34,959 bases of DNA, taken from NCBI GenBank assembly GCA_017962165.1, contig JAGCVW010000009.1, positions 1-34,959 on the forward strand, given 5' to 3'. Below the pieces are notes generated by a model, which made no database searches, was not told where the DNA came from, and saw only the letters and a list, made by a program, of their open reading frames with translations. This DNA comes from Bacteroidales bacterium. GTDB lineage: Bacteria > Bacteroidota > Bacteroidia > Bacteroidales > UBA932. Below, one piece after another: positions 1-34,959 of this stretch. The position numbers were made by a program, and so were the translations under genes. Every line of letters starts with the position of its first letter. Position 1 is the first letter of the stretch.

Positions 1-1355
1 GCTTCGCCGAAGACGGTCAGCGAGCCGAACCGGCCGGTCGCCAGCGCGCCCTCCAGCATCTCAGGATGGTCCTCCTGATACACTGCCACCGGCACTGAGG
101 CCTTGTACAAAGACTTGGGCAGGTGGAGCGCGGCCGAAACGCCAGTCGCGGCATCCTCGTAGCAGAGGGCTAAAACCAGTTTCCGGGCAGGATCGGAGCC
201 CCATTTTTCAAGCATCCCGCGGACGAGTTCCGACGAGAGGTGACTGTCTATGAACTCCCACTCCACGTCGAGGAAATCTCCGTAGCCGTTTTTGGGCACA
301 TAGCCGGTGCGGCCGACAGGTGATATATAGGTATAGTGCGAAAGGTCGAACAGACTCTGATGGTTGGCTACATAGTTGTCCATCTTCTCCTGCATGCCGG
401 TATCGACAAAGGAGATAACGGTCCGCCCGCCTTTGGGGAAATGGCAGATCTGCGCGGCGACGCTCGCGAAGGAGCGCCCTATGCGTCCGAAACCGGCTAT
501 TACGATATGCAGCGACTCTCCCTCGCCGGGCACGGGCAGGAAGTCCGTATCGACCAGCAACTGCTCGGCAAGATAGTCGCCGGTATTGACCGTCTCGACC
601 TGAAGGCGCGAACCGTCTGTCCCGGGGAGGTAATTGAACACGTCCATGCTCGAATGCATTTCCAGGGTCACGTAGCAGGGGACAGCAGGGCCGTCGGAGC
701 CGCAAATACCGGACAGCAGCCGGACGGTTCCCATGCTCACGGCGTCGTGGGCCTGCTCGCCGTCTTCACCAATCAGGTATATGCATGAGGCCGCTGCAGG
801 GCAGGCGCTGCGAAGGTCGTCTTCATTGCCCCTCTCGCCGCGGTACCAGATTATACGCCTGCAGAAGCGTGCATCGTCGAGGGCGGTCTCCACTGCGTCG
901 CGCAGCTCTTCCACGTCCGAAGAGGTCATCACGACTATGTCGCGTCCGCCGAATTCGCTGCGCATGGCCTTGAGCATGTCGACCAGCCTGCGTCCGCCGC
1001 CAAGGATCAGGACATGTCCCTTCACGCGGTAGCGCCTTTCGCCCTTGCGGTACTTCTCGGAGATGTTGTCGAACACGTTGGAGAAGGCCGACACGGTCAG
1101 GGCGTTCAGCACAAGGATACCGCCGAAGGCGATTACGATGCTGAAGATATCGAGCGCGAGCTGGCTGCCGGACTTCGCTTCAAGCGGGAAACCGCCCGGA
1201 TCGAGGTACAGGTTCAGTATCTCCGTCCAGCCCAGCGCCCAGAAGCCTCCCAGAAGCACCAGCACCAGGAATAGCGCCAGCGCGATGCCGGCCAGCCATG
1301 CAAGTTGTTTGCCCTCTCCCTCGGAGAGTATGCGGTCAATTCTGCGTTTCAGCAT
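1..1355 (-). CDS. CASTOR/POLLUX-like ion channel with TrkA-N domains (3' end cut off)
   Basis: About 451 residues are visible; the C-terminus lies beyond the window edge. Two hydrophobic helices occur near residues 18-40 and 68-92, separated by a short loop containing a DPG motif. A Rossmann-type motif (GHVLILGGG) follows near residue 116 and a second (IVIAGFGRIGRS) near residue 256. Two TM helices followed by tandem TrkA-N/RCK-like domains is the layout of CASTOR/POLLUX-type channels, whose plant members are cation channels in nuclear calcium signalling. The inner-membrane location and gating by a bound nucleotide or ion are inferred. The ATG at 1355 lies inside the end of the upstream DUF4062 gene (20-base overlap), so the two are probably translated together. 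A generic TrkA-N transporter subunit is the alternative. Confidence 0.75.
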   Translation of the reverse strand, partial: MLKRRIDRILSEGEGKQLAWLAGIALALFLVLVLLGGFWALGWTEILNLYLDPGGFPLEAKSGSQLALDIFSIVIAFGGILVLNALTVSAFSNVFDNISEKYRKGERRYRVKGHVLILGGGRRLVDMLKAMRSEFGGRDIVVMTSSDVEELRDAVETALDDARFCRRIIWYRGERGNEDDLRSACPAAASCIYLIGEDGEQAHDAVSMGTVRLLSGICGSDGPAVPCYVTLEMHSSMDVFNYLPGTDGSRLQVETVNTGDYLAEQLLVDTDFLPVPGEGESLHIVIAGFGRIGRSFASVAAQICHFPKGGRTVISFVDTGMQEKMDNYVANHQSLFDLSHYTYISPVGRTGYVPKNGYGDFLDVEWEFIDSHLSSELVRGMLEKWGSDPARKLVLALCYEDAATGVSAALHLPKSLYKASVPVAVYQEDHPEMLEGALATGRFGSLTVFGE

Positions 1356-4300
1356 ATGCGTACTGTATGAGTTTATCTATTTCTTCAAGCCCGGTGTCTC
1401 CGCGGAATTTCCGGACAAGTTCCACACGCTCGGCATTGTCCGTGAACATCTTGCGGAAATTCTTAACCCACTCGTTGTCGGGATCTATTTCTTTCAGAAG
1501 GTTGCCGCCCTCGACCGCGGCGCAATAAGCCAGGTCGGCGACGCGCGCAAGGGGCTCCTGGGTCAATCCGAACTGCCATACTATGCCCTTTGATTTCATG
1601 AGTTCCCATGTGGAAAGGGTAAGGAGCATGTGGAATGACAGGTAAGTCTGGAGAGCCTCCGCCCAGCTGAAGAAGTTTTCGGCCCGGTAGAACAGCTGCA
1701 TCGAAGGGATGAAGCGGATGAATTCTGCCAGTGCGCGCTCATGCTGCCCCTCGGTCATCAGGACGGACAGGGCGTTGATCATCACATTGTAAGACTTGAA
1801 GCGGGCTTCGAAAGCCTCCTGGCCGGGCTCAAGGTCGTCGACGATGGCGTAGTACTGGTCGAAGAAACTGTCGAGCAGTTCCATGCGTTTGTTCTTGCTG
1901 ACCAGCGATGATTTTGTGCCGGCCTGGGCGACGAGAGGGAAGAGCGCCGTGAAGCGCTCCTTTGCGCTCGTCGCGCCCCCGCCGGCACCCCCGCGGAGGG
2001 CCTGCGCCTTATCTATCATGCCTTTCTTCTGATACAGCATGATAAGCAGGCTTGAGGCCATCGATATGAGTTGCTTCGATCCGGGGAAATCCAGCGAGGC
2101 GCTTCTGCGGGCTGCCTCCATGGCCTTTTCAAGATGGGGGATGGAATCCCTCTGCCCTGCAAGAATACTGCAGCAGGTGAAGGCGTCGGCGCCGGACAGG
2201 CTCTCGATATTGACATCCTCCAGCCAGGCGCTCATACGTGCGTGCAGCCTTTCGCGCTCCTCCTTAAGGTCGGCAAGAGCAGTCAGAACGTCCATTATTA
2301 ACTGCAGACGCTGCTCTACAGGCAGGGCCTTGCAGTAGTTTTCGAAATCGTCAGAGTCGAGGTAACCCTCGCGCAGCAGCTGGCGTATCTGCGGTCCATG
2401 GAAACGGAGCATGTCGCTCATCTGCTGGCCATGGACATAGTCGCCCCCGACCATGTATGGTGCGAAATGCGAAGGCTCGCAGCCTCCAAGGGCGAAATAC
2501 AGGCCCATGGTCTCACGCAGCGAATCATGCGGGTCGAGCGTAAGGATGTACTCTGAAATGTGCTTCTGGCGCTCGCCGAGACCGTCTTCGGGGCGGGTGA
2601 TATATTTGGCCCTCCAGAGGTGGCGGGCATGGTCCTCATAAAAGAAGTCGTGCAGGAAGTTCATCGCGCGGTAGAACTGAACCATGTCCCAGTCCCCGCC
2701 GGCGAAGTGGGCCACGTCGCTTTCACGAAGGCCGCCCGGCGCCGCCGCAATAGTCCAGATTGCCTGGCGCATGTTCTCTCCCAGCGCGAGGTTCTTCACT
2801 ATCTGGTTGACCATGAAGGTCATGATATCGTAGGTTGCGTCCGGCATCTCCTCCCAGATGTCTTCGAGATAGCCGTTGATGGCGTCGATCTGGCTGCCCT
2901 TCCTGCCGCGGATTTCGCGGAAGTCTTCCTGAGTGAGCGACTCGAAGATGCGGAAGATGCTATGGACCTTGAGGGGCGAGAGAGTCTTCTTCTTCGAAGT
3001 CGCGGCCTTGATCATCTGCTTCTTGATCTTCCCGGGAAGTTCGAGAAAGAAGGTCTGCTCATAGTTTACTATAAGCTCGGTGGCGGCGTCTTCGTCAGCC
3101 TCCACTCCAAGCATCAGTTTTCTCGAGAGGTAAGGATAGGCTTCGAGGACTTTTTCGCGGGCTTCGCTCTCGTCCTGGAGGTTGATCATGACATTGACAT
3201 CGTCCTTGACATGGTCGAGCCATGGCATGTAAAGGTCCTTGGGAGAAGTAGTCTCCAGGGCCTCCACGTCGTCCATATAAATATAGATGTAGTCGTCTTC
3301 GGCGACCTCCTTGACCAGCTCTTCGAACAGGTCGAAGAGCTCCGGCTCCGGCATTTTGCCGAGCATCAGCTCGTCTTCTGGCAGGTCTTCACGGCCGACT
3401 CGCTCGGCCAGTTCGTGGATCCAGCGGGCAAGGACAGGGCGCATGGACGAGCTGTACTCAGACAGGCCGAACACGGCCAGAAGGCGGATGACATCCGTAT
3501 CTTCGTCCCACTGCGCATAATCCTGCGCCATGTGGGTACTGGCGCCGTAGCCCTGGACATACCATACGGCGACATCGGACGAATCGTCCTCCTCTTCCTC
3601 TTCCACGTCTTCCTCCTCTTCTTCGTCGTCATCATACACATCCAACTCTATCGATCCGGGCAGCAGCCGCAGCAGCGTGGATTCTTCGAGTTCCTTTTCC
3701 CGGGCCCACCATGTGGCCGTTCCCTGCTCGTCTTCAAGGGCCGTCTCGGCCTCTATCTGACGGGCGAGCTGCTCGGTAACCATCTTCTCGAATTCGTCGG
3801 AGGTGAAGTGACCGTCCTTCCAGTCGAGATGGTAAGGCGTGCAGCGGTCGTCTTCGCCGCCGCGCTCGCCGAAGAGAGCATGGACCTTTGCCTTCAGGGC
3901 TTCCAGACGCTTGATGTTATCCGGATCCGAGTCGCAGAAGGTGGACTTAAGGTCTTCGGGTATGCCGTCGTAGGATGAGTCGTCGCGCAGGAAGAAAAGG
4001 ACATGGGACGAGTCGAAGCTGCCCTGGGAGAGGGCGCCGTAGACTATCTCCATTTCCGTCACGGAGCAGCCGGCGGTGTCGGCGAGGATCTGACGCTCCT
4101 CGTCGGATAGGCCGGCCATGAATTCCCTCCAGCGCTCGACGGGCGGCACCCAGCCGTAGCGGCGGCCTATGAGACCGATGAAGAACGGGCGCGCGCTGTC
4201 GATGCAACTTGTACAGACGGACAGCACCTTGCGCTCGCTCTCCGCCTCGCTCATATTGGAGGTATTGACGCCAAGGCGAAGGTCTATCGCCTGAAGCTCC

Positions 4301-4440
4301 ACCCTGCGGTCGCGGAAGCGCCTGTTCAGGGCGGGAATCACTTTGAACTTGATAACATCCCTCTCGAAGTCCATATCCTTGAAGGTAGACGACAGGAAAA
4401 TGTTGTATCGGCGCCATGCGCCTGCGCTCTGATTACTCAT
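1336..4440 (-). CDS. DUF4062 protein with degenerate STAND/NACHT-like NTPase core
   Basis: 1034 residues. Residues 11-100 (NIFLSSTFKDMDFERDVI, then RLGV and IGLIGRRYGW) match the DUF4062 domain found at the N-terminus of NPHP3/TEP1/NWD-type STAND proteins. A strongly acidic linker lies at about 269-288. The following segment resembles the family NTPase, but the P-loop position (about 295-303, VQGYGASTH) lacks the GK[ST] lysine. A Walker B-like strand ending in DD (384-391) remains. The rest is long helical sequence, possibly TPR-like. DUF4062 proteins are generally considered sensors or scaffolds; here ATP binding is probably weak or lost. It is first in a minus-strand operon with the CASTOR-like channel and lies head to head with the RyR-domain membrane protein. 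No clear -7 box was found upstream of its start. Confidence 0.8.
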   Translation of the reverse strand: MSNQSAGAWRRYNIFLSSTFKDMDFERDVIKFKVIPALNRRFRDRRVELQAIDLRLGVNTSNMSEAESERKVLSVCTSCIDSARPFFIGLIGRRYGWVPPVERWREFMAGLSDEERQILADTAGCSVTEMEIVYGALSQGSFDSSHVLFFLRDDSSYDGIPEDLKSTFCDSDPDNIKRLEALKAKVHALFGERGGEDDRCTPYHLDWKDGHFTSDEFEKMVTEQLARQIEAETALEDEQGTATWWAREKELEESTLLRLLPGSIELDVYDDDEEEEEDVEEEEEDDSSDVAVWYVQGYGASTHMAQDYAQWDEDTDVIRLLAVFGLSEYSSSMRPVLARWIHELAERVGREDLPEDELMLGKMPEPELFDLFEELVKEVAEDDYIYIYMDDVEALETTSPKDLYMPWLDHVKDDVNVMINLQDESEAREKVLEAYPYLSRKLMLGVEADEDAATELIVNYEQTFFLELPGKIKKQMIKAATSKKKTLSPLKVHSIFRIFESLTQEDFREIRGRKGSQIDAINGYLEDIWEEMPDATYDIMTFMVNQIVKNLALGENMRQAIWTIAAAPGGLRESDVAHFAGGDWDMVQFYRAMNFLHDFFYEDHARHLWRAKYITRPEDGLGERQKHISEYILTLDPHDSLRETMGLYFALGGCEPSHFAPYMVGGDYVHGQQMSDMLRFHGPQIRQLLREGYLDSDDFENYCKALPVEQRLQLIMDVLTALADLKEERERLHARMSAWLEDVNIESLSGADAFTCCSILAGQRDSIPHLEKAMEAARRSASLDFPGSKQLISMASSLLIMLYQKKGMIDKAQALRGGAGGGATSAKERFTALFPLVAQAGTKSSLVSKNKRMELLDSFFDQYYAIVDDLEPGQEAFEARFKSYNVMINALSVLMTEGQHERALAEFIRFIPSMQLFYRAENFFSWAEALQTYLSFHMLLTLSTWELMKSKGIVWQFGLTQEPLARVADLAYCAAVEGGNLLKEIDPDNEWVKNFRKMFTDNAERVELVRKFRGDTGLEEIDKLIQYAYAETQN

Positions 4441-4492
4441 ACTTCGAATGTGGTTTATCGGTCTAAGATAAGAAATATATGTTAAGAAACAC

Positions 4493-4500
4493 TATCTTTG
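4493..4500 (+). promoter_or_regulatory. Bacteroidota -7 box abutting the start codon
   Basis: TATCTTTG fits the Bacteroidota TAnnTTTG consensus and ends only 4 bases before the ATG at 4505, so transcription would begin at or next to the start codon. No convincing -33 TTTG was found at the usual spacing. Confidence 0.6.
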
Positions 4501-4504
4501 ATAT

Positions 4505-6388
4505 ATGAACTATACGGCTTTACAACTCCTGGTGGCTCTGGCCGCCCTCATCTATTTTGTAGTTACCCTCATAATCGTAAGGCGCAAGCCAGGCCTTTTG
4601 TGGCTTTGCGCAGCACTTGTGGCTCTCGGCGGAATCACCCTGTACTGGCAGGCATATTCGAGCGTCCAGCCGTTCATCCCGCATATTGTGATGAGCATCC
4701 TGACGGGTCTGGACCTGTTCCTGTTCCGCGCGTACACTATAGGTATGGTGTCGAACTTCTTCTTCGGAGAAGGCAATATCGGGCATCTTATCATTCTGTA
4801 CGGTTTGATGCTCTGCGCAGTGTGGACGACCTCCCTGGCCGCAATCCACGTCTTCGCGCGCAAGCTCGAGAGCCGTATATGGCTGTGGTACAAGACCATA
4901 GGCCGTTCTTCTTCGCCGGTCCACCTCATCGTGGGCGTGAACCCGCGCAGCATCAGCCTGGCCCGCAGCCTCAAGGGCAAGGGGCACGTCGTTGTTCTGG
5001 ACGACGCGGCGCCTGTCGCCGGGCCACGGGGGAGGATGGACTTCTTCGGAGTTTTGAAGGGCATCCGCGTCGAGTCGCCCCTGGTGGGCCGCCTTCGCCG
5101 CGAAGCCCCATGGGCCGCCGTTCTCAAAGGCACGCTCGCGCTACGCCGACTCGACCGCTGGCTCAGGCTCGAGACCACTTCCGTCTATCTGCTTTCCGAA
5201 GACTATTCGGCCAACATTGCATCTGCGTTGAGACTCGACCGCAGGGGAGTCGCTTCGGTGTGGTTTGTGGCGAACGAAGATGAACTGACGCTTCCTATTG
5301 ATATTACTCATAAGAGATTGCATCTTATTGATCCTTCGGGGCTGGCGATTTCCAGTCTGAAGAGGGAAGAAGAGTTGTATCCAGTCCGCTGCGTAGATGT
5401 GGCCCGAGATGCTGAGGGACATCGTCTTGGATATGTCAATGGCGGATTCGATTCGGTAGTTGTTGGTTCGGAAGAATTTGCGGCCGGCGTGCATGGATTC
5501 CTGCAGGAATGGGCCGCCTTTGTCGGAAAGGATAAGAAACAGGTTCCGCTTGTGATAGATGTTCTGGAAGACATCCCCGCCGAACGCTTTGGGAGCCTCA
5601 ACTGGGTCGGCGTCTGTTTCGACGACGACGAAACCACCATGCGAAAGGCGCTGGATATCGCAAAGCAACACTTTATGTCAGAGATCTCTCCACTCGCTAC
5701 GCTCGGGCGAGATGACAATTCAACTGTCATTCCGAGCGAAGCCGAAGGCGGAGTCGAGAAATCTCCATTCCTTATCGCCGCACGCTTAGACCGTCCGGAG
5801 GTGTTCGCCGACACCCTGCGCTTCTCCAAAGAGAATTACGGCGTGGAGATAGTTCCTTTCGGGCAATTAGATAAAATTTGGACTTACGACAGTATCACCG
5901 GAGGCGACACAGCCCGTTTTGCCCGTATCTTCTACGACGGTTACAGGGAGTCTGCCGGAGGCGGTCTTGAATGGGATGAAAGAAATGCGAAGATTCTCGA
6001 ATCCGACCACTCCGATTTGTGGAATGCGATGGAACTGCGGCGTAAACTCTCGCAGGACTACTCTGATTACTTTCACCGCAGGGTGAAGACTTATCTATGT
6101 GATTTGTTCCAGCCTGAATATGATGGTGTGTGGAAGGATATTCCCGTTAAGTTCGAAGGAAAGCATTACACCGGGGCCGACCCTGCCGTCGGCGCCGTCC
6201 TGGAGTACCTCTCGATCGGAGAGCATCTCCGATGGGAGGCCTCCCACCGCGCCGCCGGCTACCGCCCCGGCCCTAAAAAAGAAGAAGATCGCATGACCCA
6301 TACGGACCTCGTTCCTTACGACGCACTCTCCGGCGTCGCTCAGCACTACGACTGGATCGTCGTTCGCACTTCCCTCCGCTTAAAATAG
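4505..6388 (+). CDS. Membrane protein with Rossmann-like domains and C-terminal RyR domain
   Basis: 627 residues. About four hydrophobic helices occupy residues 4-117. They are followed by a TrkA-N-like stretch near 137-165 (HLIVGVNPRSISLARSLKGK) and more alpha/beta sequence to about 390. The last about 65 residues match the RyR domain: a conserved helix, then GYRPGPKKEEDRMTHTDLVP and a terminal helix. In ryanodine receptors RyR repeats are ligand- or protein-contact modules; bacterial versions occur in predicted nucleotide- and ion-signalling proteins. The four-TM plus Rossmann plus RyR order suggests a gated membrane channel or sensor working with the divergent DUF4062/CASTOR-like pair. Residues about 393-421 are encoded by a dispersed palindromic repeat. 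The start is placed at 4505 because the membrane segment begins there and the -7 box lies just upstream. Confidence 0.75.
   Translation: MNYTALQLLVALAALIYFVVTLIIVRRKPGLLWLCAALVALGGITLYWQAYSSVQPFIPHIVMSILTGLDLFLFRAYTIGMVSNFFFGEGNIGHLIILYGLMLCAVWTTSLAAIHVFARKLESRIWLWYKTIGRSSSPVHLIVGVNPRSISLARSLKGKGHVVVLDDAAPVAGPRGRMDFFGVLKGIRVESPLVGRLRREAPWAAVLKGTLALRRLDRWLRLETTSVYLLSEDYSANIASALRLDRRGVASVWFVANEDELTLPIDITHKRLHLIDPSGLAISSLKREEELYPVRCVDVARDAEGHRLGYVNGGFDSVVVGSEEFAAGVHGFLQEWAAFVGKDKKQVPLVIDVLEDIPAERFGSLNWVGVCFDDDETTMRKALDIAKQHFMSEISPLATLGRDDNSTVIPSEAEGGVEKSPFLIAARLDRPEVFADTLRFSKENYGVEIVPFGQLDKIWTYDSITGGDTARFARIFYDGYRESAGGGLEWDERNAKILESDHSDLWNAMELRRKLSQDYSDYFHRRVKTYLCDLFQPEYDGVWKDIPVKFEGKHYTGADPAVGAVLEYLSIGEHLRWEASHRAAGYRPGPKKEEDRMTHTDLVPYDALSGVAQHYDWIVVRTSLRLK
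5681..5765 (+). repeat. Palindromic dispersed element, copy A (in frame inside a gene)
   Basis: This 85-base segment begins GAGATCTCTC and ends GAGAAATCTC. It carries inner arms (GCGAGATGACA and TGTCATTCCGAGC) that pair around a short centre. About 80 percent of positions match copy B at 10935-11016. It is read without a stop as roughly residues 393-421 of the RyR-domain protein. Confidence 0.8.
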
Positions 6389-6423
6389 GGTTACTTTGCC
6401 CCCGCGGGGGCAAAGTAACCCTA
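6386..6423. repeat. 38-base perfect palindrome, GTTACTTTGCCC hairpin family
   Basis: The two 19-base arms are perfect reverse complements meeting at a central CG, and the left arm includes the TAG stop of the RyR-domain gene. It sits between convergent genes and could end transcription from both sides, but there is no clear U-tract. The same stem recurs at 13333-13364 and 13387-13416. Confidence 0.85.
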
Positions 6424-6449
6424 CTTAGTCACCTCAATCCCCAGCGCCA

Positions 6450-7448
6450 TCAACTGCCTAAAGTAGCGACCATGACGGCTTTGATCGTGTGGTGACGGTT
6501 TTCGGCTTCGTCGAAGACGATGCTGGCGGGGGATTCGAAGACTTCTTCGGTCACTTCGACTCCGTCCATTCCGAACTTTTCGAAAACGTCGCGTCCGACC
6601 TTGGTCTCGAGGTTATGGTATGCAGGCAGGCAGTGCATGAACTTACAGTCGGGATTTCCCGTCTTGGCCATAAGAGCGGCGTTGACCTGGTAGGGCTTAA
6701 GCAAAGCGATGCGCTCTTTCCAGACCTCGTCAGGTTCGCCCATCGACACCCATACGTCGGTGTAGAGGAAGTCGCAGCCCTTGACGCCTTCGTCCACATT
6801 GTCGGTAACGGTAATGCGCGCGCCGGTTTCCTTAGCTATCTCCCTGCACTGGGCGACCAGCTCCGCGGCCGGCTGCAGCGACTTCGGCGCCACTATCCTG
6901 ACGTCCATTCCCATCTTCGCTCCGCCGACAAGCAGCGAATTGCCCATATTGAAGCGGGCGTCGCCAAGATAGGCGTAGGCTACTTCCGACAGAGGTTTCG
7001 AGGTATGCTCCCTCATGGTAAGGAAGTCCGCCAGAATCTGGGTGGGGTGGAATTCGTTGGTCAATCCATTCCATACGGGAACGCCCGAATACTCCGCCAG
7101 TTCTTCTACCGTCTTCTGGGCGAAGCCGCGGTACTCGATACCGTCGTACATGCGTCCGAGGACGCGGGCCGTATCTTTCATGGACTCCTTAATGCCTATC
7201 TGTGAACCGGTAGGGCCGAGATAGGTGACATGGGCGCCCTGGTCGTAGGCCGCAGTCTCAAAAGCGCAGCGCGTACGGGTCGAAGTCTTTTCGAAAATCA
7301 GGGCGATATTCTTGCCGATAAGCGTTTTGTGTTCGCGTCCGGTCTTTTTGTCGGCCTTAAGCTCTGCTGCGAGGTCGAGCAGATACTGAATCTCTTCGGG
7401 GGTAAAATCGAGCAGCTTGAGGAAGCTGCGGTTTTTCAAGTCTACCAT
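6450..7448 (-). CDS. arcB: Ornithine carbamoyltransferase
   Basis: 332 residues, usual length. Carbamoyl-phosphate binding motifs STRTR and HPTQ, the ornithine-binding DVWVSMGEP segment and the HCLPAYH motif are all present. The SMG motif supports true ornithine rather than acetylornithine specificity. The enzyme interconverts ornithine plus carbamoyl phosphate with citrulline. It is last in a minus-strand operon, 3 bases after the carbamate kinase gene and downstream of a guanidine-modifying hydrolase, so the catabolic direction (citrulline phosphorolysis to carbamoyl phosphate) is the likely role. Sequence alone does not exclude an anabolic ArgF. Confidence 0.93.
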
Positions 7449-7451
7449 ATG

Positions 7452-8402
7452 CTATTTAACTATTCTTGTTCCACAACTAGGGTTGCCGAGCTGCCCGGCT
7501 TCAGTGATTATGCACTCTCCGCCGCCGTTCTCTACGAACGAGATCGCGGCGCGGATTTTCGGAGCCATGGAGCCCTCCGCGAACTGTCCCTCCGCCATAT
7601 ACGCTTTGGCCTGGGAGACGGTGACGCTGTCCAGCGCTTTCTCGCCGGGCTTCTTGAAATTGACGTAGACCTTGGGCACGTCGGTCAGGATATAAAACTC
7701 GTCGGCGTTCATCCTGACGGCCGCGAGCGCGCAGGCGAGGTCCTTGTCGATCACCGCCTCGACTCCGCGCCGGCCGTCAGCCGAGCCGACGACAGGAATA
7801 CCTCCGCCGCCTACTGCGACCACTATATTGCCTTCGCGCGCAAGTCGCTCGACGAGGTTGATGTTGTTGATTACCAGCGGTTTCGGCGACGCGACGACCT
7901 TTCTCCAGCCTCTTCCCGCTGAATCTTCTCGGTAAACAGCTGCGCTGTTACCTCGAAGATCCCCTGCCTGATTACAAGATGGGCATTCCTTGTAAAATGG
8001 CCCAACCGGCTTCGAGGGATTCTGGAACGCCGGATCGTCGGCGGCGACCTCGACGCGGGTGACGAGCGAGACTACAGGCCGCGAAAGCCCGGCCCCTCGC
8101 AGCACCTTCTCCATCGCGGTCTCGATCAGATACGCAATGGAACCCTGGGTCTCGGCGCCGCAGAAATCCATTGGCATGCTCTGCAGCCCGAAATCCCTGG
8201 CTCCGGCTTCATGGCGCAGCAGCGCGTTCCCTACCTGTGGCCCGTTGCCATGGCCGATGACCAGGCCGCAGCCCTGCTCCAGCAGGGGCAGAAGACAGCG
8301 GCAAGCGTCTTCGACATTGGCCAGCTGCTCGGCGTAGGTGCCTTTCTGGCCGGCCCTCAGCAGCGCGTTCCCTCCGAACGCAACCATCACAAGCTTTCCC
8401 AT
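7452..8402 (-). CDS. arcC: Carbamate kinase
   Basis: 316 residues from the ATG at 8402, which gives the classic N-terminus MGKLVMVAFGGNALLRAG; an in-frame ATG 33 bases upstream would overlap the preceding gene and adds no conserved residues. The GGGGIPV and VIDKDLA motifs of the carbamate kinase/amino-acid kinase fold are present. The enzyme makes ATP and carbamate from carbamoyl phosphate and ADP, the energy-conserving step of arginine or citrulline fermentation in the cytoplasm. It starts 2 bases after the stop of the guanidine-modifying enzyme gene and ends 3 bases before the ornithine carbamoyltransferase gene. Confidence 0.94.
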   Translation of the reverse strand: MGKLVMVAFGGNALLRAGQKGTYAEQLANVEDACRCLLPLLEQGCGLVIGHGNGPQVGNALLRHEAGARDFGLQSMPMDFCGAETQGSIAYLIETAMEKVLRGAGLSRPVVSLVTRVEVAADDPAFQNPSKPVGPFYKECPSCNQAGDLRGNSAAVYREDSAGRGWRKVVASPKPLVINNINLVERLAREGNIVVAVGGGGIPVVGSADGRRGVEAVIDKDLACALAAVRMNADEFYILTDVPKVYVNFKKPGEKALDSVTVSQAKAYMAEGQFAEGSMAPKIRAAISFVENGGGECIITEAGQLGNPSCGTRIVK

Positions 8403-8404
8403 AA

Positions 8405-9316
8405 CTAATCTCTGTATAAAGGAAGTGTGCTGCAACGAAGCAGTCCGCCCATCTTTGAAATCTCACGGTAAGGCACTGTCTCAACAGTCATACCCAGCCC
8501 TTCAAGCCATGCCTTGAGGCGCGTAAAATGCTCCTCTACGACCACCACATCCTCCGAGATGGAGAAGATGTTGGAGTTCATCCAGTACATTTCCTCCGTT
8601 GTCAGTTCAAAGACGTTCGAAGGCCCGAACAGCTCTACGAGATGCCCGGCGTCGCGCGGGTTCAGGAAACCGTCCTTATAGATGATCGCCTTCCCGCGCC
8701 CTACGGGCATGAAGGTGCAGTCCAGATGCAGGATGCCTTCATACGGGTCGGTGTCGCTCTTTCTCAGATTGAGAGGAATGATGTTTTTGCCCGGGAAAAT
8801 CATCGCCAGGTAATCCAGCGCCAGCCTGTTGGTGCGCGCGGTCTTGACCTGCGGATAATCCTTGAATGCGTACTGGCCTACGAACAGGTAGTCGCCCCAC
8901 AGGATAACGTCTCCGCCTTCTACGTGGACGGCCTCGGGAAGGTTGTATATCTGCTTGTAGTGGATCTGGCTGTAGATCTCGTCGTAGGCGTCGATTTCCT
9001 CCTGCCTGTCGGGGATGATGTTGGAGACAATGATCTTGTCGTCAATTACGAAACCCACGTCGCGCGCGAAAATCTGGTTGCAGCCATCAACGGGCGCGGG
9101 GCGGTGCACAGTCACCCCATACTTTTTGAGGACGGCCTCGAAGGCCCCCATTTCGCGTATGATGTCTTCGTCTTTGGGGTAGATTCCTTTCGAGGCGGAT
9201 TCATATGATTTGGCATCGAAAGTCTGCTCCGGGGTGGGTGCGGGCCCGTTGGATTCCGGCCTGCCGAGCACTACGGCCCGCAGCCTTCCGGTTTCCGATG
9301 TTACATGGATATTCAT
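8405..9316 (-). CDS. Guanidine-modifying hydrolase (arginine deiminase-type)
   Basis: 303 residues, shorter than classical arginine deiminase (about 400). The fold motifs are visible: FARDVGFVID, an EGGDVILWGDY stretch, the catalytic-His segment LHLDCTFMPVG, and a C-terminal GGLLRCSTLPL that supplies the nucleophilic Cys. This is the amidinotransferase/dimethylargininase superfamily. Because the next two genes are carbamate kinase and ornithine carbamoyltransferase, the likely reaction is arginine to citrulline plus ammonia. Arginine dihydrolase (ArgZ-like) or methylarginine hydrolysis remain possible. It begins 9 bases after the GH2 stop, so it probably belongs to the ROK-GH2 operon. Confidence 0.82.
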   Translation of the reverse strand: MNIHVTSETGRLRAVVLGRPESNGPAPTPEQTFDAKSYESASKGIYPKDEDIIREMGAFEAVLKKYGVTVHRPAPVDGCNQIFARDVGFVIDDKIIVSNIIPDRQEEIDAYDEIYSQIHYKQIYNLPEAVHVEGGDVILWGDYLFVGQYAFKDYPQVKTARTNRLALDYLAMIFPGKNIIPLNLRKSDTDPYEGILHLDCTFMPVGRGKAIIYKDGFLNPRDAGHLVELFGPSNVFELTTEEMYWMNSNIFSISEDVVVVEEHFTRLKAWLEGLGMTVETVPYREISKMGGLLRCSTLPLYRD

Positions 9317-9325
9317 AGCACGGAG

Positions 9326-11842
9326 TTAGTCAATTTTAACTGCATTCCATCCGTCGAGTTCGATCGAGCAAGTTTCGGCGCCGGAATAGCTTACCGTCTT
9401 GCTTTGACCGGGGGGCAGAGAGAAGAAGTTGTCCGACCACAGTACCGCGGGAATCAACTGCCCGTCGGCATCTTTGGCTTTGAGTATATTCTGGTAGGCA
9501 ATTACATCCGAACGGTTGGTCAGCGTTACCGAATGTCCGTCGACTGTCATGTCGACCGTGGCTGTGGGCAGCGCGGCGACGAACGACAGGTCGGAGTATT
9601 CCGCGACAGGGGTCTGGTACCAGTTGCCATGGGCCCAGTCGAAGCTGTTGCCCGTTCCGATACAGTAGAAGTTGTCAGCCACACGTGCGCCCGAGGAGTC
9701 GAACAGTTCGAGCGAAATGTAGCACGGTCCTGTTATGGGGCCGCTGACCTTTTCCGGAGCGCGCGGAGCGATCCGGATATTCTTTCTCTCCCTGCGTACG
9801 AGCCTGGAATCAGGCCCGTAGATGCTCCAGACGGCGGTGTATATGCTCGTCGGCACGGTTTCGTCCACTGCCCACACGCAGCGGTCGCTATAGTTGTAGA
9901 CCAGCTGCACGGGCGCGCAGGCCTTTTGGGCCCCGTAGTAGCCCGCCGTGGGGACGAGGTACCAGTCGAAGAGCTGCCAGTAAAGCGACGGCCAGGCGGA
10001 ATTCAGCATCCACTGGACAATGCCGGTGGTACGGGGCACTGCAACCCTGAACGCTTCGAACATGGCGCGGGTGCCGTCATAGTCGAGTGCATGGGCCTTG
10101 CGGACGAAGTCCTCGAATCCGTCGGGCTCGCCGTACTGCCCGGTAATTGCCTTGCGCGCTTCGCGGGTCGAGTTCATGTCCTCGGTGGATGATGTGCAAT
10201 GGCGGTCCCAGGCCTCATCCTGCGGCCAGAGGTGGTCTTCGCCCACCATGCGCCGGACCGATTCGGCCTGCGGGATGTTCATCCCGATTCCGGTTTCGGT
10301 ATTGAAGCCGTAGTTGCCGCCGGCCTTGGTGTCGAGGTACCAGTACTCCGGTCCCACATACTCGTACGGACCGGCCATCTTCACGCCCGAGGGTCCGCCG
10401 TATTTGCTGGCAAGGCCGCTGGAAGAGCAGACGTACGGGCGGTATTCCAGCTGGTTGTACCAGTGCATGTAGGCCTCCTCGAGGCGTTCGTTGGGTATTT
10501 TGTCGGAGCCCATGCCCCAGCTGATGACGGAAGGGTGATTGCGCATCCAAATCAGCTGGTCGTGGAAGTAGCGGGTCGCGAGATTTTCCCATTCGGGCCC
10601 GTTGATGCAGCCGAACTTGCCTTGTTCGGGCAGACCGCAGTAGCCGGTCCACTCCCACTGGCAGCTCCAGCCGACCATGGCCATGAGGCCGAGGCTGTCG
10701 CACAGGTCGTATACCGCTCCGTCCTTGCTCCAGATGTTCTCGAAACGCACGGAGTTGAGGTTCATGTTCTTAACCATTTCCAACTGTTTGTGTGTGCGCT
10801 CGGGAGTGTCCTGCATGAAGATGTCGTCGGTCCAGCCCGCCGATTTGATCAGCACCGGCCTGCCGTTGAGTTTGAACAGGCGGTGGCCGTATTCGTCAAT
10901 TTCGCTGCTGATGTCGCGCAGACCGAAACGGACGGAGATCTCTCCACGCGCTTCGCTTGGTCGAGATGACAGGGTTGTCATTTCGAGCGGAGCCGTAGAC
11001 GAAGTCGAAAAATCTCTAGTGAAAGTTACCTTCAGCGTGTAGAGTTCCGGCGTGCCCAGGTCGTGGCTCCACCAGATGCGGGGGGCATTGACATTTTCGT
11101 TGATTATGACGGTGCGGGTCTCTTTGGGCTGCAGGGAGATTCTCTGGTTGAACTGTCCACTGTCGTATTTGCCTTCCAGGGTGCCTTCTGCGGGCCTGTC
11201 GCTGTAGTTAATCAGCGTCACCTCCGCAGTGAATGAGGCATCGTTCAGATTGTCCGGGTTCACATGCGGCCTGACGAACACGTCTGAGATTCTGACGTCG
11301 GGGGTGCTGATGAGGTGTACGGGTCGCCAGATGCCCATGCTTTCGTCTACCGGGCGGGGGTTCCAGTCTACATAGCCGACGTTGAGGCTCTGCCCGGGCG
11401 CTTTATGGACCCGGACTTTGAGGATGTTGCTTCGCCGTGCGATTCCGGTGATGTCATATTCGCGCACGCAGAACACGCCGTATGTAGTGTCTGCCGAGGC
11501 GATTTGTTTTCCGTTCACCCAGATGTCTGCAGAGTAGCCCAGACCTTCGAATCTGAGAGTGTTATGCTGGCCTTTGGGGGCTTTGAAGCGCGTTTTGAAT
11601 ATCCACGGCGAGTCGAAGATTGATTTATCGATGCCGAAGTAGCGGTCTTCCTCCAGGATGTTGTCGCCGAAGTATCCGGCTTCGTTCAGCGCACCGGCGA
11701 CGGTGCAGGGGACCATGGCGTTATAGGCTCGTGAGTCTCCCTCGCGCTGCATTTTCCAGTGGGTAAGGTCTTTGCCCGCCGGAGAGCAGCACGCGCAGAC
11801 CGTCACAGCGGCGGCCAGTAGCGTGGCGATTCTTTTTATCAT
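9326..11842 (-). CDS. GH2 glycosidase, exo-beta-D-glucosaminidase-like lipoprotein
   Basis: 838 residues with a Cys-containing signal sequence (VTVCACCSPAG), so it is probably a lipoprotein. A sugar-binding N-terminal domain (GYSADIWVNGKQIASADTTY) is followed by MGIWRPVHL and beta-sandwich domains, then the TIM barrel. The acid/base position is GSDKIP with Asp447, not the Asn-Glu of beta-galactosidases, and the nucleophile is Glu516 in NTETGIG. The Ser-Asp motif and the spacing of about 70 match the exo-beta-D-glucosaminidase subgroup, which removes GlcN from chitosan-type chains. A beta-mannosidase is the alternative. Residues about 276-303 come from a dispersed palindromic element. The ATG overlaps the ROK stop by 4 bases. 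Confidence 0.85.
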   Translation of the reverse strand: MIKRIATLLAAAVTVCACCSPAGKDLTHWKMQREGDSRAYNAMVPCTVAGALNEAGYFGDNILEEDRYFGIDKSIFDSPWIFKTRFKAPKGQHNTLRFEGLGYSADIWVNGKQIASADTTYGVFCVREYDITGIARRSNILKVRVHKAPGQSLNVGYVDWNPRPVDESMGIWRPVHLISTPDVRISDVFVRPHVNPDNLNDASFTAEVTLINYSDRPAEGTLEGKYDSGQFNQRISLQPKETRTVIINENVNAPRIWWSHDLGTPELYTLKVTFTRDFSTSSTAPLEMTTLSSRPSEARGEISVRFGLRDISSEIDEYGHRLFKLNGRPVLIKSAGWTDDIFMQDTPERTHKQLEMVKNMNLNSVRFENIWSKDGAVYDLCDSLGLMAMVGWSCQWEWTGYCGLPEQGKFGCINGPEWENLATRYFHDQLIWMRNHPSVISWGMGSDKIPNERLEEAYMHWYNQLEYRPYVCSSSGLASKYGGPSGVKMAGPYEYVGPEYWYLDTKAGGNYGFNTETGIGMNIPQAESVRRMVGEDHLWPQDEAWDRHCTSSTEDMNSTREARKAITGQYGEPDGFEDFVRKAHALDYDGTRAMFEAFRVAVPRTTGIVQWMLNSAWPSLYWQLFDWYLVPTAGYYGAQKACAPVQLVYNYSDRCVWAVDETVPTSIYTAVWSIYGPDSRLVRRERKNIRIAPRAPEKVSGPITGPCYISLELFDSSGARVADNFYCIGTGNSFDWAHGNWYQTPVAEYSDLSFVAALPTATVDMTVDGHSVTLTNRSDVIAYQNILKAKDADGQLIPAVLWSDNFFSLPPGQSKTVSYSGAETCSIELDGWNAVKID
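10935..11016 (-). repeat. Palindromic dispersed element, copy B (in frame inside GH2)
   Basis: 82 bases, beginning GAGATCTCTCCACGCG and ending GTCGAAAAATCTC on the + strand. It is clearly related to copy A at 5681-5765, with a 3-base gap at its centre. The host gene lies on the minus strand, so the element is translated in the opposite direction from copy A yet stays open. It lies in a loop between the beta-sandwich domain and the barrel. Confidence 0.8.
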
Positions 11843-12660
11843 AGGAGCGATGCGCCGAGGATGGGTACGTCTCCCTCCGGCATTGCGGTTATGGTAAGTT
11901 TGTCGAGGAAACGCGGATATGGATATGAGAAGCTCAGCTGGCGCATCATGGCCGGCTTGAACAGGTCGAAATTGTGTGCCACTCCGCCTCCGAACACCAC
12001 GCAGCCGGGATCGTATGCGAACAGAACTATGGACAGCAGCTTGCCGAGATGGATGCCGAACTCGTCCATGAGGGCAAGGGCGTTAGTGTCGCCTTTCCTG
12101 GCGGCCTCGCCGGCATCCTTGGGGTTGACATTATGGGCTGTGAAGAATTTCTTCGAGCAGAAGTCTTCCAGGATACCGCCGTTGTAGGGAAGCGAACAGA
12201 GCTCGCCCGCGCCGCAGTTGGTTCCGTTGTAGATCTTGCCGTCGATGATGATGCCCATTCCGGTGCCTGTCCCGAGGGTGACTCCCACAATGACCGGAGA
12301 GGGCTTGTCAAGCAATGAGGCCGCTCCGAGTATGAAGCAGTTGGCGTCGTTGTTCACCGCTACGCTTATGTTGAAAGTCTTCTCCAGACGCTCCTTGAGC
12401 GGCACTACGGTCCATGACGGGATATTGGTGGCGTCGTAGACTATTCCCTTTCCGGCATCTACGAGAGTGGGCACTCCTACGCCTATCTTGGTGACTTCAG
12501 GCGTGACTATCTGTCTGATGGCATTTTCGAGATGGACGAGCGTCTCTTCGAGAGTCGCGTTCGGCGCGAAAGAAGGGACGGTAATCGTTTTGACAATCTT
12601 TTTGTTTTCTACAAGTCCGAGGTTAATGGTAGTTCCCCCGATGTCGATTCCGAGTAGCAT
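11839..12660 (-). CDS. ROK family sugar kinase
   Basis: 273 residues. N-terminal DIGGTTINLGLV is the phosphate-binding motif; GVGVPTLVD, the NNDANCF motif with the catalytic Asp, and LGTGTGMGI confirm the ROK fold. The zinc-binding CxCGxxGC cluster of classical ROK kinases is absent; the segment reads NCGAGELCSLPYNGG, a variant the author associates with Bacteroidota members. It probably phosphorylates a hexose or amino sugar in the cytoplasm. Since the following gene encodes a glucosaminidase-like enzyme with an ATGA overlap, glucosamine is a reasonable guess as substrate. It has its own candidate -7 box at 12685-12692. Confidence 0.87.
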   Translation of the reverse strand: MLLGIDIGGTTINLGLVENKKIVKTITVPSFAPNATLEETLVHLENAIRQIVTPEVTKIGVGVPTLVDAGKGIVYDATNIPSWTVVPLKERLEKTFNISVAVNNDANCFILGAASLLDKPSPVIVGVTLGTGTGMGIIIDGKIYNGTNCGAGELCSLPYNGGILEDFCSKKFFTAHNVNPKDAGEAARKGDTNALALMDEFGIHLGKLLSIVLFAYDPGCVVFGGGVAHNFDLFKPAMMRQLSFSYPYPRFLDKLTITAMPEGDVPILGASLL

Positions 12661-12684
12661 ATCGAGTTTTATGTGTTATTACTA

Positions 12685-12692
12685 CAAATTTA
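12685..12692 (-). promoter_or_regulatory. -7 box for the ROK-GH2-arc operon
   Basis: TAAATTTG on the minus strand matches TAnnTTTG and lies 24 bases before the ROK ATG in the 40-base gap after the HAD gene. Confidence 0.5.
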
Positions 12693-12700
12693 GCAAAAAA

Positions 12701-13303
12701 CTACAGTATTCCGCGCGAAGCCAGGTCTTTGCGAAGTACCTCTGAGTTTGTGAACTGCAGCGCCGGGATGCCAAAGGCTGCGGCCCCGGCTACGTTCGCG
12801 GCGTTGTCGTCTATGAAGAGGCTGCTTGACGCCCCGGCGCCGTAGCGGTCCAGCAGCCTTTGGAAGAACTCCGGCGCCGGTTTGAGCATGTGCTCTTCGC
12901 CAGAAACGAGCATGCCGTCAAGAAGGTCGAATATGGGATATTTGTGGCGCACCAGGCAGAATGTCTCGGCCGACCAGTTCGTCAGTCCGAGGAGTTTGTA
13001 CCCGCGCGCTTTCAGCTCCGTGAGCAGCCCGCGCATCCCCGGGATCTCGTCGCCCATCATATCTATCCAGCGCTCGTAATACGCCTGGATCGCCTCTTTC
13101 CATTCAGGATACACGGCCGACAACTCGGCGATTCCCTGAGCGAACGGCTTCCCGGCATCCATCTGGGAGTTCCACTCGGAAGTGCAGACGTTCTTTATGA
13201 ACCATTCCGCCTTCTCCCTGCTTCCGAAATATGCGTCGAGCATCCTGTGCGGGTCCCAGTCGACCAGCACCGACCCGAAATCAAAAATGATGGTATCTGT
13301 CAT
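12701..13303 (-). CDS. HAD-family phosphatase (YihX-like)
   Basis: 200 residues. Motif I reads IIFDFGSVLVD, with Gly at the position normally held by the second Asp, as in the YihX/HAD-IA branch (FDLGNV). GLTNWS is motif II, KPAPEFF holds the motif III Lys, and FIDDNAANV is motif IV. YihX acts on glucose-1-phosphate, so a sugar-phosphate phosphatase role fits the neighbouring ROK kinase, though the substrate is unknown. It lies 40 bases upstream of the ROK gene on the same strand; a promoter box lies close before the start. Confidence 0.85.
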   Translation of the reverse strand: MTDTIIFDFGSVLVDWDPHRMLDAYFGSREKAEWFIKNVCTSEWNSQMDAGKPFAQGIAELSAVYPEWKEAIQAYYERWIDMMGDEIPGMRGLLTELKARGYKLLGLTNWSAETFCLVRHKYPIFDLLDGMLVSGEEHMLKPAPEFFQRLLDRYGAGASSSLFIDDNAANVAGAAAFGIPALQFTNSEVLRKDLASRGIL

Positions 13304-13311
13304 ACTGAGCC

Positions 13312-13319
13312 CAAATTTA
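13312..13319 (-). promoter_or_regulatory. -7 box for the HAD gene
   Basis: TAAATTTG on the minus strand, 8 bases before the HAD ATG, predicting a leader of only a few bases. Confidence 0.55.
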
Positions 13320-13332
13320 CAACACTTTTTTC

Positions 13333-13364
13333 AGTTACTTTGCCCCAGCGAGGGCAAAGTAACT
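13333..13364. repeat. GTTACTTTGCCC hairpin, second copy
   Basis: Arms of 13 bases (AGTTACTTTGCCC and its exact complement) around a 6-base loop, CAGCGA. It shares its stem with 6386-6423. Confidence 0.8.
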
Positions 13365-13386
13365 AAGAATTTGGTGGTTTTTGGGG

Positions 13387-13416
13387 GTTACTTTGCACTT
13401 TCGGGGGCAAAGTAAC
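13387..13416. repeat. GTTACTTTGC hairpin, third copy
   Basis: Arms of 10 bases (GTTACTTTGC/GCAAAGTAAC) around a 10-base loop that includes GGGG. It lies just after the stop of the LuxR-type gene and may help end that transcript. Confidence 0.75.
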
Positions 13417-13425
13417 TATGGTGCA

Positions 13426-14625
13426 TTAGATTAATCCGAGTTCCTTCGCCTTCAACACAAGTTCAGGCGTGTTGGCGACATCGAATTTGACGAGAAGTTT
13501 TTTGCGGTACCAGTTGATGGTTTCGGTGCTGAGGAAAAGGGCCTCGGCGATTTGTTTGGAAGTATAAGCTTTGGCGAGAAGCACAAGGATATCGCGCTCA
13601 CGGTCGGTGATCGACGGCGCTTCGGGAGAGGGGGTGGGAACATCCGCCGCGGCATCCGGCTGGCGATGGGCACCGCGCTTCCGGCGGCTGAAGATGATTG
13701 CACATGCCAGGGCGGCCAGGACCAGGACGAGCGTGACGATGCCCCAAGCGAGCTGCTTCTTCTGCTTTGATAGCGCCATCTGCATCAGGTTGAGATTCTC
13801 CGTGCGGAAGTCCGGGCTGTAGTCCGGATGCGCCCCGTAGTAGTCGTCGGCCATGCGCAGGTACTTGAGCGATTTCCACGGCTTGCCCTTTGCCAGGTAA
13901 AGGCGTCCAAAGCCCTTCACGACGTCGATGATCATCAGCGAGTCGCCAGAAGCCTGGGCATAGTCCATCGCCTTCGCATACGCGTCTTCGGCTTGCCCGA
14001 GGTCGCCTTCGTCTACCCACGTCTCCCCGATGTTGTACCACAGGATCGAGTTGCTCTCGTTCCAGCCGTATTTGTCGAAGATCGCGCCCGCCTTCCGGTA
14101 GCACTCCATCGCCTGCGGGATCGAATCCATCATGTTATAGAGGTTGCCGATGGCGCCGTAGAGGGCCGAATAATAGTCGTCGACGAACTTCTCGCCGTAG
14201 CCCTCGGGGTTGGTGGGGGAGGGAGCCCCGGCGGCCATGGCATCGACTGCGGCAAGGGAGGCCTTGTAATAGACCATGGCGCTATCGAATTGCTCGCGGG
14301 AGTAGAAGTGCTGGCCCAGGTAACGCAGCGCGTCGGAGTCTGCGGCCTTCCACCCGCGCGGCTGGCTGATCTTAAGGGCCTTGCGGGCGTAGAAGATGCT
14401 CTTCTCGCGGTTGATCGGGCTGTAGCCCAGCATCAGGTTGCGGTAGTCCCTGTTCAGGCGGACGAGTTCCTGCTCGGAGGCATGGTCCACGGCATCCGGC
14501 GTCCATCGCGCTACCACCCTCTCGAGCGAGTCGAGGTTGTGGCCACGGCTGTCGTAGTACGCTCCCGCCGGCAGCGCCGCCAGGATCGCCGCGAGAGCTG
14601 TGAATATTCTTCCGAAGAGTCTCAT
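13426..14625 (-). CDS. Membrane-anchored TPR protein with C-terminal LuxR-type HTH
   Basis: 399 residues from the ATG at 14625. A signal or anchor helix (about 5-20, GRIFTALAAILAALPAGA) is followed by TPR-like repeats to about residue 290 (for example SILWYNIGETWVDEGDLGQA). A TM helix lies at about 298-318 (LAWGIVTLVLVLAALACAII), and a LuxR/GerE HTH ends the protein (ITDRERDILVLLAKAYTSKQ). This is a one-component regulator type frequent in Bacteroidota: extracytoplasmic TPR sensing coupled to a cytoplasmic DNA-binding domain. It is divergent from the fimbrillin-like genes and may control them. The start at 14625 is preferred over longer in-frame ATGs because the signal sequence begins there and a -7 box lies 11 bases upstream. 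Confidence 0.85.
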   Translation of the reverse strand: MRLFGRIFTALAAILAALPAGAYYDSRGHNLDSLERVVARWTPDAVDHASEQELVRLNRDYRNLMLGYSPINREKSIFYARKALKISQPRGWKAADSDALRYLGQHFYSREQFDSAMVYYKASLAAVDAMAAGAPSPTNPEGYGEKFVDDYYSALYGAIGNLYNMMDSIPQAMECYRKAGAIFDKYGWNESNSILWYNIGETWVDEGDLGQAEDAYAKAMDYAQASGDSLMIIDVVKGFGRLYLAKGKPWKSLKYLRMADDYYGAHPDYSPDFRTENLNLMQMALSKQKKQLAWGIVTLVLVLAALACAIIFSRRKRGAHRQPDAAADVPTPSPEAPSITDRERDILVLLAKAYTSKQIAEALFLSTETINWYRKKLLVKFDVANTPELVLKAKELGLI

Positions 14626-14636
14626 TTTTCGAAATA

Positions 14637-14644
14637 CAAAGATA
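14637..14644 (-). promoter_or_regulatory. -7 box for the TPR/LuxR gene
   Basis: TATCTTTG on the minus strand, 11 bases before the ATG at 14625; this supports the shorter start. Confidence 0.6.
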
Positions 14645-14780
14645 GCCATTATCCAAAATGGTGGCGCTTTTCCCACCAGCGGGCCGCCCATTTCCACCAA
14701 TATTGGTGGTGTTTTCCTACCCCATCCTTCCCACCTTTGTGAATTCGCGTAAAAAAGCAATAATCAACACTATTAACTAT

Positions 14781-14909
14781 ATGAAAAATGAAGAAAGGGA
14801 GACTTACCTCGCTCCCGTTACGGAAACAATCGAGGTTGTATTCGAAGGCTGCATAGCAGCGTCCGGACTAATCAATGATTCCGGAGAAAATGATGAAGTC
14901 GGCTGGTAA
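14781..14909 (+). CDS. Small conserved-type peptide upstream of fimbrillin-like gene
   Basis: 42 residues from the ATG at 14781; a longer in-frame ORF upstream lacks any family character. The peptide has a charged start (MKNEERETYLAPVTE), a beta-like IEVVFEG segment, an IAASG tract and an acidic tail ending in GW. Short ORFs of this pattern (Y-x-P near the start, EG then ASG) are common in Bacteroidales beside Mfa-like/FISUMP lipoproteins, but no function is known to me. There is no signal sequence. The stop lies 16 bases before the next start, so the two are probably cotranscribed. A translated leader or a secreted-peptide precursor are both possible. Confidence 0.6.
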   Translation: MKNEERETYLAPVTETIEVVFEGCIAASGLINDSGENDEVGW

Positions 14910-14925
14910 AATGGAGGAATTGAAA

Positions 14926-16842
14926 ATGAAAAAGAATGCGTTATTATTGGCGGCATTTAGTTTAGTGATTTTTGCCTGCACGACTCCTGAAATTGAAGTC
15001 ATAGTTAACGGCGGTGAACAGGAAGTCGAAATCGCTCCTGTTGAGCCTGCTGTTGAGATTATGCCCGACACCTTCATCGCTAAATCAGACACGGTAACCA
15101 AGGCCGGATTTGATTATGATTCCGTGAACAAAAAGTATGTCCATCATTGGACCGACGGCGATCAGGTTTACGTATTTCACGGCACAACTCGCGCTACATA
15201 CTCCTGCACCAACGCCGCCACGGGAGTGTTTACCAAGGTCGTTGACAGCGAGACGGCGGTTAGTTATTCTTTCACGAAATACTGCGCCGTATTCGATAAT
15301 TTGAGTACCGATTACTACGCTCCAAATGCAAACAATAGAATACGACCGGCTGTCGGGTCCAGTTATACATCCTCCGGCGATGGATATGGCAATGTAATGG
15401 TTGCCTGCTCTGACGACGGGGAGACCTTCGTTTTTACAAGCATCGTCGGCTGGCTCAAACTTCAATTAAAGGGAACAAAGTCCGTTTCTTCGATTGAAGT
15501 TTGGGGTAAAAACTATGAATCTACATACGGCTTGTGTAACGTTTCTTTTAATCTTGATCTTTCATTTGGAAAGTCCTGGTCTCTTGACGACGCAGGTAAT
15601 ACTGTGGAATTCTCTTCACCTGTCGCGTTAAACGAATCAACGGCCACAGCATTCTATGTTGCCCTCCCACCCGTATCGTTTGATGATGGATTGGATGTTA
15701 TCGTTCATTATTCAGATGGCACGAGGTCCACTTTGGGGACGACAAATGCCGTTGAGATCACTGCAAATAAGGTGACTCCGATGGCAACTCTCAACGTGGT
15801 GAAGAATCTTGGGGCCAGCGAAACCGCCAATTGCTACGTCGTTACCCCTGGCAACCTTTACAAGTTCCCGACCGTGCAGGGAAATAGTGCTACGTCCGTA
15901 GGAACGGTGGATCATGTGTCCGTTCTTTGGGAAACTAAAAATGATTTCAGCACTGCTCCAAGTACCGGCCAGATTATTAACAATGTTTCTTATGCAGACG
16001 GTTACATCTATTTCTTTGTCCCTCAGTATAATATAGGAAACGCACTTATTGCCGCTTACGATGATTCCGATGAAATCCTCTGGAGTTGGCACATCTGGAA
16101 GGTTGCGTCTAATGATGTTCCCGGATCGGTTACTTATACCAATAATGCCGCCGGTACCTTCCTTGACCGTAACGTGGGCGCTTTGTCCAAGGACAAAACG
16201 CAAGGTTCTCTTACCTGGGGCCTCTACTATCAGTGGGGCCGAAAGGATCCGTTCCTCGGGGGAACTAATGGAGCTATTCCTTCGGAAAAGGGTTATGCGG
16301 CAACAAGTTACAGCCCTTCCGACAAAGTGGATGCAACCAATCTGGCTTACAAAACAATGTCGTATAGAATAAAGAATCCCACTGTTTTTGTGTATGACAA
16401 TGGATCATCGACGATGTCTGCCGCACAGGAGTGTAGTTGGGCATATACGAATTCAGCCGGAACATTGACGCCGTCTAAAACGATTTATGACCCCTGCCCT
16501 CCGGGATATGCCGTTTCGACCGGCGCCAAGAACGAGGGCGCGAATGTACTTGACTCATATAGGGAATTGTATTGTTATTGGTGGCTGGACGGAGGTGCAT
16601 CCAATTATGACAGCACTTATAAAGGTTATTCCATTGACGGGAACTGGTATCCGTATGAATCGGGTCTGGTATTGCCTGCCGGAACCTCATATCATGGGAA
16701 TATGACCCCGTATGCGGCATATCATACAGTCGCTTATTCATCTTCAATTTGGTTCAAGTTCACCAGTAGTCAATATTATCCTTGGACAGATTCGAATATG
16801 CATATGCGTGCCGCGACCCCTATCCGTTGCCAGAAACTATAA
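14926..16842 (+). CDS. Fimbrillin-like FISUMP-domain lipoprotein
   Basis: 638 residues from the ATG at 14926, chosen because it follows a GGAGG 8 bases upstream and gives a lipoprotein signal (ALLLAAFSLVIFAC) with acidic residues soon after the Cys. The N-terminal half resembles Mfa-like fimbrillins (WTDGDQVYVFHGTTRATYSC). A TANCYVVTPGNLYKFPTVQG linker follows, and residues about 400-638 form a FISUMP domain: GTFLDRNVGA, YYQWGRKDPF (about 433), CPPGYAV (about 522) and a final MRAATPIRC. It is probably a surface lipoprotein or minor pilus component. Codon use and base composition are visibly more AT-rich than the flanking genes, suggesting lateral origin or antigenic diversification. Confidence 0.85.
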   Translation: MKKNALLLAAFSLVIFACTTPEIEVIVNGGEQEVEIAPVEPAVEIMPDTFIAKSDTVTKAGFDYDSVNKKYVHHWTDGDQVYVFHGTTRATYSCTNAATGVFTKVVDSETAVSYSFTKYCAVFDNLSTDYYAPNANNRIRPAVGSSYTSSGDGYGNVMVACSDDGETFVFTSIVGWLKLQLKGTKSVSSIEVWGKNYESTYGLCNVSFNLDLSFGKSWSLDDAGNTVEFSSPVALNESTATAFYVALPPVSFDDGLDVIVHYSDGTRSTLGTTNAVEITANKVTPMATLNVVKNLGASETANCYVVTPGNLYKFPTVQGNSATSVGTVDHVSVLWETKNDFSTAPSTGQIINNVSYADGYIYFFVPQYNIGNALIAAYDDSDEILWSWHIWKVASNDVPGSVTYTNNAAGTFLDRNVGALSKDKTQGSLTWGLYYQWGRKDPFLGGTNGAIPSEKGYAATSYSPSDKVDATNLAYKTMSYRIKNPTVFVYDNGSSTMSAAQECSWAYTNSAGTLTPSKTIYDPCPPGYAVSTGAKNEGANVLDSYRELYCYWWLDGGASNYDSTYKGYSIDGNWYPYESGLVLPAGTSYHGNMTPYAAYHTVAYSSSIWFKFTSSQYYPWTDSNMHMRAATPIRCQKL

Positions 16843-16854
16843 ACACTCAACAAT

Positions 16855-17355
16855 ATGAAGAAGTTATTTCTTTCGATTATGATGGCGGGGGCGATGATGT
16901 TCGCGCTGCCGTCCTGCACAGGACTTTTGGATATGTTGAACGAAGAGGGAGAGGAAGAGGAGAATGTAGATGAGAACGGAAACGGCAAGGCCGACGAGAA
17001 CCTGCCGCCGTACTACAACTACAAAACCGAGGACTCGGGCAATACTATCGCCTTCTCCTTCAGCATGAGGGCTGGAAGCGAGCCTTACTACGACGTAAAG
17101 TACGAGTGGACTTTCAGCGTTGACGTCTGCACCAAGTCCATCGAAACCATCACCTGCAAGACCGAAACAATCGCCGTCCTCGTGGCGGCGGAGTACAGTG
17201 ACGATCCTAATATGTCGGTTTCCGGAAAGAACATCATCATTGACGTCACCGAAGATTTCGCCGAGCAGACTAAAGATGAAATCCGCATCTGGATCCAGCA
17301 GCTCCAGGCCGCGATGGAAATCGTCAACGAACAGGCCACCAGCCCCGGCGAGTAG
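16855..17355 (+). CDS. Acidic hypothetical lipoprotein
   Basis: 166 residues. A lipoprotein signal (MFALPSC) is followed by a very acidic Glu/Asp/Asn-rich stretch (about 29-49). Acid-rich residues near the lipidated Cys are typical of Bacteroidota surface-exposed lipoproteins. The remainder looks like a beta-strand domain with a C-terminal helix; I recognise no family. It starts 12 bases after the FISUMP gene and probably shares its transcript, so a role at the cell surface with that protein is inferred. Confidence 0.7.
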   Translation: MKKLFLSIMMAGAMMFALPSCTGLLDMLNEEGEEEENVDENGNGKADENLPPYYNYKTEDSGNTIAFSFSMRAGSEPYYDVKYEWTFSVDVCTKSIETITCKTETIAVLVAAEYSDDPNMSVSGKNIIIDVTEDFAEQTKDEIRIWIQQLQAAMEIVNEQATSPGE

Positions 17356-17383
17356 CAAATTTCGCAGAAGAGCCACACGATCA

Positions 17384-17411
17384 CCCCTGCCAGAATGGTT
17401 TCTGGTGGGGG
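17384..17411 (+). terminator. Hairpin after the fimbrillin-like operon
   Basis: CCCC-TG-CCAGAA, a TGGT loop, then TTCTGG-TG-GGGG; a stable stem with one small internal mismatch 28 bases after the stop at 17355. There is no U-tract, so terminator status is tentative. Confidence 0.45.
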
Positions 17412-17518
17412 CTGTTGTTTGGCTGGGGGCGAAAAAGGGCGCAGCGGAACAGGGACCAGTCTCGTAGGCGGTTTGGCCGGGGGTCGATGTGTGGCTGTTT
17501 GGCGAAAATGGTCGAACT

Positions 17519-17606
17519 GCACTTAGCCTGCAGTTATTTCGACCCCCTAAGTGCAAAAAGGGCCGTTTTTGAACTTAGCCTGCATAAAAAACGACAGACT
17601 AAGCGC
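17519..17606. repeat. Two 36-base inverted-repeat units at 52-base period
   Basis: Units at 17519-17554 and 17571-17606 each open with [C/A]ACTTAGCCTGCA and close with CTAAG[T/C]GC, which pair with each other. The 16 bases between units (AAAAAGGGCCGTTTTT) are themselves near-palindromic. Confidence 0.75.
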
Positions 17607-17731
17607 ACTGCGACGAATGTTCGATGGCCTTAAAGGAGCGAAGCGACGTCGTCGGCATCAGCCGACCGGCCGGGCCGTGACTTTTGCCGATAGGCGAAAG
17701 TTGGAAAGGCGGAAAGGCCGCAGGGGGTGTC

Positions 17732-17750
17732 GGGGGATGCGTCATCCCCC
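17732..17750 (-). terminator. Hairpin after the luxS operon
   Basis: Perfect 8-base arms GGGGGATG/CATCCCCC around a 3-base loop, starting 4 bases after the stop of the 17755-18207 gene on the minus strand. Confidence 0.6.
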
Positions 17751-17754
17751 GTAT

Positions 17755-18207
17755 TTATAGATACCAGATGGAGTTGGGGTCGGCGGAACTTCTGACGCGC
17801 TTGACGACGAGGGAGCCTTCGCGGGTGGGGGTGATGAGCTGGGGGTAGCAGCCGACGGCCAGGACCAAAGTCTTGAGTTCGTCGCTCTGGACGGCGACCA
17901 TTTCCAGTTCGTAATTAAATGACAGATCGATAAGGGGCAGAGTGCTCTCTCCGAGCCAGACCTTTTTCAGGTGGGGGAACTTCTGGAGGTCTTCGTAGGT
18001 CTTCACCTGAAACATGTGGATCCTGTATGAGGTGAGGTTCAGGACGGTAAGAGAATCGGCTTCGACTTTACTCAAAACGCCGTCGCCGTTGCGGTCGCCG
18101 GAGTGGAGGGCGCAGCGCAAAACCTCCTCGTCGGCGAATTTCAAAGACTGCGCGAAAGCACCATAACTGACGAATATCAGCGCTAAAACGACAATAACCT
18201 TTTTCAT
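17755..18207 (-). CDS. Secreted hypothetical protein with EF-hand-like loop
   Basis: 150 residues from the ATG at 18207, which begins a clean signal peptide (VIVVLALIFVSYGAFAQ). A DRNGDGVLSKVE stretch near residue 39 has the D-x-N-x-DG-x(5)-E spacing of an EF-hand or dockerin calcium loop. The following LTVLNLTSYRI and LPLIDLSFNYELEMV segments look like irregular leucine-rich repeats. I assign no function; a small periplasmic or surface leucine-rich protein is the best description. It is last in the minus-strand operon, 2 bases after the SDR stop. Confidence 0.72.
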   Translation of the reverse strand: MKKVIVVLALIFVSYGAFAQSLKFADEEVLRCALHSGDRNGDGVLSKVEADSLTVLNLTSYRIHMFQVKTYEDLQKFPHLKKVWLGESTLPLIDLSFNYELEMVAVQSDELKTLVLAVGCYPQLITPTREGSLVVKRVRSSADPNSIWYL

Positions 18208-18209
18208 AT

Positions 18210-19052
18210 CTATTTCAATTTCTCGGAAAACCGTACAAGCCATGGTGCCGCCAGAACCCTTGAGCACCCATCCCACCAGCGGGCGGGGAGAACGGCATGC
18301 CAAAAGACCATGGTCCTGGCAAAGGCTCCGGTGAGGTAGCGTGGGCGGGGACGGCGCGCGCGCACTGCTCGCATTATGGCGCGGGTTACCTTCGAGGGCG
18401 AAGAGAGCATGTTCGACGAGTATCCTTTGTGGAGAACGGCGGCCTCGCGGAGCGCCGCGTCCTCATAGGCCGTCCCGGCGGAGGACTCGCGCAGATGCTC
18501 GGCCGCGATAATCCCCCAGTTGGTCTTGATTCCGCCCGGCTCGATCAGCACGACGTCGATGCCGAACGGCTTGACCTCCATTCGCAGCGCATCGGACAGA
18601 GCCTCCACGGCATACTTCGAGACATTGTACCATGCCCCGAAATACATCGCGACGCGCCCGGCGACAGAACTGACGTTGATCACCCGTCCGAAGCCTCTCT
18701 CTCGCATCCCGGGCAGCACTTTGCGGGTAAGCGAAGCGAGCCCGAACACGTTCACGTCCAGCTGCTTGCGGGCCTCCTCCAGCGGCACATTTTCCAGCGC
18801 GCCGAAGTACCCGAAGCCGGCATTGTTGATCAAAACGTCAATGGCGCCTGCCTCTGAAAGACAAGCATCAATTGACGCTTCGTCGCAAACATCCAGCCTT
18901 AAGGGAGTCACTCCGAATTCCCGAAGCGGCTCCATCATTTCTACGCGCCGCGCCGCGGCAAAAACGGTATGGCCTTTAAGCGCCAGCTCCTTCGCGGTCT
19001 CGAACCCGATTCCGCTCGAGCCTCCCGTAACAAGTATCCTGTAAGTTTTCAT
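18210..19052 (-). CDS. Short-chain dehydrogenase/reductase
   Basis: 280 residues. Rossmann glycine motif TGGSSGIG (about 9-16), NNAG (about 75), catalytic Ser in NVSSVAG and the YNVSK motif are all present. It is a classical SDR of the kind that reduces or oxidises hydroxyl/carbonyl groups with NAD(P)H; the substrate cannot be told from sequence. The long C-terminal part with ARRPRPRYLTG resembles the retinol-dehydrogenase-like bacterial SDRs. Its ATG overlaps the luxS stop by 4 bases, so it is coupled to luxS translation, though no direct metabolic link is evident. Confidence 0.9.
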   Translation of the reverse strand: MKTYRILVTGGSSGIGFETAKELALKGHTVFAAARRVEMMEPLREFGVTPLRLDVCDEASIDACLSEAGAIDVLINNAGFGYFGALENVPLEEARKQLDVNVFGLASLTRKVLPGMRERGFGRVINVSSVAGRVAMYFGAWYNVSKYAVEALSDALRMEVKPFGIDVVLIEPGGIKTNWGIIAAEHLRESSAGTAYEDAALREAAVLHKGYSSNMLSSPSKVTRAIMRAVRARRPRPRYLTGAFARTMVFWHAVLPARWWDGCSRVLAAPWLVRFSEKLK

Positions 19053-19543
19053 GCGTCAGCGAAAGTCTTGCCGTCTTCAAGGACGACCTGAAGTTTACTA
19101 TACTCCGAATGGAAATCATTCAAAAGCCGGTCCATGTACCGCGCAGCTTCGCGCTTGCACTCCGGCAGGTCATGGAGCAGATAATTGCCGCAGGTCTCCG
19201 GAGTAGTCGCAGGAACTTCGGTCTGCTCCAGAATCCATCGAAGGCACTCGATAGTCAGCCTGCGCATATCCTCGACCGTATACGAGCCGGTCATGATGAC
19301 GTACATCCCCGTCATGCAGCCCATGGGCCCGACATAGACGACGTCGTCCTTCACCGAAGAATTCCGGAACCATGTCGCCATCAGGTGCTCCATGCTGTGC
19401 ATGGCGGCCGGGGCGACCGCGGGCTCTTTATTGGGCTCCGTGATCCTCAGGTCGAAGGTCGTGAAACCCTTATCAACCCGGGAAACATAAATCCCCGGCT
19501 TCAACCTGGTATGATCGATGGTAAAGCTTGCGATAACTTCCAT
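19049..19543 (-). CDS. luxS: S-ribosylhomocysteine lyase
   Basis: 164 residues, normal length. HSMEH (His49, Glu52, His53) with Cys118 in ETCGNYLLHD supply the metal-binding residues and general base, and GPMGCMTG carries the catalytic Cys76. The enzyme splits S-ribosylhomocysteine to homocysteine and DPD, the precursor of autoinducer-2, in the activated methyl cycle. It is flanked on the same strand by a membrane protein gene (1-base TAATG overlap) and the SDR gene (4-base overlap). No pfs or metabolic partner is visible in the window. Confidence 0.96.
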   Translation of the reverse strand: MEVIASFTIDHTRLKPGIYVSRVDKGFTTFDLRITEPNKEPAVAPAAMHSMEHLMATWFRNSSVKDDVVYVGPMGCMTGMYVIMTGSYTVEDMRRLTIECLRWILEQTEVPATTPETCGNYLLHDLPECKREAARYMDRLLNDFHSEYSKLQVVLEDGKTFADA

Positions 19544-20025
19544 TATCCTTTCTTATTCAAAAGATAAATCACTCCGATAATCAGCGCCAGCACCAGCCCG
19601 TAAGTCAGGACTGCGTTGAACTCGTCGTTATACTTGAACCGGAGCCAGAAGATTCCATAATTTATCGCAAACAGCAGCACTCCGCCGGCCAGGGCAATCA
19701 CGAGTCCCCAGACGGTTCCGCCTGGATTTACCTTCCATGAGCCGGTCTTGAAAGACTTGACCAGAATCCAGAAGAAGGGAATAAGTCCGACGAGGATTGA
19801 AATCACCAGGGCGATATTCATGCGCATCTGATTCGCTGCGCGGATTTCGGCGTCGCGCTGCTCCATCTGATCGAAACGGTCGCGGATAGCCTGAACCTCA
19901 GGAGTGATGTACTGCTCGTACATCTTCTCAATCTCATCTTCTGTTTGGGCATAAGCGACAGCGGGCTGCGGCTCAAAGGCAAAAGCCCCGAACAGCAAAG
20001 CGATAACAAAAAGGTTTTTCTTCAT
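19543..20025 (-). CDS. Hypothetical membrane protein with signal peptide
   Basis: 160 residues from the ATG at 20025, giving a signal peptide (LFVIALLFGAFAFEPQPAVA). A charged helical stretch that may form a short coiled coil follows (about 28-68), then three hydrophobic helices (about 70-90, 102-120, 137-155) and a KKG tail. I recognise no named family. It heads the luxS operon. The start is supported by a -7 box 5 bases upstream; a longer ORF reading would run through the divergent promoter. Confidence 0.7.
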   Translation of the reverse strand: MKKNLFVIALLFGAFAFEPQPAVAYAQTEDEIEKMYEQYITPEVQAIRDRFDQMEQRDAEIRAANQMRMNIALVISILVGLIPFFWILVKSFKTGSWKVNPGGTVWGLVIALAGGVLLFAINYGIFWLRFKYNDEFNAVLTYGLVLALIIGVIYLLNKKG

Positions 20026-20030
20026 AACTA

Positions 20031-20038
20031 CAAAGATA
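20031..20038 (-). promoter_or_regulatory. -7 box for the luxS operon
   Basis: TATCTTTG on the minus strand, 5 bases before the ATG at 20025. Only 11 bases separate it from the divergent dsbD -7 box. Confidence 0.6.
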
Positions 20039-20049
20039 ATGATTTGTTG

Positions 20050-20057
20050 TATCTTTG
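20050..20057 (+). promoter_or_regulatory. -7 box for dsbD
   Basis: TATCTTTG, 4 bases before the ATG at 20062, predicting a leaderless or nearly leaderless message. Confidence 0.6.
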
Positions 20058-20061
20058 GAAC

Positions 20062-21903
20062 ATGATCGCTTCGTTCCTGATAGCCCTGCTTTTCCAACTC
20101 GCCCCTTCAGTGGTGTGGGAGGCCACGGTCGAGCGTGCGGAAAAAGACCGCGCCGAACTCGTGCTGACAGCAAAGATAGCCGAGGGCTACTACATCCACC
20201 CCACCTCCGATCAGGCCATAGGTGTGAGCCTCGAACTTGCGGAGGGCCTGACCCCGGCGGGCGAACCGGTCGAGCAATTCGAGCCGGCGGACTACAAGGG
20301 CCAGGAAGTGGCCATGGGCACGTATGTGCTAAAGCAGGCGGTGAATCCAGGCGGCGCGGCCGAGCTTAAGGGCACGGTCACATGGAGCGCCTGCCATGGC
20401 GACGAATGCGGGGCGCCGGAGGACTATGAGTTCACCGTCGCGCTGCCGAAGACCGCAAGAGCCGGGGGCCTATGGTCGCTGATCCTGGAGGCCATCCTCT
20501 GGGGCCTGCTGATGCTGCTGACCCCGTGCGTGTTCCCGATGGTGCCGATGACCGTCTCGTTCTTCCTGAGGCAGAGCGGCTCGCAGCGGCAGGGGCGTCT
20601 TAAGGCATCGATGTACGGCCTGTTCATCATCCTGCTGTACACCGTCCCGATCAGCGTAATCATAGGCCTGACATGGGCGGTAGGCGGTTCCACCATCACC
20701 GCCGACATCTTCAACTGGCTCTCGACGCACTGGCTGCCGAACATAATCTTCTTCCTCGTTTTCATGGTCTTCGCCGCCTCGTTCTTCGGGGCGTTCGAGA
20801 TCGTGCTGCCTTCGTCATGGGCCAATAAAGCTGACGCGGGCAGCAACAGGAAAGGTCTGCTGGGCGTTTTCTTCCTTGCCCTCACGCTCGTGCTGGTGAG
20901 TTTCAGCTGCACCGGCCCCATAGTCGGCACGGTCCTGATCAAGAGCACCCAGGGCGAGTTCTGGGCCCCCATGGTCACCATGCTCGCGTTCAGCATCGCC
21001 TTCGCGCTTCCCTTCACCTTGTTCGCGTTCTTCCCGTCCATCCTCAGTAAACTCCCGAGGAGCGGCGGCTGGCTCAACAGCGTGAAGATTGTTTTGGGCT
21101 TCATCGAAATCGCCCTTGGCCTGAAGTTCCTCAGCGTCGCGGACCAGACCTACCATTGGCATATCCTCGACAGGGATGTCTATCTGGCAATCTGGATAAT
21201 CTGCTTCACATTGCTGGGATTGTATTTGCTGGGGCTGATTAAGTTTAAATATGATACGCCGATTAAAAAGTATTCTGTCGGCCGAATAGCGCTGATTGTC
21301 ATCGATTTCGCGTTCGTTGCGTATTTGGCCGCGGGCTTTTGCGGCGCGCCCCTCAAGGCCCTCAGCGGTTACCTGCCGCCGATGGAGACGCAGCATATTC
21401 GGATAGGGAAGTTTGCGCCCGAGCCGATGGAGGCCGCCGTCCCCGATGGAACCACGCTCGACGGTTCGGAGCACCTCGTCGCCCTCCCCCACGGCCTTAC
21501 CGGCTACGACAATCTTGACGCCGGCCTGGAGGCCGCCGCGGCATCAGGCAAGAATGTCTTCATCGACATCACCGGCCATGGCTGCGTGAACTGCCGCGAG
21601 ATGGAAGCCCGCGTGTGGAGCAAGCCCGAAGTGCTGGAGAGACTGCGCGAGAACTTCGTCATTGTTTCGCTCTATGTCGACGACAAGACTCGTCTGCCCG
21701 AAGACCAGTGGGTAAGGACCCCCGAGGGCCGCGTCCTGAAAGATGTAGGCCGCGTGAACGCCCGGCTCGTCCTGGACCGTTTCGGCGTGAACTCCCAGCC
21801 CAACTACTTCATCCTCGACCCGGAGGGCAACATCCTCGCCGGGCCGCGCGGCTACAACCTCGACGCGGCCGCCTTCGCCCGCTTCCTCGACCTGAATTTT
21901 TAG
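20062..21903 (+). CDS. dsbD: DsbD-type thiol:disulfide interchange protein
   Basis: 613 residues from the ATG at 20062. A signal peptide precedes a periplasmic DsbD-alpha-like domain (about 15-135) with a Cys pair in SACHGDECGAP. Eight or so TM helices follow with the conserved LTPCVFPMVPMT and SFSCTGPIVG cysteines of the electron-relay core, and a C-terminal thioredoxin-like domain carries GHGCVNCREM. Electrons move from cytoplasmic thioredoxin across the membrane to periplasmic acceptors. All three redox Cys pairs are present, although the first has four residues between cysteines. Its promoter lies back to back with that of the luxS operon. Confidence 0.92.
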   Translation: MIASFLIALLFQLAPSVVWEATVERAEKDRAELVLTAKIAEGYYIHPTSDQAIGVSLELAEGLTPAGEPVEQFEPADYKGQEVAMGTYVLKQAVNPGGAAELKGTVTWSACHGDECGAPEDYEFTVALPKTARAGGLWSLILEAILWGLLMLLTPCVFPMVPMTVSFFLRQSGSQRQGRLKASMYGLFIILLYTVPISVIIGLTWAVGGSTITADIFNWLSTHWLPNIIFFLVFMVFAASFFGAFEIVLPSSWANKADAGSNRKGLLGVFFLALTLVLVSFSCTGPIVGTVLIKSTQGEFWAPMVTMLAFSIAFALPFTLFAFFPSILSKLPRSGGWLNSVKIVLGFIEIALGLKFLSVADQTYHWHILDRDVYLAIWIICFTLLGLYLLGLIKFKYDTPIKKYSVGRIALIVIDFAFVAYLAAGFCGAPLKALSGYLPPMETQHIRIGKFAPEPMEAAVPDGTTLDGSEHLVALPHGLTGYDNLDAGLEAAAASGKNVFIDITGHGCVNCREMEARVWSKPEVLERLRENFVIVSLYVDDKTRLPEDQWVRTPEGRVLKDVGRVNARLVLDRFGVNSQPNYFILDPEGNILAGPRGYNLDAAAFARFLDLNF

Positions 21904-21911
21904 TATATTTG
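21904..21911 (+). promoter_or_regulatory. -7 box for the alarmone/partner-switch operon
   Basis: TATATTTG starts on the base after the dsbD stop codon and lies 25 bases before the ATG at 21937. It probably drives the eight-gene operon to 29069. Confidence 0.6.
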
Positions 21912-21936
21912 CATAAACTGAAACCGCTCCGATAAC

Positions 21937-22755
21937 ATGAAACTGATCCGTGCCTTGATCCCTATAGCCATGAGCCTCTGCATGGTCGGCTGCAACAATG
22001 CCGGCAAAAGCTCTCCGGTAAAGTCTATGGAGGTCCTGTTCCCGACAAGGAACAACTATACCGAAACCTACAACTTCCGTTACGATTCCGAAGGCCGCCT
22101 GACTCTTGTAGAAAGATGCACCGTGGCCGAAGGCAGCAAACACACGACAAGCTGGAAATACTCCTACGACAGCCAGTCCCTCAAAGCCGCTGCCGAAGTG
22201 AAGGCCTGGAACAAGACCCGCAGAGCGGAGGTGCTTTTCCAGGATGACCTGTCCCATATGGTCTCCTTCACGATCGGAGAAGAACCCGATGCCGATCCCG
22301 CTACCGGCATCGCCTTCCTTGGCCAGACCTGGGAGGGCAGTTATACTGACGGCCGCCTCGCCCGCTCGCTTTTCGCCGACTTCACCTCCGACGGAGTCGA
22401 TGCAGGCAAACTGACATGGGAAAGCGATTTGCTCCTCAAATACGAAGGCTCGGATCCCTCGGTATTCGAAGAAATCAAAGACATAGAATACAACGATACC
22501 CCCAACCCCTTCGACAAAGTCGATCCCGCAATCTACCTGCTGGGCATAGGGAACTTCTTCTGGCAGGGCCTCGCCGGCCCGCGTCCCGCCAGCCTCATCG
22601 GTGCTTATACCCATGTCGCCAGTGACCCCTGGGTTGAGGATATCTCCATGGACCATGTGGTGCTCGCCTACGAGACCGCCCCGGGCGGCCGGATTACCCG
22701 CATAGTCCAGACAGTCAACGGACAGACCGAAAAAATCGTGACAATCAGCTACTGA
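21937..22755 (+). CDS. Hypothetical lipoprotein
   Basis: 272 residues with a lipoprotein signal (AMSLCMVGCNN). The body is beta-rich, with a YNFRYDSEGRLTLVERC segment resembling the YD-type repeats of DUF4595-like Bacteroidota lipoproteins. Function unknown; probably anchored in the outer membrane facing the periplasm or surface. It is the first gene of the operon and its stop shares a base with the next start (TGATG), linking it to the alarmone synthetase gene. Confidence 0.7.
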   Translation: MKLIRALIPIAMSLCMVGCNNAGKSSPVKSMEVLFPTRNNYTETYNFRYDSEGRLTLVERCTVAEGSKHTTSWKYSYDSQSLKAAAEVKAWNKTRRAEVLFQDDLSHMVSFTIGEEPDADPATGIAFLGQTWEGSYTDGRLARSLFADFTSDGVDAGKLTWESDLLLKYEGSDPSVFEEIKDIEYNDTPNPFDKVDPAIYLLGIGNFFWQGLAGPRPASLIGAYTHVASDPWVEDISMDHVVLAYETAPGGRITRIVQTVNGQTEKIVTISY

Positions 22756-23846
22756 TGAACCAGACCCTCGATCCCCACGCGCAGGAATTGCTTGCGCAGT
22801 ACAAAAGCCTTCTGCCTATCTACGAGAAGATGGCGGAGGTCATTCCCGAAAGGCTTAAGGATTTCTTTGCCGAAGCCGGGATAATAGTTGCCGCAGTGGA
22901 GCACCGCGTCAAGGCGGAGGACTCCCTCGCCGGAAAGCTCAGGCTCAAGGGCGGCAAGTACAAGGACATCTTCGACATCACCGACCTGGTGGGAATCCGC
23001 GTCATCACCTTCTACATCGACGACGTGGACAAGGTGGCCTCGGTGCTCGAGCGCCTCTTCGAGATCGACTGGGAGAACTCGGTCGACAAGCGCAAGGCCC
23101 ACGACACCGACAGTTTCGGCTACCTCTCGCTGCACTACATATGCCGCATCCCCGAGTCGTCCTACTCTGTCCCGGATCACCCGCAACTGAACAAAATCCG
23201 CTTCGAGGTGCAGATGCGCACCGTCCTCCAGCACGCCTGGGCCAACATGAACCACGACACCGGCTACAAGAGCGGGGTCGAGATCCCAAAGGTCTACCTG
23301 AGGAACCTCAGCCGCCTCGCCGGAATGCTCGAGCTCTGTGACGACGAATTCAGCCGCATACGCCGCGAACTGTCCGACTATCGCCGCAACGTCCAGAAGC
23401 TGGTCTCGTCGGGCAACCTGAGCGAAGTCACTCTGGACGGCGACTCGTTCAGAAGTTTCCTTACCATCAAACCGTTCGACCGCCTTACCCGCCGCATTGC
23501 CTCGGTCAACCAGGCCGAAATCCAGGATGTCGACCTTTCGAGCTTCCTTGCCATTTTCAAGGCCATGCGCTTCGAAACTCTCGGCGACATATCGGACCTC
23601 ATCAAAGAGTACTCGGAGGCGGCCTACCAGATCGCCTGCTTCCAGATCGGTCTGACGGACATCGACATCATCGCCTCCAGCCTCGCCCCGCAGAACCTCT
23701 GCATCGCCTTCATCCTCAAGAAGGGCTGGGGCGCGGTCGGAATCAAGCATATGCTGGACGTGCTCAACGGCGAGTCTGAAAGCAACGCAGCCATGGCCGA
23801 CTTCCTGGTGGAACAGTGCAAGGACCTCCCGTTCATGAACCAATAA
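22755..23846 (+). CDS. Small alarmone synthetase (RelA/SpoT synthetase domain)
   Basis: 363 residues. The (p)ppGpp synthetase signature is complete: RVKAEDSLAGK (ATP-binding basic/Ser motif), ITDLVGIRVI with the metal-binding Asp, a GYLSLHYI stretch, and FEVQMRTVLQHAW with the catalytic Glu. No hydrolase domain or TGS/ACT domains are present. About 150 residues of helical C-terminal extension remain unassigned, longer than in RelQ/RelP. It transfers pyrophosphate from ATP to GDP/GTP, or possibly to another acceptor as in toxic SAS. The next gene, 4 bases downstream, encodes an alarmone hydrolase-type HD protein. A housekeeping synthetase and a toxSAS both remain possible. Confidence 0.88.
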   Translation: MNQTLDPHAQELLAQYKSLLPIYEKMAEVIPERLKDFFAEAGIIVAAVEHRVKAEDSLAGKLRLKGGKYKDIFDITDLVGIRVITFYIDDVDKVASVLERLFEIDWENSVDKRKAHDTDSFGYLSLHYICRIPESSYSVPDHPQLNKIRFEVQMRTVLQHAWANMNHDTGYKSGVEIPKVYLRNLSRLAGMLELCDDEFSRIRRELSDYRRNVQKLVSSGNLSEVTLDGDSFRSFLTIKPFDRLTRRIASVNQAEIQDVDLSSFLAIFKAMRFETLGDISDLIKEYSEAAYQIACFQIGLTDIDIIASSLAPQNLCIAFILKKGWGAVGIKHMLDVLNGESESNAAMADFLVEQCKDLPFMNQ

Positions 23847-23850
23847 ACCC

Positions 23851-24432
23851 ATGGCGAACAAACCTCTCGATACTCAGTTGCTCGACCGCGCAATCATCTT
23901 CGCTGTCCGCGCCCACTCGGGGACGGAGCGCCGCGGCAAGGGCTACCCCTACATCGTCCACCCGCTCGAAGCGGTGGAGATAGTCGCGACGATCACAAAA
24001 GACCAGGAGCTCCTTGCCGCGGCCGCCCTACACGACACCGTCGAGGACACCGACGTTACCGTTGAGGATATCCGCGCAGAGTTCGGCCCGCGCATCGCGG
24101 ACCTGGTCGCCTCCGAGAGCGACACCTTCGAAGAAGGCGTCAGCGAGGAGGACTCCTGGCACGCTCGCAAGCGGGCCGCCATCGACCGTCTCACAAGCGC
24201 TTCCCGCGACGCTAAGATCGTGGCGCTTGGCGACAAACTCTCGAACATGCGCGCAATTGCCCGCGACTACGCGCTCATGGGCGATGGCCTCTGGAACATC
24301 TTCCACGCCAAGGACCCTAAAGACCACGAATGGCACTACCGTGGGCTCGCGGACTCGCTCAAAGAACTCGAAGACACCTTCGCATACAAAGAATTCGTAC
24401 GGCTCATCGACCAGGTATTCGGCAATAAATGA
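23851..24432 (+). CDS. Small alarmone hydrolase (HD domain)
   Basis: 193 residues. The order HP (YIVHPLEAVEIV), AALHDTVEDTD and ALGDKLSNMRAI matches SpoT/MESH1-type HD hydrolases, including the HD pair and the ED motif that positions water. It should remove the 3'-pyrophosphate from (p)ppGpp or related alarmones using a metal ion. No synthetase domain. Placed 4 bases after a synthetase gene and overlapping the antiporter gene by ATGA, so the two opposing activities are made together. Confidence 0.88.
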   Translation: MANKPLDTQLLDRAIIFAVRAHSGTERRGKGYPYIVHPLEAVEIVATITKDQELLAAAALHDTVEDTDVTVEDIRAEFGPRIADLVASESDTFEEGVSEEDSWHARKRAAIDRLTSASRDAKIVALGDKLSNMRAIARDYALMGDGLWNIFHAKDPKDHEWHYRGLADSLKELEDTFAYKEFVRLIDQVFGNK

Positions 24433-25340
24433 CTTTGTTGGCATTCAACCTTAATCCCGAGAATCTGGCCCTTCTGGGGTCGGCGCTGATAATAGTGGCC
24501 ATCCTGGTCAATAAAGTCGGCGCCAGGGTCGGCCTGCCGTTCCTGCTCCTCGCACTGATTGTCGGCGTAGTGGCCGGACCTGATGTAATCGGAATCCACT
24601 TCGACAATTATGAGAATGCAAAGTCCATTGGCCATCTGGCGATGACCATCATCCTTTTCACGGCAGGATTCGAGACTTCATTTCCCAAAATCAAACCGAT
24701 TTTCTGGCAGGGCGTCGTGCTCTCGACAGTAGGAGTCATACTTACTGTCCTCATCACCGGATTATTCATTTATTTCGTTCTCGGCCGCCCGTCCATGATG
24801 CTCCACTCCATCGTACCAGCCCTTTGCATCGGCCTGTTCATCATGCTCGTGGCAAGGCCGGCGGGAGTCCTCCTCTCGATGCTGCCATTCCGAAACTTCT
24901 CATTCAAGGCCAGGCTCTTTACCTCCTGGGTCGGATTGAAAGGAGCGGGCCCCATCCTGTTTGCGATTTACCCCATAGTGGCCCATATCGGCGGAGGCGT
25001 GGAACTTTTCAACATAGTGTTCGTGATAACCCTTATGTCGCTGCTCATTCAAGGCACGACTCTCCGTCCGTTTGCCCGCCTGCTGCGCCTAAGCTACGAC
25101 GAAGACCCGGTGACAGAAACCTTCGGAATGGAAATACCGGACGAAATGGGCATGCTCCGCGACCACACCGTCTCCGAAGAAGATCTTGCCGGAGGCAATA
25201 CCCTGCGCGACCTCCATCTTCCGCATGGAATCCGCGTGATGATGGTGCGACGCGGCGGGAAATTCCTCATGCCCCACGGCAGTATGACGCTGGTCCCAGG
25301 CGACAAACTGATTATCATAATGGGAGATTCAGACGATTGA
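24429..25340 (+). CDS. NhaP2/CvrA-type K+/H+ antiporter with large internal deletion
   Basis: 303 residues, against roughly 480-580 for the family. Residues 1-119 match the N-terminal helices (LPFLLLALIVGVVAGPD, ILFTAGFETS). From residue 121 the sequence jumps to the late family helices (FIMLVARPAGVLLSMLPFR, SWVGLKGAGPILFA), and a TrkA-C-type domain follows (TLRDLHLPHGIRV ... VPGDKLIIIMG). The missing part carries the ion-binding unwound helices. Reading frame and overlaps with both neighbours are intact (ATGA with the HD gene). It is either a reduced regulatory membrane protein, a non-functional remnant or an assembly error. Confidence 0.8.
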   Translation: MTLLAFNLNPENLALLGSALIIVAILVNKVGARVGLPFLLLALIVGVVAGPDVIGIHFDNYENAKSIGHLAMTIILFTAGFETSFPKIKPIFWQGVVLSTVGVILTVLITGLFIYFVLGRPSMMLHSIVPALCIGLFIMLVARPAGVLLSMLPFRNFSFKARLFTSWVGLKGAGPILFAIYPIVAHIGGGVELFNIVFVITLMSLLIQGTTLRPFARLLRLSYDEDPVTETFGMEIPDEMGMLRDHTVSEEDLAGGNTLRDLHLPHGIRVMMVRRGGKFLMPHGSMTLVPGDKLIIIMGDSDD

Positions 25341-25346
25341 CAGAAT

Positions 25347-26177
25347 ATGGAAGCAATTAAGATATCACTCAACGATTACGTCCTTTCCGGCGGCGGCGCC
25401 AACGGAGAGAGCTACGACCACAAAACCGACCCCTCGGTGATGCTCAAACTCTATTTCCCGGGCAAGATCCAGCAGCCGCTGGACGAGATGAAGCTGGCCC
25501 GCAAGGTCTATGAGACCGGGATCCCGACACCCGAACCCGGTGAATATGTGGTCACAGAAGACGGCCGCTACGGCATCCGTTTCCGCCGCATCCTCGGCAA
25601 GAAATCCTACTCGCGTGCAACTGCCGACGAGCCGGAAAAGGTCGCGCAGTTCGCCTCTGAATTCGCTCAGATGTGCAGGGAACTCCACTCAATCCATGTA
25701 GACACGTCCGCGTTCGAAAATGTCAAGGACCGATACTACCGCCTGCTCGGCGAGAATCCGTTCTTTACTCCTGCCGAAAAAGACAGAATCAGTCGCTTCA
25801 TAGCCGACACCCCGGACGAGGATACTGCCATCCATGGCGATCTCCAGTACTCCAACGTGATTTTCGTCGGTGACAAGCGCTATTTCATCGACCTTGGGGA
25901 TTTCTGCTGGGGCAACCACCTCTTCGACGTGGGAATGGTCTATGTCTGCTGCTGCCTAAGCGACGAAGAGTTCATTAAGGAGACCTTCCACATGCCCAAA
26001 TCGCTTGCGATCAGGTTCTGGGAGAACTTCGTCCCCGAGTATTTCGGCGCCGGCGTTTCGGTTAAGGAGGCGGAAGAACTGGTGCGCCCCTATGCCGGAC
26101 TCAAAACATTGATTATCGAACGCGACACACACCGCCCCATGCCTGAATTCAGGGAGGCGTTAAGCTCTGTCCTATGA
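25347..26177 (+). CDS. APH/choline-kinase-fold phosphotransferase (TIGR02172-like)
   Basis: 276 residues. IHGDLQYSN is the Brenner catalytic loop with the base Asp, and YFIDLGDFCWGN supplies the metal-binding Asp. The N-terminal lobe has a glycine-rich LSGGGANGES and a VMLKLYFPGKI strand with the ATP-binding Lys. It resembles the TIGR02172 family of uncharacterised kinases. Substrate (small molecule, lipid headgroup or protein) is unknown. It starts 6 bases after the antiporter stop and overlaps the next gene by ATGA. Confidence 0.82.
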   Translation: MEAIKISLNDYVLSGGGANGESYDHKTDPSVMLKLYFPGKIQQPLDEMKLARKVYETGIPTPEPGEYVVTEDGRYGIRFRRILGKKSYSRATADEPEKVAQFASEFAQMCRELHSIHVDTSAFENVKDRYYRLLGENPFFTPAEKDRISRFIADTPDEDTAIHGDLQYSNVIFVGDKRYFIDLGDFCWGNHLFDVGMVYVCCCLSDEEFIKETFHMPKSLAIRFWENFVPEYFGAGVSVKEAEELVRPYAGLKTLIIERDTHRPMPEFREALSSVL

Positions 26178-28210
26178 AGTTCCTGAAGAGTATCAAGCCC
26201 CTGCTGCTGGTAATCGTCGCCGCCCTCACCCTTGAGGCCACGGCGCTGGTCCAGATGTACTTCTCCCAGAAGGGAATACGCGAAGAAGCTTCGATGAGGG
26301 CCGAGAGCCAGCTGGAAGCCACACGCAACAAGATACTTATCATCATCGACCAGGCCGAGGCGGCGGTGCGCAACAGCCAGTGGATCGCCCAGTGGTGCCT
26401 GGATGTTCCCGACAGCATGGAGCGCGTATGCCAGAGGATCGTGTCCGATAATCCGGTGATTGTAGGCTCCACTATGGCCATGGTCCCGGGTTACCTGCCC
26501 AAAAGGCGGCTGTTCTCGCCCTACGTCTACCGCGACGAAAACGAAGAACTGGTGTGCCGCTCGCTCGCTACCGAAGAGTATGATTACCCCTCGCAGGAGT
26601 GGTTCGTAAAGCCGATGGAACTTGGAGCCGGCTACTGGTCGGAACCGTATATCGACGAGGGCGGCGGAGAGATGCTCATGACCACATATTCGCTGCCGAT
26701 CTACGATAAGAAAGGTAAAATAGCCGGCATCCTTACCGGCGACGTCTCGCTCGAGTGGCTCAAGGAACTTATCGGCAGCATAAAGGTTTACCCTCATGCT
26801 TTTTGCCTTCTGGACAGCCGCGAAGGCAATTCCATGGTGGGCATACCGCCGGAGGCCACCGGCATCGAGGAGGAAGTTTTCGTTTATGACGCCACGGTCG
26901 ACCGCACCGGTTGGAAGATATCAATCGTGATTCCGGCATCCGACATGTTCGACGTGCTGCGCAGCACGGGCTTCATCGTGATGATACTCCAGATCCTGGG
27001 CCTTGTCATGATCATCCTGATGCTTCGCTCCTACATCAAGGGACAGAAGCGTTACTCGGCTCTTGACCAGAAGCGCAAACTTGTCGAAGGCGAGCTCCAT
27101 ATCGCAACCGGGATACAGATGTCCATGGTCCCGAAGACATTCCCTCCATTCCCGGAGAGGAGCGACCTGGATATGGCCGCGACCATCGTGCCCGCAAAGG
27201 AAGTAGGCGGCGACCTTTACGACTTCTTCATCCGCGACGAGAAACTCTTCTTCTGCGTGGGCGATGTTAGCGGAAAGGGTGTGCCGGCGGCGCTGGTTAT
27301 GGCGGTTACCCGTACCACCTTCCGCAACCTGTCCGCGAGCACTGACAGCCCCGGCCGCATAGTGCGCTCGATGAACGACAGCCTGTCGTCCATGAACGAA
27401 AACAACATGTTCGTGACGCTGTTCTGCGGCGTGCTCGATCTTCAGGGCGGCCTGCTGCGCTACTGCAACGCCGGCCACAATCCTCCGCTGATCCTGACCG
27501 GTTCCATCAACATCCTGCCTGTAGTGCCCAACCTTCCGCTGGGTATCATGCCGGGCATGGATTTCCAGGAGCAGGAGGTTGAGCTCAGTTTCGACGACGC
27601 CATCTTCCTGTATACGGACGGACTTACCGAAGCCGAGAACATTGCCCACGAGCAGTTTGGCGAGCAGCGCATGGTGGATGCGCTCCATGGCCGGAAGAGC
27701 GCCGCGGACCATCTTGAGAGCATCAAAGGCCGTGTCGCCGAATTCGTGGGCGAAGCTCCCCAGAGCGACGACCTCACCATGCTGTTCATCCATTATCTCC
27801 CTTCCGCACGCCATCTGGTCCTGAAGAACGATATCAGCCAGATAACCCTGCTCCAGACCTTTGTGGGCGAGGCGGTCAAGGCATCAAAACTTGACGGATT
27901 GCTTGCCCCCGGCCTGAACCTGGCGCTTGAGGAGGCCGTTACCAACGTAATCAACTATGCCTATCCGGAAGGAGTTGAGGGTTCTGTCGAGCTTGACGCG
28001 GAGGTCGGAGAAGACGCGCTCGTCTTTACTGTTACCGACAGCGGAAAGGAATTTGACCCTACAGCCCGTCCTGAAGTGGATATCAACGAGGGGGTCGAGC
28101 AGAGAAAGATAGGCGGACTCGGAATACACCTCGTAAGGAATATCATGGACGAGGTGAGCTACGAAAGGCGTGACGGGAAGAATATTTTGAAATTAACCAA
28201 AAAGTATTGA
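26174..28210 (+). CDS. Sensor PP2C phosphatase fused to anti-sigma-type kinase (RsbU-RsbW-like)
   Basis: 678 residues. TM helix at about 8-30, an extracytoplasmic Cache-like sensor, TM helix at about 264-290 and a short coiled linker precede a SpoIIE/RsbU phosphatase (about 325-545) with VGGDLYDFF, GDVSGKGVPAAL, LYTDGLTEAEN and SDDLTML. The C-terminus is a complete HATPase_c domain (about 560-678): LALEEAVTNVINYAYP, VTDSGKEFDP and IGGLGIHLVRNIMD. In partner switching the phosphatase dephosphorylates a STAS protein and the kinase phosphorylates it. Here both sit in one polypeptide, immediately before a STAS gene. The output target (often a sigma factor) is not in the window. Confidence 0.92.
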   Translation: MKFLKSIKPLLLVIVAALTLEATALVQMYFSQKGIREEASMRAESQLEATRNKILIIIDQAEAAVRNSQWIAQWCLDVPDSMERVCQRIVSDNPVIVGSTMAMVPGYLPKRRLFSPYVYRDENEELVCRSLATEEYDYPSQEWFVKPMELGAGYWSEPYIDEGGGEMLMTTYSLPIYDKKGKIAGILTGDVSLEWLKELIGSIKVYPHAFCLLDSREGNSMVGIPPEATGIEEEVFVYDATVDRTGWKISIVIPASDMFDVLRSTGFIVMILQILGLVMIILMLRSYIKGQKRYSALDQKRKLVEGELHIATGIQMSMVPKTFPPFPERSDLDMAATIVPAKEVGGDLYDFFIRDEKLFFCVGDVSGKGVPAALVMAVTRTTFRNLSASTDSPGRIVRSMNDSLSSMNENNMFVTLFCGVLDLQGGLLRYCNAGHNPPLILTGSINILPVVPNLPLGIMPGMDFQEQEVELSFDDAIFLYTDGLTEAENIAHEQFGEQRMVDALHGRKSAADHLESIKGRVAEFVGEAPQSDDLTMLFIHYLPSARHLVLKNDISQITLLQTFVGEAVKASKLDGLLAPGLNLALEEAVTNVINYAYPEGVEGSVELDAEVGEDALVFTVTDSGKEFDPTARPEVDINEGVEQRKIGGLGIHLVRNIMDEVSYERRDGKNILKLTKKY

Positions 28211-28215
28211 TAAAG

Positions 28216-28518
28216 ATGGAAGTTAAGATTGAACGCGAAAACGGCGTGGTTACCGCACGGCTTATCGGTCGCCTTGATACCCCGGCCTCCCAGGAGGTCG
28301 CTCCCCAGATTGACGGGCTGGCGGCAGATGCGGCCGGCACTATTATTCTGGATTGTACGGAACTGTCTTATATCTCCAGTTCGGGACTCCGCATCTTCCT
28401 TTCGCTTCGCAAAGCCGCCGCTGAAAAAGGCGGAAAGGTGATTGTCCGGAACATCTCCAACGAGATTCGAAGCGTGTTTATGATGACAGGGTTCCTTAAC
28501 CTTTTCGAGATTCAGTAA
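28216..28518 (+). CDS. STAS-domain anti-sigma factor antagonist
   Basis: 100 residues from the ATG at 28216; a TTG codon three codons upstream is less likely. ILDCTELSYISSSGLRIFL is the RsbV/SpoIIAA phosphoacceptor region; Ser55 aligns with the phosphorylated Ser, and the preceding Asp of the usual DSSG is Ser here. It should cycle between phosphorylated and free states under the fused phosphatase/kinase encoded 5 bases upstream. The stop overlaps the next start by one base (TAATG). Confidence 0.92.
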   Translation: MEVKIERENGVVTARLIGRLDTPASQEVAPQIDGLAADAAGTIILDCTELSYISSSGLRIFLSLRKAAAEKGGKVIVRNISNEIRSVFMMTGFLNLFEIQ

Positions 28519-29069
28519 TGAAAAGGCTGCTTATCGTTCTCGCGCTGATAGGCTTAGCCCTCAGCGCCGGCGCTCAGTCGCTTGCCCGCGCCGAGTTCGG
28601 TATCAATCTGGGCCAGGCAGGATCGTTCAGCGAGTATGCCCGTTTCGGGATGGGCGCCAGCCTCATGGTCGAGGGCTTCTATCTGGATGTCCTTACCACC
28701 GAAGCGCAGCACAGATATGCCAGGTCGAGCGATACGAAATGGCACGACAACAAAGCGATTTGCACAAATTTCGGTTACCAGATTCCGGTTTTGAGTTGGC
28801 TTCGCATTATGCCCCTGGTCGGCTATGCCCAGACCAACGACGGCATCACCGATGCCTCGAAGACCATTTACGACTGGGACGAAGATTCGCTCGACGTTTA
28901 CCATCCCTACAAGGTGACTCCAGGCAGCCGCAAGCATTATTTCAACTACGGCGGCGGCCTGTCGATTCAGCCGTGCAGGTGGTTCAGCATCAACCTGATC
29001 GGCACGCGGCACGCCTTATACGGCGGTATCGCGTTCGATTTTATGGCTTTTGCCAGGGACGGTCAGTAG
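28518..29069 (+). CDS. Hypothetical small outer-membrane beta-barrel
   Basis: 183 residues with signal peptide (LIVLALIGLALSAGAQ). Alternating hydrophobic strands and a C-terminal aromatic-rich strand (YGGIAFDFMAF) suggest a small barrel or secreted beta protein. No family recognised. It is the last gene of the operon, coupled to the STAS gene by TAATG, so it may be controlled with, or report on, the partner-switch pathway. Confidence 0.65.
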   Translation: MKRLLIVLALIGLALSAGAQSLARAEFGINLGQAGSFSEYARFGMGASLMVEGFYLDVLTTEAQHRYARSSDTKWHDNKAICTNFGYQIPVLSWLRIMPLVGYAQTNDGITDASKTIYDWDEDSLDVYHPYKVTPGSRKHYFNYGGGLSIQPCRWFSINLIGTRHALYGGIAFDFMAFARDGQ

Positions 29070-29150
29070 GCTCTATCTGAAAAGAGTAGGGGCCAGAACT
29101 GCCGCCGTCGCGATTAATTTGTAAAGAAAGGTCTAATTTCCTTATTTTTT

Positions 29151-29158
29151 TAACTTTG
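29151..29158 (+). promoter_or_regulatory. -7 box for the 29182 gene
   Basis: TAACTTTG fits TAnnTTTG, 23 bases before the ATG at 29182. The best TTTG upstream is spaced too far to be a clear -33 box. Confidence 0.5.
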
Positions 29159-29181
29159 TGTGTCTAACAGTCATTGTTATT

Positions 29182-29814
29182 ATGAAAAAACTCTTGATAA
29201 TTCTTTTTATGGCAGCCTGTCCGCTGCTTGCTTTCGCCCAGGAAGACGCTCAGGCTAACGACCAGACGGTCGCTTATTTTATGGGCGGCCTCAATATGCA
29301 CTCCATTACTGGAGATGACGTTAATGCCGCCGACAACCGCGGCTTCGGCTACAATGTCGTCTTCGGCATTCAGAAACCACTGGGACAAAACGAAAACCTG
29401 TATTACGGCTACGAAGTCGGTATGGGTACCAGAGGCTCCTGGACCGTGAAGGACGGAGTAGACAGTAAGATGGTGGACCACGCCATTCAGATAGGTCTGA
29501 ATCTTGTCTACAAAATCCGCATTTCCGGCACTCAGTCTCTGGATTTCCACGTAGGTGAAGTAACTACTGCGGACATGTTCGGAAAGACCGTTACAACTGC
29601 CAAAGTCGCGGGAGACACCTATACGAATGAGACCAAGCTTAAGGACTACGGTTCCGGCTTCCGCATGAGCGATATTACTTTTGTGCCCGGTCTTACTTTC
29701 TGGTTCGGCAATTTCGGTGTGGACGTAAGCTGGCAGCGCGGCCTTATGCCCATGTCTACCGACACGGATATCTGCCAGTCCAACCTTCTTTTCCGCCTGG
29801 CACTCAAATTCTAA
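29182..29814 (+). CDS. Outer-membrane beta-barrel protein (PorT-like)
   Basis: 210 residues from the ATG at 29182. Signal peptide ending AFAQ, then a repeating strand pattern (GYNVVFGIQKPLG, LYYGYEVGMGTRG, IQIGLNLVYKIRI) and a terminal strand LLFRLALKF ending in Phe, the usual signal for barrel assembly. This fits the OMP_b-brl/PorT-like class. Role unknown. It has its own promoter and is followed by an accessory segment with gene remnants. Confidence 0.72.
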   Translation: MKKLLIILFMAACPLLAFAQEDAQANDQTVAYFMGGLNMHSITGDDVNAADNRGFGYNVVFGIQKPLGQNENLYYGYEVGMGTRGSWTVKDGVDSKMVDHAIQIGLNLVYKIRISGTQSLDFHVGEVTTADMFGKTVTTAKVAGDTYTNETKLKDYGSGFRMSDITFVPGLTFWFGNFGVDVSWQRGLMPMSTDTDICQSNLLFRLALKF

Positions 29815-29844
29815 AGGCTGTTAAACCCTCCGCCTCCGAGTGTC

Positions 29845-29958
29845 GTGTCGATTCTCAGAATAGCAGGCTCCATCAGCCTGCTGTTTTTCGATGTGGTCGG
29901 AGGGGCATTTTATCAGAACGAAGCAAGTTATTTAGACAAAAGTGCCCAAATTTGGTGA
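29845..29958 (+). pseudogene. Remnant of CDP-alcohol phosphatidyltransferase gene, copy 1
   Basis: The frame reads VSILRIAGSISLLFFDVVGG, close to the first transmembrane segment of CDP-alcohol phosphatidyltransferases (N-terminal pattern PNIIS.LRI...LLF). There is no start codon in a normal context and it stops at 29956-29958. The catalytic DG..AR motif is absent. Bases 29852-29944 are identical to 32820-32912. Confidence 0.6.
29852..29944 (+). repeat. 93-base direct repeat, copy 1
   Basis: Identical to 32820-32912. It includes the hairpin AGCAGGCT-CCATC-AGCCTGCT (29862-29882) followed by GTTTTT, which could act as an intrinsic terminator for the outer-membrane protein gene. Confidence 0.9.
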
Positions 29959-29964
29959 ATAGAG

Positions 29965-30016
29965 AAATAAAGACCTTGTAAATGCTTGAAAATTAGCAAT
30001 TTACAAGGTCTTATTT
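29965..30016. terminator. Long AT-flanked stem-loop, possible bidirectional terminator
   Basis: Left arm 29965-29983 and right arm 29999-30016 pair over 18 bases with one bulged A (AAATAAAGACCTTG opposite CAAGGTCTTATTT). The A-rich left and T-rich right ends suit termination in both directions between converging genes. Confidence 0.65.
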
Positions 30017-30046
30017 GTGCCTCGGGCGGGGACGTCCAGCCATTAT

Positions 30047-31474
30047 CTACATCTCGCAGCTGATGGTCTTTCCGTCCGGAAGGGTGAAAGTGATGCTGCT
30101 AATGCCGATGGCGTCGTTGCGTACGGTGTAGGTGGCGCCGGCAAGAGCCTCCTCCTTTATGGACTCGAAGGCCTCCTTTAAGGCTGGTGCCTGGTCCAGT
30201 GGAATTGCGACTGAGAAAGCGTTCCAGCCAGCCGGAGAGAAGAACACCGGGAAGCACTCCCGTTCGGCGTCGTACTTGCCCAGCGTAATCTTCACACCCT
30301 TTCGGAGCATCTCCTGGAGGTAGGTGACCTTGGCATCAGCCAGCTTATCCTGAACGAAGGCTTCCTGCAGGGCAGGATCGGCCTGGCGGGCCTCGAAATG
30401 GTCCTGTTTTTCAAACTCGTCTTTGTGGGTCTTGATGTACTCGGCCTTTCCCTCATACCACATGGAATAGGAAATATTGACATACTCTTTTAGAACCTCA
30501 TCCACAACCACTGGGTCCAGATACAAAGCCGGTATTACGTCATTTCCATCCAGGTCTATCACGCCGTAATAATCTCCCTTGTCCGCAATGATTAAGTGTT
30601 TGGTTGCAGTTCCCTTCGTCAACTTGCGGGGGCCCAGGAAGCTATGTCCGGCAAAACGTGGAACCGGATTCAGATTGAAATCCAGGGCCTTATAGCTGTA
30701 CTCGGAGTAATTCTTTCGCCCGGAAGCGAAGTGTTCCTCTATGCTGCCAACTGCCTCCTTGTCCAGCACCCAGAGGAAGTCCCCGTTCCCGGAGACGGTA
30801 ATATTCAGGACGTCTTTCAGGAGCTGGCGGCCATCATACGCGTAAAGGTCGGTCACAGGGTAATTGTGGACGTTTTCCTGCACGCCCCACGGCGTCTTAA
30901 CCTTGGTGGTGCAGCGCTGCATGCTGGTTATGCCGAAGACAGGAATGTCGTCGTAGAAAACAAAACTGCCCTCTGGCAATTCAGCCACCTGCTGCAGCTG
31001 GTCATTTTCAATTTTATAGAGACCGTACAGATTGTTGAATCCTGTGCCGCGTATATGCTTATACTTGTAGGTAATCCTCCCATTCAAATAAAGCAGGCCG
31101 TCCATTTCAGGCGGCGTATTGCGCTTGGAAGAGTCGAAGAAGAAGATGCGGCCCTTGCCATGCCAGGAATCCTGGTCTTTCTTGAGATAGGTGATGCCGT
31201 GGATGATTCCCTCATAGGCATTTCCATTGGAGATTCTCTTTGCCAGGCTCTTGCTGATGACGGGAATGACGTACTTGCCAGTAACTTTGTTCTTCAGGGA
31301 GATGGAAGCCTGGTCGTCGGAATAGGTGACGGCACCGTCGGCCGCGATTACATAATCTCCCCATTCCCAGCAGGTTTTGTCGGTTTCCTTGCCCGGGTCT
31401 GCGTATTTGGTTTGTGCTTGTGCTGCTAAAGCAATGGCCATCAGGGCCAATACGGTGATTAGTAAGTGTTTCAT
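30047..31474 (-). CDS. Secreted hypothetical protein
   Basis: 475 residues with signal peptide (ITVLALMAIALAAQAQ). Repeated short beta-rich segments (for example GLYKIENDQLQQVAELPEG, DYYGVIDLDGNDVIPALYL) resemble WG-like repeats, which in other bacteria form surface or periplasmic beta structures. Otherwise no family is recognised. It is single on the minus strand inside the accessory region, flanked by a long stem-loop on the 3' side and by a -7 box 4 bases before the ATG. Confidence 0.72.
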   Translation of the reverse strand: MKHLLITVLALMAIALAAQAQTKYADPGKETDKTCWEWGDYVIAADGAVTYSDDQASISLKNKVTGKYVIPVISKSLAKRISNGNAYEGIIHGITYLKKDQDSWHGKGRIFFFDSSKRNTPPEMDGLLYLNGRITYKYKHIRGTGFNNLYGLYKIENDQLQQVAELPEGSFVFYDDIPVFGITSMQRCTTKVKTPWGVQENVHNYPVTDLYAYDGRQLLKDVLNITVSGNGDFLWVLDKEAVGSIEEHFASGRKNYSEYSYKALDFNLNPVPRFAGHSFLGPRKLTKGTATKHLIIADKGDYYGVIDLDGNDVIPALYLDPVVVDEVLKEYVNISYSMWYEGKAEYIKTHKDEFEKQDHFEARQADPALQEAFVQDKLADAKVTYLQEMLRKGVKITLGKYDAERECFPVFFSPAGWNAFSVAIPLDQAPALKEAFESIKEEALAGATYTVRNDAIGISSITFTLPDGKTISCEM

Positions 31475-31478
31475 AACT

Positions 31479-31486
31479 CAAATATA
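31479..31486 (-). promoter_or_regulatory. -7 box for the 30047-31474 gene
   Basis: TATATTTG on the minus strand, 4 bases before the ATG at 31474, predicting a leaderless transcript. Confidence 0.6.
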
Positions 31487-31600
31487 TACAATATTCTCAA
31501 TATGGCGGGCATAGCTGTTTTAGTCTGCTATTATATGAGTCTCTAATCTCACTTGAAGGAATATATATGCGATTGGCCTACGGCTGAAATCCGCGAACGT

Positions 31601-31652
31601 GCCACACCAACGCCTCTGTCAGAGCACAATCGGCGGCCTATTGTTGTGTGGC
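31601..31652. repeat. 52-base inverted-repeat unit 1
   Basis: GCCACAC at the left end and GTGTGGC at the right end; pairing extends inward through CAAC/GTTG with a one-base bulge. Confidence 0.6.
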
Positions 31653-31672
31653 AAGGGGCAAAATAGCCCGTC

Positions 31673-31724
31673 GCCACACGTTCAGGTGCGCGAGAAGGTG
31701 GCATGATGGGGGTAGATGTGTGGC
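31673..31724. repeat. 52-base inverted-repeat unit 2
   Basis: GCCACAC and GTGTGGC arms with the same 52-base span as unit 1 but unrelated interior sequence. Confidence 0.6.
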
Positions 31725-31845
31725 GCGGCTGCGAAAGCCAATAATCGGCGCTAAATAAGGCGAAAATGTCGCCGGCGAAAGATGAATAGTTGCGAGTTTT
31801 TGGACAACAGGTATATAGTCCTCTATTTTTGCAATAATTCACCGA

Positions 31846-31867
31846 TTTTTGCCGATATCGGCAAAAA
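31846..31867. promoter_or_regulatory. Candidate operator: perfect 22-base palindrome
   Basis: TTTTTGCCGAT followed by its exact reverse complement. It covers the TTTG at 31848-31851, which sits 20 bases before the Fic -7 box and so is the likely -33 element. A protein bound here would block transcription of the Fic gene; its N-terminal HTH makes autoregulation plausible. Confidence 0.65.
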
Positions 31868-31871
31868 TTGC

Positions 31872-31879
31872 TATATTTG
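31872..31879 (+). promoter_or_regulatory. -7 box for the Fic gene
   Basis: TATATTTG, 32 bases before the ATG at 31912, with a TTTG -33 element 20 bases upstream: the best complete Bacteroidota promoter in the window. Confidence 0.7.
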
Positions 31880-31911
31880 TATGTGATTTACAGAAGAAAT
31901 TGCCGGTAGAT

Positions 31912-32793
31912 ATGGATTTATTATCAGTCAGCGAATTTGCTCAGCAACATAATCTGGTGGAGCGCACTGTCAGGAACTGGTGCGCCGCCGGGAAGATTGA
32001 TGGGGTTGTACTTATAGGAAAGACCTGGAGTATTCCTGCCGATGCGCAGTTGCCGCGAAAAGGCAAGCTGAAAGAGAGCCCATTACTGAAACGTCTGCGT
32101 GAAGAGAAGGAAGGAAAGATTAGCGGCGGAATCTATCACCGTACCCAGATAGACCTCACGTACAACTCCAACCATATAGAGGGAAGTCGCCTGACACACG
32201 AACAAACACGGTATATCTTCGAGACTAACACTATCGGCATTACGGAAACAAGTATCAGTGTAGATGATATCGTAGAGACTACTAATCACTTCCGTTGCAT
32301 AGATCTCATTATAGATCGAGCGGAGGAGAAACTCTCCGAGCTCCTTATAAAAGAGATCCACAGACTGCTTAAGACCGGAACATCAGACAGCGGCAAGTCC
32401 TGGTTCAATGTTGGAGATTATAAAAAATTGCCGAATGAGGTAGGCGGGAATGCCACATGCCCCCCGGACGAAGTCCATGCACGGATGAAATCCCTCCTTT
32501 CTGCCTACAACGCAAAGTCTTCAAAAACGTTGGAGGATATTATTGACCTCCATCAACAGTTTGAGGCTATCCATCCATTCCAGGATGGAAACGGCAGGGT
32601 AGGAAGGCTGGTAATGTTCAAGGAATGCCTTGCAAACGGGATTGTACCGTTTATAATAACAGAAGAACTTAAGATCTTCTATTACAGAGGTCTTAAAGAA
32701 TGGGGCCACATTAATGGCTATCTCACAGATACTTGCCTCTCGGCGCAAGACAACTATAAAGCGTTACTTGATTACTTCAAGATTAAGTATTAG
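31912..32793 (+). CDS. Fic-domain AMP-transferase with N-terminal HTH, self-inhibited
   Basis: 293 residues from the ATG at 31912, 32 bases after the -7 box. Residues 1-45 look like a MerR/excisionase-type HTH (SVSEFAQQHNLVERTVRNW). SNHIEG at 86-91 is the [S/T]xxxE[G/N] inhibitory motif (Glu90), placed before the Fic core as in class II self-inhibited proteins. The catalytic loop HPFQDGNGRVGR begins at His221 and is fully canonical. Fic enzymes transfer AMP from ATP to protein hydroxyls. The target is unknown; no separate antitoxin is next to it. The HTH may bind the palindrome upstream of its own gene. Confidence 0.92.
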   Translation: MDLLSVSEFAQQHNLVERTVRNWCAAGKIDGVVLIGKTWSIPADAQLPRKGKLKESPLLKRLREEKEGKISGGIYHRTQIDLTYNSNHIEGSRLTHEQTRYIFETNTIGITETSISVDDIVETTNHFRCIDLIIDRAEEKLSELLIKEIHRLLKTGTSDSGKSWFNVGDYKKLPNEVGGNATCPPDEVHARMKSLLSAYNAKSSKTLEDIIDLHQQFEAIHPFQDGNGRVGRLVMFKECLANGIVPFIITEELKIFYYRGLKEWGHINGYLTDTCLSAQDNYKALLDYFKIKY

Positions 32794-32797
32794 CCGG

Positions 32798-32912
32798 CAC
32801 TTGCCGAAGATCATATCTGTTCTCAGAATAGCAGGCTCCATCAGCCTGCTGTTTTTCGATGTGGTCGGAGGGGCATTTTATCAGAACGAAGCAAGTTATT
32901 TAGACAAAAGTG
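32798..32912 (+). pseudogene. Remnant of CDP-alcohol phosphatidyltransferase gene, copy 2
   Basis: Directly after the Fic stop the frame reads HLPKIISVLRIAGSISLLFF, the N-terminal membrane helix of the family. Catalytic residues are missing. The last 93 bases (32820-32912) duplicate copy 1 exactly. Confidence 0.65.
32820..32912 (+). repeat. 93-base direct repeat, copy 2
   Basis: Same sequence as 29852-29944, including the AGCAGGCT hairpin and T-run, here placed to terminate the Fic transcript. Confidence 0.9.
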
Positions 32913-32985
32913 ACCGAGAAAATTCGTATACTTGTATTCGCAAAATCGATATTTGTCTGACAGATTTCCAAAGGAACAATCATTA

Positions 32986-34146
32986 ATGAAAATAAGACTA
33001 GAGAGGCCGGAAGATTACCGTGCGGTTGAGATGCTTACCCGTGATGCTTTTTGGAATGTATATCGGCCGGGGTGCACAGAGCACTACGTGCTGCATTGCT
33101 TCAGGAGCAATCCGGACTTCATTCCGGAACTTGACTTCGTAATGGAGGATAATGGCAGGTTGATCGGCCACGTGATGTTCTGCAAGGCAGAATTGATGCT
33201 GCCCGACGGTACGCACAAACCTTCATGGACCTTTGGCCCAATCTGCATCCATCCCGACTTCAAGAGAAAAGGGTATGGGCTGCGGTTGCTGAACTATGCG
33301 CTGGACCAGGCTCGTGAGATGGGCATCGGCTTCCTATGTATGGAAGGGGATATAGAATTTTACAAGCACGCCGGATTCTCGCTTGCAAGCGGTTTCGGCG
33401 TCCACTATCACGACTTTCCCAAGGACGATCCTGTTCCTTTCTTCCTGGCACAGGAGCTGATTCCTGGCTGGCTTAAATCCAACGGTATAGAAGAAGCAAC
33501 GTATTATCCTCCAAAGGGATACTTCGTTGCCGATGAGAACCCGGAAGAATTTGAAGCCTTCGAGACCACCTTCCCGGCAAAGGAAAAGAAGCGCCTTCCC
33601 GGACAGCTGTTTTACGATGGGGTGATGGAAACCGACCGTATTATTCTCCGCCCGTGGCGGGACAGCGATGCGGCCGTGCTTTATAAGTGGGCGTCGGATC
33701 CCGATGTGGGGCCCCGCGCAGGATGGGCTCCGCATCAGTCCGTGGAAGAGAGCTTGGAAGTAATCCGGACCGTCTTCAAAGATGCGACCAACACCTGGGC
33801 AATCGAGCTGAAGGAAACGGGAGAAGCGATCGGCGCGATGGGTTACGGGCCATCGTGCGAGTGCAATCTGCCGGCACGTGACGGCGAACCGCTCATCGGT
33901 TACTGGATAGCAAAACCCTATTGGAACAAGGGCATCTGCACAGAAGCGCTCGGGCTGATGATTGAGCACATCCGGTGCAGGGCCGATATCAAATCCCTTA
34001 TCTCCGGGCACTTCATCGACAACCCTGCAAGTGGCCGCGTGATGGAAAAGTGCGGCTTCATCCCCACCGGAGAGACCGTAATCGACGAAAGTCAGTATCA
34101 AGGGAAAGACCGCCCTATCCGGGTGCTTCGTCTGACACTTGGTTAA
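32986..34146 (+). CDS. Fusion of two GNAT acetyltransferase domains
   Basis: 386 residues from the ATG at 32986. The first GNAT domain (1 to about 200) has the acetyl-CoA motif IHPDFKRKGYGLRLL and ends in KKRLPGQLFYDG, typical of a free-standing N-acetyltransferase C-terminus. The second (from about residue 210, METDRIILRPWRDSDAAVLY) is RimJ/RimL-like, with IGYWIAKPYWNKGICTEALG. Both CoA-binding motifs look intact. Substrates are unknown. A longer in-frame start at 32932 lacks conserved sequence. The gene begins 73 bases after the 93-base repeat. Confidence 0.87.
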   Translation: MKIRLERPEDYRAVEMLTRDAFWNVYRPGCTEHYVLHCFRSNPDFIPELDFVMEDNGRLIGHVMFCKAELMLPDGTHKPSWTFGPICIHPDFKRKGYGLRLLNYALDQAREMGIGFLCMEGDIEFYKHAGFSLASGFGVHYHDFPKDDPVPFFLAQELIPGWLKSNGIEEATYYPPKGYFVADENPEEFEAFETTFPAKEKKRLPGQLFYDGVMETDRIILRPWRDSDAAVLYKWASDPDVGPRAGWAPHQSVEESLEVIRTVFKDATNTWAIELKETGEAIGAMGYGPSCECNLPARDGEPLIGYWIAKPYWNKGICTEALGLMIEHIRCRADIKSLISGHFIDNPASGRVMEKCGFIPTGETVIDESQYQGKDRPIRVLRLTLG

Positions 34147-34174
34147 ATTTTATTTCTTTACAAGAGTCCGCAAT

Positions 34175-34753
34175 ATGTCAGCAGACCGTCCCATACTGTT
34201 TTGCGAGGACCGCCAACAGTGGCGGAAGTGGTTGGCGGAGCATTTTGAAACTGAGGCGGAGATCTGGCTGGTATTTCCTGTAAAGGCGTCAGGGGAAAAG
34301 GGAGTCTCCTATAATGATGCGGTGGAAGAGGCGCTTTGTTTCGGCTGGATCGACAGTACGGCCGGCACTCTTGACAACAGGCATCAACTCAGGCATTTTA
34401 CCCCCAGAAGGAAAGGTAGCCCCTATTCTCGGCCCAATATCGAGCGTCTTATCTGGCTGGATAAAGTCGGGCTGATTCATCCGACGGTTCGCAAATCCGT
34501 CATCGGCTTGATTCAAACGCCGTATTCTTTTCCTGAAGATATCCTGGCCGAACTCCGGAAGGACGCAACCGTGTGGCGCAATTATTCTGCGTTTTCGGAA
34601 CCCTACAAAAGAATAAGGGTGGCTTATATAGATGCAGCCAGAAAACGGCCGGAAGAATTTCAGAAAAGGCTTGCCAATTTCATCAGATTCACAAAGCAGA
34701 ACAAACTGATTGTCGGATATGGCGGCGTGGACAAGTATTATTCCGTCGGCTAA
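34175..34753 (+). CDS. YdeI/OmpD-associated family protein
   Basis: 192 residues from the ATG at 34175, 28 bases after the GNAT stop. The family pattern is clear: WRKWLAEHFETEAEIWLVF, SYNDAVEEALCFGWIDS, FTPRRKGSPYSRPNIER and a C-terminal RPEEFQKRLANFI. YdeI-type proteins are poorly understood; some are linked to antimicrobial-peptide or bacteriocin resistance. Cytoplasmic, no signal peptide. Its stop overlaps a following ATG (TAATG) that opens a truncated phosphatidyltransferase remnant. Confidence 0.85.
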   Translation: MSADRPILFCEDRQQWRKWLAEHFETEAEIWLVFPVKASGEKGVSYNDAVEEALCFGWIDSTAGTLDNRHQLRHFTPRRKGSPYSRPNIERLIWLDKVGLIHPTVRKSVIGLIQTPYSFPEDILAELRKDATVWRNYSAFSEPYKRIRVAYIDAARKRPEEFQKRLANFIRFTKQNKLIVGYGGVDKYYSVG

Positions 34754-34890
34754 TGATGAAGCACCTTCCCAACATCATATCGGCCCTGAGAATAATCGCC
34801 GCAAGCGATGCTTTTTTATGTGCCTCGGGCGGGAACACTAAGTTGTTTACAGAAAAAACTGATAGTCAATTAAATACCAAGGCGTACTAG
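34753..34890 (+). pseudogene. Truncated CDP-alcohol phosphatidyltransferase start, copy 3
   Basis: 45 residues beginning MMKHLPNIISALRIIAA, a good family N-terminus, but after residue 17 the sequence changes (SDAFLCASGG) and soon stops. The junction carries TGTGCCTCGGGCGGG, also found at 30016-30030. The TAATG coupling to the YdeI gene suggests that an intact two-gene operon existed before the break. Confidence 0.6.
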
Positions 34891-34959
34891 TAAATTCGGG
34901 TAACATTTGGGAAACATTTTTGTCAGTCTGTGTCTTTCTATTGCGTTAATTGTCAATAA

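Follow-up and report, generated by a model that had tools for sequence, protein, structure and literature searches.

The window, which denotes here the whole stretch of 34,959 nucleotides that was analysed, represents an entire contig (C30) of the genome (G000) of a gut-type bacterium. It encodes a CASTOR-like membrane protein, a DUF4062 protein and, on the opposite strand, a second membrane protein ending in a ryanodine receptor (RyR)-like domain. Since the contig ends where the window does, it truncates the CASTOR-like gene at bases 1-3. The features of the locus are as follows:

Positions 3 to 1355, reverse strand: first 451 codons (5' part) of a CASTOR/DMI1-like membrane protein containing an RCK-type Rossmann part (open reading frame cut by the contig end).
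Positions 1191 to 1205, reverse strand: predicted pore filter LDPGG, residues 51-55 of the CASTOR-like protein, aligned to the plant CASTOR filter AD265S(A)GNHA (PMC6697748).
Positions 1336 to 4440, reverse strand: DUF4062 protein of 1034 residues, a predicted TIR-like NADase with a degenerate STAND-like region (open reading frame and Pfam).
Positions 3535 to 3546, reverse strand: GAST (residues 299-302) in place of the Walker A GK[ST], by sequence comparison.
Positions 4048 to 4050, reverse strand: Glu131 codon; the residue pairs with human TEP1 Glu1008, which is catalytic (hand count on the printed alignment).
Positions 4441 to 4504, forward strand: divergent intergenic region of 64 bases, identical in length in the sister genome G006.
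Positions 4505 to 6388, forward strand: membrane protein of 627 residues with four hydrophobic helices, a Rossmann-like middle and an RyR-like tail (open reading frame).
Positions 6182 to 6385, forward strand: the RyR-like tail, with H574, W577, H599 and D616 spaced 3/22/17, as are H75, W78, H100 and D117 of RyDEP.

These coordinates agree with a preliminary description of the locus, in which a DUF4062 open reading frame of 1034 residues overlaps a CASTOR-like gene (by 20 bases according to the open reading frame calls) and starts 64 bases from a divergent RyR protein, and the four hydrophobic helices predicted in the latter bear out its designation as a four-TM protein. A matching CASTOR tail with an RyR-like domain is present on a second contig of this genome, at its end (G000:C8:12491-12835), with a DUF1963 gene (Pfam 6.9e-23) 3' of it, and both genes are whole in the sister genome G006. 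The flanking genes in the window are metabolic, including ornithine carbamoyltransferase and arginine-deiminase-like genes (Pfam), and none of the PADLOC models match the three window proteins.

The DUF4062 domain is recognised by Pfam at 37.3 bits (cut-off 24.7), and the human TEP1 TIR-like NADase (PDB 11gz) aligns with the window protein at 7.2e-22. Glu131 was paired with TEP1 Glu1008, numbered according to PMC13174449, using a hand-counted offset anchored on TEP1 R908, R954 and R976, all landing on Arg; R976 is retained in the window protein as R94, and Lys occupies the R908 and R954 positions. The catalytic Glu is kept in all seven DUF4062 proteins compared. Published work describes DUF4062 as a TIR-like NADase (PMC13174449). 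On this basis the window protein is more likely to be a signal-making enzyme, and it is probably an enzyme rather than an ATP-driven switch. The STAND-like sensor proposed in the preliminary description is not supported in that form, and the P-loop Lys is lost in the clade of the window protein; the Walker A motif GxxxxGK[ST] lacks this Lys in 4/7 DUF4062 proteins (those of G000, G006 and G008 and one of G060) and retains it in 3/7. A working STAND ATPase was thus rejected on the basis of the lost P-loop. No Pfam or NCBIfam domain exceeds its cut-off C-terminal to DUF4062 in the window protein.

The tail of the 627-residue membrane protein matches Pfam RyR (PF02026) at 19.3 bits, below the cut-off of 27.4, and the tail encoded on contig C8 has no Pfam RyR match at E<=0.01. 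The CASTOR protein of G212, by comparison, exceeds the same cut-off (30.5 bits), and profile-profile comparison using hhalign aligns the tails of both membrane protein families with canonical RyR (probability 96.6 and 98.2), which supports the assignment. The RyR tail was thus correctly placed on the divergent protein in the preliminary description, which names it for that protein alone; the CASTOR-like protein has an RyR-like tail as well. The ligand residues of RyDEP (H75, W78, H100 and D117; PMC13232231) were located by motif and by their 3/22/17 spacing rather than from an aligned RyDEP sequence. On this placement, the four are retained in 25, 26, 26 and 26 of 26 CASTOR tails, and in 14/15 tails of the RyR membrane protein family, the fifteenth being truncated by a contig end. 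Only six of the 81 columns of the CASTOR tails are at least 95 % conserved, four of these being the ligand residues, while H100 is substituted in 9/28 soluble RyR proteins.

Pfam yields only sub-threshold matches to the CASTOR-like open reading frame (Slo-like_RCK, 14.3 against a cut-off of 24) and no match to TrkA_N. Searched against the PDB, the family profile scores best with plant DMI1 (1.6e-6) and CASTOR (1.1e-5), with homology to the RCK-type gating ring, which supports the CASTOR assignment of the preliminary description. Among the 25 homologues with letters at the AD[SA]GNHA filter position, Asp occurs in twenty, Gly in nineteen and Asn in eleven, where the window protein reads LDPGG. 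Structure prediction of the two membrane proteins gave poor models. The window RyR protein, folded without an alignment, reached a pLDDT of 37 and its model was not used. The Barnesiella CASTOR protein (L070), aligned for this purpose with the window fragment alone, reached a pLDDT of 44; its three PDB matches at E<=0.001 are all LjCASTOR, which constitutes mild support only because TM-scores are 0.21-0.26 by query length.

Among the Bacteroidales, a TIR or DUF4062 gene occurs within 10 kb of 15/28 RyR-CASTOR loci, where 0.64 such loci are expected, and such genes are found nearby in eight of thirteen families. Tail-less CASTOR-like channels have no such neighbours (0/19), and the difference is significant with the index locus left out (Fisher 8e-5). 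The 13/28 RyR-CASTOR loci with neither gene inside 10 kb count against a module. Canonical RyR genes in the fetched loci have an RCK/RyR membrane protein or TIR within 6 kb in 25/27 cases, the two partnerless genes being G376:C1 and G142:C1. TIR_2 and ThsB_TIR domain matches are present in the related loci, and 22/22 TIR domains in the fetched loci carry Glu at the TIR catalytic place, as judged by eye on the printed alignment. The exact trio of DUF4062, CASTOR-like and RyR membrane protein genes is rare: of 61 genomes searched, the window genome and its sister G006 alone have it. In G021, DUF4062 and CASTOR genes are accompanied by a stand-alone RyR gene. The conserved unit is instead a TIR or DUF4062 gene with RyR-tailed membrane proteins and often a stand-alone RyR gene, and compact versions occur in G393 (membrane protein-RyR-TIR) and G055 (RyR-membrane protein-TIR). 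Coincidence of the three window genes was rejected in view of the linkage above expectation together with the dN/dS values of 0.09-0.13 across all three genes relative to G006. A simple K+ uptake system was likewise rejected, the linkage being too specific. Across 395 sampled genomes from the phylum, no match but the window's own passes E 1e-24.5 (next best 6.7e-25), and G644 alone also matches over the tail part.

We consider it somewhat probable that the locus encodes a signalling module akin to Thoeris, with a TIR-type NADase producing an ADP-ribose-type messenger that is perceived by RyR pockets on RCK-type channels. Following a trigger, the DUF4062 protein would cleave NAD+ and release ADP-ribose, one of its cyclic forms or another derivative, to which the RyR pockets in both membrane protein tails would bind. 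At least the CASTOR-like protein is predicted to have a pore of two helices joined to an RCK-type gating ring, and ligand binding would open this pore, with the resulting ion flux stopping growth or limiting phage. Elsewhere in the Bacteroidales, DUF4062 would be replaced by a true TIR protein, and the membrane protein would often be joined by a separate RyR protein. This arrangement suggests that NAD-derived messengers may control ion channels in bacteria. The domains, the catalytic Glu, the ligand residues, the filter Asp and the linkage are seen in the sequences, whereas the NADase activity, messenger, gating, ion and defence role are inferences. Several points speak against the module: the RyR-CASTOR loci with no TIR or DUF4062 neighbour, the partnerless RyR genes, the H100 substitutions and the five homologues without the filter Asp, the sub-threshold Pfam RyR scores, the metabolic flanking genes, the lack of a PADLOC match, the poor structure models, the channel-independent action of Swarozyc, and linear ADP-ribose as the only product of TEP1 (PMC13174449). 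The preliminary description is right in outline: the idea of ligand-gated ion flux, here coupled to a TIR-type protein, is supported by linkage that recurs well beyond chance, while the DUF4062 protein appears likelier to be the enzyme than the sensor. A putative role in defence is favoured over envelope stress on account of the TIR partners.

The NADase could also act alone. Depletion of NAD+ by the DUF4062 protein would then be the effect, with the RyR tails binding or cleaving its products as a brake and the membrane proteins serving as regulators or transporters. Swarozyc acts as a single DUF4062 protein that needs no channel (PMC13174449), and the RyDEP His-Asp dyad, both residues of which are retained in the tails, cleaves 2'/3'cADPR (PMC13232231). 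The fusion of RyR domains to pore and RCK proteins, and not to enzymes, would however be expected of receptors, and TIR neighbours are absent beside the tail-less channels, which makes a brake unlikely. Slightly less likely still is a circuit for ion or envelope stress, possibly controlled by phosphorylation and not serving phage defence, in which kinase, FHA, PP2C, AAA and M48/TerB proteins are the true partners and an NAD-derived ligand reports on energy or redox state. Ser/Thr kinase, triple-AAA and M48-TerB genes do lie near the CASTOR tail on contig C8, triple-AAA, FHA and PP2C genes immediately precede DUF4062-CASTOR-DUF1963 in G008, an AAA gene sits between DUF4062 and CASTOR in G247, and M48 peptidases occur in RyR loci without DUF4062 (L060, L076, L081 and L088). 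These partners, however, come from the Pfam-scanned part of the neighbours and carry no background rate, and 8/13 families have a TIR or DUF4062 gene close by. The C8 kinase and AAA proteins furthermore resemble PADLOC defence models (mad6, 2.9e-30; IetA, 2.2e-20), and hence provide no argument against defence. RCK folds commonly bind nucleotides or ions, and these may be ordinary cation uptake or leak genes, near TIR-type genes by chance, with an RyR tail sensing a housekeeping nucleotide; with linkage so far above the per-genome expectation (15/28 against 0.64) and none in the tail-less class, this is highly improbable.

Thoeris and the window locus share the adjacency of an NADase gene and a gene for a predicted ADP-ribose-type pocket protein. 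The Thoeris effectors named in the literature consulted are SIR2, TM-macro or caspase-like proteins, with those of type II (TM-macro) perturbing membranes (PMC12847820), while the candidate receptor in the window is an RyR domain on an RCK-type channel; no Pfam or PADLOC match to SIR2, TM-macro or caspase-like effectors was found in the window membrane proteins. Similarly, the Thoeris enzyme is a ThsB-type TIR, whereas that of the window is matched by DUF4062 but by none of the PADLOC models. Swarozyc and the window protein have in common a TIR-like DUF4062 domain in which the catalytic Glu is retained. KpSwz, compared here by description, is however a one-protein system whose HTH/winged auxiliary domain recognises the phage portal (PMC13174449), while the window locus is multigenic, combining the 1034-residue protein and its degenerate STAND-like region with two RyR-tailed membrane proteins. 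The tails recall RyDEP and the animal RyR Repeat12 (PF02026), with four ligand residues spaced as in RyDEP, although RyDEP serves phages as a soluble counter-defence protein and the bacterial domain is a divergent tail of membrane proteins. CASTOR, POLLUX and DMI1 likewise share pore helices ahead of an RCK-type ring and a predicted filter Asp, but many bacterial members have DPG[NG] in place of the AD[SA]GNHA of plant CASTOR. The latter is a Ca2+-regulated Ca2+ channel, for which the portion of PMC6697748 consulted mentions no RyR tail of the kind present here.

A more tentative extension, which we hold to be possible though improbable, is a bacterial counterpart of the cADPR-ryanodine receptor calcium axis. 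The NADase messenger would open a CASTOR-type cation (perhaps Ca2+) channel through the RyR pocket, the pocket, with its His-Asp dyad kept, might in addition break down the messenger and thereby shut the channel, and animal RyR Repeat12 would derive from a prokaryotic immune receptor. Direct action of cADPR on the RyR protein has long been disputed, and if the module exists, a small TIR-type NADase with an RyR-tailed channel would make the question testable with purified parts. It would also extend Thoeris-like immunity by an effector of the ion-channel type and help explain phage-borne RyR proteins that bind or cut cADPR. Literature searches returned, among the matches listed, no description of an RyR-tailed bacterial channel or TIR-RyR-channel operon, and a 2015 survey of nucleotide-centric systems may have predicted part of this arrangement.

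Plasmid records include one weak CASTOR match and eight RyR matches. Of two plasmid loci inspected, that of Priestia aryabhattai has its RyR gene amid TIR, cyclase-domain and Pycsar-effector-like genes, none of which are found in the RyR locus of an Acinetobacter plasmid. Single-protein queries with the CASTOR and DUF4062 proteins, which detect close relatives only, found none on viral contigs. An unannotated scaffold filed as phage carries an RyR gene, but the 9.2 kb read there gave neither a TIR nor a CASTOR match. Matches to bacterial RyR are present in 209 of 50,697 phage records (tblastn, E<=1e-3).

Reading of the open reading frames bore out the preliminary description, which had placed a DUF4062 gene, a CASTOR-like gene and a divergent membrane protein gene together:

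1336-4440, minus strand: DUF4062 protein (1034 aa)
20-base overlap with the DUF4062 gene, cut by the contig end: CASTOR-like ORF
4505-6388, plus strand, divergent, 64 bases away: membrane protein (627 aa) with a C-terminal RyR-like domain (RyR tail)

The window forms one entire contig (C30) of a draft genome of 1.24 Mb that is 69 % complete, and a matching CASTOR tail with a DUF1963 gene lies at the end of another of its contigs, C8. The sister genome G006 carries the same trio entire, with a CASTOR protein of 608 aa followed by a DUF1963 gene. With dN/dS values of 0.09-0.13 against G006 across the three window genes, the trio is under purifying selection.

The DUF4062 domain of the window protein scores 37.3 bits (Pfam cut-off 24.7), and comparison against PDB sequences matched the protein to the TIR-like domain of human TEP1 (7.2e-22). 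The alignment was counted by hand, with an offset of 893 that places R908, R954 and R976, the TEP1 residues named in PMC13174449, all on arginines of the TEP1 chain; on this hand count the catalytic E1008 of TEP1 pairs with window E131. A glutamate is aligned with E1008 in all seven DUF4062 proteins compared and the counterpart of R976 is likewise kept, while those of R908 and R954 are lysines in the window protein. The P-loop lysine is absent from four of the seven (those of the window genome, G006 and G008, and one of G060) and present in three. DUF4062 proteins are reported to hydrolyse NAD+ to ADP-ribose, with some serving phage defence (PMC13174449).

A profile of eight CASTOR-like proteins found the plant channels DMI1 (1.6e-6) and CASTOR (1.1e-5) as its best PDB matches. 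Many members carry DPG[NG] between two predicted helices, and an aspartate occupies the predicted filter position in 20 of the 25 homologues with residues there; the filter of plant CASTOR reads AD265S(A)GNHA, and its D265N variant is dead (PMC6697748). In hhalign comparison with canonical RyR domains, the CASTOR tails reached a probability of 96.6 and those of the divergent membrane protein's family 98.2. The CASTOR protein of G212 exceeds the Pfam RyR cut-off unaided (30.5 vs 27.4 bits), while the window RyR protein and the C8 tail fall below it. In RyDEP, a soluble phage counter-defence RyR protein, the ligand is held by H75, W78, H100 and D117 (PMC13232231); window H574, W577, H599 and D616 share its 3/22/17 spacing, the match being by spacing and not by alignment to the RyDEP sequence. 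These His, Trp, His and Asp residues occur in 25, 26, 26 and 26 of 26 CASTOR tails, in which only six of 81 columns (E, H, R, W, H, D) reach 95 % identity. Of the 15 tails in the other membrane family, 14 have all four and one is cut by a contig end; their counterparts in soluble RyR proteins number 28, 28, 19 and 28 of 28.

The CASTOR set comprised 28 loci in 27 genomes, 22 being strong matches (E<=1.2e-59) among 393 genomes of the order and five coming from a search of 61 genomes. RyR tails were read at 26 loci (on contig C8 for the window genome), the others being that of G401, where the ORF ends before the tail, and the second locus of G281. TIR or DUF4062 genes (Pfam) lie within 10 kb at 15/28 loci, against 0.64 expected from each genome's own count of such genes with rounded genome sizes, or at 14/27 with the index locus left out; the positive loci span 8 of 13 families. 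The DUF4062 variant, as in the window, is the rarer form (5/28). RyR Pfam matches lie within 5 kb at 11/28 loci (0.10 expected). The control consisted of 19 places from the search of the 393 order genomes that match the pore and first RCK part only; these lack a RyR tail, and the 278,688 bases around them gave no TIR, DUF4062 or RyR match. RyR-tailed and tail-less loci differ in TIR/DUF4062 linkage (Fisher 8.4e-5 with the index locus left out; 8e-4 collapsed by family), the control stretches being shorter on average and scanned with custom profiles, not those of Pfam, and one or two places (L116) possibly being RCK channels that are more distantly related. Both groups exclude a further eight weak places, spread over seven genomes.

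Canonical RyR genes (E<1e-17) made up 31 of the 50 listed RyR places, 27 of them in retrieved loci, some shortened by contig ends. An RCK/RyR membrane protein (20) or TIR gene (11) occurs within 6 kb of 25/27, and two more outside these loci have a TIR gene nearby by Pfam match positions; the survey covered 29 of the 31 in all. Compact runs include:

G393: membrane protein, RyR, TIR+Sel1
G055: RyR, membrane protein, TIR
G178: RyR, RyR-membrane protein, CASTOR

The RyR-CASTOR-DUF4062 locus of G021 (L036:3204-15022) additionally encodes an ADP-ribosylglycohydrolase, a PrsW protease and a protein of TIR-hexapeptide type. In six loci (L060, L052, L074, L077, L088 and L046) the canonical RyR forms the C-terminal part of proteins of 328-380 aa, and the gene just before encodes a shorter protein (187-220 aa), which in two cases had no Pfam match. 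M48 peptidase genes come next in L060 and L088, and TIR genes lie near some of the longer proteins. Proteins starting with GV.GHR adjoin RyR/CASTOR genes in G182 and G212 (L089:5517-6164, L065:10648-12501), and appear SLOG-like by eye, with no Pfam match. On a Priestia aryabhattai plasmid (L117, NZ_CP128553.1), a RyR gene adjoins a cyclase-domain gene, with Pycsar-effector-like and TIR genes near; the TIR-RyR link may therefore reach Bacillota.

The simplest account of the locus, as judged from sequence, would be a NADase together with channels that bind its product: the NADase would produce an ADP-ribose-type molecule, to which the channels would bind. Since 2'/3'cADPR is bound by RyDEP and linear ADPR is present in the RyDEP crystal (PMC13232231), even plain ADP-ribose from the DUF4062 protein could be the ligand. 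Thoeris, which encodes a TIR protein and receptor in one operon and whose type II effector perturbs membranes (PMC12847820), has in common with the window module the design of a NADase plus receptor (both predicted here), the putative receptor-effector of the window module being new. Alternatively, kinase, AAA, FHA, PP2C and M48/TerB neighbours may point to a stress role, although there is also a resemblance between PADLOC models of defence systems and the kinase and AAA proteins of contig C8. In G008, AAA, FHA and PP2C genes stand before the locus. On contig C8 (L069, 3224-12494), Ser/Thr kinase, triple-AAA, M48-TerB and DUF1963 genes lie beside the CASTOR tail. None of the three window proteins matched PADLOC or NCBIfam. 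The parts of the proposed NADase-channel module are already known, with the NADase role of DUF4062 and cADPR binding by RyR domains described in preprints of May 2026 (PMC13174449, PMC13232231). Among the papers listed, literature searches found no published description of a NADase combined with a RyR-tailed channel.

In the stretch that covers the RyR gene and its divergent promoter region (window 4420-6388), the gene shows a dS of 0.18 against G006, compared with 0.68-2.5 for the other compared genes, and the promoter region is identical at 108/111 bases. As this stretch is far closer to G006 than the other compared genes, a recent exchange of the RyR gene and promoter between species is suggested. 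At window 5684-5768 (boundaries judged by eye) the RyR gene contains an in-frame copy of a dispersed palindrome-type repeat, with the core GTCATTCCGAGCGAAG at 5726-5741. Allowing up to one mismatch, the core occurs at seven places in its own genome, including that in the RyR gene, against one for the reversed control. Other long ORFs of G006 also contain pieces of the translated repeat, and in-frame indels distinguish the window species from G006 at the RyR-gene repeat.
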